Source: Kaistella chaponensis (GTDB lineage Bacteria > Bacteroidota > Bacteroidia > Flavobacteriales > Weeksellaceae). Taken from it: DNA of 64,000 nucleotides. The stretch lies in assembly GCF_900156725.1 (NCBI RefSeq), contig NZ_FTOI01000002.1, forward strand, positions 1 through 64,000. The letters are read 5' to 3'. Below the pieces are notes generated by a model that saw only the letters and a list, made by a program, of their open reading frames with translations, had not been told where the DNA came from and made no database searches. The translations under genes and the position numbers were made by a program. Shown here in pieces: positions 1 through 64,000 of this stretch (position 1 is the stretch's first letter; each line of letters starts with the position of its first letter).

Positions 1-54
1 TAAGCCCTCTAGCGCCGATGGTACTGCGAAAGCGGGAGAGTAGGTCGCCGCCAG
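1..54 (+). rRNA. 5S ribosomal RNA, 3' end only
   Basis: The first bases read as the 3' part of a Bacteroidota 5S rRNA: the segment with CGCCGATGGTACTGC, then GCGGGAGAGTAGGTCGCC, is the conserved helix IV/V and 3' strand. The 5' half lies outside the window, so a complete 16S-23S-5S operon probably precedes it. The exact 3' end is estimated to within a few bases. A terminator follows directly. Confidence 0.9.
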
Positions 55-62
55 TTTTTTTT

Positions 63-95
63 AAAGCTCATCAATTTATTTTGATGAGCTTTTTT
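63..95 (+). terminator. Intrinsic terminator of the rRNA operon
   Basis: A perfect 12-bp stem (AAAGCTCATCAA with TTGATGAGCTTT, 6-nt loop) merges into a T run. It lies 9 bases after the 5S 3' end and is the expected end of the rRNA transcript. Confidence 0.85.
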
Positions 96-888
96 ATGTC
101 CTTTATACAACAGTATAATCGGCAAAATGAACATGAAGGTTTTGAGAACAATTGTATAACATTTAAAATCTGATTTTCTTTTTACTCGTTAAACGAACGA
201 GTAGGTTTAATAAATTCGATAAATTTTTCAATTTTTTGGTTGTAATTTTATCTTCGAGCGTCGCTTAAATTATATGCTCTTTTTAGCTTAAGATATCGAT
301 CAAATATTATCTATGCTGTTTTTTTCGGTGTCAAAGTATAGGTCTGCATTGGTTTGATAGCAAATATCAGAATCTAGCCAATAATTGATTTCTCTAAGAT
401 CTATTTTCAAAAATTTCAAGTAGGATTTTTTAGCGGTAAACTTATATGCTAAGTGTGAGAAAGCACTGGACATTCAATAAGTATTCAGCTAGTATTTGGA
501 GTCAACATGTACGCATTTGTTCGATGACTTTGCAGTATCATTTTTTGCAATTAAATAGCTTTTAATAATATAATGATTTTAAACTACAATATATATTCTG
601 GTGTTATTGTGTTTTATGGAATTTATCACGTTCATTACCACTAATGGAAAGAAGCTTAAACGGACCTGTTTCACAACTAAATCGCTGCGTTAATTGTAAA
701 TAGTGAAATTAGCAAATGCCATTTTCTTTAATTAAGAATTATAGATAGTTTTAATGATGAATTCCATCTTTTAAGTAAACAAGAATTAATTCATGTTAAT
801 GTCGAATCGAAATTCTATATATCTTGGAAATTCTATGATGATATAGCAGATAGCGGTAAAATTATAAAATTTGAATACTCCATTTCAT
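96..888. other. Gene-poor stretch with decayed coding fragments
   Basis: No complete gene of normal size lies between the rRNA terminator and the next gene. Two short stretches look protein-like. One is the 57-codon minus-strand frame at 300-473 (listed separately). The other is a plus-strand frame open from 732 to about 890, with a credible amino-acid mix (for example SKFYISWKFYDD) but no start codon, which runs into the 3' end of the convergent gene. Another 25-codon frame starts near 616. This looks like the remains of degraded genes. I see no tRNA, IS end or obvious repeat. Confidence 0.5.
300..473 (-). CDS. Small hypothetical protein or gene remnant, 57 aa
   Basis: A minus-strand frame runs from ATG (473) to TGA (300) with 57 codons. 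Its composition is protein-like: it begins MSSAFSHLAYKFTAKK and continues through REINYWLDSD and NADLYFDTEKN, with aromatic and charged residues spaced as in a folded domain rather than a random AT-rich frame. An in-frame TGA directly precedes the ATG. No promoter or ribosome site is evident. I do not recognise the family. It may be a real small gene or the C-terminal remnant of a larger one that lost its 5' part, which the surrounding decayed sequence favours. Confidence 0.3.
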   Translation of the reverse strand: MSSAFSHLAYKFTAKKSYLKFLKIDLREINYWLDSDICYQTNADLYFDTEKNSIDNI

Positions 889-2493
889 TTAGAATCTGCT
901 CAGAATTCCCCAATGTATTTTCGTATCTGCAAATTTTATGGAATTTCCGAACTCACTCCCATTTGAAAGCTGAAAGCTCATTAGTCCAATTGGTAGCACA
1001 AAATTGAAACCCAACCCGAAACTATAAATCTTCGGTTTCAGTTGTAAACTTTTATTATTGAATTCTCCATACTGACCGAAAACATCAAAAAATGCTTGTT
1101 CACCTACAAGATATCGGTACTCTGCAGTGGTATAATAATACAAATTCGCATAAATTGAATTCTCATTAAAACCCCGAAAAGAATTCCAACCACCGAAACG
1201 TAATAATTCATTGGCAACAAATTCATTTTTTGAGTTCAATAAGGCGGTTTCTCCACGTAAATTTAGATAATTATTCCCCGCAATATGAAAGTTTCGTTCT
1301 GCAGAAAACAAGAAATTATTTTGTATTACTGAAGCATTTTCTTTAGAATAATTCGTGGAAATATAATCAGCTTCTGCGCGAATCTTGGTTTTATGAAGAA
1401 AAAGACCGATTTCCGAGGGTTCTGTAAATTCGTACCAAAGTCCGATTCCTTGCTTGGTAAAGTCTTTTCCCTGAGTATATAGCGTGTCGATAATGGCAGA
1501 AGTTTCAAATCTGCCGCGAATACCTATTTTTTGTCTGCTCGATAAATGCAGATAAATACTCGGTAAAAATTTCACGGTGGCGAAAGTGGAGTCTTGTCTA
1601 TAGATATTTACATTAATATTGGTTCCTAAATTGGATTTGAATAGATAAGGAATATCGGTTTGTAGATCAAAAGTTTGACCTTTATCTGGATTTCTTTGCC
1701 AAAAAACATTCACCGTTTCGAAGCGATTAAAGATATTTCGGAAATTAATATTTAAACTACCGTTGAAAGTGAATTTATTGGTTTTATCATTTCCAAAACC
1801 AATTACACCGTCAAAACTATTGGATTTCTTTTTTCTAAGGAATAAAAATACTTGCGTAGAATCTTTTGTAAATAGAGTTTGTGGTGGCTTGTCTAACAAT
1901 AAAAAGGGATGATTTTGTAGAGATTGATTGATCGCTACTAAGTTTTTGTCATCATATCTTTTTCCTTGAAATTCTTTTTTCAAATTTTTAATGAATCTTA
2001 CGGGTACTTTTTCATAACCTTTGATCACGAAAGCATCTATTTTTCGCTGGTTTCCTTTAATCACTGAGATTTCAATCTGTGGAATACTATTTTTCATTCC
2101 GCTGAATTTAGATTTCACACGGTTAAATGCATACCCTTGATTCCGGTATTTTTCATTAATAGTTTTCTTTAAAGAGTCCACGTTTTTGGTGAAAAACTCC
2201 GTTTTCAATTGAGAAAAGGTTGCAACTTCTGCCGGAACCGTGACTTGAGCTTGATTAAAGTTTTTGCCTTTATGGAAATAGATTTCGGTAATATTTTCTT
2301 TTTTTTCTACCTTCTTCACTTCTGTAAAAAAATAGTTGTTTTGCGAAAGCGAATCTAGAAATTTGACTGCAGAAAGGGAGTCTTTTACTACCGTTTTTTG
2401 ATTGTTTTCAACATCGATGAGTTGATAGTTTTTTTGCTGAGCTTTAAACAAAACACAGAAGAGCAAGAGCAATATGGAGCAAGAAATTTTCAA
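889..2493 (-). CDS. Omp85/BamA-superfamily outer membrane protein
   Basis: A 534-residue outer membrane barrel protein. Residues 1-18 form a signal peptide ending near KAQ. The next 200 residues are mixed alpha/beta and fit one or two POTRA modules (for example the NQRKIDAFVIKGYEKVP strand-helix pattern). From about 225 to the end there are alternating amphipathic strands and a terminal aromatic residue (SRF), as BamA recognition requires. RFGGWNSFRGFNE near residue 435 is the RGF-type motif of Omp85 loop 6. The family inserts or exports outer membrane proteins. The length is well below BamA (about 850), so this is probably an accessory member. It stands alone, divergent from nadD. Its substrate is unknown. 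Confidence 0.7.
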   Translation of the reverse strand: MKISCSILLLLFCVLFKAQQKNYQLIDVENNQKTVVKDSLSAVKFLDSLSQNNYFFTEVKKVEKKENITEIYFHKGKNFNQAQVTVPAEVATFSQLKTEFFTKNVDSLKKTINEKYRNQGYAFNRVKSKFSGMKNSIPQIEISVIKGNQRKIDAFVIKGYEKVPVRFIKNLKKEFQGKRYDDKNLVAINQSLQNHPFLLLDKPPQTLFTKDSTQVFLFLRKKKSNSFDGVIGFGNDKTNKFTFNGSLNINFRNIFNRFETVNVFWQRNPDKGQTFDLQTDIPYLFKSNLGTNINVNIYRQDSTFATVKFLPSIYLHLSSRQKIGIRGRFETSAIIDTLYTQGKDFTKQGIGLWYEFTEPSEIGLFLHKTKIRAEADYISTNYSKENASVIQNNFLFSAERNFHIAGNNYLNLRGETALLNSKNEFVANELLRFGGWNSFRGFNENSIYANLYYYTTAEYRYLVGEQAFFDVFGQYGEFNNKSLQLKPKIYSFGLGFNFVLPIGLMSFQLSNGSEFGNSIKFADTKIHWGILSRF

Positions 2494-2699
2494 TAAACAG
2501 GTTCTTAATTGGAACTCAATTTACGTAAGTTTATTATATTTTGAAATTTATTTTTTCATTTGCTGCCGTTTCATTTGCGGCGAATTTAGACAAAATACGG
2601 AGTTTGAAATTTCAATTTTCGAGAGATCAGGATTAATTTTTTATCTTTAAACAATTATTAAAAATAATTTTAATTGAAAGAAGATATATTTAAATATTC

Positions 2700-3284
2700 A
2701 TGAAAAAAATAGGCTTGTTTTTCGGTAGTTTTAATCCCATTCATATTGGTCATTTAATTTTAGGAAACTATATTTTGGAACATTCTGATATGGAAGAACT
2801 TTGGTTTGTCGTAAGTCCACAAAATCCGTTTAAAGATAAAAAGTCTTTGTTGAAAGATCATAATCGTTTAGATATGGTGCAACTTGCAGTGAAAAATTAT
2901 CCTAAAATGCGTGCTTCAAATGTAGAGTTTGCTTTGCCAAAACCCAGTTACACCATTGATACGCTCACTTATTTACATGAAAAACATCCCGAATATTCTT
3001 TCTCCTTAATTATGGGGGAAGATAATTTAAACGGACTTTCAAAATGGAAAAATGCGGAAACTTTGATCAAAAATCATCAAATTATTGTTTATCCGAGGAC
3101 TTTTGAAGGAGAAAAAAAAGATCATGAATATTTACAACACGAAAACATTTCTTTAATCAACGCGCCTATTGTAGAAATTTCTGCAACCGAAATTCGCAAG
3201 ATGATCAAAGATGGAAAAAATGTGCGACCCATGTTACCGCCAGAAGTTTTCGATTATTTGGACGGGAGCAGTTTTTATAAATAA
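2700..3284 (+). CDS. nadD: Nicotinate-nucleotide adenylyltransferase NadD
   Basis: A 194-residue cytoplasmic enzyme joining nicotinate mononucleotide and ATP to deamido-NAD in NAD biosynthesis. The N-terminal GSFNPIHIGH (residues 9-18) is the nucleotidyltransferase phosphate-binding motif with its HxGH signature. ISATEIRKMI near 160 is the C-terminal ISxTxIR motif. SFSLIMGEDNLNGLSKW is typical of NadD rather than CoaD. The length matches the family. The start at 2700 is the only ATG that preserves the GSFNP strand. A 206-bp gap separates it from the divergent Omp85-like gene. Confidence 0.93.
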   Translation: MKKIGLFFGSFNPIHIGHLILGNYILEHSDMEELWFVVSPQNPFKDKKSLLKDHNRLDMVQLAVKNYPKMRASNVEFALPKPSYTIDTLTYLHEKHPEYSFSLIMGEDNLNGLSKWKNAETLIKNHQIIVYPRTFEGEKKDHEYLQHENISLINAPIVEISATEIRKMIKDGKNVRPMLPPEVFDYLDGSSFYK

Positions 3285-3311
3285 TAAACAAAATTTCCTT
3301 TTTTAAATCTT

Positions 3312-3319
3312 TAAATTTG
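3312..3319 (+). promoter_or_regulatory. Candidate -7 element upstream of the DUF3817 gene
   Basis: TAAATTTG matches the Bacteroidota -7 consensus TAnnTTTG, 36 bp before the ATG at 3356. No clear TTG is seen at -33, so this is moderate evidence only. Confidence 0.4.
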
Positions 3320-3355
3320 CAGAAGATCTCGATAGTAAATCTTAAATAATTCTAC

Positions 3356-3694
3356 ATGCAATTCATAGAAAATTTCTTTTCAAAATATTCCGACGAAAAA
3401 TTAAGTCAGTGGTTTAAACAAGCCTGTGTTGCAGAAATGATTTCGTGGCTTTTTCTTTTCAGCGCCATGATTTGGATCCGTTATGAACACGATGCTCTTT
3501 TGCCTACGATTTACATTATTATCGTTGGGAACATTCATGGTTTATTTTTTAGCCTCTATCTTTTGCTGTTAATTCCGGCGAGAAGAATTTTTAAATGGGA
3601 TGATGAAGATTTTGTCTTTGCTCTAATTTCTGCATTTTTTCCTTTTGCAACCATTTGGGTCGACAAAAAACTGGCTCGCTTTGATCGGGAGTAA
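3356..3694 (+). CDS. DUF3817 family integral membrane protein
   Basis: A 112-residue protein with three hydrophobic segments: about 22-40 (EMISWLFLFSAMIWI), 50-75 (TIYIIIVGNIHGLFFSLYLL) and 85-102 (FALISAFFPFATIWVD). The GNIHGLFFSLY helix and the C-terminal FPFATIWVDKKL are hallmarks of DUF3817, a three-helix membrane domain of unknown function. It lies 71 bp after nadD on the same strand with its own candidate promoter. No further role can be inferred. Confidence 0.75.
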   Translation: MQFIENFFSKYSDEKLSQWFKQACVAEMISWLFLFSAMIWIRYEHDALLPTIYIIIVGNIHGLFFSLYLLLLIPARRIFKWDDEDFVFALISAFFPFATIWVDKKLARFDRE

Positions 3695-3880
3695 TTTCTA
3701 AAGTTCTAAGGTTTAAATCATTAATAAAAGAGTGGATATTTTTACTCTTTTTTTTGTTTTAGAGGTAATGATTTCCTTCCCATCGTTGTCTTTTATAAGT
3801 ACTGCTTTACGATTGTAAAATTTTTTAATTTGATTATCAATTAGTTGCGAACTTAAATTAAATTATTTTACTACTTTGTA

Positions 3881-3912
3881 TTGCATGATACTAAATAAAT
3901 AGCATATCTTTG
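3881..3912 (+). promoter_or_regulatory. Bacteroidota-type promoter for the TonB-like receptor
   Basis: TTG at 3881 (-33) and TATCTTTG at 3905-3912 (-7) are separated by 21 bp, an excellent match to the Bacteroidota sigma consensus. The predicted start leaves an unusually long leader of about 120 nt before the ATG at 4039. Confidence 0.7.
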
Positions 3913-3946
3913 CAATGTAATACTACTAAAGAAAACTAATAACTAC

Positions 3947-4020
3947 AAAAGGAGGAAGCAAAAACGAATAACCAAAACTAATAACCTCTTCTAAACTAAT
4001 AACCTCGCTTCCTTCTTTTT
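3947..4020 (+). promoter_or_regulatory. Structured leader with hairpin and AATAAC repeats
   Basis: The 5' leader of the downstream receptor holds a 13-bp stem with one G-U pair. Positions 3947-3959 (AAAAGGAGGAAGC) pair with 4007-4019 (GCTTCCTTCTTTT). The distal arm ends in a T run, so it resembles an intrinsic terminator or attenuator. The 47-nt loop carries three near-identical copies of an xxAATAACC unit, with further copies just upstream (from 3934) and directly before the start codon. The unit is seen in the sequence; an attenuation role is inference. Confidence 0.5.
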
Positions 4021-4038
4021 CTTTTAAAAAAAATAACC

Positions 4039-6276
4039 ATGAAAAAATTAATTGTTGCCCTTTCGCTCCTTTCCGGATTTTTTGCTTTTGCACAGGGAAC
4101 GCAGAAAACAGATTCTACGAAAATTCAGAAAATTGAAGAAGTTGTGATGACGAAAAAAGTTTTCAAAAAAGAAAGCGACCGTTTCGTTTTTGATGTTGCC
4201 AATTCACCAGTTGCAAAGGGAAGTACCACTTTTGATCTTTTAAAACAAACTCCACTGGTTTCTACGACCGATGGAAAAACATTAAGAATTGCCGGGAAAA
4301 GCAACGCTTTGGTTTTTATTAATGGTAGAAAAACAAATATGGATACCGAATCTTTGGATCAGTTTTTAAAAAATACACCTGCAGAAAACATTCAAAAAAT
4401 AGAAGTGATCACCGTTCCTGGAAGCGAATTTCAAGTAGAATCTTCCGACGGTATCATCAATATTATACTGAAGAAGAAAATGACCGATGGAACCAGTGGA
4501 AATATGAGAATGGCAAACAGCCAAAACAAAACCAACAGTACTTCTGCTTCTGTTTCTTTAAATTACAGAAAAGATAAACTCGGAATTTCCGGTACACTCA
4601 ACACCAGCGAAAATATTGAAGTTCAATCGTATGAACTCAGAAATGGAAGCGCAAAAGCATCTACACAATCTACCGGAACAGTGCGCGATCCTAACAAAAA
4701 TTTAGGAGGCTACATCAATGCAGATTATCAGTTGAATGATAAATCGAATATTGCATTCACTTGGAACACATGGGCAAACCGAAGCTATGATTCCCGAACA
4801 GATCTTTTCAATACCACCAAATCGATGGATGCAGCAAACAACAGCATCACCAATTATTCGATTACCAAAGGAAGAGAAAACGCCAGATCTTACAATAATT
4901 CCTTCAACCTTAATTATGAGTGGAAAATAGATGATTTGGGAAGTAAATTAAATGCAAACGCCTCTTTGCTTATTTACAGAAGATTCCAAAACAGCACGAA
5001 TCAAACCATTGTTTCTGATGCCTTTCAAAATCCTGGTATTTTGTCCACAGAAATTGCGCAGAATTTGCCGCAACTCATCAATAATTTTTCCGCAAATACC
5101 GATTACATCAGAAAATTTAAAAATGATTTAACCGTTGCTGTAGGTGGAAATTTTAATACAACCAAAACCGATAACGACACTCAATACACCACAACCAATT
5201 TTCTAACGAATGACGTCGTGCAAGAGCCGAATCATTTTATTTATGATGAAAATATTTATGGACTTTATTTAACCGTTGAAAAAAAATTGTCAGAAAAATT
5301 CTCGGGTAAGATTGGTACGCGCTATGAAATTACAAACAGTTTGGGTACCTCCGACATCGCTCAAAACCCTGAATATAAAAGCATTGAAAGAAATTACAAC
5401 AATATTTTGCCTTACTTAAGTTTCAATTATGCGGTGAATGACAAGAATAATATTTCTTATGCATTTTCCAGCAGAATGAGAAGGCCAAGTTTTTGGGAAC
5501 TAAACCCTGTACGAAATATCCTGACCGAAAATAACTATATTCAAAATAATCCTTTCGTAAAAGCTTCCTCTGTTTACACGAATGAATTAACATACATGTA
5601 CAAAAACTCTTACTTCCTGATTTTGAATCACAGTTTTTTCAAAGATAAAATTACTCAGGTTCCTTTGCAGCGCGATGTGGTGAAAGATGGAATCACCTAT
5701 CAGGAACTGCGATATATCCGTACTAATTTCGGCGACAAACAGGAAATGTCTGCAATGTTGGGACTTCAAAAATCTTATTTTAAAGGATATTTATCGGCCA
5801 ATTTCAATATCGGTGTTCAACACAATATCAACAACGGAAGGTTGAGTCAGGATCCTACAACAGGTGATCAGTTCAAAGAATTTCTTAATAATCTAAAATC
5901 AACCAGTTTAGTGATTCAAACCAATAACACAGTTCAGCTCGACAAAAAGAAAACTTGGTTTTTAGGGGTAAATTATTGGTACGTTGATCAGCAACAGATT
6001 GAAATCGGTTTACTTAAAAATTTAATGAGCCTTGATCTCGACCTTAAAAAAGTATGGAACGAATGGACTTTCAGCGCCGGAATTGAGGATGTTTTAAAAA
6101 CCAATATTGTAGAAATTGAAAGCTTTCAGCAAGACGGAAGTTACAATTATGTAAAAAACAATGAGTTTAACCAACAATTCAAAGTCAGCATCGTCTATAA
6201 TTTCGGAAACAAGAAAGTAAAAAAAGTACGCGACATTGAAGCGGCATCAGATGCGATCAAAAACAGAACCAGGTAA
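4039..6276 (+). CDS. TonB-dependent receptor-like outer membrane beta-barrel protein
   Basis: 745 residues. A signal peptide (1-18, ending AFAQ) is followed directly by a plug domain (about 30-150) containing DLLKQTPLVSTTDGKTLRIAG, VFINGRKT and IEVITVPGSEFQVESSDGIINI. The rest is a 22-strand type barrel of the OMP_b-brl_3 (PF14905) class. It lacks the carboxypeptidase-like N-terminal domain common in SusC proteins, and no SusD partner or obvious TonB box is seen, so the ligand is unknown; metal-siderophore or peptide uptake are usual roles. The gene is monocistronic, between a long structured leader and a bidirectional terminator. The end is Lys/Arg-rich rather than aromatic. Confidence 0.8.
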   Translation: MKKLIVALSLLSGFFAFAQGTQKTDSTKIQKIEEVVMTKKVFKKESDRFVFDVANSPVAKGSTTFDLLKQTPLVSTTDGKTLRIAGKSNALVFINGRKTNMDTESLDQFLKNTPAENIQKIEVITVPGSEFQVESSDGIINIILKKKMTDGTSGNMRMANSQNKTNSTSASVSLNYRKDKLGISGTLNTSENIEVQSYELRNGSAKASTQSTGTVRDPNKNLGGYINADYQLNDKSNIAFTWNTWANRSYDSRTDLFNTTKSMDAANNSITNYSITKGRENARSYNNSFNLNYEWKIDDLGSKLNANASLLIYRRFQNSTNQTIVSDAFQNPGILSTEIAQNLPQLINNFSANTDYIRKFKNDLTVAVGGNFNTTKTDNDTQYTTTNFLTNDVVQEPNHFIYDENIYGLYLTVEKKLSEKFSGKIGTRYEITNSLGTSDIAQNPEYKSIERNYNNILPYLSFNYAVNDKNNISYAFSSRMRRPSFWELNPVRNILTENNYIQNNPFVKASSVYTNELTYMYKNSYFLILNHSFFKDKITQVPLQRDVVKDGITYQELRYIRTNFGDKQEMSAMLGLQKSYFKGYLSANFNIGVQHNINNGRLSQDPTTGDQFKEFLNNLKSTSLVIQTNNTVQLDKKKTWFLGVNYWYVDQQQIEIGLLKNLMSLDLDLKKVWNEWTFSAGIEDVLKTNIVEIESFQQDGSYNYVKNNEFNQQFKVSIVYNFGNKKVKKVRDIEAASDAIKNRTR

Positions 6277-6307
6277 ATTAAATTTTCATACCACTTATTA
6301 AATTAAT

Positions 6308-6345
6308 AAAAATCCACATCGAATTGTTCGGTGTGGAATTTTTAT
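6308..6345. terminator. Bidirectional intrinsic terminator
   Basis: A hairpin AATCCACATCGA/TCGGTGTGGAATT (4-nt loop) is flanked by A and T runs. It lies between the convergent receptor gene and ctlX-like gene and can serve both. Confidence 0.8.
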
Positions 6346-6361
6346 TTTTAAGCGAGAGCAA

Positions 6362-7285
6362 TTAGTCTTTCGGCAAGAAAACTTCCGCCAACATGCATCT
6401 TGCACTTCCACCACCATTTGTTTCAATCGTGTTTAAATCTGCATAGATAATTCCGCAGTAATTTTCAATGCGTTCAACTTGTAATTTAGTTAAAGATTTA
6501 TAAGCTGTTTCGCTCATAACTAAAAACTTGTCGCCTTCTTCATTTTGAACCTGCAACATATTTCCTGCAAATTGCTGAAGTTGATCTTCAGAAATCTCGA
6601 TGAGTTCCTTATTGCTTGATTTGATGACTTCCTGCACCTTTTCGCGCTCCATTTCATCATCGATACAGTCGAGGCAAATCACCACAAACTGTTCTGCAAC
6701 ACACATCATCACATTGGTGTGATAAATTGGTAATCTTTGATCACCCACATTTTGATAAGAATGAAAAACGATAGGAGTAAAGCCAAATTTCGAGCAGAAA
6801 TTTCTAAATAATTCTTCATCCAAACGAAGGGAAACAGAGCCATAAGCAATTTTGTAATCGTGATCGAAAATCATACTTCCGGTTCCTTCCAAATATTTTT
6901 CTTCGTTCTCAAATGGGGAGAAATCTTCAACAGTATTAATTTTGAAACCTTCATCTTTCAGTCTTTCCAAGATTTCCGGGCGACGCTCAACTCTTCTGTT
7001 CAAGGCAAACATCGGATAAAGAGCGACTGTTCCATCCTCGTGAAAGCTTACCCAGTTATTAGGGAAAATAGAATCTGGGGAATGCGGATTCAAAGTATCT
7101 TTTACCGTGATGACATTGATTCCTTTCTCGCGAAGTTTTGCCGCGAAATTATTGAATTCCTGAAGGGCTTTTTCCTGAATATCGGTTTCCTTTTGTTCTT
7201 TTTGAAAGTAATTGTTTTCTGCGGTTTGGGAATTGTAACCGAAAGCAATCGGTTCTACCATCAAAACGGTTTTGGCTGTTTGCAT
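6362..7285 (-). CDS. ctlX: Citrulline utilization hydrolase CtlX-like, amidinotransferase fold
   Basis: A 307-residue member of the arginine-deiminase/amidinotransferase pentein superfamily. FPNNWVSFH near 74, LEGTGSMIFD near 132, YHTNVMMCV near 187 and the C-terminal GGGSARCMLAE with Cys297 supply the expected substrate-guanidine acid, His and nucleophilic Cys. This arrangement fits CtlX, which hydrolyses citrulline to ornithine in Francisella-type organisms and is widespread in Bacteroidota. It is cytoplasmic with no signal peptide. A second pentein enzyme lies 1.3 kb away (8575-9489). Whether the substrate here is citrulline, arginine or a modified arginine cannot be told from sequence. 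Confidence 0.75.
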   Translation of the reverse strand: MQTAKTVLMVEPIAFGYNSQTAENNYFQKEQKETDIQEKALQEFNNFAAKLREKGINVITVKDTLNPHSPDSIFPNNWVSFHEDGTVALYPMFALNRRVERRPEILERLKDEGFKINTVEDFSPFENEEKYLEGTGSMIFDHDYKIAYGSVSLRLDEELFRNFCSKFGFTPIVFHSYQNVGDQRLPIYHTNVMMCVAEQFVVICLDCIDDEMEREKVQEVIKSSNKELIEISEDQLQQFAGNMLQVQNEEGDKFLVMSETAYKSLTKLQVERIENYCGIIYADLNTIETNGGGSARCMLAEVFLPKD

Positions 7286-7358
7286 GAATATTAAGTTTTA
7301 ATCAGCATTGAGTTGCTATTGAGCAAAAATACTTAAATTTATACATAATAAAAAACCC

Positions 7359-8021
7359 ATGTTAGAAATTGCCTGTTTTGAAATTACCTCTGCAGAAACT
7401 GCCATGAAATCAATGGCTGATCGCATCGAATTTTGTGCTCATTTTGAACTTGGTGGTACCACTCCCGATTTTTATGAGTTTTTGCATCTGAAAAGAACCT
7501 ACAAAACTCCAATTTATGTCATGATTCGTCCGAAAGGTGGTCCGTTTTTTTATTCTGAAGCCGAATTTATTCAAATGAAAAGCAGCATCATCAGTTTTAA
7601 AGAAGCGGGTGCAGATGGATTTGTTTTCGGGATTTTAGATTCGCACAATGAAATAGATGAAGCAAAAAACGCAGAACTTCTGGAACTTGCCGGAGAAATC
7701 CCGTGTACTTTTCATCGTGCTTTTGACCGGACTTCGGATTTAGAAAAATCAATTGAGATTTTAATAAAATTAGGTTTCAAAACGGTGTTGACTTCCGGCG
7801 GGAAATCTGATGCCATACAAGGAAAAGAAAATCTGAAAAATCTAATCGAAAAATATGGTGACCAAATTGAAATTTTAATTGGTGGTGGAGTTCGGTCTGA
7901 AAATATTTCGGCTCTAAAAAAATTGACGGGCGGAACGAGTTTTCATTCTTCCGCGATTTTAAAATACGACACTTTTGTGACGGAAGGTGAAATAAAAAAG
8001 TTGAAACAGCTCAGTTCTTAA
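7359..8021 (+). CDS. cutC: Copper homeostasis protein CutC
   Basis: A 220-residue TIM-barrel protein. ADRIEFCAHFELGGTTPDF (residues 20-38), MIRPKGGPFFYS (about 52-63), FGILDSHNEID and CTFHRAFDRTSD (about 115) are the conserved CutC motifs, and SGGKSDAIQGKENL, IGGGVRSENI and FHSSAI complete the barrel. The family has been linked to copper tolerance, but its reaction is not established. The gene is divergent from ctlX with a 73-bp gap. A dispersed hairpin repeat begins 9 bases after its stop. Confidence 0.9.
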   Translation: MLEIACFEITSAETAMKSMADRIEFCAHFELGGTTPDFYEFLHLKRTYKTPIYVMIRPKGGPFFYSEAEFIQMKSSIISFKEAGADGFVFGILDSHNEIDEAKNAELLELAGEIPCTFHRAFDRTSDLEKSIEILIKLGFKTVLTSGGKSDAIQGKENLKNLIEKYGDQIEILIGGGVRSENISALKKLTGGTSFHSSAILKYDTFVTEGEIKKLKQLSS

Positions 8022-8030
8022 GCTAATTTT

Positions 8031-8140
8031 AGGAGCAACAAGATTTTCGCTTCTTATAAAACCTTGTCCCGCTTTTCATTCCAATTCCTCGCTCCTCCTT
8101 CGTCGTCACTGCGGGATTTCCATTACAATCAGGGCTAAAA
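8031..8140 (+). repeat. Dispersed 3'-of-gene hairpin repeat, copy A (diverged)
   Basis: It begins with TAGGAGCAAC just after the cutC stop, continues with TCCCGCTTTTC and ends CAATCAGGGCTAAAA. These three blocks match the copies at 59256 (same strand) and 12405 and 44754 (opposite strand). The inner TTTTTT/AAAAAA stem of the other copies is replaced by a different insert, in which TCCCGC (8067) can pair with GCGGGA (8111). It is the most diverged of the four. Confidence 0.65.
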
Positions 8141-8160
8141 GTCTAGGTGTTTTGTTGACT

Positions 8161-8538
8161 TTAATTAATGTTGTTGAAAGGCATATTATAATCAATTAGC
8201 ATAGATTCTATGTTTTGAAACTCGTGTTCAAACTTAATTCTGTTACTACTGATATTATTCTTCAAATCTGCAAGATAAATTCCTGGTTCATATGTTTCTC
8301 CATAAACTTCTATTGGATTTTCTAAAACAAAAATCTTTAAAAAATTATGAATTTTATTATCTATGGAATAGCCATATTCTTTCAAAATTTCGGCAGAGAA
8401 CTTTATAGGTTCTAGACTTTCAAAATTTATACTTTCACCATTGTCAAGAACAATTTCTGTAGGAGAAATTATAGAAGTTATATAACCTTGTTTAAATTTA
8501 TTACCTACACATATTTTCGTTAGTTTTATATCTATCAT
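8161..8538 (-). CDS. Hypothetical protein, 125 aa, mobile-type Bacteroidota family
   Basis: A 125-residue soluble protein with a beta-rich N-terminus (GNKFKQGYITSIISPTEIVLDNG). A middle block LEPIKFSAEILKEYGYSI and a C-terminal block FEHEFQNIESMLIDYN follow. The pattern of I-P-I-L-L-x-x-L-x-x-x-G-F and then H-x-L-Q-N-L recalls a family of short Bacteroidota hypothetical proteins common in prophage or mobile regions; this is recall, not a search. It is more AT-rich than its neighbours and sits between cutC and a pentein enzyme, which suggests recent insertion. Function unknown. Confidence 0.6.
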   Translation of the reverse strand: MIDIKLTKICVGNKFKQGYITSIISPTEIVLDNGESINFESLEPIKFSAEILKEYGYSIDNKIHNFLKIFVLENPIEVYGETYEPGIYLADLKNNISSNRIKFEHEFQNIESMLIDYNMPFNNIN

Positions 8539-8574
8539 TTTGTATTAAATTAAAATATTTTTAATATTTATGAA

Positions 8575-9489
8575 TTATTCCCTCGCTAAAGGTAAAGTCG
8601 AACATCTCAACAATCCACCCATTTTCGAAATCTCACGGTACGGAATCTCTTCTACCGTCATTCCCCACTCATTTCGCAGGTGATTATTCAATCGGGTAAA
8701 AGAAGAATCGGACACGACGATTTCTGGTGAAATAGAAAAAATATTGGGATTCATTTCAAACATTTCTTGCTGCGTTACATGGAAACAGTTTTCTTCTCCA
8801 AAAATATCGATGAGCAAACTGTAATCGCTTTCATCTACAAATCCGTCTTTGTAGATGATGCATTTGTCTTTTCCAATCGGGTTAAAAGTACAATCGAGAT
8901 GAAGGATTCCCTTGTAAGGATCGGTATCGTTTTTTTTCAGTTCAAGATCGATAATTCTTTTTTTGGGGAAGTATTCCTTTAAAATTTCGATCGCATATTC
9001 GTTGGTTCTGGCTGTTTTAAAATTGCGATAATCTTCGGAAAAACAAGTTCCGATAAACAGGAAATCATTCCAAACAATGACGTCGCCACCTTCGATATGA
9101 GCAGTATCTGGAAGATTGATGATTTTTTTCCAGCCGACTCTTGCAAAAATTTTGCGATAGGCATCTTGCTCATCATATCGATCCTGAATGATGTTTGAGA
9201 TAATCATTTTGTCATCAATAACAAAGGCAACATCTCGCGCAAATACTTGGTTGTAATCATTGATTAAAGCGGGGCGATAAACTTCAACATCATGTTTTCG
9301 GAGGACTTTTTCGAATTCCGACATTTCATGTACAATTCCTTCTTCGGTGGGATAAATCCCATGTTCGAGAGAGTGGTAGCTTTTCGCGTCGTAACTGTCT
9401 TCTAGCGAATGTGGATGACCCATGGAATTGGGCATTCCGAGTACGACTGATTTTAGTTTTCCGGTTTCGTTGGTAATGTTGAGATTCAT
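8575..9489 (-). CDS. Dimethylarginine dimethylaminohydrolase-like amidinotransferase-family protein
   Basis: A 304-residue pentein-fold enzyme. FARDVAFVID near 78, HIEGGDVIVW (about 131-140), LHLDCTFNP near 198 and the C-terminal GGLLRCSTLPLARE with Cys296 give the Glu/Asp-His-Cys set of DDAH, arginine deiminase and glycine amidinotransferase. The CST ending and length fit the DDAH/amidinotransferase branch better than ArcA (about 410 aa). Likely a guanidino-group hydrolase or amidinotransferase acting on arginine or a methylated derivative. It is cytoplasmic. With the CtlX-like gene it forms a loose arginine/citrulline neighbourhood interrupted by cutC and a hypothetical gene. Confidence 0.75.
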   Translation of the reverse strand: MNLNITNETGKLKSVVLGMPNSMGHPHSLEDSYDAKSYHSLEHGIYPTEEGIVHEMSEFEKVLRKHDVEVYRPALINDYNQVFARDVAFVIDDKMIISNIIQDRYDEQDAYRKIFARVGWKKIINLPDTAHIEGGDVIVWNDFLFIGTCFSEDYRNFKTARTNEYAIEILKEYFPKKRIIDLELKKNDTDPYKGILHLDCTFNPIGKDKCIIYKDGFVDESDYSLLIDIFGEENCFHVTQQEMFEMNPNIFSISPEIVVSDSSFTRLNNHLRNEWGMTVEEIPYREISKMGGLLRCSTLPLARE

Positions 9490-9760
9490 AAAAAAGTGAT
9501 TGTCCCAAATTTAAACAAAGCATTTGAGTTGAGAAAATTTAATTAAGAATGAATTCGAATGTCAAATTATCGCATATAATGACAAAATGACATGGTGAGA
9601 AAATTGATTTTGGGAATAATGATCAAAAACAATCCTAATATCATTAAAATATTATAAATCTTGTTAATCTTTCGTTAAAATTGAAACAAAGTATTTCTTC
9701 CGAATACCTATCTAGCATTAAATTTGTTCTGTTACAAACAATAAGTTTTTATAAAATTAT

Positions 9761-11284
9761 ATGACGATGAAGAATACTCTAAAAAAACTAATACCTTACG
9801 CATTTGTAGGTGTAATCTCTGGAGCGACAACTTTCGGAGCGATTAATTATTTCAATGGGAATGCAGAAGATTCAGACTATTCTTATTTTGCACCAAAAAC
9901 CAATGATGCAAAATTTGCTTCTTTTAATATGAGCGGAGTGGGCGAAGATTTTGTAAAAGCCTCAAAAATGACAGTTCCTGCTGTTGTGAGTATTAAAAAT
10001 TACTCGAACAAAACTGCAGGCAGAAGTGAGCAGGATATGTTCGATTTGTTTTTTGGAAATCCTTTCGGAAACAATCAGCCTAAGCAACAACAACAGCAAC
10101 CGCCAAAAGATATGCCTACAGGAATGGGTTCTGGTGTAATTATCTCACCCGATGGTTATATTATTTCTAACAATCACGTGATTGCAGGCGCAAGTAAACT
10201 AGAAGTGGTTCTTTCTAACAAGAAATCTTATGTAGCGAATTTAGTAGGAACGGATCCTACGACCGATATTGCCCTTTTAAAAATCGAGGAAAAAGGGTTG
10301 CCCTATTTAAATTTTGCCAATTCTGATAATGTAGAAGTTGGGCAATGGGTTTTAGCGGTGGGAAATCCCATGGGACTGAATTCTACCGTTACTGCAGGAA
10401 TTGTATCTGCAAAAGGAAGAAGTATTGATCTCCTAAGTCAGCAATCGCGAACTCCTATTGAGAGTTTTATTCAAACGGATGCTGCAATTAATCCAGGAAA
10501 TTCTGGTGGTGCGCTTGTTAATCCAAATGGTGAACTGATCGGTATCAATTCTGCGATTTCCTCTAAAACTGGTTATTATGAAGGATATGGTTTTGCAGTT
10601 CCAGCCAATTTGGCGAGAAAGGTCGTAGAAGACATTAAGAAATTCGGGTTGGTTCAAAGAGGTTTCTTGGGAGTAATGCCATTGGATCTTTCTGATCAAA
10701 GACAAGTTACTGCTTATAACCGCGAAAGAAAAACCAATATCAAAACAGGAGAAGGGGTTTATTTAACCGGCGTTTCTGCAAAAGGTGGCGCTGAAGATGC
10801 AGGATTAAGAAGCGGCGATATTATTACTAAAGTTGACAATACTGTAGTTTCCAGTTATTACGATCTATCTTTCGCGGTAGGAAGTAAAAGACCGGGAGAT
10901 AAAGTTGCGGTAACTTATTTGAGAAACGGTAAAGAGGATATGGTAAATGTTACCTTAAAAGATCAAAACGGTGGAACTTCGACACGGAGTAAAGCAGATC
11001 TTTCAGTAGCAGAAAAAATTGGATCAGACTTTGAACCTTTGAGCGATAAATTTAAAACTGATTATGGTTTAACAAGCGGAGTTATTGCAAAAAATGTAGT
11101 TGAAGGCCTCGAAATGTCTAAAATTGGAATTGTAGATAATTATATTGTCATGGAGGTGAATGGTAAACCAGTAAACTCGCAGAAAGATGTAGAGAAAATT
11201 TTACAAGGATACAACGGAAATGTACAGGTAAAATATGTAGACGAATACGGTAGAATTACTACAAGAGGATTTAAAATGCCTTAG
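9761..11284 (+). CDS. Periplasmic serine protease/chaperone, HtrA (DegP/DegQ) family
   Basis: 507 residues. An N-terminal hydrophobic segment (about 10-30) works as a signal or anchor. A trypsin-like domain follows with catalytic His139 (NNHVIAG), Asp169 (TTDIALLKI) and Ser248 (NPGNSGGALVN). Two PDZ regions lie at about 290-390 (GFLGVMPLD, AGLRSGDIITKVDN) and 415-507. A Gln-rich loop (about 108-113) sits in the LA-loop region. The enzyme degrades misfolded envelope proteins. The start at 9761 (MTMK) is followed by another ATG at 9767 and either may be used. It is monocistronic with a strong terminator and 270 bp of upstream non-coding DNA. Confidence 0.93.
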   Translation: MTMKNTLKKLIPYAFVGVISGATTFGAINYFNGNAEDSDYSYFAPKTNDAKFASFNMSGVGEDFVKASKMTVPAVVSIKNYSNKTAGRSEQDMFDLFFGNPFGNNQPKQQQQQPPKDMPTGMGSGVIISPDGYIISNNHVIAGASKLEVVLSNKKSYVANLVGTDPTTDIALLKIEEKGLPYLNFANSDNVEVGQWVLAVGNPMGLNSTVTAGIVSAKGRSIDLLSQQSRTPIESFIQTDAAINPGNSGGALVNPNGELIGINSAISSKTGYYEGYGFAVPANLARKVVEDIKKFGLVQRGFLGVMPLDLSDQRQVTAYNRERKTNIKTGEGVYLTGVSAKGGAEDAGLRSGDIITKVDNTVVSSYYDLSFAVGSKRPGDKVAVTYLRNGKEDMVNVTLKDQNGGTSTRSKADLSVAEKIGSDFEPLSDKFKTDYGLTSGVIAKNVVEGLEMSKIGIVDNYIVMEVNGKPVNSQKDVEKILQGYNGNVQVKYVDEYGRITTRGFKMP

Positions 11285-11302
11285 TGAAATATTTAAAATT
11301 AC

Positions 11303-11340
11303 AAACAAAAACGCAACTGTTAAAGGTTGCGTTTTTGTTT
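11303..11340. terminator. Intrinsic terminator after the htrA-type gene
   Basis: A perfect 15-bp stem (AAACAAAAACGCAAC with GTTGCGTTTTTGTTT, 8-nt loop) lies 18 bases after the stop codon. Confidence 0.9.
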
Positions 11341-11383
11341 GATAGCAAATTATTCGAATAAAATTGTTGCCTAATTAAAATAA

Positions 11384-11405
11384 TATTTAGATATTTGTCT
11401 AAATA
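11384..11405. promoter_or_regulatory. Palindromic operator of the sdpR-like gene
   Basis: TATTTAGA and TCTAAATA form a perfect 8-bp inverted repeat around a 6-nt spacer, ending 9 bp before the ATG. A near-consensus -7 (GATATTTG) lies inside it and a TTG lies about 20 bp further upstream, so a bound dimer would block the promoter. SdpR-type ArsR repressors are autoregulatory, which makes this the likely self-operator. Confidence 0.6.
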
Positions 11406-11414
11406 ACTAAATGA

Positions 11415-11669
11415 ATGAATTCTCTCATTAAAGCCCTTAATGACGAAACACGCAGACAAATCGTGGATCTATTGAAGAAGGAAGATATGAATGCCGGAGA
11501 AATTGCAGCGCATTTTAATATTTCAAAACCTAGTATTTCCCATCATCTCGATATTTTGAAACAAGCAGATTTAATTACGAGTGAAAAAAAAGGGCAGTTT
11601 GTAGAATATTCATTAAATACAAGCATTTTAGAAGATTTACTAACCTGGATCATCCACTTAAAAAAATAA
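11415..11669 (+). CDS. SdpR-like ArsR-family autorepressor
   Basis: 84 residues forming one winged-helix DNA-binding domain: LNDETRRQIVDLLKKEDMNA, AGEIAAHFNISKPSISHHLDILKQADLI (helix-turn-helix, about 31-58), then a wing KKGQFVEYSLN. The helix-turn-helix is the ArsR type but lacks the metal-binding Cys motifs. The next gene, 3 bp away, encodes an SdpI-family membrane protein. This is the Bacillus SdpR-SdpI arrangement, in which SdpI sequesters the repressor at the membrane. The ATG at 11411 gives only a 6-codon frame, so 11415 is the start. Confidence 0.88.
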   Translation: MNSLIKALNDETRRQIVDLLKKEDMNAGEIAAHFNISKPSISHHLDILKQADLITSEKKGQFVEYSLNTSILEDLLTWIIHLKK

Positions 11670-11672
11670 ACC

Positions 11673-12320
11673 ATGAACCTCAAAAAAGAAATTCCACTAC
11701 TCGCAATTTTGCTTCTACCTTTTTTGTACATCGCCTTCATCTGGAACAAATTACCCCACAAAATCCCGATGCATTGGAACATTGAAGGTGAAGTGGATAG
11801 GTATGGAGAAAAAATAGAAATCCTTCTCATCCCAATTATGCTGCCTATGTTTGTTTATTTTATATTTTCCGTAATTCCGAAAATTGATCCTAAGAAAAAA
11901 CTAAATAACATGGGCAAAAAATTACAAACTTTGAAGTTTCTAGTAACTTCTTTAATGTCTGCTTTGGCTTTATTCATTATTTATTGCAGCCAAAATAAAA
12001 CGGCCGCAAATCCGACTTTTATTTTCGTGTTTGTGGGTATTTTATATGTTGTTTTAGGGAATTATTTCAAAACAATAAAGGCCAACTATTTTATTGGAAT
12101 AAGAACACCCTGGACTCTAGAAAGCGAATCTATTTGGAAAGAAACCCATTTGCTTGCAGGAAAATTATGGTTATCCGGTGGTTTATTGATTGTAATTTCG
12201 TCTTTGTTTTTAGATGAAAAATTTAATGTGGTGCTATTTTTAATTATCACGGGAATCATTACAATTATTCCGGCGATATATTCTTTTCTTCTTTTTAAAA
12301 GAGAAAGTAAAATTGGATAG
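11673..12320 (+). CDS. SdpI-family membrane protein (immunity/signalling)
   Basis: 215 residues with about six membrane segments. The N-terminal DUF1648-type motif is LPHKIPMHWNIEGEVDRYG (about 27-45). Later IGIRTPWTLESESIWKETHLLAGKLW (about 140-165) is the SdpI signature. In Bacillus subtilis SdpI gives immunity to the SdpC toxin and binds SdpR. No sdpC-like toxin or sdpAB maturation genes are visible nearby, so this is an orphan pair, possibly sensing a membrane-active compound or giving immunity to competitors. It is translationally close-coupled to the repressor. Confidence 0.88.
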   Translation: MNLKKEIPLLAILLLPFLYIAFIWNKLPHKIPMHWNIEGEVDRYGEKIEILLIPIMLPMFVYFIFSVIPKIDPKKKLNNMGKKLQTLKFLVTSLMSALALFIIYCSQNKTAANPTFIFVFVGILYVVLGNYFKTIKANYFIGIRTPWTLESESIWKETHLLAGKLWLSGGLLIVISSLFLDEKFNVVLFLIITGIITIIPAIYSFLLFKRESKIG

Positions 12321-12404
12321 AACTTTATAAATCAATTTGAAAGAACTTTTGTGAAATTAATTGTATAAAACCAGGTTAAAAATTTTCGAAAAAAAGGGAG
12401 TCTT

Positions 12405-12552
12405 AATTCTAGCCGCGATGGAAACGGCATCCTTTTTTGATATTGCGGTTGCATAAATCTTCTTCAAAGCATGTCACTTCGATCGCAATGGCAAAAAAGA
12501 TACAGTGGACAGCGGGATGTGTTGATGTAAAAAGCTGAAATTTTATTGCTCC
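12405..12552 (-). repeat. Dispersed 3'-of-gene hairpin repeat, copy B
   Basis: Read on the minus strand it starts GGAGC 9 bases after the stop of the gene at 12562. It passes through TCCCGCTGTCC and TATCTTTTTTGCC, then a loop, then AAAAAAGGATGCCG, and ends GCGGCTAGAA. ATTGCG (12442) and CGCAAT (12484) extend the T6/A6 stem into a long hairpin. It shares blocks with copies at 8031, 44754 and 59256. The 240-bp gap it occupies has no gene. Confidence 0.75.
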
Positions 12553-12561
12553 AAAAAAAAA

Positions 12562-13014
12562 TCACCGCTTTTTATTTTGCAGACGTCTCAATTTTTTCTT
12601 CTTGCGTTCGTAGATGATTTCGGTGATCTTTCCTCCCATCCAAGCGCAGGGAAAGAAAGTGAGGAAAATTGAAATTTTATAAAAAGTAGGGTGATAAGGA
12701 AAGATAATAATGTCTAACATCGCGATAAAAAGTAAAATAAATCCAATTAAAATCGCATAGGCAACTTTCGCATATTTTACGAGTATTGCAGTGACAACTC
12801 CTCCCACTGTGGCTCCAATTCCCGAGGAAATAAGAAGCGCTACAAAAAAATAAGGTTTGTGTTCCATCGATTGCAGCAAAGATTTCCAATGCTTAAATGG
12901 AGCGTATTCCTGATAGGTAATCCAAGAGGAATTTAACCTTACTCCTAAAGAAATAAGGATTCCTGCAACAGCAAGACCAACCAGAACTGCAAAAGTATTT
13001 CGAAGGAAATTCAT
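12562..13014 (-). CDS. Hypothetical four-helix membrane protein
   Basis: 150 residues with four hydrophobic segments: about 5-23, 55-80 (FFVALLISSGIGATVGGVVTAIL), 86-105 (AYAILIGFILLFIAMLDIIIF) and 113-130. A very basic tail (KKKKLRRLQNKK) should face the cytoplasm. It begins immediately after the ridA stop (TAAATG), so it is translated from the lptD-ridA transcript. I do not recognise a family. Envelope context suggests an inner membrane location but not a function. Confidence 0.6.
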   Translation of the reverse strand: MNFLRNTFAVLVGLAVAGILISLGVRLNSSWITYQEYAPFKHWKSLLQSMEHKPYFFVALLISSGIGATVGGVVTAILVKYAKVAYAILIGFILLFIAMLDIIIFPYHPTFYKISIFLTFFPCAWMGGKITEIIYERKKKKLRRLQNKKR

Positions 13015-13395
13015 TTAAAATTGATGTGCAATCATTGAAATTTCTATATCCACATTTTTTGGTAAACAGGAAACCTGTACCGTTTCTCTAGCCGGGAAAC
13101 TCTCTGCATCTAGATAAGACGCATAGATGTCATTCACCACGGCAAAATCATCCATGTCTTTTAAAAATATGGTGGCTTTAACCACGTTTTTAAAGGTCAT
13201 ACCAGCTTCTGTTAGAATCGCTTCGAGGTTTTTCATTACTTGGTGCGTTTCTTTTTCAATCCCTTCTACCAATTTCCCGGTCTCCGAATTGAAGGGAATT
13301 TGTCCCGAGATGTAAAGAATTCCGTTGGCAAAATTTGCCTGAGAATAGGGTCCAATAGCAGCAGGAGCTTTCGAGGTAGAAATGATTGTTTTCAT
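13015..13395 (-). CDS. ridA: RidA family enamine/imine deaminase
   Basis: About 126 residues. A longer reading to 13413 adds MPNKVI, but the ATG at 13395 gives the family's usual start MKTIISTSKAPAAIGPYSQA. GQIPFNSETGKLV and FPARETVQVSCLPKNVDIEI hold the conserved Arg of the imine-hydrolysing active site. RidA clears reactive 2-aminoacrylate formed by PLP enzymes. It lies 53 bp downstream of lptD on the same strand and overlaps nothing, and is followed without gap by a membrane protein gene. Confidence 0.9.
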   Translation of the reverse strand: MKTIISTSKAPAAIGPYSQANFANGILYISGQIPFNSETGKLVEGIEKETHQVMKNLEAILTEAGMTFKNVVKATIFLKDMDDFAVVNDIYASYLDAESFPARETVQVSCLPKNVDIEISMIAHQF

Positions 13396-13448
13396 AATGA
13401 CTTTATTGGGCAAATATAAAACTTATGTTTTATTATTTAAAATTGATT

Positions 13449-16040
13449 TTAAAAAGGAGCATTAGGTTGGGTGAAACTTTGGTCTTTGTATTTCAGCGCA
13501 TCGCGTAAAATATTGGCTTTGATGCCGATAAAGAAATCATACACTTTGTACTGCCCATAAGGAATCCAGTTAAAGTTGATGGTAAAACTTCTTTGATCCC
13601 GGGAAAAGCCAAGTCTTGTGTTCGCAATTTGTTTGGTAACCAAGTCGTAATACAGGTTTCCGCTAAGACTCCAAAAAGGAGTAAGTTTCAGGGTTCCGTC
13701 TAAACCCAGGGAAGCCATTTTGTTTCCAAAGCGGGTTAAACTTCTGTTGTAGCTGTATTGTGCATTGATGTTTAAAGTCCAAGGTTGTGTAAATCGGGCA
13801 TAACCATCATCATCAAAATAATATTCTTCATTTCGGATTTCTCCTTTTTTACTATATTTTTTTGAGAGGTCTTTTTTTTCTTTTCCACTAAAAGTTTCGT
13901 TGCTCAAAGGATAGGAGAACTGTGCATTGAATCCCTGAACACTGAAATGGCCGAAATTTTCAGTACGAATTCCGATATCTGAATCTGGTGCAAAAATAAT
14001 CTGGTAAGGTTCCAGTGTCAAGCTCGTGTTGAGATTGAGTTTGTCAAACAAAGTAGTTTGCCCATTAAAACTGAAAATGGACCATTTGTATTGTGGAGCC
14101 GCAAAATTATAATTGGTATTGAAATTTAAAGTTTCGAAGATTTTTACTTTTTTAAAGCCGGTAGAATCTTTTTTGGATTTTACTTTCATTTCCAAATTAT
14201 TGGAGATCGCAAAACTCAAAGCTTGAAGTAAGAATGAATTTGGAGAACCGATAATTCCGCGATCAAAGATAGAGTAAGGCGTCATTTCGCCACGATCGTT
14301 GTAATAATTTTTATAATATCCAAAACCTGGAGCAGAAAAATCTGGGGAGTAATTGAAACCGATTTGCGGCGTCATCATGTGACGAATGGCCTGGATTGGA
14401 CCTCCTTTTTTAAAATTCAACATTCCGTAAAGGACTGTTTGTAAACTTGCGCTTGAAGAGAATGATGAATAACCTGCAATTTTTTTATTCAAAACATCTT
14501 CTACATTATTGCTGATAGGATTATAAAATCGCGTTAACGTTTTGGTGGTAAGTGCATTATTAATATCGGCAGAAATAGAAAAAGTGAAATATTTCGCAAT
14601 GGTGGTGTTGGTTCCTAATCCAATTTTATTTTGTAGACCAGTCTGCAGTTTATCAAACATTGCTTTGGTGAAAAGTTCACCTTCATTCGTCTGAACATAA
14701 TTATTGAAATTTAAGCCTGTGTTCACCGTGATGTTTTCCAAAAGTCCTTCTCGGATGCCGGTTTTCGGTTTAAAGAGATAAAACTGATTCACGGCAACAT
14801 TTAAAACCGGCAATTTTAAATCAGCCAATCCCGTGGAGAAATTTTGCGAATAAGAAGATGTTCCAGTTATTGTAATAGGTAATGTTAAGAAACGCTTCAC
14901 CACACTCACACTAGAGTTTTGCTGCGCATTGAGATTGTTTTGATTAAATGCGTAATTATTATTGACGGTGTTATTGTAAAATTTATTACTCACCACATCT
15001 ACAGATGCTGCAAAAGTTAGAAAAGGGTTTGCTTTGCTGTCTTGCTGGTGTCGCCAAGCAATTCGATACGTTCCGGTTTTAGAATAGTCAGAAAGCCCTT
15101 TGATTCCTCGTATTGTGGTTCCAATATCTGCTGAGAAACTTCCAGAATACCTGTAGTTTTTCTTATAATTCATTTCCGGCCGAAGATTCCAACTTCCTTT
15201 TGTGTAAATATCGGTGAGGATTTTTAAGTCGAAATGTTCTCCGATAGGTTGGTAATAACCCAAAGAGTTTAGAAAAAATCCCACATCTTCGCGCTCACCA
15301 AAACTTGGGATCAAAATTCCGGCGCTTCTTTTATCTGAAAAAGGTAAAATAGCAAAAGGCATGATCAGTGGAGTAGGAACCTGCTCAATATATAGTTGAA
15401 TCGGACCGGTAATAACTTGCGATTTATTTTTTCCTTTGATTAACTTAATGTTTGGAGCAAGCAAATAATAATCGGCGATGGTGTCTTTTTTCTTAATGAA
15501 ATACTCGTCGGTCGTATATTTACCACGTTTCATGAAGAAGACAGAATCGTTGTATTTCTTTGTTTTTTCAGCCACAATTACACCTTCGCTTTCTTCGGTT
15601 CTGGCGTTAAATGCAATGGCCTGTTTGGTTTTTAAATTGTAGGAAAACTGATCTGTTTCGTATGTTTTTCCGCCTTGCGTCGTCACTACAGGGACTTTTA
15701 CTTTCCCTAATGAGTCCAGTTCTCCGCGTGCAAAAATCAAAGATTTATCCCAATCAATAGAGATGTAGTCGGCTTCGATTTTCATATCTTGGTACTGAAC
15801 CTCTGCTTTTTTATTGAGGTAAGTCATCTTTTTAGGGATGTCATTTCTCATATTATCAGCTTTGGTTTGTACAATCGCTTCCAGTTGTTCTTTTTTTACC
15901 TTAATGGTATCAGGTTTGCGAATAGGAGCAGTAACCATCTTGTTTTCAGGCAATTTTTGAGCGTTCAATTGTGCTAAAAAATTGTTAAAAATTAGGATAA
16001 TTAGAATTAGTGGTATATTTTTGAAGCTGGTTTTGACCAA
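13449..16040 (-). CDS. lptD: LPS assembly outer membrane protein LptD-like
   Basis: 863 residues. An N-terminal signal segment (about 8-28) precedes a periplasmic OstA/LptA-like jellyroll (about 70-230), seen in YLNKKAEVQYQDMKIEADYISIDWDKS. A large barrel follows, with the lumenal PLIMPFAILPFSDKRSAGILIPSFGERE segment at its start. LptD with LptE inserts lipopolysaccharide in the outer leaflet. The layout (LptD then RidA, amidase divergent) is common in flavobacteria from general knowledge. It is 55 bp from the divergent amidase gene, so the two share one short promoter region. Confidence 0.85.
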   Translation of the reverse strand: MVKTSFKNIPLILIILIFNNFLAQLNAQKLPENKMVTAPIRKPDTIKVKKEQLEAIVQTKADNMRNDIPKKMTYLNKKAEVQYQDMKIEADYISIDWDKSLIFARGELDSLGKVKVPVVTTQGGKTYETDQFSYNLKTKQAIAFNARTEESEGVIVAEKTKKYNDSVFFMKRGKYTTDEYFIKKKDTIADYYLLAPNIKLIKGKNKSQVITGPIQLYIEQVPTPLIMPFAILPFSDKRSAGILIPSFGEREDVGFFLNSLGYYQPIGEHFDLKILTDIYTKGSWNLRPEMNYKKNYRYSGSFSADIGTTIRGIKGLSDYSKTGTYRIAWRHQQDSKANPFLTFAASVDVVSNKFYNNTVNNNYAFNQNNLNAQQNSSVSVVKRFLTLPITITGTSSYSQNFSTGLADLKLPVLNVAVNQFYLFKPKTGIREGLLENITVNTGLNFNNYVQTNEGELFTKAMFDKLQTGLQNKIGLGTNTTIAKYFTFSISADINNALTTKTLTRFYNPISNNVEDVLNKKIAGYSSFSSSASLQTVLYGMLNFKKGGPIQAIRHMMTPQIGFNYSPDFSAPGFGYYKNYYNDRGEMTPYSIFDRGIIGSPNSFLLQALSFAISNNLEMKVKSKKDSTGFKKVKIFETLNFNTNYNFAAPQYKWSIFSFNGQTTLFDKLNLNTSLTLEPYQIIFAPDSDIGIRTENFGHFSVQGFNAQFSYPLSNETFSGKEKKDLSKKYSKKGEIRNEEYYFDDDGYARFTQPWTLNINAQYSYNRSLTRFGNKMASLGLDGTLKLTPFWSLSGNLYYDLVTKQIANTRLGFSRDQRSFTINFNWIPYGQYKVYDFFIGIKANILRDALKYKDQSFTQPNAPF

Positions 16041-16095
16041 AGCGATTTTTTCTGTAATTTGTGGTCAAAATTAATACAATTTTTAAAATTTAAAG

Positions 16096-17391
16096 ATGAT
16101 TACCCACAGTTTTTCTATTAAAAGATATTTTTTATTATTTTTTGTACTGATATTCACCTTTGGTGGTGCTCAGAAAAAATTCACGATTGTTTTAGATGCT
16201 GGTCATGGTGGAACCGATATTGGAACCAATAGAAAATACAGCGATTTAGGAACAGTTCGCGAGAAGGATATTACTTTAGCGGTGGTATTGAAGTTGGGCA
16301 AAATGCTCGAAAAGGAAAAGGATTACAAAGTGATTTATACCCGTAAATTTGATGAATATCCTTCTCTTTCAGAACGAACCACGCTTGCTAACAGAAGCAA
16401 AGCAGATTTGTTTTTGTCGATTCATGTAAATGCTTCTCCTTCGTCAACGACAGAGACGAATGGTACAGAAACCTTCATACAAGGTCCTAATCAGAATCGC
16501 ACGAATTTAGAAGTGGCCAAAGCGGAAAATGATGTAATTTATCTTGATGAAAAAGATCGGGAAATGTTTGCGACCTACGATCCGAAATCTCCGGAATCTT
16601 TGATCGCGCTAAAAATTCAGCAGAGTAAATATTTGGAAAGCAGTTTGCTTATCGGAAGTCTGGTCGAAGAAAACTTCACCAATAAAGATAAAAGAGCCTC
16701 TCGCGGAATAAAACAAGCCGATTTGCACGTGTTGCGAATGAATGCGATGCCTTCCGTGCTTATCGAAACAGGTTTTGTGAATAATTATGAAGATGCAAGT
16801 TATTTATCCTCCGAGAAAGGTCAAAATGATATTGCAAATAGTATTTTTGATGCCATTCAGAAATTTAAGAAAGCAATGGAACGCAATGCTGGAGAAAAAA
16901 ATCGTCCAAAACTTGCAGAAAAAATAGAAGAGAAGCCACTGAAAAATGATTTCAGAATTTTACTGATGTCAACACCCATGAAATACAGTGCAGATGATCC
17001 TGCGTTAAAAGGTCTGAACTATATTCTTCCGATTAAAGAGAATGGATTTTACAAGTATTATTATGGTACCACGAATCTCGCTTCAGTACGAGATGCTAAT
17101 TTAAGATCAGCTAAAGACGCGGGCTTCAAAAATGCAACAGCAATCTCTTTTGTGCCTAATCAGAAATTGGGAATCGGTTTTTATACATTAGAAATAGCAG
17201 TTACAGATCAGAAATTAAGCGCTAATTCCTATATGCTAAATTCATTGAAAGAGGTGAACCGGGACAAAGAAAATGGTAAGTTTTACTATACCTACGGGAA
17301 ATTTGCAAGTTTAGAAGAAGCGATAAAGACCCAGAAAGACTTAGAGGGAAAAGGAGTAAAGAATACCGTTGTTCAAAAAGTTTTCAAATAA
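16096..17391 (+). CDS. N-acetylmuramoyl-L-alanine amidase with SPOR domain
   Basis: 431 residues. A signal peptide (about 8-25, ending GGAQ) precedes an Amidase_3 domain (28-258): VLDAGHGGTDIG supplies the first zinc His, LREKDITL-like VREKDITLAV the Glu, FLSIHVNAS the second His, and MPSVLIETGFVNN the catalytic Glu. Residues about 285-431 form a SPOR-like tail (FYTLEIAV, YYTYGKFASLEEAIKTQKDL) that binds denuded glycan at the septum. It cleaves peptide side chains from peptidoglycan during daughter-cell separation. Monocistronic, followed by a tRNA. Confidence 0.9.
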   Translation: MITHSFSIKRYFLLFFVLIFTFGGAQKKFTIVLDAGHGGTDIGTNRKYSDLGTVREKDITLAVVLKLGKMLEKEKDYKVIYTRKFDEYPSLSERTTLANRSKADLFLSIHVNASPSSTTETNGTETFIQGPNQNRTNLEVAKAENDVIYLDEKDREMFATYDPKSPESLIALKIQQSKYLESSLLIGSLVEENFTNKDKRASRGIKQADLHVLRMNAMPSVLIETGFVNNYEDASYLSSEKGQNDIANSIFDAIQKFKKAMERNAGEKNRPKLAEKIEEKPLKNDFRILLMSTPMKYSADDPALKGLNYILPIKENGFYKYYYGTTNLASVRDANLRSAKDAGFKNATAISFVPNQKLGIGFYTLEIAVTDQKLSANSYMLNSLKEVNRDKENGKFYYTYGKFASLEEAIKTQKDLEGKGVKNTVVQKVFK

Positions 17392-17404
17392 AAAGCAAAG
17401 ATTC

Positions 17405-17435
17405 TTGCAGGATCAAAACAAAATTAATATTTTTG
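17405..17435 (+). promoter_or_regulatory. Promoter of the first tRNA-Glu
   Basis: TTG at 17405-17407 and TATTTTTG at 17428-17435 are 20 bp apart, matching the Bacteroidota consensus. The tRNA begins 16 bp after the -7 element. Confidence 0.65.
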
Positions 17436-17451
17436 CAGTCCTCAAAGCAAA

Positions 17452-17523
17452 GGCCTATTCGTCTAGTGGTAAGGACTCAAGATTTTCAGTCTTGCAACAG
17501 GGGTTCGATTCCCTTATAGGCTA
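17452..17523 (+). tRNA. tRNA-Glu (anticodon TTC)
   Basis: A 72-nt cloverleaf. Acceptor GGCCTAT pairs with ATAGGCT (G1-U72 wobble) with discriminator A. The anticodon stem CAAGA/TCTTG encloses TTTTCAG, giving anticodon TTC. The T arm contains GGGGTTCGATTCCC. CCA is not encoded. It differs from the second Glu tRNA at 17892 in the acceptor, anticodon and T stems. Confidence 0.93.
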
Positions 17524-17562
17524 CTAAAATTGAAAATTTTGAAAAGTTTTTTAAAAAATATT

Positions 17563-17591
17563 TTGTAATTAAAAAAAGATTACTATCTTTG
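17563..17591 (+). promoter_or_regulatory. Promoter of rpsT
   Basis: TTG at 17563-17565 and TATCTTTG at 17584-17591 are 18 bp apart and match the Bacteroidota consensus well. The ATG lies 21 bp after the -7. Confidence 0.75.
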
Positions 17592-17612
17592 CACCCAAGT
17601 TTTTAGAAAGAT

Positions 17613-17867
17613 ATGGCAAATCATAAATCAGCTCTGAAAAGAATCAGACAAAGCGAAAAGAAAAGATTAAGAAACAGATACTACCACAAAACTGCGAGAA
17701 CAGTTTTGAAAGTATTGAGAAATGAGGAGGATAAAGCTGCTGCTGCAATTCAGTTGCCTTTAGTGATTTCTTTGTTGGATAAATTGGTGAAGAAAAACAT
17801 CATCCACAAAAACAAAGCGGCCAACCTTAAAAGTAAGTTGACAAAACACGTTAATAAATTAGCGTAA
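17613..17867 (+). CDS. rpsT: 30S ribosomal protein bS20
   Basis: 84 residues, the standard bS20 length. The start MANHKSALKRIRQSEKKRLRN is the conserved basic helix that inserts into 16S rRNA, and the three-helix body ends HKNKAANLKSKLTKHVNKL. It has its own consensus promoter and lies between two tRNA-Glu genes; the second starts 24 bp after the stop, so rpsT and that tRNA are probably co-transcribed and separated by RNA processing. Confidence 0.97.
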   Translation: MANHKSALKRIRQSEKKRLRNRYYHKTARTVLKVLRNEEDKAAAAIQLPLVISLLDKLVKKNIIHKNKAANLKSKLTKHVNKLA

Positions 17868-17891
17868 TTTTATAAAATTCTAAGACGCTCT

Positions 17892-17963
17892 GGCCCGTTC
17901 GTCTATCGGTTAGGACCTCAGGTTTTCATCCTGGTAAGAGGGGTTCGACTCCCCTACGGGCTA
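17892..17963 (+). tRNA. tRNA-Glu (anticodon TTC), second isodecoder
   Basis: A 72-nt cloverleaf. Acceptor GGCCCGT pairs with ACGGGCT, discriminator A. The anticodon stem TCAGG/CCTGG encloses TTTTCAT, again giving anticodon TTC. The T arm is AGGGG/CCCCT. It reads the same codons as the tRNA at 17452 but has a different body. It is followed at once by a terminator. Confidence 0.92.
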
Positions 17964-17966
17964 CTT

Positions 17967-18002
17967 AACTTCCAAAAATTTATTTTTTGGAAGTTTTTTT
18001 TT
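17967..18002 (+). terminator. Intrinsic terminator after tRNA-Glu
   Basis: AACTTCCAAAAA pairs with TTTTTGGAAGTT around a short loop and runs into about nine T residues. It closes the rpsT-tRNA transcript. Confidence 0.9.
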
Positions 18003-18061
18003 GTGTGAATTTTTTTTGTTTTTTTTCATTGTAGTTAACTATGATGAAATTTTAGGAATGA

Positions 18062-18100
18062 ACAAAAAAAACCGAAGCAGAATAATTTCTACTTCGGTTC
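18062..18100 (-). terminator. Intrinsic terminator of the secreted-protein pair
   Basis: Read on the minus strand, AACCGAAG and CTTCGGTT form a stem followed by a T run, 50 bases after the stop of the gene at 18150. Confidence 0.75.
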
Positions 18101-18149
18101 CGTTCATCTTTTGTGTGTTCTTTTCTGTTGATAGTGAGGATGTTTTTAT

Positions 18150-19067
18150 CTAATCTTTCTTGATTATTTTATAAACTTCTTCCCCATCTATCGTTCGAGT
18201 TTTAATCATGTACATTCCTGCACTTAGTCGCTCTACATTGATAGAAGTGTCTTTTTGATTGGGTTTAGATTCCATCACTTTTCTTCCTGTGCCGTCATAT
18301 ATTTCAATATTTAAAACATTTTGCGGAGATTTCAAATAAAGCATGCTTTTCGTAGGATTTGGGTAAACCTGCATTTTCGTTTTCGTTACCGCAGTGCTTG
18401 TCAATGTTGCACAATCTGGTACTACTGTAATGTATCCCAATTTTATTTTGGTGTCGCTTCCGATATAGTTCGCTGCGACTAATTTTACTTGATAAGTTCC
18501 CGGCGAATTGTATGTTACGTTTACCGTTTTGGTAGAAGCGGTTCCAGGTGTTCCTCCTTGGAATGTCCACGTCCAACCCGTAGGTTTATTGGTGGAGGTG
18601 TCTGTAAATTTCACAGGTCGTCCTACACAAGTTGTAGTTTGATCTGCAATGAAATCTGCGACAGGAGCAATAATTGGACAGGTGTCTGCTGTTTTTCCCA
18701 TTGCGAATCCATCAGTATTCCCACTAAAATAAGCGTAGAAATGATAAGGTGTGGCGCAAACATTATTTTCTACTGTTTCTGTACTTGCTCCATCTGCATT
18801 ACCACCAAAGTAGGGGAATTGATTAAATGGAGTGCTACAACTTGCATTATCTGCAAGTTTTTCTAAAGCAAAACCATCTGCATTTCCGCCAAGATAAGCG
18901 TAGTAATGAAAGGGAGTTGCACAGGTTGTGCTCTCTAGTATCTCTATTGCAAAACCATCTGCATTTCCGCCACGATACGCATAATCTTCATCGTTTTGGG
19001 CTTTCAGAAAGGTTTGGAAGAGAAAGATGAGACACAATACCGGTATTCTGGTTATAATTGTTTTCAT
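18150..19067 (-). CDS. T9SS-secreted protein with GGNADGFA repeats and PKD domain
   Basis: 305 residues. A signal peptide (1-23) is followed by four tandem repeats of about 31-34 residues (24-135), each with Y-x-Y/F-GG-NADGFA and a Cys-x-TPF/Y segment. A PKD-like domain follows (about 138-218: VKFTDTSTNKPTGWTWTF, SPGTYQVKLVAAN). The last 75 residues are a type A sorting domain (MQVYPNPTKSMLYL, GRKVMES, LSAGMYMIKT), so the protein is exported by the type IX system and anchored or released. It lies 69 bp downstream of the SUMF1-like gene and likely shares its transcript. The role of the repeats is unknown; the Cys suggest disulfides. Confidence 0.85.
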   Translation of the reverse strand: MKTIITRIPVLCLIFLFQTFLKAQNDEDYAYRGGNADGFAIEILESTTCATPFHYYAYLGGNADGFALEKLADNASCSTPFNQFPYFGGNADGASTETVENNVCATPYHFYAYFSGNTDGFAMGKTADTCPIIAPVADFIADQTTTCVGRPVKFTDTSTNKPTGWTWTFQGGTPGTASTKTVNVTYNSPGTYQVKLVAANYIGSDTKIKLGYITVVPDCATLTSTAVTKTKMQVYPNPTKSMLYLKSPQNVLNIEIYDGTGRKVMESKPNQKDTSINVERLSAGMYMIKTRTIDGEEVYKIIKKD

Positions 19068-19136
19068 CTTCTAATTTGATTTTTTTGTTAAAATAATTTT
19101 GGTTGAAAGTTTCCTTTCGTTTCAAATTAGAATCAA

Positions 19137-20612
19137 TTATCTTACGCCTCTACCGCCGTAGTTTGGGTTTCTGGTTAACAAAGTAGTTTCACTTCTATCA
19201 GAAACTCTTAATTTTGCGCTGTTGCTCGTGCTGTATCCTGCTTCATAAAAATGTCCTCCTCTTACAAAAACCCCAGTTGGATCTGGCCATAGCAACTGAT
19301 CAGAGTCACCATCACTAACGGTTATGGTAGATAATTCGCCATCTCCCAAAACACCTGTATAAGTGCTTCCACCCGCTGTTTTTGCAGCAACTGCAAATTC
19401 TCCTACATTACCGCTCATTTCCATTACGCCGTAATACGATGCAGCGGCAGACAATCTACCTGAAGCGTTGGTTGCTGTAAATCCGACTTTTGTTGGACCA
19501 TTAAAGAATTGTGGATTACTAAAGCTTGTTGCGCCATAATTTGCACGGCCATTTGCAACTGCATTATAACCTTCATTTGCTAATCCTTGGTTGGTAACTG
19601 ATGAGGTAACAATTGAAGCAAGATCGATCGATCCCCATGCATTTTCATTCGCAACTGGTGCAATAGGACCACGGCAAATTTTTTCAAATTCAATTTCACT
19701 CATTGGTCGTAATGCTGCCCAATCTAAATACGCACTTACATCTGCATAACTTAACCAATTCATTGCGATATTTTGCCCATCATTCAAATCATCAAAATCT
19801 CCTGGGGTTAAATCCATTCCATAAACAGCAGGAACTGCAGCATTGCTTCCGGGTACTTTTATTTTAATACCATTTCGATAACTATTATAAAAAGCAAACG
19901 TAGAAGCAGCAGCATCTGGACTTGCAACGGATCGACGAGCTTGCTGACCGTAAGTAAGAGAATTTAAAAATTCTACATATTGTTCTTGAGTAATTTCATA
20001 TTTCATGCTGTAGAAACCATTCCATCCTTTAGGAAAAGCAGCAGGAGCAGCGTTTCCAGTTCCGATAGACCCAGAACTGATGGAGCCGTTTCCGGTAATT
20101 TCAAATTTTGTAAAAGCACTGGTAGAGATTCCATCGCCGATCCAGTAAGAAGTAGATTGTGGAATATTTACCATTTCTATGCCCATTACTTTGAAGTTAT
20201 AATTCTCATAATTCGCTGCAGCAATATTCATTTTTAAAGTGATAGAGGTCGTAGCAATATTTCCTCCACCATTAATTTTTCGAGATACAAATGCTCCCTT
20301 TCCGTCTGTAACACCATCAATTTTCAGAATGGTTCCGCCTGCAACATGATCTGCGGAGGTAACGCTTAAATCAGCATGTCGCCATAATTTGTCGGCACAA
20401 TCTTGGTATTTTACAAAAACCCAAACGGCATCAAAATTAGCGGGAGTAATATTGGTTTTCCAGCTGTTGTCCCATTTTAGGTTGAAGGTAATTTTTCCGG
20501 TACTGGTATCCACAGTAGTGCCGGTAATTTGTAAATTGTTTGCCTGTGTACTCATTGCAAACAAACCCATTGCAGCAATTGCAAGTTTTTTAAAGTAGTT
20601 TTTCGTGATCAT
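19137..20612 (-). CDS. Secreted SUMF1/formylglycine-generating-enzyme-like protein
   Basis: 491 residues with a signal peptide (about 8-24). Residues 25-160 are a beta-rich domain (LQITGTTVDTSTGKITFNLKW). From about 195 a FGE-sulfatase (PF03781) fold follows: GFYSMKYEITQEQYVEFLN, MNWLSYADVSAYLDWA, LRPMSEIEFEKICRGP, GVMEMSGNVGEFAVAA, VRGGHFYEA, LRVSDRSE and GGRGVR. The paired active-site Cys of true formylglycine-generating enzymes are not evident, so it is probably a binding or structural relative (C-type-lectin-like fold). No T9SS tail is seen. It is the first gene of a two-gene unit with a repeat/PKD protein, suggesting a surface complex. Confidence 0.8.
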   Translation of the reverse strand: MITKNYFKKLAIAAMGLFAMSTQANNLQITGTTVDTSTGKITFNLKWDNSWKTNITPANFDAVWVFVKYQDCADKLWRHADLSVTSADHVAGGTILKIDGVTDGKGAFVSRKINGGGNIATTSITLKMNIAAANYENYNFKVMGIEMVNIPQSTSYWIGDGISTSAFTKFEITGNGSISSGSIGTGNAAPAAFPKGWNGFYSMKYEITQEQYVEFLNSLTYGQQARRSVASPDAAASTFAFYNSYRNGIKIKVPGSNAAVPAVYGMDLTPGDFDDLNDGQNIAMNWLSYADVSAYLDWAALRPMSEIEFEKICRGPIAPVANENAWGSIDLASIVTSSVTNQGLANEGYNAVANGRANYGATSFSNPQFFNGPTKVGFTATNASGRLSAAASYYGVMEMSGNVGEFAVAAKTAGGSTYTGVLGDGELSTITVSDGDSDQLLWPDPTGVFVRGGHFYEAGYSTSNSAKLRVSDRSETTLLTRNPNYGGRGVR

Positions 20613-20697
20613 TTTTTTAAGTGTTTAAGGATTGTTGATTTTTTAGTAAGATTTTTGATTGATACTCACAATCAAGATCTCTTTGTTTGTACTCATC

Positions 20698-20744
20698 CAA
20701 AGGTAGAAGTAGGCTGAAAAGTTTTTATACCCTCGATTGGGTAT
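20698..20744 (-). promoter_or_regulatory. Promoter -7 and upstream inverted repeat of the SUMF1-like gene
   Basis: On the minus strand TACCTTTG (20705-20698) is a perfect -7. No TTG is found at the normal -33 distance. Instead a perfect inverted repeat ATACCC-N6-GGGTAT (20727-20744) lies 21 bp upstream of it. A weak -33 with a palindrome at that spot is typical of activator-dependent promoters. The regulator is unknown. Confidence 0.55.
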
Positions 20745-20745
20745 T

Positions 20746-21125
20746 TTTTCTTCAATTGTATTTTTAGGAACCTTCAGATTTTTTCTTCAATTTTAAAAGG
20801 AAATTATGGGTTCTTCTAAAAATTAAAATCTTTAGGAACATTCAGTCCAGGTTTGGGGATTTTTAGAAATTTTGTGTGAATCGCAAAGGAGATAGACCTC
20901 AAAAACAACGTACTTCATCCTCTGAATTGCTACCAAAGCGAGGTGAAAAGCTGAAGCATCTTGATGAGGTTTGGAAGAACTTAGAATGTTCTTTCCAAAT
21001 TCCAAAACGTTTTAATAACTTTTGAATTAAAAGGGAATGCAGTGAAAATGGCACTTTTTTCAATTTTGAGAAGTAGAATCGCTCTTCTTTAAAATGATAA
21101 AAATATCCGGAATATTGCGTAATTT
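20746..21125. other. Gene-free region with direct repeats and a hairpin
   Basis: No credible gene is seen. Two copies of TTTAGGAACnTTCAG lie at 20763 and 20831, 68 bp apart on the plus strand, upstream of the SUMF1-like gene. A stem of TTTGGAAGAAC with GTTCTTTCCAAA (one bulged T, 7-nt loop) lies at 20970-20999. A minus-strand 102-codon frame here starts inside yihY in another frame and has no family features, so it is not called. Confidence 0.5.
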
Positions 21126-22076
21126 TTACAAGGTTGTTTGAGCGGAGGTCTCGGTAAGAGATTCTTTTTGCTGCTGAGATTGCGCGTACAATTTTTTGGC
21201 ACTCCATTTTGCATGTCTTGAGGGGGCAATTTTAAAACCCTTTTTAAGGGAATAAACTTTTGTAAATTCTGCACCGAAAAAAATTAGCATGCACGTATAA
21301 TTGATCCAAAGCATGATCAAGACGATGGTTCCGGCGGTGCCAAAAACTGAAGTGGGCTTCAATTCTGCAAAATATAAACTGAGAAGAAATTTGCCGACAG
21401 TGAATAAAGTTGCGGTAAGAATTGCTCCGGGCCAAACTCCTTTCCAGGAAATTTCTGCATCGGGAAGTACTTTAAACATAAAAGCAAAAACCAGAATCAC
21501 GAGCATAAATCCAATGGAAAAATTAACCGTTTCTATCAAAACATAAGTTTCTAAACCTAATCTTGAAGTGATATAATTATTGAGCAAACTGATTGCAGAA
21601 GAAAGCAACATGGTAATCATCAATAAAAAACCGATGACCAAAATCATTCCGAGAGAATTGGCGCGATCGAGTAAAAATTTCACCATCGCTTTTTTCGGTG
21701 CGGCTTCGATGTCCCAGATCTCATTTAAAGCTTTTTGAAGTTGGAAAAATACGGTAGTTGCGCCAAATACAAGAGATAAAACGCCCACCGTTTTCATCAC
21801 AATATTTTGTTTGTCGATGAGTGCTCCTGCTATTATATCTTCAACACTTTTCGCCGCTTCAGTTCCCATCATGGAATTAATTTGACTGCTGATTTGTCCC
21901 TGAATTGCTTCTTGGCCGACGAAATTCCCTGCAATCCAAATGATAATAATTAATAATCCTGGAATCGAAAATATGGCATAATACGCTAAACTCGCAGCAT
22001 CTTTCGTAGCCGAAGAATTGTTCCACTCGGTGAAAGTTTCTACTAAGGTTTTCCAGAAAAATTTTAGATTCATCAT
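21126..22076 (-). CDS. YihY/BrkB family inner membrane protein
   Basis: 316 residues with six membrane segments. The N-terminal DAASLAYYAIFSIPGLLIIIIW is the family signature, followed by VFFQLQKALNEIWDIE, LLMITMLLSSAISLLNNY and the C-terminal GTAGTIVLIMLWINYTCMLIFFGAEFTKVY. The family (older name ribonuclease BN, incorrect) has no settled function; an envelope or transport role is assumed. It starts 16 bp after tamL on the same strand, so it is the third gene of a tamB-tamL-yihY operon. Confidence 0.9.
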   Translation of the reverse strand: MMNLKFFWKTLVETFTEWNNSSATKDAASLAYYAIFSIPGLLIIIIWIAGNFVGQEAIQGQISSQINSMMGTEAAKSVEDIIAGALIDKQNIVMKTVGVLSLVFGATTVFFQLQKALNEIWDIEAAPKKAMVKFLLDRANSLGMILVIGFLLMITMLLSSAISLLNNYITSRLGLETYVLIETVNFSIGFMLVILVFAFMFKVLPDAEISWKGVWPGAILTATLFTVGKFLLSLYFAELKPTSVFGTAGTIVLIMLWINYTCMLIFFGAEFTKVYSLKKGFKIAPSRHAKWSAKKLYAQSQQQKESLTETSAQTTL

Positions 22077-22092
22077 TAATAATCGGTTTTAT

Positions 22093-24438
22093 TTAAAATG
22101 GATATCCGATTGCGATATTCAAAATTATATTATCTTTTCTCCAAGCTCCACTTCCAAAATTAATTCGATCGAGAGTCCATCTTTCAGATTCTTCGCCATA
22201 AGGAATTCTTAATGGCATTGCCAAATCTAATCTTAAGATCAAAATTGAAAAATCTAACCGAAGCCCAACTCCTGCTCCAACCGCAATTTCTTTGGTGAAT
22301 TCTTTCGAAAATTCCCCACCTGGTCTTGTTGGATCTTCATTGACGAGCCAAACGTTTCCGGCATCTGCAAAGGCGGCAACATTGAGAAATTTATAAATAT
22401 TTGCGCGGTATTCTGCATTCAATTCTAATTTAATATCTCCAGATTGATCGAAGAAAAAAGTGGCATTTTGAGTTCTTGGATCATAACTTCCAGGTCCTAA
22501 AGTTCTTGCTCTAAATGCACGAATACTGTTGCTTCCACCCACAAAAAATTGTTTCGTGTATGGCATATAAATCGAATTTCCGTACGGTAATCCAATGCCC
22601 AAAATTGCTCTTGTCGCAATCGAACTTTTAAAATTTACTTTTCTGTAATACCTGAAATCATGTTCCATTTTTGCGTATTGGCTAAACGGAATGTTGAAAA
22701 ATTCTTTTTGTTTATCGGCTTTTGCATCGGCTCCAGTTACCAAACCGGCGATTGTTCCGGCAATATCTACACTTCCTTTATAATAAAAAGTGTTTTTCTT
22801 TGGCAGCATTGTATTGGTGTACGTAAAACTGTAAGCAGTGCCGAAAGTCAATTGTTTATCTACAACTCTTTGCAGCGAAGGATTTGCGGGAATTCCTTTT
22901 AGTGGATTTCCGTCAATCTGCTCCTGATATTTATCGGTAATGTTTTGGGGCGCAACCAAACTCACATCCAACACTTTTAAATCGTGTTCTTTTCTTTCGT
23001 TTTCTTTCCACAGATACCCGAATGAAGTATTGAAATTGTGTAAAGTGTACAATTCCGTCCTGCTCAAGTATTCATACCCAATATTGAAATTCGTTCGTGG
23101 AACATACGCGCTGGAAGATCGAAATTTGAATGGCGCCACAATTCTGGGAATCGAAAGTTGCGCATTTGCTCCAAATCTGATGATGTTATTTGCATCTTTT
23201 GGTCCGCCAACTTGCACATCAAAAGCACCATAAACAGAAGCTTTTACTTGTTCTGCACCTCGGAAAAAATTACGGTTCGTCCAGTTTAAATTGACTTCTC
23301 CACCCGTATAATTGGCGGAATTTGTTTTTCCTAATGTTTCTAAACGTAAAGATTGAAAAGGACGTGGCGTCAATAAATAATAGGCATCAAACTGATGATT
23401 TAAAGAATCTGAAACGACGAATTCATTTTTCACAAATTTAAAAACGCCCAAACTAATCAGTCGGTTCAACGATAAATTATGATCGGTTCTATTATACAAA
23501 TCACCTTTTTCAAAGTAAAGGGTGCGGTCGAAAATTTTCGGTTTAAATTTATGCTCCGGATCGATGATGTATAGATCGTTGTACGCTTTTACAGAATCCG
23601 TTTTGTAGGGAATTCCATATTTTCCCAATTTTAAATCTGCAATATTGTAATCTGCAAAAACGATGGTTTTATTAATCGTAAAAGGCTCTTTTGAAAGTTG
23701 TGGCGTGTTTTTTTTCAGCTTGACGAAAAGTTCTACTTTCGGCTCTTTTTGAACGGTAGAATCGGCTTGAACAATAATATTATCTGGACTGAAATAATAA
23801 AATCCGCGGTTTTTCAAATGCTCATTGATCCGTTCTCTTTCTGCTTTAATCACATCCAGATCAAAATGATTTCCGACTTTTAAGAAAGTTTTGTCTTTAA
23901 TATTTTGAATTTCAGAATTAATAACCGTGGAATCTTCAGGGAAATTAACTTTGCTGATCAAATATCTCGCGCCGGGTTTCAAAGCATAAAGAACAGAGGC
24001 TTTTTTATTTTTAGAAATGGTGTCGGAAGAAGCTTTTGCATTGAAAAAACCTTTGTTCTCCGAATAATTAACGATAATTTTTTTATTGAATTCCCGATCT
24101 ACGTCTCCTAATAAAACTGGTTTTTCGCCGATTTTGTATTTGAGCCAATACCGAATTCCTTTTTGTTTTTTGGGCTCTTTCGTGATGTTATAAATGTAAA
24201 GTCGCGGTCTTAATCCTAAAAAAGAAGAGTTAGGTTTCGGTCGTAACTGATCTTGAAGCGCTTCTTTTAAATTTGATTTTTCCTTTTTAGAAAGGGTATC
24301 ATTTTTAATAGAAATTTTTGCTCCCGTGTAAAGAATTTGACCTTCCTGCAAAAATTTGGTATTGCTACAAGATGAGACGATCAACATTAATGAAAATGCT
24401 GCAAATATTTTATAATAAGATGTTTTCAATGCTATCAT
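22093..24438 (-). CDS. tamL: Translocation and assembly module lipoprotein TamL (BamA/TamA family)
   Basis: 781 residues. The N-terminus is a lipoprotein signal (ALKTSYYKIFAAFSLMLIVSSC, Cys near 24), which separates TamL from signal-peptide TamA. POTRA-like modules follow (about 100-330: GARYLISKVNFPEDSTVI, NHFDLDVIKAERERINEHLKNRGFY). The Omp85 barrel spans about 380-781 with FVGGSNSIRAFRART as the loop-6 RGF/RAF motif and a terminal aromatic (GYPF). With TamB it moves proteins into the outer membrane or surface lipoproteins. Start and tamB stop share one base (TAATG), which indicates translational coupling. Confidence 0.9.
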   Translation of the reverse strand: MIALKTSYYKIFAAFSLMLIVSSCSNTKFLQEGQILYTGAKISIKNDTLSKKEKSNLKEALQDQLRPKPNSSFLGLRPRLYIYNITKEPKKQKGIRYWLKYKIGEKPVLLGDVDREFNKKIIVNYSENKGFFNAKASSDTISKNKKASVLYALKPGARYLISKVNFPEDSTVINSEIQNIKDKTFLKVGNHFDLDVIKAERERINEHLKNRGFYYFSPDNIIVQADSTVQKEPKVELFVKLKKNTPQLSKEPFTINKTIVFADYNIADLKLGKYGIPYKTDSVKAYNDLYIIDPEHKFKPKIFDRTLYFEKGDLYNRTDHNLSLNRLISLGVFKFVKNEFVVSDSLNHQFDAYYLLTPRPFQSLRLETLGKTNSANYTGGEVNLNWTNRNFFRGAEQVKASVYGAFDVQVGGPKDANNIIRFGANAQLSIPRIVAPFKFRSSSAYVPRTNFNIGYEYLSRTELYTLHNFNTSFGYLWKENERKEHDLKVLDVSLVAPQNITDKYQEQIDGNPLKGIPANPSLQRVVDKQLTFGTAYSFTYTNTMLPKKNTFYYKGSVDIAGTIAGLVTGADAKADKQKEFFNIPFSQYAKMEHDFRYYRKVNFKSSIATRAILGIGLPYGNSIYMPYTKQFFVGGSNSIRAFRARTLGPGSYDPRTQNATFFFDQSGDIKLELNAEYRANIYKFLNVAAFADAGNVWLVNEDPTRPGGEFSKEFTKEIAVGAGVGLRLDFSILILRLDLAMPLRIPYGEESERWTLDRINFGSGAWRKDNIILNIAIGYPF

Positions 24439-27400
24439 TATTTTGAAGACGTATTTTGTTCTTTAGTTTCTGTATTTTTCTTTGACCTTTCAAAAATCTC
24501 CCGAAATTTATCGTAATCTAAAGTGATGATAAACCCAACTCCAGTTTCGATAATTTGTCCTTGCAAAGCCACTTGATAATCATTTTTACGATACGCTCTC
24601 AACATATATCTTCCGTCTTTGGATAAGCTGTAATCCAAAGTAATGTCACCTGCAATATTGGTCATTTGCTCATTTTGTCTTGCATCACCTTCGAGCGCGA
24701 AATTATTTCCGACCGTTACTTTCAATCGGTCATCAAATAATCTTTTAGACAATCCGACATTCAAATCGGTTCTTTCATTTTTATTTCCAGTGGAATAATC
24801 TTCTGTAGAATTTAAATCGAAATTCAGTTCTACACCGCCAATTAAATCTTTCGCCAAATTGTTTAATTGTTCCGATAAGATGCGACTCACACTTTGTTTT
24901 GCTAAAGTTGAAGCCGATAAACCGGTTTCCGTTTGGAACGGATTTTCCCCGATAAATCTGTTCAGCAACAATAAAGCAAAAACCTGTTTGTTCATTTCAG
25001 ATTCTTCTCTTCTCAACTGATCCAGTTTGGCTTTCGTGTTGTCTAAAACCGTTGCAGAAACCGAATTGTTTTCCTCCGCAGTCGTAATATCAAAGGTAAT
25101 TATCGGTTTCAATAATTCGCCATTCATCTTTAATAATGTATTGAAAGGAATTCTCTGTTTATACTGATTCAGTTCCGAACCAGAAACTCCGGTTAACTGT
25201 TGTTGCAACAAATCGAGTGGTGCAGCGTCGGTTTGATAGATCGCCGTAATGTCAAGATTTGCAGTCATCGGTTCTCCGGTCCAAGTAATCGTGCTTCCTT
25301 TTTGGATCTCAAATTTTCTTTTCAGCAAACTCACCGACATTTCATAAGCTCCTTTTTCCACCTGATAAACGCCTACTAAAGTTGTTTTTCCTGATGGATC
25401 AATTCCGCCCGTTAACTGCGCTTCACCCTGAAGTTTTACAAAATCACCATTGGCTTTATCGATGATCAAAGAGATTTTCGCTTCTTTATTGACGTCGATA
25501 TTTACATTCACATCCATGCCTTTAATTTGGCTTTGATCCGTCAAAGAATCTGTTTTAATGGTTTTCTGCAATGCGATTTGATCTTGGTCAATAAATTCTA
25601 CAATTCCTTCTCTTTCCTTTAAACCAGGCGAAGATTGGGGTAAAACAAAAGTAAAATCGGTTTTGTCGGTTACCGCTAAATTGCCATCAACTTTAGGTAA
25701 ATCGAGATCGCCTCTGATTCTTAATCCCGCGTCAATTGCCAAAACGCCGTACATGATTCTATCGTTGTTTTTTTCAGAATCTACGACTTTGAAATTTTTC
25801 GCATTTACTTCTAAGTTAAAGGCAAAATCTTGATAGGTTTTGGTCAAAACGGACCCACCAATTACAATTGCGTTTCCGGATTCGTCTTTAATTTTGAAAT
25901 CATTGAAATCAATTCCGCGGTTCGTGAATTTAATTTCATCGTTGATATTTTTGAATTTACTTCCCAATTGCGTAATTCCTAAACCAACGTCATTAAATTT
26001 CACCGCTCCTAAAACATTTGGTGCTTTTGTATTTCCGCCAATTTTTAAATTCCCAGAAAGATAACCTTCTGGATTTTCGATGGCATTCTGAGAAAATCCT
26101 TGAACCGTTTTCATCTGAAGTTGGTTCATCTCTAAATTCATATCCAAACCGCTGGATTTGGTATTGTAAGTTCCTGCCAATTTCACATCATTATTAAAGC
26201 CGGAAAGCGCGATGTCTGCACGAATTAATTCGGAAGTTTGATTGTTCGCTTTTACGTCTAAATTCCCGACCGGACTTCCGTAAAAGAATAAATCAGTGAT
26301 TTTTAGATCAGAAGTAAACGCCATGTTGTTTTTCAAATCCCGAAGTTGCGCCGTACCATTAATTTTTCCTTTTGCGAGGAGAGAATCTTTTTTCACGAGT
26401 TCGGTCAATGTTTCAATTTTGAAATCTTTCAGCGTAATATTGAGCGGACTGTTCGGAGCATTGGTTTCCGACTGAACTTGGATTTCGCTTCCTGCATTAG
26501 AAATACCGAAATTATTAGCCAAAATTCCGCGACTGCTTAGTTCTATAAAATTGTCGGGCGTCACTTGCCAATCGGTGTAATTTAATTTTAAACCATCTGG
26601 ATTTAATTTTATTTTGGTGAGATCGCCCATTTTCTCTACATTTCCGGCAATCAGGAATTTCGTCGCATCTTTTTCATCTTTCGTAGAAGCATTGTACGTG
26701 ATGAGGTTTTCTTTGACATCACCATTTAAGCGAACCTTCATCAATGCGATGCTTTCATTATTGAATTGTCCCAAATTGATGTCGTAAACTAAGGCATCAT
26801 TCAAATTATTAATGGCTAAAGTTCCATTACTAATGTTATTTTTTCCATAAATAAGTTCTGGAATCTGTCCGTTGACTTCCAGTTTTTTGGAATCTGCATC
26901 GTAATTCCCGGATACAGTAATCGGTTCGAAACTCGTTAAATCAGGGACGAATTTTCGCAGTAGATTGTCGTCTTTTACTTTTGCATTGAAGGTAAAATAT
27001 TGGTTTGCATCAACTTTTACCGTTTTTGTTCCGGGTTTTTGAAACTGATAATATTGGTTAATGGTTTGCTGTAAAGAGCCGAAAATCTGGGTTAATTTGT
27101 ATTTTCCTATCAAATCAACATCTGCAATTTGGGATTTGAGCTCAATTCTGTTGCTGTCTAAAGTTGAAATGGCATTCAAATAAACTTCCTGCAAAGGGAA
27201 AATATCTTTCGTGTCAGAAATCGCAAAATTCTGCAAGTGCAAATATCCATTGGGTGCGTCGGGATTTAAACTGGAAAAATCACCCTCGATGTCTCCTGCA
27301 AGAATCATTTGATCCTTATAAAAACCTAATTTATTTAAATCTAATTTATTGATGCTGCCATTAACTTTTACAGTAGGATTTTTATTGGTAAAATTCCCGG

Positions 27401-29438
27401 AAGCTAATATTTTCAGATTCGCATTTGGATCTTTGGAATCAAGATTAATGGCATAATTCCCGCGGTTAATTTTGCCATTCAACGCCATATTTCGATAGGT
27501 GTAACCATTGTAATAAACCGATGTGACGTTCCCTTTTATCGCTGCATTCGCTTTTTTGGGATCAAAACTTTGACCGTTGACAGAAATTTGTCCGGTAATG
27601 GAACCTAAATCTTTATTCTGAATGATGGATCCAATTTGTAAATGCTGCAGGTTTGCCAAAACATCATATTTTTCCTGACCTTTCTGTTTCATATTTACAG
27701 AAGCTCGAATCGCGGCATTTCCTAAAGTGGAAGTCAGTTTCAGATTCGTATTTACAATTTGCGTTGTTCCTTTCGCAGTTCCCACGATTTTGAAGTATGA
27801 AGGCAAAGAAATGGTGCTTGGAATTGTATTTTTCGGAACCAAATTAAAAATTGTTTTTGCAGAAGAGGACAATTCGCGAATATTCAAATCATAATATAAA
27901 TTCTTCGGATTCATCGCATTTTTGATGGTTCCAGAAGCTTTGACGATTAATTTATCCAAACCCGAAACTTCTAAATTTTGAATCGTTAAATCATTCAAAG
28001 TTCCTTTTAACCTCGTATTTAGGTTTAATGTAGAATTGGGATATTTATTGAAAGGCGCCGTATTTCGCAAGGAAGGAACCAGCATCAAAATATCGCTGAA
28101 TCCCACTTTAGAATTTTTGATGTTGGCTAAAATTTTCACCGCACCTGGATTCGCAGAAAGTTGCTCAATTGAATTATAATTCAAAACCACTTCATCACGC
28201 AAAATGGTTTTCGGGGTTTGCAAATAGAGATCTTTCAGATACGCTTGTTTTTCTTCATACACGAAATCGGTTTCGAATTTTTGAATGTTTAAACCACGAT
28301 TTTCTTTAATTTCTGCTGAATTCACGGTGCCTGCAAAAGTGCCGTCTTTCATTTTAAAGTTTCGAACTTCCAGATTCATTTTCGAAAAATCCAGGTGATT
28401 GAAATCTATTCCGCTTTTCGTGGAAGCAATTGCGGTGTTGTCGTAAATCACTTTTACATCATCGAAAATCAATTTGTTCAGCAAAACTGCGAGCGATTTT
28501 TCTGTCTCTGGTTTTGTATTTGTTGAAGGTTTCGGATTTGCGTTTTTAGCGGGTAAAAATAGTTTCGCATTGATGTCTGCTCCTTTTAAATAGACATTCT
28601 CAACTTCGAAATCGCTGTTTTCTAGATCGAGTTTGTTGATTTTCGTGGTGAGTTCTTTAAAAATAACTTTCGCAAAAGTTTTTGAGTTGTCATCGCCGTA
28701 ATCGATATTGAAATTCGTCAAATTGATTTTATTCAAACCAATTTTCATGGGTTTTTGTTGATTCAAGGAATCTACTTTTTTCTCCACTCTTTTTGCAACT
28801 TCCTCCATCAAATCTTGCTTCAGTTTCAGCCGAAGTCCATCCATATTGATGTCATTTGCTGCGTAAGAATTATTTTGAAGATCAAAAGTTTTTACCTGCG
28901 TGTTGAAAGATTTAAAATAGACATTAAGGTCATTCCGGGATTGTTGGTCGATAAAAGAAATCCCGATATCTTTCAAATTAATTTTATCCAAAGAAATAAT
29001 GAAAGGTTTGGAAGGCGTTTTTTCTTCGTCTTTGGTGGCGAAAGCATCGATAATATAATCAAAATTGAAACTTCCGTTCGGATTTCGCACCACATTTGCT
29101 TTTACTCCTTCCAAATCAATAGATGTTATATCGGCGGTATTATTGAGGAGTTTTGGAATATTTAATCCGACATCTAATTTGCGGGCAAACAAAAGCGTAT
29201 CTACTTTTTGACCTTTTAAAAAGAGGTTTTCCATCACTAAACTGTTTGGAAAACCAATGTAAACGCGGTCTAAACTGACTTTGGTTTTTATTTTTTTCTC
29301 TAAATAGTTGACCAATTTTCCTTTCGCAAAATTTTGTACAGCAGGTAATTGCAGGCTTAAAACCAACGCGATGATCAACGCCAATAATGCCGCAATGCCG
29401 ATTCCCGTATATTTTAAAATCTTTTTGTAGATATTCAC
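24438..29438 (-). CDS. tamB: Translocation/assembly module protein TamB
   Basis: 1666 residues. One N-terminal membrane anchor (about 10-33, GIGIAALLALIIALVLSL) precedes a very long region of repeating beta strands forming an AsmA-like beta-taco. The conserved DUF490 C-terminal domain lies at about 1250-1640, ending FALEGDARQNEQMTNIAGDITLDYSLSKDGRYMLRAYRKN and GVGFIITLDYDKFREIF. TamB-like proteins bridge inner and outer membranes and work with TamA/TamL, and relatives carry phospholipid. It is the first gene of tamB-tamL-yihY, divergent from aroQ. It is the longest gene in the window. Confidence 0.92.
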   Translation of the reverse strand: MNIYKKILKYTGIGIAALLALIIALVLSLQLPAVQNFAKGKLVNYLEKKIKTKVSLDRVYIGFPNSLVMENLFLKGQKVDTLLFARKLDVGLNIPKLLNNTADITSIDLEGVKANVVRNPNGSFNFDYIIDAFATKDEEKTPSKPFIISLDKINLKDIGISFIDQQSRNDLNVYFKSFNTQVKTFDLQNNSYAANDINMDGLRLKLKQDLMEEVAKRVEKKVDSLNQQKPMKIGLNKINLTNFNIDYGDDNSKTFAKVIFKELTTKINKLDLENSDFEVENVYLKGADINAKLFLPAKNANPKPSTNTKPETEKSLAVLLNKLIFDDVKVIYDNTAIASTKSGIDFNHLDFSKMNLEVRNFKMKDGTFAGTVNSAEIKENRGLNIQKFETDFVYEEKQAYLKDLYLQTPKTILRDEVVLNYNSIEQLSANPGAVKILANIKNSKVGFSDILMLVPSLRNTAPFNKYPNSTLNLNTRLKGTLNDLTIQNLEVSGLDKLIVKASGTIKNAMNPKNLYYDLNIRELSSSAKTIFNLVPKNTIPSTISLPSYFKIVGTAKGTTQIVNTNLKLTSTLGNAAIRASVNMKQKGQEKYDVLANLQHLQIGSIIQNKDLGSITGQISVNGQSFDPKKANAAIKGNVTSVYYNGYTYRNMALNGKINRGNYAINLDSKDPNANLKILASGNFTNKNPTVKVNGSINKLDLNKLGFYKDQMILAGDIEGDFSSLNPDAPNGYLHLQNFAISDTKDIFPLQEVYLNAISTLDSNRIELKSQIADVDLIGKYKLTQIFGSLQQTINQYYQFQKPGTKTVKVDANQYFTFNAKVKDDNLLRKFVPDLTSFEPITVSGNYDADSKKLEVNGQIPELIYGKNNISNGTLAINNLNDALVYDINLGQFNNESIALMKVRLNGDVKENLITYNASTKDEKDATKFLIAGNVEKMGDLTKIKLNPDGLKLNYTDWQVTPDNFIELSSRGILANNFGISNAGSEIQVQSETNAPNSPLNITLKDFKIETLTELVKKDSLLAKGKINGTAQLRDLKNNMAFTSDLKITDLFFYGSPVGNLDVKANNQTSELIRADIALSGFNNDVKLAGTYNTKSSGLDMNLEMNQLQMKTVQGFSQNAIENPEGYLSGNLKIGGNTKAPNVLGAVKFNDVGLGITQLGSKFKNINDEIKFTNRGIDFNDFKIKDESGNAIVIGGSVLTKTYQDFAFNLEVNAKNFKVVDSEKNNDRIMYGVLAIDAGLRIRGDLDLPKVDGNLAVTDKTDFTFVLPQSSPGLKEREGIVEFIDQDQIALQKTIKTDSLTDQSQIKGMDVNVNIDVNKEAKISLIIDKANGDFVKLQGEAQLTGGIDPSGKTTLVGVYQVEKGAYEMSVSLLKRKFEIQKGSTITWTGEPMTANLDITAIYQTDAAPLDLLQQQLTGVSGSELNQYKQRIPFNTLLKMNGELLKPIITFDITTAEENNSVSATVLDNTKAKLDQLRREESEMNKQVFALLLLNRFIGENPFQTETGLSASTLAKQSVSRILSEQLNNLAKDLIGGVELNFDLNSTEDYSTGNKNERTDLNVGLSKRLFDDRLKVTVGNNFALEGDARQNEQMTNIAGDITLDYSLSKDGRYMLRAYRKNDYQVALQGQIIETGVGFIITLDYDKFREIFERSKKNTETKEQNTSSK

Positions 29439-29594
29439 TTATTTAAATTAGATGGATTAAAATTTACAAAAAAAATACATTACGATTGTCATTAATGTAT
29501 TAATAATAGATTAATTTTATGTTTTTTCCTCTTTGCTTACGTTATAAACCGCATAATTCTTCCTCACGAAATTACTATTTTTAGGTAAACAACC

Positions 29595-29602
29595 TATATT
29601 TG
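29595..29602 (+). promoter_or_regulatory. -7 element of aroQ
   Basis: TATATTTG matches TAnnTTTG exactly, 13 bp before the chosen ATG (29616). No clear TTG at -33 is visible. The short distance implies a leader of only a few bases. Confidence 0.5.
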
Positions 29603-29615
29603 TAAAAATTTGAAG

Positions 29616-30026
29616 ATGAAAATTCTACTTTTAAACGGTCCTAATCTCAATCTTTTAGGAACTCGTGAACCAGAAATATACGGTACTGTTTCCATGGAAA
29701 TACATTTGGAACTCTTACAAAAAGCGTACCCAAAACACGAAATCCTTTATTATCAGTCAAATGTAGAGGGCGAAATCATCAATCGGTTGCAAGAAAATGA
29801 TTTTGAAGCGTTGATTATTAATCCCGGAGCTTTCACGCATTACTCGTATGCAATTGCTGATTGCTTGAAAAACATTTCTCAACCAAAAATTGAAGTTCAC
29901 ATCAGTAACATTTATAAACGGGAAGAGTTTCGTCAAAAATCGGTGACCGCAGTGAATGCAGATGGAATTATCAGTGGTTTTGGGATGAATGGTTATTCGC
30001 TCGCGGTTGCAAGTTTGATTTTGTAA
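29616..30026 (+). CDS. aroQ: Type II 3-dehydroquinate dehydratase AroQ
   Basis: 136 residues from the ATG at 29616. A TTG two codons upstream (29610) extends the frame but the family starts MKILLLNGPNLNLLGTREP. That loop carries the catalytic region, the Tyr of GTREPEIYG is the catalytic Tyr, LIINPGAFTHYSYAI holds the Asn-Pro-Gly and Thr-His motif, and VHISNIYKREEFR the substrate-binding HxSN and Arg lid. It converts 3-dehydroquinate to 3-dehydroshikimate in aromatic amino-acid synthesis. Other aro genes are not adjacent. Confidence 0.95.
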   Translation: MKILLLNGPNLNLLGTREPEIYGTVSMEIHLELLQKAYPKHEILYYQSNVEGEIINRLQENDFEALIINPGAFTHYSYAIADCLKNISQPKIEVHISNIYKREEFRQKSVTAVNADGIISGFGMNGYSLAVASLIL

Positions 30027-30133
30027 GTCGAGATCTAGAAAACGAACTTTACGAAAGAAAATCTAAGTTGAAAATTCTGCTTTAAATCAATCGAGGAATG
30101 ATTATTGCTCAAAAAAATCAAAATAAATAGACC

Positions 30134-30616
30134 ATGAAGAAGTTTTTTTTTGTTCTTACCATTATCACTTTAGTTTCATGTAAAAAAGATAAGGAAATCA
30201 TTTCTGATAACATTGTCGTGGATTCTACGAAATCAGTTACAGACAGTTTGCAGCGTCCGGAGCTCCGAAATCCAGACAAATCTGTTGCCTTTCAAATCCT
30301 TCCGCAAAATATTGCGAGCGAAAAAGGGAGAACAATTTTTAAGCAAAATGGAAATGTACTCTTTTATTTTGACCAAAATTCAAACGAAGGAAATATTAGA
30401 ATTGATGGGAAAGATTACACTTTATCCCAATTTGATTTTACCGAAAATAATTATTCCATTTCTGGAAATGGAGTAGAAATTGAGGCTGCGAATGGGGATT
30501 TTAAAGACGAAAAAAATGAGTGCATGGAAGGTGATTTCCCCGAAATCAAAGTTTCTCTTGATGGTAAAATCGTTAATTTAGCAAATATTACGTCAGAAGA
30601 TTGTTCGAACTATTGA
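30134..30616 (+). CDS. Hypothetical lipoprotein
   Basis: 160 residues. The N-terminus MKKFFFVLTIITLVSCKKD is a lipoprotein signal with Cys16 in the lipobox, followed by a Lys/Asp-rich linker. Residues 55-160 contain beta-rich segments (GNVLFYFDQNSNEGNIRIDGKDYTL) ending in a Cys-containing tail. No recognised family. Its role is probably a periplasmic or outer membrane-attached lipoprotein. It follows aroQ by about 108 bp and converges on the antiporter gene with a gap of one base. Confidence 0.7.
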   Translation: MKKFFFVLTIITLVSCKKDKEIISDNIVVDSTKSVTDSLQRPELRNPDKSVAFQILPQNIASEKGRTIFKQNGNVLFYFDQNSNEGNIRIDGKDYTLSQFDFTENNYSISGNGVEIEAANGDFKDEKNECMEGDFPEIKVSLDGKIVNLANITSEDCSNY

Positions 30617-30617
30617 T

Positions 30618-32450
30618 CTAAAATTCCTCGTTTTCACTCCACTGCGATTCATCAAATGAATGGCTGTCTTGAGCTAAAAGTTCTGCTTCCCGCTCCAGAT
30701 AAGCTTTCATGGTAAAAGTCACTTTATCCGATTTTTCTTCTTTCGCCAATTTTCTGGTCACCGCTTTATCGATGAGCATAAATCTCTGTCCTAATCTTCG
30801 GGCTGCATACGCTCTCATTCCTGTGGCTTTCAAAATATCGACTGCCATGTTCACTGCGGTTCCCAATGTTTCGCGATAAATATTATCGACGCCATTATTG
30901 ATAAAATCATAAGCGTCGAGTCGGTTTTTCGACCGAACAAAAAACTGCAGTTGTGGAAATTTTTCTCGCGCATATTCGAGAATAAATTTATTTTTTTCCG
31001 GGCTATCTAAGCAAAGAATGAGTAAATCTGCTGTTTCTGCACCCGCTGAACGAAGAATTCCGGGTTTTGAAGCGTCTCCAAAATAGACTTTAAAACCATT
31101 TGATCGCAAGATGTTCACTCTTTCAGGATCATTGTCCAAAACGGTTGCCTTCACGCCATTTACACGCAATAATCTTCCAACGGTACTTCCAAAGTGACCA
31201 AATCCGACAATGATTATTTTCTGTTGTTTGATGGGTTCTGTAATTTCATTATTTTGATGGTGTGTTCTGGGCCATCTTGGTTCAATTAATTTGTCATTAA
31301 TGAGTAATAAAATTGGCGTAATGCACATTGTAATGGCGGTAATTGCAAGAAGTTGTGCATTTAATTTTGGATCTAATAAATAGAGATTTGTGGAATAATT
31401 AATGAGAACAAAAGCAAATTCTCCAATTTGAGATAAGGCAAAAGCGACCATGAAATTTTGATCAATCTTCAGTTTAAAGAATTTTCCAACGCCGAAAAGT
31501 ACACCGAATTTCACTACTAAAACGACGATCGTGGTGGTGAAAATAAACATCGGATCTTCCAGGATGACGAAAAAATTGATGGTTGCACCCACACTTACAA
31601 AGAAAACTGCGAGTAATAATCCTTTGAAAGGTTCGATCTGACTTTCTAGTTCATGTCGAAATTCGCTTGTCGCCAACATTACTCCTGCGATAAATGCGCC
31701 CAAAGCTGGAGATAATCCCGCAGCATTCATTAATTCTGAAACACCGATGACGAGAAATAGGGAAGAAGCGGTCAATAATTCATTCATTCCGGAACGCGAA
31801 ACATATCGTAAAAAAGGGACAAAAATGTAGCGTCCTAAAAATATTAAAAGTAAAACTCCCAGAATAATTGAAAACGGTTGCAACCAATCTGGCAAATATT
31901 GCAAGAGAATCATTTGCTCTTTATCTTTTGGTCTTGAAGCCAAAACCGGCAATAATGCCAAAATGGGAATCACCGAAATATCTTGAAATAAGAGAATGGA
32001 GAAGGAGGATTCGCCGGCTTCTGTTCGGAAAACATTTTTTTCTTTTAAAGTCTGCAAAACAATCGCAGTAGAGGAAAGTGCAAAACACAACGCGGCAACT
32101 AATGCTTGATCAGGTCGCCATTTTGCGATATAAAAAATCAGAAAAAGGATGGTTACGGTGAACAACATTTGACTGAGACCCATTCCGAAAATTTTCTTCC
32201 TAATTCCCCAGAATTTTTTCGGTTCTACTTCTAAGCCTATTAAGAAAAGCAACATGATCACGCCGAATTCTGTTGTATTCATGATGTCTTCGGAGCCGCT
32301 CCCTGTCAATTTTAAAACAAAAGGTCCAATGATAATTCCACCCAAAATAAATCCAATGACCGAACTCAAACCCAGTTTTCGAACCAATGGAACCATAATG
32401 ATGGCTGCACCAAGAAAAATGAGCGCGGTCATTGCAAGGGAATTTTCCAT
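30618..32450 (-). CDS. Kef-type CPA2 cation:proton antiporter with TrkA-N domain
   Basis: 610 residues. About 12 membrane segments (1-385) of the Na/H exchanger fold include VIGFILGGIIIGPFVL, FGVIMLLFLIGLEVEPKKFW and SALSSTAIVLQTL. A Rossmann TrkA-N domain follows at about 405-520 (IIIVGFGHFGSTVGRLL, VLDNDPERVN, FGDASKPGILRSAGAE). The Glu in IGLEVEPKKFW marks the Kef branch. It should exchange K+ (or Na+) for protons and respond to NAD(H) or glutathione adducts. Its start overlaps by one base (TAATG) the stop of a KefF/KefG-like gene, which is the classic Kef operon arrangement. Confidence 0.9.
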   Translation of the reverse strand: MENSLAMTALIFLGAAIIMVPLVRKLGLSSVIGFILGGIIIGPFVLKLTGSGSEDIMNTTEFGVIMLLFLIGLEVEPKKFWGIRKKIFGMGLSQMLFTVTILFLIFYIAKWRPDQALVAALCFALSSTAIVLQTLKEKNVFRTEAGESSFSILLFQDISVIPILALLPVLASRPKDKEQMILLQYLPDWLQPFSIILGVLLLIFLGRYIFVPFLRYVSRSGMNELLTASSLFLVIGVSELMNAAGLSPALGAFIAGVMLATSEFRHELESQIEPFKGLLLAVFFVSVGATINFFVILEDPMFIFTTTIVVLVVKFGVLFGVGKFFKLKIDQNFMVAFALSQIGEFAFVLINYSTNLYLLDPKLNAQLLAITAITMCITPILLLINDKLIEPRWPRTHHQNNEITEPIKQQKIIIVGFGHFGSTVGRLLRVNGVKATVLDNDPERVNILRSNGFKVYFGDASKPGILRSAGAETADLLILCLDSPEKNKFILEYAREKFPQLQFFVRSKNRLDAYDFINNGVDNIYRETLGTAVNMAVDILKATGMRAYAARRLGQRFMLIDKAVTRKLAKEEKSDKVTFTMKAYLEREAELLAQDSHSFDESQWSENEEF

Positions 32451-32971
32451 TAGCTGATGTTGAGTGTTCTTTTTATTTTTTCTGAAATCTGAGTCAATTC
32501 CTCTTTTGTTAAATCGTCGGAATTGTGAACTGCAATTAATTCTTTAACTTCGATTTGATTTACTTTTAAAGATAAAGTGAGGGATCGCAATAATTCGCCG
32601 ATCGTCGTTTCATACATTCCTTGCGGTGTATAATGTTCTGCTTTTCCACCCACGGTTACAATAATAATTGCATCTTTATTTTGAAGCGGATGATTTTTTT
32701 CCGTCGTCCAAGTCATGTCGAAAACCTCATCGATCCAAAGTTTCAAAAGCGGCGGAATAGAAAACCAAATCAAGGGAAAATGAAATATCAATCGTTCGTA
32801 ATCTCTAATTCTTTTTCTCTCCTTAAAAGATTGAATGTGAAAATCGGGATATTCTTCATATAAATCTTTAAAAACCAAATTTTCAACACCCTCATATATT
32901 TTTACCAGTTCCACATTTGATGTAGAATATTCAAAATATGGATGAGCAAAAATGACGAGGGTTTTTTTCAA
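32450..32971 (-). CDS. KefF/KefG-like NAD(P)H-dependent flavodoxin-fold ancillary protein
   Basis: 173 residues of flavodoxin-like fold: VIFAHPYFEYSTSN (FMN phosphate loop), YERLIFHFPLIWFSIPPLLKLWIDEVF (the conserved P-x-x-W-x-S-P/I-P motif), and IIVTVGGKAEHYTPQG. KefF/KefG are NADPH-quinone oxidoreductase relatives that bind and activate the Kef antiporter. Coupled translation with the antiporter (shared base at 32450) strongly supports this role over general quinone reductase activity. Cytoplasmic, peripheral to the membrane. Confidence 0.88.
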   Translation of the reverse strand: MKKTLVIFAHPYFEYSTSNVELVKIYEGVENLVFKDLYEEYPDFHIQSFKERKRIRDYERLIFHFPLIWFSIPPLLKLWIDEVFDMTWTTEKNHPLQNKDAIIIVTVGGKAEHYTPQGMYETTIGELLRSLTLSLKVNQIEVKELIAVHNSDDLTKEELTQISEKIKRTLNIS

Positions 32972-33052
32972 CTTTTTGAATTTTTATAAAAATACTGAAA
33001 AAAAACAAAAATTACGATTTAATCGAAAAAATATATTCAGTATTTTTGGGAG

Positions 33053-34204
33053 ATGAAGGTTGAAAAAGTAGTTACCAATAAACATAAAATAGAATTTTTA
33101 GCGTTTCCAGCGCGGCTTTTTTCGGGAGATTCAAATTATATTCGTCCGCTTGATAAAGACATTGATGGTGTTTTTGATCCGAAAAGGAATAAATTTTTTC
33201 GTTTTGGCGAATGTGAACGGTTTCTTTTTCTGAATGATCAAAAAGTGGTGGTAGGAAAGATTGCCGTATTCATTAATAAAAAATACAAACAAAAGCAACC
33301 AACGGGTGGATTTGGTTTTTTCGACTGTATTGATGAGGAGGAAACCGCGAATTTTATTTTTGATTTTGCAAAGAATTGGCTTCAGCAAAAAGGAATGGAA
33401 GCGATGGATGGACCGATTAATTTCGGGGAGCGCGACAAGTTTTGGGGACTTTTGACGGAGGGTTTTTCTGAACCGCTTTATGCAATGAATTACAATGCAC
33501 CCTATTATAAGAAACTTTTTGAGAACTATGGGTTTCAGGTTTATTTCAATCAACTGTGTTTTGGTAGAAAAATTCATAATCCTGTCGCAGATAAATTTTT
33601 AGAAATGCACGAAAGAATTTCAAAAAACAAAGCCATTTCTGCAAAAAGAATGAAGGTAAAAAATTTGGAAAAATTCGCAATTGATTTTACAGAAATTTAT
33701 AATAAAGCGTGGGCAAATCACGGGGAAGGAAAACAGTTGACCAACGCACAAACATTGAAGCTCTTCCTGACTTTAAAACCGGTTATCAACGAACATATTT
33801 CCTGGTTTGTTTACGAAAATGAAAAACCGATCGCCATGTGGATGAATATTCCCGATCTCAATCAGTGGTTTAAATATTTGAACGGAAAGTTTGGAATTTT
33901 GCAGAAACTGAAATTCCTTTTGATGAAGAAACTGACGAAAAATAAGAAGATGGTCGGTTTAGTTTTTGGGATTGTACCCGAATGGCAAAAAAAGGGAATC
34001 GATGGATTTATGATTTGGGAAGGAACAAAACACTTTAGAAAAGCTACAGATTTCGAAGATTACGAAATGCAATGGATCGGTGATTTTAATCCGAAAATGA
34101 TGAAGATTGCAGAAAGTTTAGAGACTGAAGTAACTAGAAAATTAGCAACTTATCGTTTTCTTTTTGATCGAGAGAAGGAGTTTGAAAGGCATCCTGTTTT
34201 ATGA
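33053..34204 (+). CDS. GNAT-fold (N-acetyltransferase-like) hypothetical protein
   Basis: 383 residues of two acyl-CoA N-acyltransferase-like halves. The first contains FPARLFSGDSNYIRPLDKDI, GGFGFFDCIDEEETANFIF and DGPINFGERDKFWGLL, the second contains AIDFTEIYNKAWANH, PIAMWMNIPDLNQ, LVFGIVPEWQKKGIDGFMIWEG and YEMQWIGDFNPKMMKIAE, ending TRKLATYRFLFDR. The GNAT Q/R-x-x-G-x-G/A loop may be QKKGIDG. No known substrate. The -7-like TATTTTTG at 33041 lies only 5 bp before the ATG, so a nearly leaderless mRNA is possible. Confidence 0.65.
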   Translation: MKVEKVVTNKHKIEFLAFPARLFSGDSNYIRPLDKDIDGVFDPKRNKFFRFGECERFLFLNDQKVVVGKIAVFINKKYKQKQPTGGFGFFDCIDEEETANFIFDFAKNWLQQKGMEAMDGPINFGERDKFWGLLTEGFSEPLYAMNYNAPYYKKLFENYGFQVYFNQLCFGRKIHNPVADKFLEMHERISKNKAISAKRMKVKNLEKFAIDFTEIYNKAWANHGEGKQLTNAQTLKLFLTLKPVINEHISWFVYENEKPIAMWMNIPDLNQWFKYLNGKFGILQKLKFLLMKKLTKNKKMVGLVFGIVPEWQKKGIDGFMIWEGTKHFRKATDFEDYEMQWIGDFNPKMMKIAESLETEVTRKLATYRFLFDREKEFERHPVL

Positions 34205-34217
34205 AGATATCGCGGTA

Positions 34218-35927
34218 CTAATTAAACTTCACGTCGCGAATATTCAAATAGTAAGTTACGTTGCCTTTCCAGTGGTTTTCTTCAGCGGTGAAGGCAATGT
34301 CGAAAGTTTTTTGTCGGAAATCATCAGCAAAGTTTCCGAGTTTAAAACCAACACATTCAATATTTTTACCTGTAGAATCTTGCTTGATGAAGAATTTTAA
34401 GTGGTTGCTTTCTTTTCCCATCGTTTTCACATATCCTGAAACTTTTTGATTCTCTAAGACCAAAACGGGTTTCATATTGTCGGGACCGAATGGTGCTAAT
34501 TTCCGATGAAAATTGAAGAAATCTTTATCTAAATCATCAATGGTAACTTTGGCGTCAATTTTTATGCTCGGTTCTTTTTGGTGCTCCTGAATTTTTTCTG
34601 CAACTACTTTTTCAAATTTTTCTTTAAAGAGATCGAATTTTTCTTTTTCCATAGAAAGACCAGCTGCTGCAGGATGACCGCCAAATTTCAGAAAAAGGTC
34701 AGAACATTTTTCCAAGGCATCATGCACATCGAAATCTGCTATTGAGCGCGCTGAAGCGACCATTTCTCCATTATTTCCATCAGCAAAAACAATGGTTGGT
34801 TTATAATAAGTTTCCGTTAATCTGGATGCGACGATTCCGATAACGCCTTTGTTCCAAGTGGAACCATAAACTACGGTGGAGAAATTTTGAACTTGTCCCG
34901 TTGTTTCTACCTGCAAAAGCGCTTCTATTGTGCTGCTTGTGTCCATTTCGCGGCGGGAATCGTTGAGCGTAATGATGTCACTTACAATTTGATGCGCTTG
35001 TTTCAAATTATCGGAAACCATCAATTCAACTGCGGCTTTTCCCTGTGAAATTCTTCCAGCAGCGTTAATTTTTGGCGCGATTTCAAAAACAATATTTGAG
35101 ATTTCGAAAGTTGCCAGTTTATCTTCGGGAATCAACATTCTAAGACCTAAATTTCGCGATTTCCGTAGAACTTTTAAACCTTGTTTTGCCAAAACTCGAT
35201 TTTCTCCTGTCATCGAAACAATATCTGCAGCAATAGAAATCGCAAGCAAATCTGTCAATTCGAAGAGTTCGGCTTCGGGAATTTTATAAATCGTATTTAA
35301 ACCTTGACACAATTTAAAACCAACACCACATCCGGACAATTCTTTGAAGGGATACCTGCAGTCTACTCTTTTTGGATCTAAAACGGCAACTGCAGCCGGA
35401 ATTTCTTCTCCTGGTAAATGGTGGTCGCAGATGATAAAATCGATGTTTAAATTTTTTGCATATTCCACTTTGTCGAGTGCTTTAATTCCGCAATCGAGTG
35501 CAATAATTAGCGAAAAACTGTTCTCTTTGGCGAAGTCGATTCCTTCATTTGATATTCCGTATCCTTCAATGTTACGGTCGGGAATATAATAAGTAAGATA
35601 TTTTTTATCGACAATTTTGCTGAGATAAAGATACATCAAGGCAACTGCGGTGGTTCCATCTACATCATAATCACCGTAAACCATTATTTTCTCCCCATTT
35701 TCAATCGCTGTCGCAATGCGATCGACCGCAAGTTGCATATCCTTCATGAGGAAAGGATTGTGAATATCGTTGAGGTTGGGTTTGAAAAATTCTCGCGCTT
35801 TTTGATAATTCTCGATGCCGCGCATGACTAAAATCTTGGATTCAAAAGTGCCGAAACCTAGAGATGTACTTAATCCATCTACAATTTCTTCATCGGGTTC
35901 GGGTTTGTAAATCCATTTTTGATTCAT
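34218..35927 (-). CDS. recJ: Single-stranded-DNA-specific exonuclease RecJ
   Basis: 569 residues. The DHH phosphoesterase core is clear: VYGDYDVDGTTAVALMYLYL (motif I, about 82-101), IIALDCGIKAL (II), FIICDHHLPGEEIPAAVAVLDPK (III) and GCGVGFKL (IV), followed by NAAGRIS and the DHHA1 domain with KFGGHPAAAGLSM. The C-terminal OB-fold is at about 455-569. It degrades 5' single strands in recombination and mismatch repair, with Mn2+ bound by the Asp/His residues. Its end is convergent with the GNAT-like gene. On the minus strand TATTTTTG (35942-35935) lies 7 bp before the ATG. Confidence 0.95.
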   Translation of the reverse strand: MNQKWIYKPEPDEEIVDGLSTSLGFGTFESKILVMRGIENYQKAREFFKPNLNDIHNPFLMKDMQLAVDRIATAIENGEKIMVYGDYDVDGTTAVALMYLYLSKIVDKKYLTYYIPDRNIEGYGISNEGIDFAKENSFSLIIALDCGIKALDKVEYAKNLNIDFIICDHHLPGEEIPAAVAVLDPKRVDCRYPFKELSGCGVGFKLCQGLNTIYKIPEAELFELTDLLAISIAADIVSMTGENRVLAKQGLKVLRKSRNLGLRMLIPEDKLATFEISNIVFEIAPKINAAGRISQGKAAVELMVSDNLKQAHQIVSDIITLNDSRREMDTSSTIEALLQVETTGQVQNFSTVVYGSTWNKGVIGIVASRLTETYYKPTIVFADGNNGEMVASARSIADFDVHDALEKCSDLFLKFGGHPAAAGLSMEKEKFDLFKEKFEKVVAEKIQEHQKEPSIKIDAKVTIDDLDKDFFNFHRKLAPFGPDNMKPVLVLENQKVSGYVKTMGKESNHLKFFIKQDSTGKNIECVGFKLGNFADDFRQKTFDIAFTAEENHWKGNVTYYLNIRDVKFN

Positions 35928-36206
35928 AATCTCACAAAAATAGAGTTTTTTTTTGAACTTTTTTAGTGATTTCGATTAAACAAAAAATACAGCTTCTAAA
36001 TTAAAATAGAAGGGAGTAGTTCACGTAATAAATGTCAAAATCTTATAAAAGCAGAAGATTTGATGCAGGAAAGTAAAAAATTATGAAATTTAAAGTACAG
36101 TAATTCAACGAAGTAGCGATTAATTTGAATTTATTATAAATATTTTAAATCTAAAAAGGGAGACGGCTCGTAATTGATATTAGAACCAACTTAAAAAATA
36201 TTTATT

Positions 36207-36917
36207 ATGGAAAAAACAGTTCATGTATCAAACAAAGGAGCAACTTTGGATACAAACAGAAGAAATTTTCTGAAGTTAGGAGGTGCGGGTCTCTTAGTGG
36301 CCGGACTTACTTTGGCAGGATGTAGAAATGAAGAAATGGCTTATGAACAGCCAGATTCGATATTTGATCTAGGAACAGGAGATGTAGGGATTTTGAATTA
36401 TGCATACGCATTAGAACAGCTGGAAGCTGATTTTTATACGAAAGTGGTGAATAATTTTTACAGCGGTATTTCGTCTGCTGAAAAACAAGTTTTCATTGAT
36501 ATTTATAACCACGAGGTTATTCACAGAGATTTCTTCAAAGCAGCAATTACCGCGGCAGGAGCTGCACCGACACCCAATTTAGAATTTAAATATGACGGCG
36601 TTGATTTCAATAGCAGAACTTCTATTCTTGCCACTGCGAAGGCATTAGAAGATACAGGTGTTGCAGCTTATAATGGTGCAGGTAAATACATTAAAAATTT
36701 AGATTATTTGGTCATTGCAGGAAAAATTGTAAGTGTTGAAGCCCGACATGCTGCTGCAATTAGAGATATTATCAATCCTGGATCTATGGATTTTGCGGGT
36801 GATGATGTGATTGGTTCCAATGGTTTAGATGTTGCAAAAGAACCGAAAGATATTGTTGCAGCTGCAGGATCATTCTTCAAAACGCCATTTACGTGGAAAG
36901 AACAAGGAATCGGGTAG
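36207..36917 (+). CDS. Ferritin-like domain protein, Tat-type lipoprotein signal
   Basis: 236 residues. The N-terminus holds a twin-arginine-type signal (NRRNFLKLGGAGLL) ending in a lipobox (LTLAGC, Cys about 39). A Ferritin_2 (PF13668) four-helix domain follows, with LNYAYALEQLEADFYTKVV, DIYNHEVIHRDFFKAAI, AKALEDTGVAAYNGAGKY and VSVEARHAAAIRDI giving the Glu and His residues of a di-iron-like centre. It should be exported folded. The family's function is not settled; stress or desiccation proteins of this group are known. It is followed after 28 bp by a paralogue. A 279-bp upstream region shows no clear promoter. Confidence 0.85.
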   Translation: MEKTVHVSNKGATLDTNRRNFLKLGGAGLLVAGLTLAGCRNEEMAYEQPDSIFDLGTGDVGILNYAYALEQLEADFYTKVVNNFYSGISSAEKQVFIDIYNHEVIHRDFFKAAITAAGAAPTPNLEFKYDGVDFNSRTSILATAKALEDTGVAAYNGAGKYIKNLDYLVIAGKIVSVEARHAAAIRDIINPGSMDFAGDDVIGSNGLDVAKEPKDIVAAAGSFFKTPFTWKEQGIG

Positions 36918-36945
36918 AATTTATTAATTTTTAAAATCATTTATT

Positions 36946-37755
36946 ATGAACTTACTTACAATATTAGATAAACTTTCGGACGATAAATTTTTCTCCACCG
37001 AAACATCAAGATTAGGGAGCTTGGCTCAGTTTTCAGACTTCGGAAAAAAAGCAGCAGTTGCAGCAATTCCTTTAGGATTAGGGTCATTTATGGCAACATC
37101 TGCAAAAGCTGAAACTACTCAGGAAGCAAGTTTTGCTGCAGCTTCAGCATTAACAGATGCGCTGCAATTGGCATTAACATTAGAGTATCTGGAAGACGAA
37201 TATTATAGATTAGGAATCAATACTTCGGGTTTAATTCCGGCGGCAGATAAAGTTGTTTTTCAGCAAATCAGCAAGCACGAAACTGCTCACGTTGTATTTT
37301 TGAAAGCTGCAATATCATCTTTAGGAGAAACGCCTATAGCAAAACCTAATTTTGATTTTACTGCTGGTGGAAATTTTCAACCATTTACAGATTATCAACA
37401 GTTTATGACTCTTGCACAAGCTTTTGAGGATACAGGAGTTCGCGCTTACAAAGGTCAGGCGGGAAATGTTGCCTCCAATAAAGCAGTTTTGCAAGCCGCT
37501 TTACAAATTCATTCTGTGGAAGCAAGACATGCTTCTAAAGTAAGAAGAATGCGTATGAACAAAGGTTGGGTAGAATCGAATAACGGTGGAAATATGCCTG
37601 CAGCAACCAATGCGGTTTATGCTGGTGAAGAAAATGTAACACAAGCTGGTTATAACACTTCAACTTTATTCGGCGCCGCAGCAGGATCGGCTTCATTTGA
37701 TGAAATCCTTACCGGTCAACAAGCTTCTATGATTGCGGGTCTATTTATCTCTTAA
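36946..37755 (+). CDS. Ferritin-like domain protein (paralogue of the preceding gene)
   Basis: 269 residues. The N-terminus lacks a canonical signal but has a hydrophobic stretch (FGKKAAVAAIPLGLGSFMATSAKAE, about 33-57) that could be a signal with a cleavage near AKA. The Ferritin_2 core is LQLALTLEYLEDEYYRLGI, ISKHETAHVVFLKAAISSL, LAQAFEDTGVRAYKGQAG and HSVEARHASKVRRM. It shares the ordering of Glu/His residues with the gene upstream. The pair is a tandem duplication, co-transcribed, and ends at two successive terminators. The iron-centre residues are retained. Confidence 0.85.
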   Translation: MNLLTILDKLSDDKFFSTETSRLGSLAQFSDFGKKAAVAAIPLGLGSFMATSAKAETTQEASFAAASALTDALQLALTLEYLEDEYYRLGINTSGLIPAADKVVFQQISKHETAHVVFLKAAISSLGETPIAKPNFDFTAGGNFQPFTDYQQFMTLAQAFEDTGVRAYKGQAGNVASNKAVLQAALQIHSVEARHASKVRRMRMNKGWVESNNGGNMPAATNAVYAGEENVTQAGYNTSTLFGAAAGSASFDEILTGQQASMIAGLFIS

Positions 37756-37776
37756 AAACACTTCTTTATATATCCT

Positions 37777-37814
37777 ATCCTTTTCAAATTTTATTTTGGG
37801 AAGGATTTTTTTTG
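37777..37814 (+). terminator. Intrinsic terminator of the ferritin-like pair
   Basis: A 12-bp stem (ATCCTTTTCAAA with TTTGGGAAGGAT, including G-U pairs) is followed by eight T residues, 21 bases after the stop codon. Confidence 0.85.
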
Positions 37815-37822
37815 ATCATAAA

Positions 37823-37857
37823 AAAACCGTCTTATCAATTGCTGATAAGACGGTTTT
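37823..37857. terminator. Bidirectional terminator before the convergent ABC-F gene
   Basis: A perfect 15-bp stem AAAACCGTCTTATCA/TGATAAGACGGTTTT with a 5-nt loop and flanking A and T tracts. It serves the minus-strand ABC-F gene and backs up the terminator at 37777. Confidence 0.88.
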
Positions 37858-37874
37858 AAATGAGTTAAAATATA

Positions 37875-39596
<1,722 letters not shown>

Positions 39597-39662
39597 TTAA
39601 GATAAAATTTAGTTAAAATGCAGAAATTTAACATATCTTTAAAGTATTAAGTATCCAACAAA

Positions 39663-40121
39663 ATGAAGATCGAAAAAACTATTAATATTTTTAATAAACG
39701 GGCTCGCTTCGAATATGAGCTTTTAGATGAAATTGAAGCAGGCATGGTGCTTACAGGGACTGAAATTAAATCTTTGCGGTCTTCCAAAGCGAGTATTACC
39801 GATGCGTTTTGCCAATTTATTGATGGCGAACTTTACATCATTAATATGATGATTGATGAATATAAATTGGGAACTTTTTATAATCATAAAACAAAAAGGG
39901 AACGGAAGTTGCTATTGCACAAACGGGAATTGCAAAAGTTTGAAAAAAAACTAAAAGATGTTGGAAATACCATAGTTCCTTTGAAATTGTATATTAATGA
40001 CAAAGGAAAAGCTAAAATTTTAATCGCTTTAGGTCGGGGTAAAAAATTATTCGACAAACGCGATAGTATAAAAGAAAGAGAAAACAAACGAAATCTCGAG
40101 AGAATATTAAAGAAAAGTTAA
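39663..40121 (+). CDS. smpB: SsrA-binding protein SmpB
   Basis: 152 residues. NKRARFEYELLDEIEAGMVLTGTEIKSLR, FCQFIDGELYIINMMIDEYKLG and HKTKRERKLLLHKREL with the basic tail KLFDKRDSIKERENKRN are the SmpB landmarks. It binds tmRNA and delivers it to stalled ribosomes, the tail entering the empty mRNA channel. The tmRNA gene itself is not in the window. A -7-like TATCTTTA at 39634 precedes it. Followed by the OmpA gene, which has its own promoter. Confidence 0.97.
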   Translation: MKIEKTINIFNKRARFEYELLDEIEAGMVLTGTEIKSLRSSKASITDAFCQFIDGELYIINMMIDEYKLGTFYNHKTKRERKLLLHKRELQKFEKKLKDVGNTIVPLKLYINDKGKAKILIALGRGKKLFDKRDSIKERENKRNLERILKKS

Positions 40122-40139
40122 AAAAAAGACCAAAAATCT

Positions 40140-40170
40140 TTGTTTATAAAGAAAAATTATATTTATTTTG
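40140..40170 (+). promoter_or_regulatory. Promoter of the OmpA-family gene
   Basis: TTG at 40140 and TATTTTG at 40164-40170 (one base short of consensus) are about 20 bp apart. The ATG lies 30 bp downstream. An AT-rich leader with no structure follows, as for other abundant outer membrane proteins. Confidence 0.55.
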
Positions 40171-40199
40171 CATTATCAATTATTTAATCATTTAATTCT

Positions 40200-41693
40200 A
40201 TGAAAAATCTAAAATTAGGAATTTCAGCATTGGCACTTACTGTTGCCTCTACTGTTTTCGCTCAGACTACCAGTAACCCGTGGTTAATCGGTGTCGGTGC
40301 TCACGGAGTAAATCATGCTGCGGCTGGAGGGCAGATTGGAAATGTTTTCTCTACAGCTTTTGGTAGTGGTGATAACGGTCAGTTGTATAATCTTAACAAT
40401 TTTACTATTACACCTCCACTTTCTAAGTTAACAGTAGCAAGAAACATCAATAAATACATGGTTCTTGACTGGCAAACTTCTGTAGGGAACGTTGATAACA
40501 AAAGAATTGGAATGGGAAAAGAATTTTTCCTAATGACTGGTTTAGGTCTTCAATTTAAATTCAACGGTCTTTGGAATGAAGAGTCTTGGTTTGATCCTTA
40601 TTTAAGAGTTGGTGCAAACTACATGAGACATGATTATTCAGGTGTTGCATTTCCACTTACTGATACTAATGGAGATTACTACTCTGGGTTTTCATTTGAG
40701 CCATCTACTCAAAGAAGAAAAGATCACTTCACTGTTTCTACAGGTTTAGGATCTAATTTCTGGTTGACGAAAAACTTCGGTCTTGGTATTCAAGGTGATT
40801 ATGTTTCTACTCCAATTGATAAATCAGATGTTGCTAACTTTTGGCAAGCTTCTGCTTCCCTTTTGTTTAGATTTGGTAATAACGACAGAGATAAAGACGG
40901 TATCTTAGATAAAGATGACAGATGTCCTGATACTCCAGGTTTAGCAGAATTCAAAGGATGTCCAGATACTGACGGAGACGGTGTTCCAGATATCGATGAT
41001 CAATGTCCAGATGTTGCAGGTCCAGTTGAAAATCAAGGTTGTCCTTGGCCCGATACTGACGGTGACGGTGTAGTTGATAAAGATGATGCTTGTCCTACAG
41101 TTGCAGGTCCTGCTGAAAATCAAGGTTGTCCTTGGCCAGATACTGACGGTGACGGAATCTTAGATAAAGATGACGCTTGTCCTACAGTATTCGGATTGAA
41201 AGAATACAATGGATGTCCTAAACCACAAACTGTAATTGCTGACGAAGCTACAGGAGCGCTTAAAGGAATTTTCTTTGATTTCAACAAAGCTACAATCAGA
41301 AAAGAATCTAGTTCTAAATTAGATATGGCTTCTGAAATTATCAAAAATTCTAACGGTGGTACTTTCTTATTGACAGGTGAAACTGACAAAAAAGGTTCTG
41401 ACGTTTATAACTTGAAATTATCAAGACAAAGAGCTGCAGCAGTAGTAAACGCTCTTGAAGCAAGAGGAGTTTCTTCAAATCAACTAAAATCTAAAGGTGT
41501 TGGTGAAGCAAACGCAGTAGTTTCTGAAACTGCAACTGATGCTGAAAGAATGACTGATAGAAAAGTAGTTGTAACTGCTGTTGATAAAGCTGCTTTTGAT
41601 GCAATGGATAAGTCTGACTTACCAGTTGTTATCAAGAAAGCTGCTAAACCAGCTAAGAAATCAATGAAAAAGAAATCTTCTAAAAAGAAATAA
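40200..41693 (+). CDS. OmpA-family outer membrane protein with thrombospondin-3 repeats
   Basis: 497 residues. A signal peptide (about 1-22, ending VFAQ), an eight-strand type barrel (23-225), calcium-binding TSP3 repeats (about 226-345: DRDKDGILDKDDRCPD, DTDGDGVPDIDDQCPD and similar units with periodic Cys pairs), an OmpA-like peptidoglycan-binding domain (about 352-462: GIFFDFNKATIRKES, NLKLSRQRAAAVVNAL) and a Lys-rich tail (KKSMKKKSSKKK). It anchors the outer membrane to peptidoglycan. A high share of common codons suggests high expression. The typical GHTD turn is GETD here. Strong promoter and terminator, monocistronic. Confidence 0.92.
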   Translation: MKNLKLGISALALTVASTVFAQTTSNPWLIGVGAHGVNHAAAGGQIGNVFSTAFGSGDNGQLYNLNNFTITPPLSKLTVARNINKYMVLDWQTSVGNVDNKRIGMGKEFFLMTGLGLQFKFNGLWNEESWFDPYLRVGANYMRHDYSGVAFPLTDTNGDYYSGFSFEPSTQRRKDHFTVSTGLGSNFWLTKNFGLGIQGDYVSTPIDKSDVANFWQASASLLFRFGNNDRDKDGILDKDDRCPDTPGLAEFKGCPDTDGDGVPDIDDQCPDVAGPVENQGCPWPDTDGDGVVDKDDACPTVAGPAENQGCPWPDTDGDGILDKDDACPTVFGLKEYNGCPKPQTVIADEATGALKGIFFDFNKATIRKESSSKLDMASEIIKNSNGGTFLLTGETDKKGSDVYNLKLSRQRAAAVVNALEARGVSSNQLKSKGVGEANAVVSETATDAERMTDRKVVVTAVDKAAFDAMDKSDLPVVIKKAAKPAKKSMKKKSSKKK

Positions 41694-41720
41694 TTTATAA
41701 TTATTTTTAAATCTTAAATA

Positions 41721-41750
41721 AAAACGCTCCCAATTTTGGGGGCGTTTTTT
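41721..41750 (+). terminator. Intrinsic terminator of the OmpA-family gene
   Basis: AAAAACGCTCCC pairs with GGGGGCGTTTTT around a short loop, with a T run at the end, 27 bases after the stop codon. Confidence 0.88.
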
Positions 41751-41790
41751 ATGAATTTATGTAAATTTGCAACATTAATAAATACAACTT

Positions 41791-42531
41791 ATGGGACGCG
41801 CATTCGAATATAGAAAAGCTTCAAAAATGGCTCGTTGGGATAAAATGGCCAAAACATTCTCCAAAATTGGAAAAGACATTGCTCTTGCTGTGAAAGCGGG
41901 CGGTCCCGATCAAGATTCAAACCCGGCTTTGAGAAGATGCATCCAAAATGCGAAAGGGGCAAATATGCCAAAAGACAATGTAGAAAGAGCCATCAAAAAA
42001 GCAAGTGGAGCAGATGCGGAGCAATATGAGGAAATTACTTACGAAGGATATGGTCTTGGAGGTGTGGCGTTTTTTGTTGAATGCACCACCAATAATCCAA
42101 CGAGAACAGTCGCTAATGTAAGAGCCATCTTCAATAAATTCGATGGTAGTCTTGGTAAAAATGGCGAACTCGCCTTCATCTTTGATAGAAAAGGTATTTT
42201 TTCAATCGATAAATCTTCAATAAAAATGGATTGGGACGATTTCGAAATGGAAATGATCGATGGCGGTGCAGAAGAAGTTGAAAGTGACGACGATGAGGTT
42301 ATGATTACAACCGCTTTCGAAGATTTCGGTACGCTTTCTCACAAATTAGAAGAATTAGGATTGGAAGCAAAAAGTGCAGAACTCGAAAGAATTCCGAATA
42401 ACTCCAAAGAAGTAACTGAAGAACAGTTTAAGATTAACATGAAAATGCTCGACCGTTTTGAAGAAGACGATGACGTTCAAAATGTTTATCATAATATGGA
42501 AATAACAGATGCTTTGCTAGATTCTTTATAA
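41791..42531 (+). CDS. YebC/PmpR-family (TACO1-like) regulator or translation factor
   Basis: 246 residues. MGRAFEYRKASKMARWDKMAKTFSKIGKDI is the Bacteroidota form of the YebC N-terminus (most bacteria begin MAGHSKW). The second domain includes PDQDSNPALRRCIQNAKGANMPKDNVERAIKKA and YEGYGLGGVAFFVECTTNNPTRTVANVR. Acidic residues dominate the third domain. The family was described as a transcriptional regulator; recent work on members shows a role at stalled ribosomes. It starts 41 bp after the OmpA terminator. Confidence 0.9.
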   Translation: MGRAFEYRKASKMARWDKMAKTFSKIGKDIALAVKAGGPDQDSNPALRRCIQNAKGANMPKDNVERAIKKASGADAEQYEEITYEGYGLGGVAFFVECTTNNPTRTVANVRAIFNKFDGSLGKNGELAFIFDRKGIFSIDKSSIKMDWDDFEMEMIDGGAEEVESDDDEVMITTAFEDFGTLSHKLEELGLEAKSAELERIPNNSKEVTEEQFKINMKMLDRFEEDDDVQNVYHNMEITDALLDSL

Positions 42532-42551
42532 GAAAATAATATCCCATTCAT

Positions 42552-42580
42552 TTGTAATTAACATTCAATTCTTTCCTTTG
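42552..42580 (+). promoter_or_regulatory. Promoter of the phosphoesterase-glycosyltransferase pair
   Basis: TTG at 42552-42554 and TTCCTTTG at 42573-42580 (one mismatch to TAnnTTTG) are 18 bp apart. The ATG lies 10 bp after the -7. Confidence 0.5.
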
Positions 42581-42590
42581 CACAAAAGCA

Positions 42591-43415
42591 ATGAAAAGAA
42601 ACGTTGACGTAGTTGTAATTTCAGATGTTCATTTGGGAACTTACGGGTGCAAGGCTAAAGAATTGTTGAGATATCTCAATTCCATTCAGCCGAAAACTTT
42701 AATTCTCAACGGTGATATCATTGATGTTTGGCAATTTAAGAAATCCTATTTTCCAAAATCTCATTTGAAAGTCATTAAAAAAATACTTTCATTCGTTACC
42801 AAAAACACCGAGGTTTATTATGTAACCGGAAATCATGATGAGATGTTCCGAAAGTTTGCTGATTTTGAACTGGGAAAACTTAAAATTTGCAATAAAATTT
42901 GTCTAACCATCGATGAAAAGAAAACCTGGTTTTTCCACGGTGATGTTTTCGATGCCTCTGTGCAGCATTCTAAATGGATCGCAAAATTGGGTGGAAAAGG
43001 GTACGATTTACTTATCCTTATCAATACCTTGGTCAATTGGTTTTTGCAGAAATTGGGTAAAGAAAAATATTCATTTTCCAAAAAAATTAAAAACAACGTA
43101 AAAAAGGCGGTGAAATTTATCGGTGATTTCGAACTCACTGCATCCGAACTTGCCATAGACAATCAGTATGATTACGTGATTTGCGGCCACATTCATCAAC
43201 CTCAAATTCGGGAAGTTAGCAATAAAAATGGCTCCTGTATTTATATGAATTCTGGTGATTGGATCGAGAATTTATCAGCGCTCGAATACCATGATAAGGA
43301 ATGGAGTATTTTCTATTACGAAGAGCATCAACATTCATTAAAAGATGATGATGTAGAAGAAATACAGGAAATGAATCATTTGGAATTGTTAAAGGTCGTA
43401 ACCAATTTTTCCTAA
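42591..43415 (+). CDS. UDP-2,3-diacylglucosamine diphosphatase-like metallophosphoesterase
   Basis: 274 residues of calcineurin-like phosphoesterase fold: VVISDVHLGTYG (metal ligands Asp-x-His), LILNGDIIDVW, YYVTGNHDEMFR, WFFHGDVFDASV and YVICGHIHQPQ give all five metal-binding motifs. The order and spacing resemble LpxH/YbbF, which cleaves UDP-2,3-diacylglucosamine in lipid A synthesis, or Bacteroidota relatives acting on other nucleotide-linked lipids. The stop and the next gene's start share one base (TAATG), so it pairs with a glycosyltransferase, suggesting a glycolipid step. Confidence 0.82.
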   Translation: MKRNVDVVVISDVHLGTYGCKAKELLRYLNSIQPKTLILNGDIIDVWQFKKSYFPKSHLKVIKKILSFVTKNTEVYYVTGNHDEMFRKFADFELGKLKICNKICLTIDEKKTWFFHGDVFDASVQHSKWIAKLGGKGYDLLILINTLVNWFLQKLGKEKYSFSKKIKNNVKKAVKFIGDFELTASELAIDNQYDYVICGHIHQPQIREVSNKNGSCIYMNSGDWIENLSALEYHDKEWSIFYYEEHQHSLKDDDVEEIQEMNHLELLKVVTNFS

Positions 43416-44389
43416 TGAAAGTTTTATACGCATTCCAAGGAACAGGAAACGGCCATATTGCAAGAGCGCAAGAAATTATTCCAATTCTTAAAAAATATGC
43501 AGAAGTTGATACTTTAATTAGTGGTCATCAATCTCAATTGAAGGCCGATTTTGATATTAATTTGCGCTTTAAAGGGATTTCTTTGCTATACAACAAAACA
43601 GGCGGTTTGTCTTACCGTAAAACCTTTACCGAAAATAATATTTTTGAGGCGGTAAAAAATATCAAGCAACTTCAACTTTCGCAGTACGATTTAATTATTA
43701 ATGATTACGAACCTTTAACTGCATGGTCTTCCAAATTGAGGGAATTGCCCATGATCGAGTTGAGTCATCAAGCTTCCTTATGTTTTGAGGAAACACCAAA
43801 ACCTTTAAAAAAAGATTTGTTGGGATCTTTCATTCTCAATTATTACGTTCCAAGCGACCGAAAAATCGGTTTTCATTTTGAGAATTATCACCCTCAAATA
43901 AAAAAACCTGTTATTAGAAAGAAAATCAGAAGTTTAAATCCTGATCGAAAAGGATATTATCTCGTTTATTTACCAAGTTTTTCAGACCTCAATATCATTC
44001 AGGTTTTAAAAAATATTCCTGTGGAATGGAAAATTTTTTCGAAATACAGCCAACTGCACTATCAACAGGAAAATGTTGAAATTTTTCCCATTGATGAAAT
44101 TCAGTTTTTAAAGTATTTTGAAAATTGCGAAGGAATTTTATGCAATGCCGGTTTCGAAACTCCCGCAGAAGCTTTGTTTATGGATAAAAAATTATTCGTA
44201 ATTCCGATTCATAACCAATATGAGCAAGAATGCAATGCTTTTGCTTTAGAGAAAATGGGATTTCCGACCTCGAAGATTTTAAATGCAGAAGAAATTAAAA
44301 ATTGGGTAAATTCTGAGCAACATTTTAAAGTCGATTATCCCAATAACATCGAAGAAATCTTATTAAATGAGGTTTTAAGCTTTCAATAA
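43415..44389 (+). CDS. GT28/MurG-like glycosyltransferase
   Basis: 324 residues with a GT-B layout. The N-terminal FQGTGNGHIARAQEIIPILKK (Gly-rich, as in MurG and monogalactosyldiacylglycerol synthases) precedes the acceptor side, and the C-terminal half has CEGILCNAGFETPAEALFMDKKLFVIPIHNQYEQECNA, the nucleotide-sugar-binding motif of family 28. No signal peptide; cytoplasmic face of the inner membrane. It probably glycosylates a membrane lipid in the same pathway as the coupled phosphoesterase. Its 3' end overlaps by 15 bp the convergent acetyltransferase gene. Confidence 0.8.
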   Translation: MKVLYAFQGTGNGHIARAQEIIPILKKYAEVDTLISGHQSQLKADFDINLRFKGISLLYNKTGGLSYRKTFTENNIFEAVKNIKQLQLSQYDLIINDYEPLTAWSSKLRELPMIELSHQASLCFEETPKPLKKDLLGSFILNYYVPSDRKIGFHFENYHPQIKKPVIRKKIRSLNPDRKGYYLVYLPSFSDLNIIQVLKNIPVEWKIFSKYSQLHYQQENVEIFPIDEIQFLKYFENCEGILCNAGFETPAEALFMDKKLFVIPIHNQYEQECNAFALEKMGFPTSKILNAEEIKNWVNSEQHFKVDYPNNIEEILLNEVLSFQ

Positions 44390-44665
44390 AATATCTTCTA
44401 CGTCTTTCATTCTGTTCATTACAGATCTTGCGTAAGAACAATGTGGATAAACTTTCCAGTTGTTTTCGCGTGCGAATTTGATGGCTTCTTCAACCAGATA
44501 TTTTCCCATTCCGCGACCTTCAAATTTTGCATGGACCAAAACAAAGGAAATAATAAGTTTATTTTCTTCCGGGAAAATAGTGTAGGTTAATCTTCCTACT
44601 TCTTCTTCATCCTTGTTCAAAAGTAAAACGCCGCCGTTTCCGGATCTATCATTGATGTATTCCAT
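44375..44665 (-). CDS. Small GNAT-type N-acetyltransferase (YjdJ-like)
   Basis: 96 residues, near the minimum for the GNAT fold. VGRLTYTIFPEENKLIISFVLVHAKFEGRGMGKYLVEEAIKFARENNWKVYPHCSYARSV contains the acetyl-CoA loop EGRGMGK and the C-terminal strand with a Cys. It resembles the YjdJ/NATD1 group, whose targets are unknown. Its stop overlaps convergently with the glycosyltransferase. The gap upstream (44666-44857) holds no gene but carries a dispersed hairpin repeat. Confidence 0.85.
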   Translation of the reverse strand: MEYINDRSGNGGVLLLNKDEEEVGRLTYTIFPEENKLIISFVLVHAKFEGRGMGKYLVEEAIKFARENNWKVYPHCSYARSVMNRMKDVEDILLKA

Positions 44666-44753
44666 TTTTGGTGATTTTGTTCTTTAAATTTAAGGAAAAT
44701 AAATGAAAGCGAAATTTTAGATTTAATAAATCACTTTTTTTTTCGCGATTGTT

Positions 44754-44846
44754 GCAGCCCAGCTTGAGCGGAAATCCTTTTTTGGGTCGTCATCAGACGA
44801 AACAAAAAAGATTGGGAGCGGAAGATGGATAAAGCTGCCCAAAAAA
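44754..44846 (-). repeat. Dispersed 3'-of-gene hairpin repeat, copy D
   Basis: On the minus strand it starts about a dozen bases after the stop of the RDD gene and reads CTTCCGCTCCCAATC, TTTTTT, a short arm TCGTC-loop-GACGA, then AAAAAAGGATTTCCGCTC and GGGCTGC. The blocks parallel those of copies at 8031, 12405 and 59256. The stem of T6/A6 plus the TCGTC/GACGA arm gives a good hairpin although its inner sequence differs from the other copies. Confidence 0.65.
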
Positions 44847-44857
44847 GCATGTAAAAA

Positions 44858-45610
44858 TCAGACCTCTTTTCCTGTGTAAAAATTGTAATCTTTGATGATG
44901 ACTCCAATGAATTGCCGGTCTGTAAATTGATTGGGAAGGAGCTCTAGTTTTAGAATACCTTTGATCTTGGTCGAAAGTTTAGAGAGGATTTCTTTGTCGT
45001 TCGTTACAAGCGCTTTTTGGTAGTTTTCTTTTATAATTCTCACGTCATTATCGGTGAGTGCAATAACTTGTGGGAAAACAGGAATATAATCTGCCGATAG
45101 ATTTTCCAAAATCGTATGAGAAATCGTGACGGGATTTTTCAGAAGTATTACCGCGGTTCCGGATGCGATTCCTCCTAAACGCTGATTGTTCTTCGAAATA
45201 ATCATCGTGATTAATCCAACAACGCCTGAATTGGAAAATACATCAATCAACCGAAAAAACCAACGAATCAGGTAATCGCCAAATCCTGCCTGAAATCCAT
45301 CGATTTTCACCACTTTAATTTTCGTCATTTTTTTTCCGAAGGTTTGTCCTTCCATTAAACTTTCGCAAACCAATGTATAGATGTGAATCGGCATTGTAAT
45401 AAGGATTATAACTGCCATAACCGACCACGTATCGAGCTGATCAAGATAAAGTCCCAAATTAAAAACACGAAAAAACAGCAGATAAGCAACCAACAAATAG
45501 GCAGCTTTGATGAGCATATCAATGCCAAAAGCCAATATTCTTACTCCAATACTTGCAATATTGAAATTTATATTTACATTTTGTGAAGTATTTATGGCGA
45601 TCAGCGACAT
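44858..45610 (-). CDS. RDD-family membrane protein
   Basis: 250 residues. The RDD core (about 15-155) has membrane segments at 20-45 (GVRILAFGIDMLIKAAYLLVAYLLF) and 63-85. The RDD residues appear as R24 and D30, with LMEGQTFGKKMTKIKVVKIDG between helices. The remaining 95 residues are a soluble domain. RDD proteins have been associated with ion transport or envelope functions. It is divergent from a SpoIIM/MoxR/DUF58 operon by only 22 bp, so the promoters overlap the opposite gene. This pairing with MoxR is recurrent in Bacteroidota. Confidence 0.88.
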   Translation of the reverse strand: MSLIAINTSQNVNINFNIASIGVRILAFGIDMLIKAAYLLVAYLLFFRVFNLGLYLDQLDTWSVMAVIILITMPIHIYTLVCESLMEGQTFGKKMTKIKVVKIDGFQAGFGDYLIRWFFRLIDVFSNSGVVGLITMIISKNNQRLGGIASGTAVILLKNPVTISHTILENLSADYIPVFPQVIALTDNDVRIIKENYQKALVTNDKEILSKLSTKIKGILKLELLPNQFTDRQFIGVIIKDYNFYTGKEV

Positions 45611-45632
45611 ATTTTTATTATTTTAGCTTCTT

Positions 45633-46634
45633 ATGAGAGAAGTGGCATTCATCAAACAAAATAAAGAAAAATGGTTGGGAATCGAGCAGATTATCGCGGG
45701 AAAATTAAAAATAAATCCGGATGATCTCTCCTCGCTTTACATCAATTTGGTGAATGATTTGTCTTTTGCGCAAACGTATTACCCGAAGAGCAAGACTACG
45801 GTGTATTTGAATAATCTTTCCTCTCTTATTTTTCAGAAAATTTACAAAACGAGAAGAGTTGAGAAAAACCGATTCATCTTTTTTTTCAAAACTGAAGTCC
45901 CACTTTTGGTTTATCAGTATCGAAGGTATTTATTTTATGCATTTGGATTTTTCTTTTTATTCACGATGATCGGATTTATATCTGCATATTATGATAAAGA
46001 ATTTGTAAAAATTATTTTAGGAGAAGAATACGTAAACAAAACGATTGAAAATATTAAAAAAGGAAATGCAGTCGGCGTTTATCAGCAAGGTTCGAATTGG
46101 GGAAGCGCAATTGCGATTACAGTGAACAACCTGAAAGTAGGCGCTGTTCTTTTTCTATATGGCGTTTTTGGCGGGGTCGGAACTTTATATGCCTTGCTCC
46201 AAAATTGCATTATGCTCGGTTCATTTCAGTATTTTTTTCACGAACACGGCGCTTTAAAAGACAGTGCAAAAGGAATTTGGCTTCATGGCGTTTTCGAAAT
46301 TTTCAGTATGGTGGTAGAAACAATGGCGGGTTTAATTTTAGGAGCTTCCATTCTTTTTCCCAGAACTTATTCGCGTTTTAATTCTTTTAAATTAGGATTC
46401 AAAGATTCGTTCAAGATATTTCTCAGCACCGTTCCTTTCACCATTATGGCAGGAATAATTGAAGGTTATCTTACAAGATATGCTTTGGTAATGCCGCCAA
46501 TTTTAAACGGTTTCCTTATTTTCGGCACGCTTGCAATTATTGGCTCCTACTATTTTATTTACCCCTATTTCACTTCAAAAAAACACCTTAATAATGCAGT
46601 TTTACCAGAAACGGAACTTCGGAACTTTCATTAG
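45633..46634 (+). CDS. Stage II sporulation protein M-like (SpoIIM/DUF95) membrane protein
   Basis: 333 residues. The N-terminal 80 residues are soluble (MREVAFIKQNKEKWLGIEQI). Membrane segments start near 95 (YQYRRYLFYAFGFFFLFTMIGF), and the family motif NNLKVGAVLFLYGVFGGVGTLYALLQNCIMLGSF plus WLHGVFEIFSMVVETMAGLILG is seen at 165-240. In Firmicutes SpoIIM works in forespore engulfment, but in non-sporulating Bacteroidota it is a membrane partner of MoxR-type operons. First gene of a six-gene operon with overlapping ends. Confidence 0.88.
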   Translation: MREVAFIKQNKEKWLGIEQIIAGKLKINPDDLSSLYINLVNDLSFAQTYYPKSKTTVYLNNLSSLIFQKIYKTRRVEKNRFIFFFKTEVPLLVYQYRRYLFYAFGFFFLFTMIGFISAYYDKEFVKIILGEEYVNKTIENIKKGNAVGVYQQGSNWGSAIAITVNNLKVGAVLFLYGVFGGVGTLYALLQNCIMLGSFQYFFHEHGALKDSAKGIWLHGVFEIFSMVVETMAGLILGASILFPRTYSRFNSFKLGFKDSFKIFLSTVPFTIMAGIIEGYLTRYALVMPPILNGFLIFGTLAIIGSYYFIYPYFTSKKHLNNAVLPETELRNFH

Positions 46635-47556
46635 TGATACTTTTACCTTTTTCAAAGAAAATGGTAAAAATTATTTCAAAAATTATTTAATGATCAATGG
46701 GATTTTATTGATCTTAATGGTGTTGATTTTTGTAGTCGGATACCGCGAATTATTTTCTCAAATGTTGGGTTCCAATACGCAAGGTCAGAATTATTATTTC
46801 CAGGCGTACTTTCAGGAAAATACCGCAGTCTTAACCGTGGTTTCGGCAACGGTGTTTGTACTTTTCTTGGCAGTCATGATGGTTTCCTATTCTTATCCTA
46901 TTTTATACCTGAAAAGATTGAGCGAAACGGGAAACAAAAACATTAAAGCCGACGAAATTTTAAAGGATGTAAAAAGTAATTTCGGACGGTTTATTACGTT
47001 TTTCTTTGGTTTACTTTTTATCGTAATGCCACTTTCGTTTGTACTTCTAGGGATTTCTGCCTTTTTAATGATTCTTGTAATCGGATTTTTTCTGCTGATG
47101 TTACTCGGACCCGCAATCTTAAATGTCGTCAATTTTTTGATGTTCGATTATTTTAACACGAAAAGAGGTTTTTTCGATTCTCTGAGTTATGCGGTAAGAG
47201 CACAGTTTTCTTATAAAAACGGTCGCGACAAATCACCATTCTGGAAATATTGGGGTTCAACGGTTGTGCTTTATTTGCTGATTCAAACCGTAACTTCGGT
47301 CTTTGCGATGGTTCCGATGATGATTATTTCGGGCGCCTTATTTACGGTTCCTGAAAATGGTAATTCACAAGAAGTGTTGGAAGGTTCGATGGGAATTTTG
47401 TTTTTCATCATCTATGGAATCTCAATTTTAGTTTCTTTTTTAATGATCAATGTGGTTTTTGTAAACTCTGGTTTGCAATATTACGACAGCAGAACTGATC
47501 TTCACCGAAATGTTGATCTTTCCGAAATTGATAGGATTGGTACGGATGAAATTTAG
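46594..47556 (+). CDS. Hypothetical multi-pass membrane protein
   Basis: 320 residues from ATG 46594. A frame opening upstream adds 21 residues that lie wholly inside the SpoIIM gene, so the internal Met (MQFYQKRNFG) is the likely start, overlapping the previous gene by 41 bp. About six membrane segments: near 30-55, 85-110 (VVSATVFVLFLAVMMVSY), 140-195 and 220-290. It fits the glycerophosphodiester-phosphodiesterase-membrane-domain/DUF4013-like group found with SpoIIM and MoxR, without catalytic residues. Part of the MoxR operon. Confidence 0.75.
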   Translation: MQFYQKRNFGTFISDTFTFFKENGKNYFKNYLMINGILLILMVLIFVVGYRELFSQMLGSNTQGQNYYFQAYFQENTAVLTVVSATVFVLFLAVMMVSYSYPILYLKRLSETGNKNIKADEILKDVKSNFGRFITFFFGLLFIVMPLSFVLLGISAFLMILVIGFFLLMLLGPAILNVVNFLMFDYFNTKRGFFDSLSYAVRAQFSYKNGRDKSPFWKYWGSTVVLYLLIQTVTSVFAMVPMMIISGALFTVPENGNSQEVLEGSMGILFFIIYGISILVSFLMINVVFVNSGLQYYDSRTDLHRNVDLSEIDRIGTDEI

Positions 47557-48328
47557 AATATTAACTCTTTTTCTGCTTTTTTCAATCTTCGGGATTTCTC
47601 AGGAAATTCCGACTTCTTCGCCTGCGGTAAGGATCGATTCCTTGGTTTATTCTTCAGGAAAATATTCTGCAGATTCTCTCCTCAAAAGAAATCCTTCTAC
47701 GGATAATATTATTTTTCCTAAAAATTTCGATCCTCAATTTCAATCAAAATACAAAGGCCCCGAATTCGATTATACCACTGTAAAACCGCGGGAATCTTTG
47801 TGGCAGAAGATTGCGAAGAAAATTAAAAAAATTCTCGAATCTGTTTTTGGCGAAGTTGATCCTAACAAAGCTTCGTCGTACACTGAAATTATTATGCGGC
47901 TTTTTGCCATTGTAATTATTGGTTTGGTGCTTTATTTCTTTATTCAATTTTTGCTTAATAAAGATGGAAATTTCTTTTTTGCAAAGAAGAACAAGAAATT
48001 CAATATTACCAATCACGATTTACAGGAGAATATTCATGAAATTGATTTCAAAGAATCGATCGAGAAATTGGAGATAAATAGAGATTACCGTTCCGCAATT
48101 CGCTATCATTTTCTTTTTGTTTTGAAGAGATTAACTGATCATGCACTGATCAGCTGGAATCCGGAGAAAACCAATAAAGATTACTTGCGGGAATTGAAAA
48201 CGACCGATTTAAAAAACAGTTTCAGTGAACTGTCTTATATTTTTGATTTCGTATGGTACGGAGAATTTGAAGTCAGTGAAGAGCGCTACAAAAGTTTAAA
48301 AGAGAAATTCACGCAATTTAAACTCTAA
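47546..48328 (+). CDS. DUF4129 domain protein
   Basis: 260 residues from ATG 47546 (MKFRILTLFLLFSIFGISQ); it overlaps the preceding gene by 11 bp. A signal peptide (about 1-18) leads into a periplasmic segment, one membrane helix (about 120-143, EIIMRLFAIVIIGLVLYFFIQFLL) and a cytoplasmic DUF4129 region with YRSAIRYHFLFVLKRLTDHALISWNPEKTNKDYLREL and FVWYGEFEVSEERYKSL. The Trp-Tyr-Gly motif is typical. These proteins occur with MoxR/DUF58 proteins and transglutaminase-like proteins; function unknown. Co-transcribed with its neighbours. Confidence 0.8.
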   Translation: MKFRILTLFLLFSIFGISQEIPTSSPAVRIDSLVYSSGKYSADSLLKRNPSTDNIIFPKNFDPQFQSKYKGPEFDYTTVKPRESLWQKIAKKIKKILESVFGEVDPNKASSYTEIIMRLFAIVIIGLVLYFFIQFLLNKDGNFFFAKKNKKFNITNHDLQENIHEIDFKESIEKLEINRDYRSAIRYHFLFVLKRLTDHALISWNPEKTNKDYLRELKTTDLKNSFSELSYIFDFVWYGEFEVSEERYKSLKEKFTQFKL

Positions 48329-48377
48329 TGAGTAAAGTAAAACAGAACTTTTAGAGTTGAAAGTTTTTAGATAAAAA

Positions 48378-49535
48378 ATGAACAAAACATTCCAATTATA
48401 CGGTATTATTTTCATCATCCTGATGTTGGTTTTGGCTTTGCTCGAACTCAATAAAACGGAAGTGACGGATTGGCGTAAAAATTTCGAGGTGAACCAAAAA
48501 TCTCCTTTCGGTCTATTTGTTTTTAATAAGGAGGCAAATCATTTGCTCAATAATGAATTAAATCGATCGGATCGCTCTCCTTACGAACATTATAAAACCC
48601 AAAAAGAAAACCTGCATAATATTTTAATCATTCAATCGGAGATCGATTTTGAGTCTTGGAAGAAAATCCTAGAACATGTAAAATCAGGTTCCGATGCACT
48701 CATCATTGCCGAAGATTTTCACCCAATGATTGCTGATTCTCTCCATTTTAAAACGTCTAACGTTAGTCTTCGGACTGATAATATTCTTACGCTCACCGAT
48801 GATAAATTCTCGAATGATTCTATTAAGATTGATAAATTACCTGCAGGTCAAGGATTTTCGGCGATCGATAAAGATCAAGAAATTTTAGGAAAAGCTCTTC
48901 TCGATGGTGGAAAGGTGAATTTCATTAAAATAAATGTTGGGAAAGGTCATTTTTATCTTCACACCGAACCTTTAATTTTGACCAACTATTATTTGCTGAA
49001 GCCAGAAAACCAAAAGTATGTACAAGATGTGTTTTCTTATCTCCCGAAACGCAAAACAATTTGGTTTACGCAGTCTAATAAAGCAAACACCGAATCGCAA
49101 TCGCCATTGAGATTTATTTTGTCGAAGCCTCCACTTCGGTTTGCATGGTGGTTATTCTTGGCCGGACTTTTATTATTCGTTATTTTTAATGCTAAAAGAA
49201 AACAAAGAATTGTTCCCGTCATCGAACCATTGAAAAACAAGTCGGTAGAATTTGTAAAAAGCATCGGGAATTTGTACCTGCAGGAAGGTGATTTCCACGA
49301 AATGATGGCCAAAAAAGCACAGTATTTTTTAAACCGAGTTCGGCATGAATTAATGATCGACACGCAGCATTTAGATGAAAAATTTGTGCAATCTTTACAC
49401 CTGAAAACAGGAAAAAGCCTGGAAAAAATTAACAAAGCAATTGATTTCATTAAAAGAGGACAAGATCCTTCTGCAAGTGTGATGAAGGAAGATTTGATGC
49501 AAATGAACCGATTGCTCGACGAAATATTAAAATAA
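48378..49535 (+). CDS. DUF4350 domain protein
   Basis: 385 residues. Membrane helices lie at about 5-23 and 250-270 (LRFAWWLFLAGLLLFVIFNAKRK). The periplasmic part between them (SPFGLFVFNKEANHLL, DALIIAEDFHP, GKGHFYLHTEPLILTNYYLL) is the DUF4350 domain, with a Rossmann-like GATase fold; the C-terminal 110 residues are helical and cytoplasmic. It occurs with MoxR in Bacteroidota and is presumed part of the same envelope maturation complex. It begins 49 bp after the DUF4129 gene. Confidence 0.82.
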   Translation: MNKTFQLYGIIFIILMLVLALLELNKTEVTDWRKNFEVNQKSPFGLFVFNKEANHLLNNELNRSDRSPYEHYKTQKENLHNILIIQSEIDFESWKKILEHVKSGSDALIIAEDFHPMIADSLHFKTSNVSLRTDNILTLTDDKFSNDSIKIDKLPAGQGFSAIDKDQEILGKALLDGGKVNFIKINVGKGHFYLHTEPLILTNYYLLKPENQKYVQDVFSYLPKRKTIWFTQSNKANTESQSPLRFILSKPPLRFAWWLFLAGLLLFVIFNAKRKQRIVPVIEPLKNKSVEFVKSIGNLYLQEGDFHEMMAKKAQYFLNRVRHELMIDTQHLDEKFVQSLHLKTGKSLEKINKAIDFIKRGQDPSASVMKEDLMQMNRLLDEILK

Positions 49536-49587
49536 TAGAAACACAGATTTATTCAATTTACAATGAATTGATCTCCAAAAAATACCT

Positions 49588-50595
49588 ATGGAAAATTTTG
49601 AAAACACAAGTTCGAGTCCCGTAATTCCTGAATTTCAACCGCGACTTGATATGAAGGAGCTTCAGCAAAGTTTAGAAGCCGTAAAAGCGGAGATCGGAAA
49701 AGTAATTGTCGGTCAGGAATCCATGATTGAGCATTTATTAGCGGCACTTTTATCCAACGGTCATGTTTTGATCGAAGGAGTTCCGGGAGTTGCGAAAACC
49801 ATTACGGCAAAATTACTTGCGAAAACGATCGATGTTGGTTTCAGTCGAATTCAGTTTACCCCAGATTTGATGCCTTCTGATATTTTAGGAACTTCCATTT
49901 TTAATGTTAAAAATTCTGAATTTGAGTTTAAAAAAGGACCTATTTTTTCCTCTTTTATTTTAATTGATGAAATCAACAGATCGCCCGCAAAAACGCAATC
50001 CGCTTTGTTTGAGGTGATGGAAGAACGCCAAATCACGATGGATGGTAAACAATACCAAATGCAGGAACCTTTTCTTGTCGTGGCAACTCAAAATCCGATT
50101 GAACATGAAGGAACTTATCGACTTCCAGAAGCGCAATTGGATCGATTTCTCTTTAAAATTAATGTGGGTTATCCTAATCTTTCACAGGAAATTCAAATCA
50201 TTAAAAATCAACATTCAAACAAATTAGAAGATAAAACCGATGCAGTTCAAAAGGTAATTTCCGGCGTGCAGTTAAAAAATTATCAGCAGATTGTGAAAAA
50301 CATCTTGGTAGAACCACAATTGCTGGAATATATTGCGAAAATAATTATCAATACAAGAGAAAATCAATTCTTGTATTTGGGAGCTTCACCCAGAGCAAGT
50401 TTGGCTTTGTTGACTGCTTCGAAATCGTTTGCTGCAATTCGAGGTCGTGATTTTGTAACGCCAGAAGATATCAAAGAAGCGAGTTACGCAGTTTTACGTC
50501 ACCGTGTTATGGTTTCTCCAGAGCGGGAAATGGAAGGCTTGACTGCAGATGAAATCATCAGACAAATTTTAGAAGCGATTGAAATTCCGCGGTAA
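49588..50595 (+). CDS. MoxR family AAA+ ATPase
   Basis: 335 residues. Walker A GVPGVAKTITAKLLAKTI (about 61-78), Walker B SFILIDEINRSPAKTQSALFEVMEERQ (about 123-148), sensor 1 VVATQNPIEHEGTYRLPEAQLDRF and the lid YLGASPRASLALLTASKSFAAIRGRDFVTPEDI. MoxR ATPases act as chaperones for metal insertion or complex assembly with VWA-domain or DUF58 partners. The next gene encodes DUF58, the upstream genes four membrane proteins. Cytoplasmic. Confidence 0.95.
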   Translation: MENFENTSSSPVIPEFQPRLDMKELQQSLEAVKAEIGKVIVGQESMIEHLLAALLSNGHVLIEGVPGVAKTITAKLLAKTIDVGFSRIQFTPDLMPSDILGTSIFNVKNSEFEFKKGPIFSSFILIDEINRSPAKTQSALFEVMEERQITMDGKQYQMQEPFLVVATQNPIEHEGTYRLPEAQLDRFLFKINVGYPNLSQEIQIIKNQHSNKLEDKTDAVQKVISGVQLKNYQQIVKNILVEPQLLEYIAKIIINTRENQFLYLGASPRASLALLTASKSFAAIRGRDFVTPEDIKEASYAVLRHRVMVSPEREMEGLTADEIIRQILEAIEIPR

Positions 50596-50728
50596 TCATT
50601 TTTAGAACTACAAGTCGCACAAATGTTTTCTGGCAAAATATTCAGGAGAAATAATTGAGTCCTGAAAAACGAAAAAATTAACTTTAAAAAAGTAAAACTT
50701 TTAAGCCTTTTTGGTAAAAGCTTTCAAC

Positions 50729-52051
50729 ATGAAAAATGTATTCCTCAATAACCGTTTTTTCTTTGCGCTTTTCGGAGTGGGGATTTGTTATGTTCTGGCT
50801 TTTTTCTTTCCCATACTGATGGGAGTTGCACACGGGTTTTTGATCGTCGTTTTTTTAGCAATCTTCGTGGATTATTTGCTTTTGTTTAGGGAGAAAAATG
50901 CAGTTCAAGCCCAAAGAATTCTGCCAGAAAAATTATCCAATGGTGATCAAAATTCAATAAAAGTTGATCTTAAGAATAATTATCCTTTTCAGATTAAAAC
51001 CGTAACCATCGATGAAATTCCTTTTCAGTTTCAAAAGCGGGATTTTTTTATAGAAAGAAGTATTGAAGCCAAAAAAAATGTTCTTTTCGAATATGTTTTA
51101 GAACCCAAAGAACGCGGAGAATACAGTTTTGGAAATCTGAATATTTTTGCACAGACCTCTTTAGGATTTGTTTCGCGACGATTTACCTTTCAAAAAGATG
51201 AGTTGGTTCCAAGTTATCCTTCCTTTATTCATTTGAGAAAATATGAATTAATGGCGCTACAGAACGAATTTCTTTTGGGCGGAATAAAAAAAATACGGAA
51301 GTTGGGACACACGATGGAATTTGAGCAAATCAAAGATTACATTCCAGGCGACGATGTACGAACCATCAACTGGAAAGCAACATCCAAGCGGAATCAATTA
51401 ATGGTGAATCAATTTCAAGACGAAAAATCGCAGCGGATTTTTATGCTTATCGATAAAGGCAGAACCATGCAAATGCCTTTCAATGGCTTGAGTTTATTAG
51501 ATTATTCGATCAATGCGACCATGGCTTTGAGTCATATAATCCTCAAAAAAAATGATCGCGCAGGAATGATGACTTTTTCTAAAAAAGCAGAAAATAAAGT
51601 GGCGGCAGATAACAAATCGGGACAGCTCAAAAAGATTTCTCAAGCGCTTTATAATATTCAGACCAATTTTTTCGAAAGTGATTTCAGCCGATTGTATCAG
51701 GAAGTAAGACTCCATATTGGGCAGCGAAGTTTAATCGTACTTTTTACAAACTTCGAAACTTTAGATGCGGTAAACCGACAGATGAAATATTTGCGAGGCA
51801 TTGCAAAAAACCATTTGTTGGTGGTTATTTTCTTTAAAAATGCTGAGCTTCAGAGTTTGATGAATACCAATCCCGAAAATATTCAAGCAGTGTACGACGA
51901 AATCATCGCAGAAAAATTAGAGTATGAGAAAAAACTCATTATTCAGCAACTTAGGAAATATGGTATTTACACAGTATATACGCTTCCTGAGAATTTGAAT
52001 CTCGAAGTTATAAATAAATATCTGGAACTTAAAGCGAGAGGAATCTTGTAA
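50729..52051 (+). CDS. DUF58 domain protein (VWA-like), MoxR partner
   Basis: 440 residues from ATG 50729. A TTG 18 bases upstream also keeps the frame, but the ATG gives MKNVFLNNRFFFALFGVG with two membrane helices at about 10-50. Then a soluble DUF58/VWA-like domain follows, with GGIKKIRKLGHTMEFEQIKDYIPGDDVRTINWKATSKRNQLMVNQFQDEKSQRIFMLIDKGRTM. The RxYxPGDDxRxIdW motif is diagnostic. These proteins are proposed clients or adaptors of MoxR. Last gene of the operon; 133 bp separates it from MoxR. Confidence 0.92.
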   Translation: MKNVFLNNRFFFALFGVGICYVLAFFFPILMGVAHGFLIVVFLAIFVDYLLLFREKNAVQAQRILPEKLSNGDQNSIKVDLKNNYPFQIKTVTIDEIPFQFQKRDFFIERSIEAKKNVLFEYVLEPKERGEYSFGNLNIFAQTSLGFVSRRFTFQKDELVPSYPSFIHLRKYELMALQNEFLLGGIKKIRKLGHTMEFEQIKDYIPGDDVRTINWKATSKRNQLMVNQFQDEKSQRIFMLIDKGRTMQMPFNGLSLLDYSINATMALSHIILKKNDRAGMMTFSKKAENKVAADNKSGQLKKISQALYNIQTNFFESDFSRLYQEVRLHIGQRSLIVLFTNFETLDAVNRQMKYLRGIAKNHLLVVIFFKNAELQSLMNTNPENIQAVYDEIIAEKLEYEKKLIIQQLRKYGIYTVYTLPENLNLEVINKYLELKARGIL

Positions 52052-52138
52052 TTAAAAGTTTTGTCTTTTTTTAGACAAATAATTAAAAAGACCGTAAATC
52101 GCTAAAATTAGCAGTAAAATTGTAAACCAGTTCATCAT
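52052..52138 (-). CDS. Putative 28-residue single-pass membrane protein
   Basis: Directly after the DUF58 stop, the minus strand encodes MMNWFTILLLILAIYGLFN followed by YLSKKRQNF and TAA. It has one hydrophobic helix, an aromatic edge and a basic tail, as expected of a real small membrane protein with the tail inside. Two ATG codons at 52138 and 52135 are possible starts. It fills most of the gap between the convergent DUF58 gene and the OsmC gene. No promoter was identified. The chance that such a short frame is accidental remains. Confidence 0.45.
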   Translation of the reverse strand: MMNWFTILLLILAIYGLFNYLSKKRQNF

Positions 52139-52203
52139 TTTTGTATTTGGCACTAAATTAATAATAAAGTGTGTTTCAAAATACCGTTAAATCACCCATT
52201 TTT

Positions 52204-52632
52204 ATGAAAATTACTCTTAATCGAATCAACGACGAATATTTATTTGAGTGCAAAAATTCTATAGGAAATTCAATCCTTTTAGATAATATTTCTCAAACAA
52301 AGGAAACAAAAGGAGTTTCTCCTATGGAGTCTCTTCTAATGGCAGTTGCAGGTTGCAGCGGCATCGACATGGTTTCGATCATGAAAAAACAGAGACAAAC
52401 ACTTACTCATTTTTCTGCTGAAGTTGAAGGCGAAAGGGTTCAGAAGGACGAAGCAAAACCTTTTAAAACCATCACAGTGAAATTCTTTTTGGAGGGAAAA
52501 ATAGATCCGAAAAAGGCACTGAAAGCCGCAGAACTTTCTTTTGAAAAATACTGTTCGGTTTCCAAGACTTTAGAACCCAACGTAACGGTAAGTTATGCGG
52601 TTTTTGTGAATGGAGAAAAAGTGGAAATTTAA
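52204..52632 (+). CDS. OsmC family peroxide/thiol reductase-like protein
   Basis: 142 residues from ATG 52204; an upstream Met (52171) adds 11 residues not typical for the family. MKITLNRINDEYLFECKNSIGN leads into GVSPMESLLMAVAGCSGIDMVSIMKKQR, where the Cys in VAGCSGID is the peroxidatic Cys of OsmC/Ohr, and the second Cys lies in EKYCSVSKTL. Members reduce organic hydroperoxides. Monocistronic, 15 bp from the convergent glycosidase. Confidence 0.9.
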   Translation: MKITLNRINDEYLFECKNSIGNSILLDNISQTKETKGVSPMESLLMAVAGCSGIDMVSIMKKQRQTLTHFSAEVEGERVQKDEAKPFKTITVKFFLEGKIDPKKALKAAELSFEKYCSVSKTLEPNVTVSYAVFVNGEKVEI

Positions 52633-52647
52633 ATTTTTGAGGACTAT

Positions 52648-55272
52648 TTATCGCGGTCTCGATCCCATTCTCGGCTGAATCAGTTTAGCAATCGTCGCAG
52701 TCCAACCTGTTTGGTGAGATGCCCCGATTCCTTTGCCTGTATCGCCATTGAAATATTCGTGAAACATAATGTAGTTTTTAAAGAATTCATTGTGATTTAG
52801 TAAATCATTTCCACCATTGAATGCGCGGTTTCCCTTTTCATCACTCTTAAAAATAGAGTAGAGTCGTTGGCTTAAGTCTGTTGCAACATAATCGAGATTT
52901 CTCATCGCGCCACTTTTTGCCGGATATTCAATCTGCAGATTGTCGCCATAATAATAAAAAAACCGCTGTAAACTCTCTACAATTAAGAAATTAATAGGAA
53001 ACCAAATCGGTCCACGCCAATTGCTATTTCCGCCAAACATACTGCTGTCACTTTCAGCCGGAGTATATTTTACAGTGAAATCTTTTCCATCTACCGAAAA
53101 TACATAGGGATTTTCGGCATAAACTTTAGACATTGAGCGGATTCCAAAATCGGAAAGAAATTCATTTTCATCCACCATTCGGTTTAGAACTCGGGTCAAT
53201 CGATTTTTGCGCAAAACGCTCATCAAAAGTTTTCCGCCGCGACCTTCTACTTCCCAATGAGAAACCAGATTAGCGAGTTCGGGCTTATTATTCAGGATCC
53301 AATCCATTCTTTTTCGGAAGTTGGGAAGTTTTTCTAACAGTTCATGTTCTACGACTTCCACTGCAAACATTGGAATTAATCCTACAATACTTCTTAGTTT
53401 CAAGGAAACAGAATCGCCATTGTTCAGTTGTAAAAGGTCGTAAAAGAAACCGTCTTCTTCATTCCAAAGTCCATTTTTTGTTTCACCCAAATTGTCCATT
53501 GCCGCTGCAATGTAAAGGTAATGTTCAAAAAATTTGATTGCCATATCTTCATAAATTGGATTGTATAGAGACAACTCCATTGAAATTCGCATCATATTGA
53601 GTGCATACATTGCCATCCAACTCGTTCCATCTGCTTGTTCTAAATGATCGCCATTTTTAAAATTCATATTTCGATCAAATGCACCGATATTGTCAAGGCC
53701 TAAGAAACCGCCACCAAAAACATTTTTTCCGTTTTTATCTTTTCGATTCACCCACCACGTAAAATTCAGCAGTAATTTTTGGAAAACACTTTCCAGAAAA
53801 GGAATATCGGGTTTTCCGTTTAATTTTTCATCAATTTTAAAAACCCGGAAAGTAGACCAAGCGTGAACGGGTGGATTTACATCACTAAAATCCCATTCAT
53901 ACGCAGGAAGTTGACCATTGGGATGGATGTACCATTCTTTTGTCAATAATTTTAACTGATGTTTCGCAAAACCAGAATCTAAAATTGCAAATGGTACGCA
54001 ATGGAAAGCTAAATCCCAAGTCGCAAACCAAGGATATTCCCATTTATCTGGCATGGAAATAACGTCTTTGTTTTGCATGTGTTCCCATTCTGTATTACGA
54101 ACATAGTGATTGAAATTTCTTGGGTTTTCAGATTTTATATCACCTTTCAGCCATTTAGAAACATTATAATGGTAGAATTGTTTATTCCACAATAAGCCTG
54201 CAAATGCTTGTCTTTGAACATTTTTTTCTTCTTCATCGTTGATTTCCCGTTGAATACTGCTGTAAAATTCATTGGCTTCTGCTTTTCTTAAACTAAAGAT
54301 ATCGTCGAAGTCAAAAAAGGCATCTTCCATCTCATGTGGGCTCAGTCTAAATTCGAAAATTTTGCATTCTTTTGCTTCAATTTCGGTATCAATTAAGAAA
54401 CAGGCTTTTGTCCCACATTGGTCTTTATTTATTGCGTTTGTATTATTCTGAATTAGAAAATCATTAATTCCATCCTTAAAAAATTTCGCTGACGAAGCTG
54501 TATTTAAAATTTTGGCTGGATTTGTTTCATTATTACAAAATAATGCAATGCTGCTTTGGTCTCTGGAATAAAGCCTTTTTAAAGGTATTGAATCGTGATC
54601 GATATTGATAACACCGTTGACCGAGGATTTTAGTTGTGGTTCGTAGTTTCCATGTCCCCAATTCCAATTATTTCTAAACCAGATGGTTGGGAGAATTACC
54701 AAAGGCGCTTTTTGTGTACTTCGGTTTTCTACAACAATTCTAATTAGGAAATCATCATGGTTAATTTTAGCATATTCAATGAAAATATCAAAATAATTAT
54801 TGTCGTTGAAAATTCCGGTGTCTAATAATTCAAATTCGGAGTCATGTTTTGATCTTCTTCCGTTTTCTGCAACCAATTCATCATAAGGAAATTCTTGGAT
54901 TGGATATTTATAAACCATTTTCATGTAGGAATGAGTTGGCGTATTATCGAGGTAATAATACAATTCTTTAACATCTTCGCCGTGATTTCCTTCGTGATTA
55001 CTTAGTCCAAAAAAACGTTCCTTAATCATTTTATCTTTCCGATTCCAAAATGAAAAGGCAAAACAAAGTCGCTGTTTAGAGTCACATATTCCTGCAATTC
55101 CATCTTCACTCCACCGGTAAGCTCTACTAATGGCGTCACTGTACGTAGTATGTCCCCACGCATTTCCATTAGAGCTATAATCTTCCCGAACCGTTCCCCA
55201 TTGTCTGTTGCTTACATAAGGACCCCATTTTTTCCATTTCTCATCAAGCATTCGTTCTTTTTCGGCAATCAT
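52648..55272 (-). CDS. MGH1-like glycoside hydrolase (GH63-type, glucosidase)
   Basis: 874 residues. The N-terminal part (EKERMLDEKWKKWGPYVSNRQWGTVREDYS) precedes a beta domain, and the C-terminal (alpha/alpha)6 barrel of the GH63/MGH1 family lies from about 370: DKWEYPWFATWDLAFHCVPFAILD, NGQLPAYEWDFSDVNPPVHAW, HLEQADGTSWMAMYALNMM and SSMFGGNSNWRGPIWFPINFLIVESL, with TGWTATIAKLIQP at the end. The acidic catalytic pair probably lies in the DW/ATWDLAFH and NWRGPIW blocks. No signal peptide, so it is cytoplasmic. Bacterial members hydrolyse mannosylglycerate, trehalose-like or glucosylglycerate compounds. Confidence 0.85.
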   Translation of the reverse strand: MIAEKERMLDEKWKKWGPYVSNRQWGTVREDYSSNGNAWGHTTYSDAISRAYRWSEDGIAGICDSKQRLCFAFSFWNRKDKMIKERFFGLSNHEGNHGEDVKELYYYLDNTPTHSYMKMVYKYPIQEFPYDELVAENGRRSKHDSEFELLDTGIFNDNNYFDIFIEYAKINHDDFLIRIVVENRSTQKAPLVILPTIWFRNNWNWGHGNYEPQLKSSVNGVINIDHDSIPLKRLYSRDQSSIALFCNNETNPAKILNTASSAKFFKDGINDFLIQNNTNAINKDQCGTKACFLIDTEIEAKECKIFEFRLSPHEMEDAFFDFDDIFSLRKAEANEFYSSIQREINDEEEKNVQRQAFAGLLWNKQFYHYNVSKWLKGDIKSENPRNFNHYVRNTEWEHMQNKDVISMPDKWEYPWFATWDLAFHCVPFAILDSGFAKHQLKLLTKEWYIHPNGQLPAYEWDFSDVNPPVHAWSTFRVFKIDEKLNGKPDIPFLESVFQKLLLNFTWWVNRKDKNGKNVFGGGFLGLDNIGAFDRNMNFKNGDHLEQADGTSWMAMYALNMMRISMELSLYNPIYEDMAIKFFEHYLYIAAAMDNLGETKNGLWNEEDGFFYDLLQLNNGDSVSLKLRSIVGLIPMFAVEVVEHELLEKLPNFRKRMDWILNNKPELANLVSHWEVEGRGGKLLMSVLRKNRLTRVLNRMVDENEFLSDFGIRSMSKVYAENPYVFSVDGKDFTVKYTPAESDSSMFGGNSNWRGPIWFPINFLIVESLQRFFYYYGDNLQIEYPAKSGAMRNLDYVATDLSQRLYSIFKSDEKGNRAFNGGNDLLNHNEFFKNYIMFHEYFNGDTGKGIGASHQTGWTATIAKLIQPRMGSRPR

Positions 55273-55383
55273 ATCATATAATTTCTGCTGCGAAATTACT
55301 AATTAAAATTATTTTCGAAAATTTGTAAAATCTAAATATAATGCTTTCCTTTGCAGAATATTAGGTCATACACATATTGAAAA

Positions 55384-55485
55384 TGTTATTAAGAAAGGTG
55401 GAGAGATAAGACTCTATGAAACCTTGGCAACCCTTCGGAAACGAAGAAGGTGCTACATTCTTACCCAGTCTGGGTGAAGATAACA
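55384..55485 (+). promoter_or_regulatory. SAM-I riboswitch aptamer
   Basis: The S-box landmarks are present in order: P1 arm TGTTAT (55384), AAGAAAGGTGGAGAGA, TATGAAACCTTGGCAACCC, then AAGGTGCTACATTC, a short ACCCAG/CTGGGT hairpin and GAAGATAACA, whose ATAACA pairs with the first arm. It lies directly upstream of the methionine genes metX, homoserine dehydrogenase and a transsulfuration gene. It should switch off this set when S-adenosylmethionine is abundant. A run of seven T follows the aptamer, but the start codon hairpin suggests translational control. Confidence 0.92.
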
Positions 55486-55513
55486 GAAACTTTTTTTACC
55501 ATTCTTGGTAGCA

Positions 55514-55545
55514 TTTTCAATTTTATTTTTAAGAAAAATTGAAAA
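55514..55545 (+). promoter_or_regulatory. Hairpin enclosing the metX TTG start codon
   Basis: A perfect 11-bp stem: 55514-55524 (TTTTCAATTTT) pairs with 55535-55545 (AAAATTGAAAA). The metX start codon TTG (55539-55541) sits in the distal arm, so initiation is blocked when it folds. It lies 28 bases after the riboswitch and has no T run, so it is a candidate expression platform for translational repression. Confidence 0.6.
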
Positions 55546-56490
55546 ATTCGCTACAACATATCAAACTCAAAAATCAAATTTTAGAATCAGGAAAAATTCT
55601 TGATATCGATTTGTCGTATCAGTTATTCGGACCGGATTTACATTCTGCCCCGATTATTTTAGTTAATCATGCATTTACCGGAAACTCCAATGTTTCTGGC
55701 GAAAACGGATGGTGGAATTCTTTAATTGGCGAAAATAAAAAGATAGATACTACTTATTACTCTGTCATTTGTTTCAATATTCCAGGCAATGGTTTCGATG
55801 GGAATTTGATTGATAACGCGCTCGATTTTAGAACAAAAGATCTTGCAACTATTTTTCTTTCAGGTTTAGCATTTTTGAACATCCCAAAACTTCATACCAT
55901 TATTGGTGGATCTCTCGGTGGTGCAATTGGGTGGGAAATGCTTTCAATTAAAGCCGATTTGGCCGAAAACTTCATTCCGATTGCGTGTGATTATAAAACG
56001 TCTGATTGGCTGAATGCTCAATGTTTAGTGCAAGAGTTTCTTTTGAACCAATCTGAAAAACCTTTAGAAAAAGCCCGTATTCATGCGATGTTATGTTACC
56101 GAACACCGGAATCTTTAAACCAACGCTTTAAAAACGAAATTCATCCTGAACAGAATATATTCAAATCCCACGATTGGCTCAACTTCCACGGAAAAAAAAC
56201 TCAGCGAAAGATTCAGTCTAAAAGCGTATCGACTGATGAATCAATTGTTGAGGTCGATTAATGTGGATCAGGAAGATTTAAAGAAAATTGAAGCGAACAT
56301 CCATTTTATCGCGGTTGATTCTGATCAGTTTTTTCCGGCTTTTGAAATGCTGAATTGTTTTGAAATTTTACAAAAAACCAACGCAAACACTTTCTATCAC
56401 GAAATAAAATCCATTCATGGGCACGATGCATTTTTAATGGAATATGATCAACTTAACTACCTCTTAAAATCAGTTTTTAATGAAAAATAG
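55539..56490 (+). pseudogene. metX: Homoserine O-acetyltransferase MetX, frameshifted
   Basis: Two adjacent frames give one alpha/beta hydrolase. The first (55539-56261, start TTG) contains VNHAFTGNS (oxyanion hole), GGSLGGAIGWEM with the nucleophile Ser125, and continues to WLNFHGKK. The second frame resumes LSERFSLKAYRLMNQLLRS and carries IAVDSDQFFP (Asp) and HGHDAFLMEY (His), ending 56490. They join if one A is removed from the A8 run at 56172-56179. As read, the first frame ends in 20 unrelated residues and lacks the catalytic Asp and His. MetX acetylates homoserine with acetyl-CoA, the first methionine-specific step. A sequence error or slippage on the A run cannot be excluded. Confidence 0.85.
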
Positions 56491-58018
56491 AACCGAAATA
56501 AAAATTTTAAAACATAAATCCATCATTAAATTTGAAGGGAAGAATTTCTTGGGCGAAGTAGGAATTGACGGCAGAATTTTTAAGGCTTTAACTTACGCCA
56601 GAATCAGCGTTGGAGTCATTTCACAGCAAGCCGTAGAGAGTGGAATTTCTGTTTTGGTTAATGAATCGGATTCGGAAAAAGCAGTAAATTGTTTGATCGA
56701 AGAATTTGAGAACGAAAGAAAATCCGGAAAAGTAAGTCAGATTTATAGTATTAATAACGTTTCTGTTTTAAGTTTTGTAGCGCAGGATTTTAGTAAAATA
56801 ATGTCGGAATTGGCCAGAAATAATATTTTTCCACTCATATTAAATCAAATTTCTGCAGAAAATCGTGTCAATATTGTCGTAACTTCTTCTCAGGATGAAA
56901 AAGCTAAAAACATTATCGAAGCAGAGATTTTCGCGAAACCGAAAACGGTTCATTTAGCCATCATTGGTCACGGAAAAGTTGGTTCCACGTTAATCGAACA
57001 AGTTCTTCAAAAATCTGAAGATATCCGAAACCGAAAAAAACTGGATTTAAAAATTGTGGCAGTCGCAAATTCCAGAAAAATTGCTTTTAATAGAGACGGT
57101 TTTAGTGAAAATTGGTCCGATGATATTTTAGTTTCGGAGCAAGATTCGAATGTAGATTCTTTAATTGCTTTTTCCCAGAAAAATCAGTTAGAAAACCTAA
57201 TCGTAGTAGATAATACAGCGAGTTCAGATTTTGTGAAAAACTACAATACTTTTGCTGAAAATGGGTTCGATTTGGTTTCATCCAACAAAATTTTTAATAC
57301 GTTGCCCATTTCAGAATACCGCGATTTCAGAAATATTTTAGCAAAGAAAAATAAGAAATATTTGTATGAAACCAATGTTGGAGCAGGATTACCTTTAATT
57401 GATACCATTAAATTATTGCATCTTTCCGGCGAAAATATTACCAGAATTAAAGGCGTTTTCTCTGGTTCGCTCAGTTATATTTTCAATAATTTTTCCGTGC
57501 GCGACGAGAAGTTCTCCACCATTTTAAAGGAAGCCATGGAAAAAGGGTTCACCGAACCAGATCCACGCGAAGATCTTTCCGGAAATGATGTCGCCCGAAA
57601 ATTGTTGATTTTAGCGCGTGAACTCGATTTAAGCAATGAATTCAGCGATATTAAAATCGAAAATCTAATTCCGAAAAACTTAGTGAAATTAGACCAAGAA
57701 GAATTTTTAACTCAATTAAATTTTCTGGATGAACATTTCGAAAACGTGAAAAAAAATCTAAAAGAAGGGGAAGTTCTCCGTTTCGTTGGCGATTTACATG
57801 GCGATCTGCAACAGGAAAAAGGCGAATTGGATGTTCAATTAATTTCCGTTCCGGCTAATTCGGCACTCGGACAATTAAAAGGTTCCGATTCTATTTTCGA
57901 GATCTACACCGAAAGTTATGGTGAAAATCCGCTTGTCATTATGGGAGCCGGAGCTGGAGCAAAAGTGACTGCACGTGGTGTTTTTGGAGATATTTTAAGA
58001 CTTTCAGAAAACAAATAG
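56480..58018 (+). CDS. Homoserine dehydrogenase with tandem N-terminal ACT domains
   Basis: 512 residues. Residues 20-150 are a pair of ACT domains (FLGEVGIDGRIFKALTYARISVGVISQQAVESGISVLVN, then VSVLSFVAQDFSKIMSELARNNIFPLI). The dehydrogenase follows: Rossmann GHGKVGSTL (163-171), TSNKIF-like SSNKIFNTL, NVGAGLPLIDTIKLL, KGVFSGSLSYIFNNFS and EPDPREDLSGNDVARKLLILARELDL. It reduces aspartate semialdehyde to homoserine. The layout equals ThrA without its kinase domain. Its start overlaps the metX end by 11 bp. Likely feedback regulated by an amino acid bound to the ACT pair. Confidence 0.9.
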   Translation: MKNRTEIKILKHKSIIKFEGKNFLGEVGIDGRIFKALTYARISVGVISQQAVESGISVLVNESDSEKAVNCLIEEFENERKSGKVSQIYSINNVSVLSFVAQDFSKIMSELARNNIFPLILNQISAENRVNIVVTSSQDEKAKNIIEAEIFAKPKTVHLAIIGHGKVGSTLIEQVLQKSEDIRNRKKLDLKIVAVANSRKIAFNRDGFSENWSDDILVSEQDSNVDSLIAFSQKNQLENLIVVDNTASSDFVKNYNTFAENGFDLVSSNKIFNTLPISEYRDFRNILAKKNKKYLYETNVGAGLPLIDTIKLLHLSGENITRIKGVFSGSLSYIFNNFSVRDEKFSTILKEAMEKGFTEPDPREDLSGNDVARKLLILARELDLSNEFSDIKIENLIPKNLVKLDQEEFLTQLNFLDEHFENVKKNLKEGEVLRFVGDLHGDLQQEKGELDVQLISVPANSALGQLKGSDSIFEIYTESYGENPLVIMGAGAGAKVTARGVFGDILRLSENK

Positions 58019-58051
58019 TAAAGACATAAGAGCCAAGAAGCAAGATAAAAG

Positions 58052-59257
58052 ATGATGAATACAGATCAACCGACAACCGACAACCAACAACCATCAACCA
58101 ACTTGGAAACCAACGCAATCCGCATACAAAACCAACGTTCACATTTTGATGAACATTCTACGCCGCTCTATTTAACTTCCAGCTTTGTTTTTGAAGATGC
58201 AGAAGATATGCGTGCAAGTTTTGCCGAAGAAAAAGAGAAAAACCTTTACAGCCGTTTTTCCAATCCAAACGTGAATGAGTTCACCGAAAAAATGGTGCGC
58301 TTAGAAGGCGCAGAAGATGGATATTCCTTCGCAACAGGAATGGCGGCGATTTTTTCAACTTTTGGAGCATTATTAAATTCCGGCGATCATATTTTGAGTT
58401 GTCGTTCCGTTTTCGGTTCCACACACACGCTTTTTACCAAATATTTTCCGAAATGGAACATCGAAACAACCTATTTTGAGGCCAATGAAACAGATTTAGA
58501 AAAATATCTGACGCCAAATACAAAAATTCTCTATATCGAAACACCGACCAATCCTGCGATTGAAGTTTTAGATTTAGAAATTCTTGGGAAATTTGCAAAA
58601 AAACACAACCTCATTTTCATCGTCGATAATTGTTTTGCGACGCCATACCTGCAACAACCCATAAAATACGGTGTCGATTTGGTCATTCATTCCGCCACGA
58701 AATTAATCGATGGTCAAGGTCGAGTTTTGGGTGGAGTAACCGTTGGGAAAAAAGATTTGATCCGCGAAATTTATTTATTTGCGAGAAATACGGGACCTGC
58801 AATGTCGCCCTTCAACGCTTGGGTTTTGAGTAAAAGCTTAGAAACTTTGGCAATTCGCGTAGAAAAACATTGCGAAAATGCTTTAAAAGTTGCCGAGTTT
58901 TTAGAAACGCAGCACAGTGTTTCCGTGGTGAAATATCCGTTTTTGCAATCGCACCCAAGTTTCGAAACTGCCAAAAAGCAAATGAAAATGGGCGGAAATA
59001 TCGTCGCGTTCGAAATAAAAGGCGGCATCGAAGCCGGCAGAAATTTTCTGAACAAAATAAAAATGTGTTCCCTGTCCGCAAATCTTGGCGATACCCGAAC
59101 AATTGTCACGCATCCCGCTTCTACCACGCATTCTAAGCTTTCTGTCGAGGAGCGAAATGCGGTTGGAATTACCGATGGTTTGGTGCGCTGTTCCGTTGGG
59201 TTGGAGCATTTTGAGGATATTATTAATGATTTAAAACAGGCTCTGGAAAATAATTAG
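58052..59257 (+). CDS. Transsulfuration-family PLP enzyme (MetY/MetZ type homoserine sulfhydrylase)
   Basis: 401 residues of Cys/Met-metabolism PLP fold. NLYSRFSNPNVNEFTEKMVRLEGAEDGYSFATGMAAI, YIETPTNPAIEVLDL, FIVDNCFATPYLQQPIKYGVDLVIHSATKLIDGQGR (Lys in SATKLIDG binds PLP) and the SLGDTRTIVTHPAST-like end. With MetX upstream it should add sulfide to O-acetylhomoserine to give homocysteine; cystathionine gamma-synthase activity is an alternative. The usual start is near LETNAIRIQNQRSH; the first 17 residues are encoded by the CAACCGA repeat (58067-58102). A dispersed hairpin repeat begins in its stop codon. Confidence 0.9.
   Translation: MMNTDQPTTDNQQPSTNLETNAIRIQNQRSHFDEHSTPLYLTSSFVFEDAEDMRASFAEEKEKNLYSRFSNPNVNEFTEKMVRLEGAEDGYSFATGMAAIFSTFGALLNSGDHILSCRSVFGSTHTLFTKYFPKWNIETTYFEANETDLEKYLTPNTKILYIETPTNPAIEVLDLEILGKFAKKHNLIFIVDNCFATPYLQQPIKYGVDLVIHSATKLIDGQGRVLGGVTVGKKDLIREIYLFARNTGPAMSPFNAWVLSKSLETLAIRVEKHCENALKVAEFLETQHSVSVVKYPFLQSHPSFETAKKQMKMGGNIVAFEIKGGIEAGRNFLNKIKMCSLSANLGDTRTIVTHPASTTHSKLSVEERNAVGITDGLVRCSVGLEHFEDIINDLKQALENN
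58067..58102 (+). repeat. CAACCGA-type repeat, within the transsulfuration gene start
   Basis: A 36-bp run of CAACCGA, CAACCGA, CAACCAA, CAACCAT, CAACCAA-type units. It shares the 19-mer CAACCGACAACCGACAACC with the right arm of the inverted repeat at 61039. It is translated here as DQPTTDNQQPSTN. No partner arm is seen close by. Confidence 0.8.
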
Positions 59258-59388
59258 GAGCAACAAAGTGAGTTCTTCGAAACAAGACTCGTCCCGCTTT
59301 CCGCTCTATCTTTTTTGCTTTGAAAACCTATTTAAAAAAAGTAAATTCGGATAAGCAAAAAAGGATGCCGCTGCAATCGGGGCTAAAA
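59256..59388 (+). repeat. Dispersed 3'-of-gene hairpin repeat, copy C
   Basis: It starts AGGAGCAAC, its first two bases being part of the TAG stop of the transsulfuration gene. It continues GTCCCGCTTTCCGCTC, TATCTTTTTTGC, a loop, GCAAAAAAGGATGCCG and ends CAATCGGGGCTAAAA. TTTTTTGC pairs with GCAAAAAA. It is the best-preserved copy beside B. Another 230 bp of repeat-rich non-coding DNA follows. Confidence 0.8.
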
Positions 59389-59445
59389 TGAAGAGCATTT
59401 CTTCGAATTAAAAAAGAAATGAAGGCTTTAAAAAACAAAAAAATT

Positions 59446-59625
59446 ATGAAATCGCCATGATTGGTTTGGAAACACAAACGCCCATGAAGATAGGCGATTG
59501 CATATGACAAATGAAGAACAATAAAATTAACATATGAAATCGCCATTAACAAATTTTCTTGCAAACAAACACCAATGAAGAAGGCGATAACATATGACCA
59601 TTAAAAATAATAGAATCTACATATG
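59446..59625 (+). repeat. 90-bp imperfect tandem repeat ending at the metH start
   Basis: Two units have the common parts ATGAAATCGCCAT (59446, 59534), ATGAAGA...GGCGAT (GGCGAT at 59493, 59583) and CATATGA (59501, 59591). ATCGCC and GGCGAT within each unit can pair to a hairpin. A third ACATATGAAA holds the ATG of the downstream gene (59623). It is not coding in any frame. No known family. Confidence 0.7.
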
Positions 59626-60633
59626 AAAAATACTGCACAATTATATCAAGCACTCAACCAAAGAATCCTCGTTCTCGATGGAGCAATGGGAACGATGCTT
59701 CAACGCTACAATTTCACGGAAGAAGATTATCGTGGTGAACGTTTCAAAGATTGGGAAAGTTCTTTAAAAGGAAACAACGATTTGCTTTCATTGACGCAAC
59801 CAAAAGCAATCGAAGAAGTTCACCGCAAATATTTAGAAGCCGACGCAGATATTATTGAAACCAACACTTTTTCCGGCACGACCATCGCAATGGCAGATTA
59901 TCACATGGAAAAATTGGTGTATGAACTCAATTTCGAATCCGCAAAAATCGCTAGAAAAGTTTGCGACGAATTCACAGAGAAAAATCTCGCAAAACCGAGA
60001 TTTGTAGCAGGTTCCATCGGTCCAACCAACAGAACTGCGAGTTTAAGTCCGGATGTTAATGATCCCGGATTTCGTGCAATCACTTTTGATCAATTAAGAA
60101 TTGCCTATAAACAACAAGCTGAAGCACTTTTAGATGGTGGTTCAGATATTCTTTTGGTAGAAACAATTTTTGATACTTTAAACGCAAAAGCTGCACTTTT
60201 TGCGATTGATGAAATTCAGGAAGAAAGAAATATTCAAATTCCGATCATGGTTTCGGGAACAATCACCGATGCTTCCGGACGAACTTTGAGCGGACAAACT
60301 GCAGAAGCTTTTTTAATTTCCGTTTCGCATCTAAATCTTTTGAGTGTTGGTTTTAACTGTGCACTAGGAGCCGAACAATTGACGCCGTATTTAGAAACTT
60401 TATCCAAAAATTCCGACTTTTATATTTCCGCTTACCCAAATGCAGGATTACCAAATGCATTCGGACAATACGATGAATCCCCGGAATTTATGGCAGAACA
60501 AATCCTTGAATATGCCGAAAAGGGACTCATCAATATCATCGGAGGTTGTTGCGGAACAACGCCTCCACACATTAAAGCAATTGCAGACTTGGTGAAGAAT
60601 TATCAACCAAGAAAGTTGTCGGTTGTCGGTTGA
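59623..60633 (+). CDS. Homocysteine S-methyltransferase module of split methionine synthase MetH
   Basis: 336 residues of TIM-barrel homocysteine methyltransferase domain: VLDGAMGTMLQRYNFTEEDYRG, ETNTFSGTTIAMADYHME, GSIGPTNRTASLSPDVNDPG, and zinc Cys in LSVGFNCALGAEQ and IIGGCCGTTPPHIKAI. It equals residues 1-330 of MetH. The stop TGA lies inside the left arm of an inverted repeat, so its last residues (KLSVVG) come from the repeat. The other modules are encoded at 61017-63725, and a four-helix-bundle gene lies between. Its start ATG is in a CATATGA repeat. Uses zinc to activate homocysteine. Confidence 0.92.
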   Translation: MKNTAQLYQALNQRILVLDGAMGTMLQRYNFTEEDYRGERFKDWESSLKGNNDLLSLTQPKAIEEVHRKYLEADADIIETNTFSGTTIAMADYHMEKLVYELNFESAKIARKVCDEFTEKNLAKPRFVAGSIGPTNRTASLSPDVNDPGFRAITFDQLRIAYKQQAEALLDGGSDILLVETIFDTLNAKAALFAIDEIQEERNIQIPIMVSGTITDASGRTLSGQTAEAFLISVSHLNLLSVGFNCALGAEQLTPYLETLSKNSDFYISAYPNAGLPNAFGQYDESPEFMAEQILEYAEKGLINIIGGCCGTTPPHIKAIADLVKNYQPRKLSVVG

Positions 60634-60639
60634 TGGTTG
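60616..60639 (+). repeat. Left arm of 24-bp inverted repeat
   Basis: TTGTCGGTTGTCGGTTG then ATGGTTG, matching the complement of 61039-61062 with a single mismatch (23 of 24). It contains the stop codon of the upstream metH module. Confidence 0.85.
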
Positions 60640-60661
60640 TCAGAATTGTAAAAAACAAAAT

Positions 60662-61027
60662 ATGGAATACACAAGTTTGGAAGTCTGGATTGAATCCAGA
60701 AAATTAACCAATTTAGTCTATAACTTAATTAAAAATTTTCCGAAAGAAGAAATATACGGTTTAACAAATCAAATCCGAAGGTCTGCAGTTTCTGTTCCTT
60801 CAAATATTGCAGAAGGATGCGGAAGGAGAACTTCTAAAGATACACTTCAATTTCTGCATATTTCAAGAGGGTCTTTATACGAACTGGAAACCCAATTTTA
60901 TCTCGCATTAGACCAAAAGTATATTTCTGCAGAAGAGTTTAGTCAAGTTGCGAATCAGTCTTTAATTTGTAAAAAATTGCTCAACGGATTTATTAATTAT
61001 TATAAAAATTTAGAAAATGGGAAGTGA
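60662..61027 (+). CDS. Four-helix-bundle protein (23S rRNA intervening-sequence/Avd-like family)
   Basis: 121 residues from ATG 60662; a TTG at 60623 opens the frame earlier but lies in the inverted repeat. The family motifs are complete: [71 protein letters not shown] and [10 protein letters not shown]. The protein forms a four-helix bundle; homologues are encoded in 23S rRNA insertions and next to diversity-generating retroelements, where Avd binds RNA and the reverse transcriptase. No reverse transcriptase is in the window. Its end overlaps the next metH module start by 11 bp. The role here is unknown. Confidence 0.9.
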
Positions 61028-63725
61028 TATAAATCCATCAACCAACAACCGACAACCGACAACCAAAAAATATTTAAAACTTTCCGGTTTAGAACCGCTC
61101 GTTATTACGCCGGAATCTAATTTTATTAACGTTGGTGAAAGAACTAATGTTGCTGGATCCAAGAAATTCCTTCGATTGATCAAAGAAGGAAATTATACAG
61201 AAGCACTCGATATTGCACGAAATCAGGTGGAAGGCGGCGCGCAAATTTTGGACGTAAATTTCGATGACGGTTTACTCGATGGAAAATTTGCGATGGTAAA
61301 ATTCCTAAATTTAATTGCATCTGAACCCGATATTTCCCGAATTCCAATCATGATCGATTCTTCGAAATGGGAAATTTTGGAAGCCGGATTGCAAGTTGTT
61401 CAAGGAAAATGTGTGGTAAATTCCATCAGTTTAAAAGAAGGCGAAGCAGAATTTATTTCGCATGCAAAAACCATTAAAAGATATGGAGCAGCGGTCATTG
61501 TGATGGCTTTTGATGAAGAGGGACAAGCTGACAATTACGACAGAAGAGTGGAAATCTGTAGCAGAAGTTACCAAATATTGACAGAAATTGTAAAATTTCC
61601 CTCGGAAGACATTATTTTCGATCTCAATATTTTCCCTGTCGCAACCGGAATGGAAGAACACCGCAGAAATGCTCTTGATTTCATAGAAGCTACAAAATGG
61701 GTTCGGGAAAACTTGCCAAATGTTTCCGTGAGTGGTGGAGTTTCCAATGTTTCGTTTTCGTTCCGTGGGAATGATAATGTTCGGGAAGCAATGCATTCTG
61801 TTTTTCTGTATCACGCGATCAAAGCGGGAATGAACATGGGAATCGTGAATCCGACCATGTTGGAAGTCTATGACGAAATCCCAAAAGAATTACTGGAATT
61901 GGTGGAAGATGTGATGCTCGATCGACAAGATGATGCAACAGAAAGACTTCTCGATTATTCCGAACGTGTAAAATCGACCAAAAAAGAATTTGTAGAAGAA
62001 TTAGAATGGCGAAAAGAACCTTTACAAAATAGAATTACGCACGCTTTGGTAAAAGGTACGGATCGGTTTATTCTCGAAGATGTGGAAGAAGCAAGAGCTA
62101 ATTCTTCCAGACCTTTAGACGTTATTGAAATTAATTTAATGACCGGAATGGGCGTGGTTGGAGATTTATTTGGAAGTGGAAAAATGTTTTTGCCTCAAGT
62201 TGTAAAATCTGCGAGAGTGATGAAAAAAGCCGTGGCCTACTTGCAACCTTTCATTGAAGCAGAAAAAGATGAAAAACAAAAACCCAACGGCAAAATCTTA
62301 ATGGCGACGGTAAAAGGCGATGTTCACGATATCGGAAAAAATATTGTGAGCGTCGTTTTGGGGTGCAATAATTATGAGATCATCGATTTGGGAGTAATGG
62401 TTCCGGCAGAAAAAATTATTGCAGCCGCCATTGAACATCAAGTTGATGTGATTGGATTAAGTGGATTAATCACGCCAAGTTTAGATGAGATGGTTCACGT
62501 TGCCGATGAACTGCAGCGAAAAAATTTAAATTTTCCTTTGTTAATCGGAGGAGCAACCACTTCAAAAGCGCATACCGCGGTAAAAATATTTCCAAAATAC
62601 GGACATACTGTTGTTCACGTAAATGACGCTTCCAGAGCAGTTGGCGTGGTTTCTCAGTTGTTAGATCACAATAATGTTCAATATAAAGCGGATTTAAAAA
62701 TTGATTATGAAGATTTTAGGATCAAATTTTTAGACCGACAGATTGAGAAAGAATATGTAACGATTGAGGAAGCCAGAAAGCAGAAATTCAACATCGATTG
62801 GGAAAATGAAGAAATATCGAAACCGAATTTCTTAGGAATAAAAGTCATTGAAAATCAGGATTTACGGGAATTACTGGATTTTGTAGATTGGAGTCCTTTT
62901 TTCCGTAGTTGGGAACTGCACGGAAAATATCCGCAGATTTTAACCGATGAGGTTGTTGGCGAACAAGCCACAGAATTATTTAAAGAAGCGAAAGTTTTAT
63001 TGGATAAAATTCTGGACGAAAAACTATTTATCGCCAAAGGAATTTTCGGAATTTTCCCGGCGAATTCTAATGAAGAGGATGATATTTTAATTTCAGATGA
63101 AGATGGAAACGAAGTAGCGAAATTCCGAACGTTAAGACAACAATTGAAGAAATCTGCCGGAAAAGAATATAATGCGTTAAGTGATTTTATTGCACCGAAA
63201 TTTTCTGGAAAGCAGGATTATGTCGGTGCTTTTGCAGTGACAACTGGTTTCGGAACGGAAGAACTCGCGCAGCAATATTATGATGATGGTGATGATTACA
63301 ACGCCATTATTGTAAAAGCTTTAGCGGATCGTCTCGCAGAAGCATTTGCAGAATATTTACATTATAAAGTTCGAACAGAATTTTGGGGTTATGCAAAGAA
63401 TGAAAATTTAGAAAACGAAGATCTGATTGCCGAAAAATATTCAGGAATTCGTCCCGCTCCAGGTTATCCAGCTTGTCCAGATCATTTGGAAAAAACCACA
63501 ATTTGGGAATTGTTGAAGGTGAAAGAAAATATCGGTTTAGAATTGACGGAAAGTTTGGCAATGTTCCCTACTGCGGCAGTTTCCGGTTATTTTTTTGGAA
63601 ACCCGAAAGCGAAATATTTTGGCGTTGGAAAAATTAAAGAAGATCAGCTGAAAGATTTTGCGGAAAGAAAAGGAGTGGATTTAGAATTCGCCAGAAAATG
63701 GTTAAGCCCGAATTTGGCCGATTAA
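61017..63725 (+). CDS. metH: Methionine synthase MetH, pterin/cobalamin/activation modules
   Basis: 902 residues. The N-terminal extension [17 protein letters not shown] is encoded by the right repeat arm. Then the methyltetrahydrofolate-binding module (about 28-290, [16 protein letters not shown]), the cobalamin cap and B12-binding Rossmann domain with the cobalt-ligand His ([19 protein letters not shown], about 438-456, and SGLITPSL), and the AdoMet reactivation domain ending [22 protein letters not shown] and [16 protein letters not shown]. It transfers methyl from methylfolate through cobalamin to homocysteine, together with the module at 59623. Needs B12. Confidence 0.94.
61039..61062 (+). 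repeat. Right arm of 24-bp inverted repeat
   Basis: CAACCAACAACCGACAACC then GACAA, the complement of 60616-60639 with one mismatch. It is read in frame as part of the N-terminus of the metH main gene. Confidence 0.85.
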
Positions 63726-63727
63726 AT

Positions 63728-64000
63728 ATGTCAAAAGAATACATAAAAAATGTTTTTCAAAAATTTGATGATCATTTAAATATAGAAAATAATAATCGTA
63801 TTATCTTTTCTGGAAAATTTGGAATTGGAAAATCATATTTCTTAAATGAATTTTTCAAAGATGAAAATCAGAATGAGAAATATTTTCCGATTTTTTTAAA
63901 TCCTGTCAATTATTCAATTGCTTCCAATGAAGATATTTTTGAACTAATTAAATTCGATATCCTATATCAAATATTGGACAAAGAAATATTAGATTTTGAA
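63728..64000 (+). CDS. P-loop NTPase-fold protein, N-terminal part (runs off the window)
   Basis: A frame starting ATG 63728, two bases after the metH stop, is open for 91 codons to the window end. RIIFSGKFGIGKSYFLNEFF has the Walker A GKFGIGKS (residues 29-36), followed by EKYFPIFLNPVNYSIASNEDIFELIKFDILYQIL, a layout seen in KAP-type and other STAND-like P-loop proteins from accessory regions of Bacteroidota. It is very AT-rich against metH, which suggests foreign origin. Walker B and any effector domain lie beyond the window, so a defence role is only a guess. Confidence 0.75.
   Translation, partial: MSKEYIKNVFQKFDDHLNIENNNRIIFSGKFGIGKSYFLNEFFKDENQNEKYFPIFLNPVNYSIASNEDIFELIKFDILYQILDKEILDFE

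Follow-up and report, generated by a model that had tools for sequence, protein, structure and literature searches.

Repeat arms around a PF05635 gene between the two metH modules of Kaistella chaponensis suggest an overlooked class of compact element related to rRNA inserts

Among described systems, the closest to the locus reported here is the intervening sequence (IVS) of Coxiella burnetii, an rRNA insert in which, as far as the account in PMC4990558 extends, heptameric repeats of strain-variable copy number stand before the S23 ORF, a 28-bp terminal stem is present and RNase III cleaves within this stem. The same account gives no known function for the S23/IVP family, whose fold is homologous to that of Avd from diversity-generating retroelements (DGRs; PMC10053308). 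Dispersed heptamer repeats have also been described in bacteria, namely TAACTGA (PMC4679880) and, in Xanthomonas and Nostoc, GGGAATC and GGGGA(C/T)T, with 186 GGGAATC arrays in one Xanthomonas, 70 convergent inverted pairs among them, and with repeats that are rarely paired in Nostoc (PMC4692102). Like the arms of PF05635 genes described below, these repeats are 7-nt long and mostly intergenic; unlike for those arms, no linked gene is mentioned in the passages of PMC4679880 and PMC4692102 drawn on here. A link between PF05635 genes and heptamers as a rule was not found in the open-licence literature searched, the nearest case being the Coxiella IVS as covered in PMC4990558. Bacterial heptamer repeats have been little explained so far, and here they are tied to S23/IVP genes across phyla.

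The window, by which we mean the whole stretch of 64,000 nt analysed (positions 1 to 64,000 of contig NZ_FTOI01000002.1, assembly GCF_900156725.1, forward strand), carries such a gene between the two modules of metH, with the following features:

58065..58103, + strand: gene-less CAACCGA array, encoding QPTTDNQQPST close to the N-terminus of an ORF at 58052
59623..60633, + strand: first metH module (homocysteine S-methyltransferase part), from the ORF, a PF02574 match of 338 bits and the natural ends in relatives
60615..60643, + strand: left (5') arm, tandem 7-nt units GTTGTCG GTTGTCG GTTGATG GTTGTCA, by lag 7
60662..61027, + strand: four-helix-bundle gene of the 23S rRNA intervening-sequence protein (IVP) family, 121 aa, from PF05635, TIGR02436 and PDB relatives
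61017..61027, + strand: overlap of 11 nt between the IVP gene and the start of the second metH module
61017..63725, + strand: second metH module (pterin, B12 and activation domains) with an arm-encoded N-terminal tail, from the ORF and profile matches
61036..61064, + strand: right (3') arm CATCAACCAACAACCGACAACCGACAACC, read as the N-terminus of the second module

The product of the ORF at 60662-61027 scored 129.2 bits against PF05635 (cut-off 33.8, profile search) and 126.3 bits against TIGR02436 (cut-off 24), and has 2gsc and 2rld as PDB relatives, one solved relative forming a pentamer, which upholds the assignment of the 121-aa protein to the IVP/Avd-like family made in an earlier note from the letters alone. 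It is not itself the Avd of a DGR, which would score above the cut-off and have an adjacent reverse transcriptase: the Avd profiles PF22296 and NF033474 gave 20.9 and 24.9 bits, below their cut-offs of 40 and 80, and the sole RVT_1 match of the genome belongs to an AEP-TOTE domain protein encoded on a different contig. The arms are inverted arrays of the unit GTTGTCG, and the stretches at 60616-60639 and 61039-61062, each of 24 nt, match as reverse complements at 23 positions, beyond chance, as the inverted repeat with one mismatch that had been noticed before. CAACCGACAACC is matched (at most one mismatch) eight times in the window against 0.14 expected, a count that none of 100 shuffles reached; three of these matches lie outside the element, at 58067-58092, and the gene-less array at 58065-58103 is possibly the remnant of an earlier element. 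The RNA from 60590 to 61090 is predicted to fold with z = -5.1 and a closed stem, so that the ORF lies in the loop of a terminal inverted repeat as in an IVS; the insertion is not inside a 23S (or 16S) rRNA gene, since the element lies between metH modules. The interlocking of the three ORFs was also read correctly in the earlier note: the last codons and the stop of the first module, at 60633, fall within the left arm (60616-60639), and the right arm codes for the N-terminus of the second module, which the IVP gene overlaps by 11 nt from 61017. A conserved 11-residue stretch of the second module begins directly after the right arm, and therefore the full-length module must translate the arm. 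Overlaps or shifted starts like these, judged by eye, also occur at metH in other IVP-bearing genomes. What had been overlooked is that the arms consist of tandem 7-nt units and that this is general for the gene family.

We found that repeat arms are the rule for the PF05635 family, which is present in 36/36 genomes of the genus. All six PF05635 genes of the K. chaponensis genome lie between operon genes and inside inverted short-unit arrays (five pairs detected by the repeat finder, the sixth, L002, weak and by local alignment only), the unit differing from locus to locus. Across the main set of 135 PF05635 loci from the own and related genomes, lag 7 came out as the best period for 84 flanks on the left and 84 on the right (62% each), with lag-7 identity of at least 0.75 in 45 and 53, against 9 and 5, and 0 and 1, respectively, in controls taken 460 nt further out, which are mostly coding. 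The units are 7 nt long, sometimes 8 nt. Pairing of a locus's own arms averaged 15.7 versus 8.8 for mismatched arms (largest of 5000 permutations 9.6) and lay above the 99th percentile of shuffled flanks in 93 of the 135 loci, while arms scoring at least 12 are absent from 40; these counts are not independent, because the loci are related to one another. In 77 cross-phylum loci lag 7 was best in 64 and 65 flanks versus 8/73 controls, and own-arm pairing was 16.4 versus 9.0 (largest permutation 10.1). PF05635-type matches are present in 32 of 72,556 plasmids, and arms were found at all nine loci examined from these 32 records.

Where the proteins are close, loci at different sites and in different genera have units that go with the protein lineage. 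GTTG-unit arms flank 29 of the 34 relatives with at least 55% identity, spread over at least eight sites, versus 4/51, 0/71 and 5/56 in the lower identity bands (9/178 together). Pairs of loci at different sites have a common unit in 75% of cases at 70% identity or more (12 pairs), in 34% at 65-70% (35), 25% at 60-65% (169), 13% at 55-60% (418), 3% at 50-55% (1034) and 1-2% below 50%. Outside the GTTG class the unit is common to only 7% of 128 pairs with at least 60% identity, and within the order alone there is no overall correlation of unit and protein (Spearman 0.016), the relation emerging only when other genera are added and identity is high.

In RAYT systems, too, the repeat class is tied to the protein lineage. 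Like a RAYT with its REP/REPIN sequences, the element consists of one small gene framed by inverted repeats, and gene-less copies of the repeats occur in the genomes that carry the gene: 4.6 gene-less places on average in genomes with a GTTG-type gene (n=5) versus 0.81 in related genomes without one (n=31; permutation p 0.0003). The window protein, unlike a RAYT, folds as a four-helix bundle without a known nuclease domain and is not a Y1 (HUH) transposase, its profile matches being confined to PF05635 and a weak one to bAvd, and its arms, unlike REPs, are tandem 7-nt arrays of fast-changing sequence. The earlier note had held that arms at many sites apart from the gene would speak against an element; the approximately ten gene-less GTTG places of the own genome do so in part, but their enrichment in genomes with a gene of the GTTG clade makes them look like relatives or remnants.

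We hypothesise that a widespread compact element, in which a PF05635 gene occupies the loop of a heptamer-array hairpin, travels as a unit and that the feature described here is a copy of it; we give this reading a probability of about 0.62. Gene and both arms would move together, and we infer that what travels is IVS-like, with its own arms. Such an element would have no promoter of its own and would depend on the operon transcript, which could explain why mostly sense copies persist: both neighbours are co-directional at 120 of the 129 scorable loci, with two antisense, and at 59 of 74 cross-phylum loci, with three antisense. The hairpin RNA between cistrons would be harmless, probably being cut by RNase III by analogy with the 23S rRNA IVSs. 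The IVP protein probably recognises the repeats, and its binding to the array might keep arms and protein lineage together, while gene-less arrays and hairpins of the unit may be remnants or non-autonomous relatives, standing to the element as REPs do to RAYTs. Where it lies in metH, the element would have captured the stop codon of module 1 together with the start of module 2, so that the IVP ORF could carry translation into module 2. A more specific version, in which a pentameric protein reads 7-nt repeats, perhaps one unit per subunit, spreads with its arms via mRNA and rRNA, leaves gene-less hairpins behind and forms a class of its own, is possible but doubtful; if true, many of the so far unexplained heptamer repeats found in Bacteroidetes, cyanobacteria, Xanthomonas and Beggiatoa could be footprints of PF05635 elements.

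The same design could instead be a domesticated post-transcriptional device, the protein binding its own hairpin, tuning processing or translation of the flanking cistrons and being kept for host benefit, and this we regard as unlikely. The IVP protein is under purifying selection (median dN/dS 0.14 over 52 of 348 same-site pairs), in line with a device, whereas the results given in PMC4990558 suggest that S23p of Coxiella is not synthesized. Compatible with a device are also the coupled ORFs at metH, the groups of 20, 16, 9, 8, 7 and 7 loci with similar flanks, and the 14 loci outside the own-genus set that precede metH2, metH1 standing upstream in 12 of these. It would further fit sites between genes whose products we take to be partners (groES/groEL, carA/carB, rfbB/rfbA, scoA/scoB; names assigned from peptides), but the PF05635 sites have no pathway in common, cyanobacterial plasmids hold antisense copies, 10 of 135 IVP genes contain internal stop codons, and some of the similar-flank groups contain unrelated IVP proteins, so that their members are not all one inherited copy. 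At metH itself the gene is present in only 5 of 30 genomes of the same genus. The comparison of this junction with and without the element, proposed in the earlier note, turned up no gene without arms, all five having them, three with a pairing score of just 11-11.5; other genomes have a gene-less hairpin there or, in 8 of the 30, a 150-aa gene, accompanied by REP sequences in seven, which is a further likeness to RAYTs, the single such gene scanned being a Y1 transposase. The ancestral spacer of these 30 junctions appears replaced and not split, its boundaries blurred by repeat turnover, and no clean empty site or target-site duplication was seen among them. Vertical inheritance at metH was rejected, divergence of IVP and metH being barely correlated (17 loci, Mantel r 0.19, p 0.063), and this lack of clear co-divergence counts against a device.

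The hairpins could also be neutral products of heptamer slippage and of template switching from arm to arm in spacers that tolerate them, with the IVP gene there by coincidence. Such arrays do arise in place in the surface loop of murG, with units differing between species (a clean insertion in murG was rejected), gene-less hairpins and solo arrays occur, and the arms match by unit and not by unit order; strict lag-7 arrays, however, are scarce elsewhere (three in 200 kb from IVP-bearing genomes, none in 173 kb from IVP-free ones, two in the window), among 74 co-directional spacers from IVP-bearing genomes lag 7 is best in only 12 (identity of at least 0.75 in 3/74) against 84 of 135 IVP flanks per side, and units go with the protein lineage from site to site, all of which makes coincidence improbable. 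Spacers without an IVP gene reach a two-half inverted score of at least 12 in 5 of 48 cases. The lineage result and the spacer controls had already weakened this explanation. Another reading, close to that of the earlier note, takes the locus as a 23S rRNA intervening sequence that was moved a single time into an mRNA, where RNase III processing would separate the transcripts. Kinship with such inserts stands: protein family, length of about 430-450 nt, ORF in a terminal inverted-repeat loop, heptamer repeats and a stem, cut by RNase III in Coxiella, are as in the Coxiella IVS, to the extent given in PMC4990558, and the predicted stem is strong. The single transplantation is not supported, and is very improbable, because operon spacers are the usual home of the family in the loci examined, the family is in every genome of the genus, and 0 of 220 loci showed 23S context in a simple search with a few conserved 23S words; unlike the Coxiella IVS, moreover, the PF05635 elements lie between protein genes of operons and have arms of locus-specific units matched on both sides. 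For IVP genes at cas loci, of which 18 are reported in the part of PMC3936711 concerned, an accessory role in CRISPR-Cas has been proposed. Extended to the family, with CRISPR-Cas or some other system as partner, such a role could account for the plasmid copies between cas6/cas4 and cas10/cmr3, but is barely credible, since all three cas-locus copies examined carry arms like the others and the remaining sites named here are unconnected with cas. As a general role it is unlikely.

The compact element that we favour suggests that the gene-in-hairpin design between operon genes is an overlooked class related to rRNA inserts, so that the rRNA intervening sequences would appear as a particular case of it. 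The IVP genes reported at cas loci can be read in another way, and claims on RNA processing in the essential operons groESL, carAB and metH become testable. Copies within one genome are mostly very divergent, which argues against a recent burst. No relative was present in 50,697 phage records, and a narrow peptide-pattern scan of viral contigs confirmed none. A strict unit-by-unit palindrome proved weak (observed minus unit-permuted score 3.2 over 90 loci versus 2.1 in a scrambled calibration of 72 loci), arm matching being mainly via the shared unit, with little information added by unit order. Selection on a sense RNA stem through wobble pairs found no support, with 78 G.U versus 140 A.C mismatches (95 loci), an excess that accompanies a general one of A over T mismatches (A.A 89 versus T.T 44). 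The octamer pair AATNTAAC had 0 matches in the own genome. Left and right flanks also match above expectation in direct orientation (mean 11.7, median 9.0 over the 135 loci), the mean being raised by 23 loci that score at least 14 in that orientation, and G exceeds C in the 5' arm at 152 of 164 loci.

The inverted-repeat loop between the two halves of the methionine synthase gene (metH1 and metH2) holds the window gene, and its arms are tandem arrays of 7-nt units (left arm GTTGTCG, right arm CAACCGA), arranged as follows:

to about 60643, left arm, including the stop of the first metH half at 60633
60662-61027, window gene, 121 aa
61017, start of the second metH half, which overlaps the window gene by 11 nt
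61036-61064, right arm, translated within the second metH half

The predicted RNA fold of the element has a closed stem (z = -5.1). In profile searches the protein matched PF05635/TIGR02436, the four-helix-bundle family known from 23S rRNA intervening sequences (IVS; the protein is hereafter IVP), with scores far over the cut-offs, and scored under the cut-offs of the Avd models. Structures are available for its relatives 2gsc (XCC0516) and 2rld, and PMC4990558 describes XCC0516 as a pentamer of four-helix bundles. The genome (3.04 Mb in 34 contigs) carries six PF05635 genes, all of them framed by opposite-sense arrays of short units, with a different unit at each locus (gene names other than metH were read from peptides):

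metH1/metH2, unit GTTGTCG
between groES and groEL, unit TTRGCNN
beside rsmD, unit of the GGATGTT type
before sufD, unit TTTGANN
between thiolase and acyl-CoA dehydrogenase, units TTTTAGA/TTATAAA
between carA and carB, unit of the AATGTAAC type

The groES/groEL pair of arrays is weak, with a local alignment score of 11 and no inverted pair reported by the repeat finder.

The same arrangement recurs in related genomes. The family was found in 47 of 60 genomes, own genome counted, and in 36/36 within the genus. We read 135 loci, the six of this genome plus 129 more (29 from the family survey and 100 hand-picked by E-value order), leaving out 17 listed matches (15 low-scoring, 2 near contig ends) and all unlisted ones. 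A period of 7 nt (lag 7) was the best in 84 flanks on each side, lag 8 being the runner-up (19 left, 24 right), against 9 left and 5 right for mostly coding stretches 460 nt farther out, and against 12/74 and 4/34 co-directional ORF spacers from IVP-bearing and IVP-free genomes. Lag-7 identity reached at least 0.75 in 45 and 53 of the 135 IVP flanks versus 3/74 and 0/34 of the same spacers. Inverted local alignment of the two flanks of a locus averaged 15.7, versus 8.8 when the right flank came from another locus (maximum of 5000 permutations, 9.6), and 93/135 loci exceeded the 99th percentile of shuffled flanks; the 40 loci whose arms scored below 12 are exceptions to the rule. Pairing in direct orientation was likewise elevated (mean 11.7, median 9.0), reaching at least 14 at 23 loci, some with same-sense arrays on both sides. 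C-rich arrays such as TTAACCT run in the same sense upstream and downstream at seven loci (L135, L136, L137, L141, L155, L167 and L176), where adjacent elements perhaps share one arm.

The repeat unit goes with the protein and not with the site. Across 212 loci, GTTG units (those like the window's GTTGTCG) at a pitch of 7 occurred in either arm at 29 of the 34 loci with a protein sharing 55% identity or more with that of the window, and at 4/51, 0/71 and 5/56 in the lower identity bands. Judged by flank similarity, the loci of the top band occupy at least eight sites. The place before metH2 accounts for 14 loci outside the own-genus set (metH1 upstream in 12), not all of them with GTTG units, and further sites, under names that we read ourselves, are metH2/metF, trpE/trpG, trpD/trpC and a 3-hydroxyacyl-CoA dehydrogenase-like gene. 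Between pairs at different sites, drawn from the 164 of 220 loci that have arms, units were shared by 75% (12 pairs) at 70% protein identity or more and by 34% (35 pairs), 25% (169), 13% (418) and 3% (1034) in successive lower bands, falling to 1-2% below 50% identity. This signal comes mostly from the GTTG and CAAGAAT classes; removal of the GTTG pairs left 7% of 128 pairs at 60% identity or more. The set probably contains one species twice (L055, from a genome of the genus, and L231, from Kaistella treverensis, with identical arms). For same-site pairs with a protein similarity of 0.5-0.7, arms matched better within a genome than across genomes (17.1 vs 10.5; within-genome score higher in 133/143), and above 0.7 the two scores were about equal. 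Units thus drift within sites yet arms stay matched in each genome, so either the arms change jointly or new elements replace old ones.

The elements also have a polarity. The 5' arm holds more G than C at 91/96, 53/60 and 8/8 loci with arms scoring at least 12. By longest-frame guesses, the IVP gene is co-oriented with both neighbours at 120 of 129 scorable loci and opposed to both at 2; the corresponding counts are 59/74 with 3 against for loci from other phyla and 4/8 with 3 against for plasmid loci, where L223 was wrongly called and is in sense by its annotation. The element is therefore usually carried in sense on the operon transcript. Same-site IVP genes have a median dN/dS of 0.14 (52 of 348 pairs, pS 0.1-0.6), and the protein is therefore under selection; a single in-frame stop lies inside the domain in 10 of the 135 genes (L002, L003, L052, L088, L149, L154, L163, L168, L176 and L179).

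A scan of a genome collection returned at least 579 relatives; we took the best 80, predominantly Bacteroidota, and kept 77 after dropping three with too short a flank. One or two loci each came from Alphaproteobacteria, Nitrospirales, Syntrophobacterales, Planctomycetota, Anaerolinea, Gastranaerophilales, Chlorobiota, Balneolaceae, Ignavibacteriales and others. Lag 7 was the best period on the left of 64 loci and on the right of 65, versus 8/73 controls, and own arms paired at 16.4 versus 9.0 for mismatched ones, with 45/77 loci beyond the 95th percentile of mismatched pairs. A record titled as a Klebsiella pneumoniae MAG (L226) carries a Flavobacterium-like metH/IVP/metF stretch, and its title looks wrong. 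Few plasmids carry the family (32 of 72,556 records, for the most part cyanobacterial), and all nine loci read have repeat arms on either side; two of the nine are near-identical plasmid copies from one strain, so that eight entered later counts. Plasmid sites include cas10/cmr3, cas6/cas4 (twice) and nrdB/nrdA. PMC3936711 reports 18 IVP genes in cas loci, classed among associated functions, for which the arms offer an alternative reading. Two Flavobacterium columnare strains carry a four helix bundle gene, flanked by guanylate kinase and an adenylyltransferase gene, that PMC5524665 lists as a phage element; it may be a further copy of the arm-framed element.

This anatomy fits an IVS-like element that brings its own arms. 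The Coxiella IVS, as described in PMC4990558, has an S23 ORF, a 28-bp stem that RNase III cleaves and, ahead of the ORF, GACAGAT heptamers in strain-variable copy number, and so shares its parts (S23-family ORF, stem, heptamers) with the window element; insertions in the 16S and 23S rRNA genes of CPR bacteria contain the family too (PMC11270868). We think that rRNA and operon spacers alike would tolerate a harmless RNA cut. The putative role of the protein is most likely to bind the repeat array, as RNA or DNA, and a ring with one repeat unit per subunit is an attractive possibility. Against parts of this IVS-like view stand the result of the wobble test, a weak unit-order signal, the Mantel test and the heptamers that arise in place in murG. 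The sole RVT_1 match of the genome lies on another contig (C9, about 134.5 kb), in an 1881-aa open frame (L325) that also holds a TOTE-type archaeo-eukaryotic primase domain. Earlier work has described IVS elements, REP/RAYT pairs and heptamer repeats; in the open-licence literature searched we did not find it stated that PF05635 genes lie in matched inverted short-unit arrays whose unit is tied to the protein lineage, and there is a real chance that these elements are a class of their own.

The metH1/metH2 junction is a hot spot for various small hairpin-framed elements. It was recovered from 30 of the 36 genomes of the genus and holds the IVP gene in 5, a 150-aa gene in 8 (L057, L058, L059, L062, L064, L067, L072 and L080), a hairpin with no gene in 8 (one REP-like), a different 365-aa gene in 2, a 524-nt insert with no ORF in 1 and neither gene nor hairpin in 6. 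REP-like CACGAAGTGG sequences accompany the 150-aa gene in 7 of its 8 genomes, and the one copy scanned (L058) is a Y1_Tnp transposase. At the IVP-bearing junctions module 1 has lost its natural end and module 2 its natural start, the latter now beginning within or beside the IVP gene. Because none of the 30 junctions is a clean empty site, the comparison does not establish a classical insertion that duplicates its target.

Arrays of the unit also occur with no IVP gene. GTTG arrays of this kind occupy about ten places in the genome: the repeat finder reports a two-armed hairpin at L007; L019, L026 and L025, the last of these in frame in murG, look hairpin-like by eye, with no repeat-finder report; others are lone arrays in coding sequence, such as 58065-58103 of the window. 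Tallied from the match list, such places number 10, 4, 6, 2 and 1 in the five genus genomes for which the loci read include a GTTG-type gene, and average 0.81 in the other 31 (Mann-Whitney p 0.0013, or 0.005 minus the own genome; permutation p 0.0003); the reversed control pattern gave 6 matches in 36 genomes. The enrichment is suggestive, no proof, since the genomes are related. Strict lag-7 arrays numbered 0 in 173 kb from 10 IVP-free genomes versus 3 in 200 kb from 10 IVP-bearing ones, a comparison that lifestyle may confound given the small size of the IVP-free genomes.

The ORF at 58052 of the window, which we take to resemble a PLP-dependent transsulfuration enzyme, opens with the arm-like array QPTTDNQQPSTN, just downstream of a CAAGANN-like stretch, and 58052-58103 is a possible double remnant. 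On the minus strand in the middle of L014, a GTTG/CAAC array encodes NPQPTTDNQT in a linker of what we named a DNA polymerase I-like gene. In the murG loop (L025, about 1490-1570) the GTTG/CAAC hairpin seen by eye is in frame, and the same loop holds different heptamer arrays in three relatives (L193, L197 and L201).
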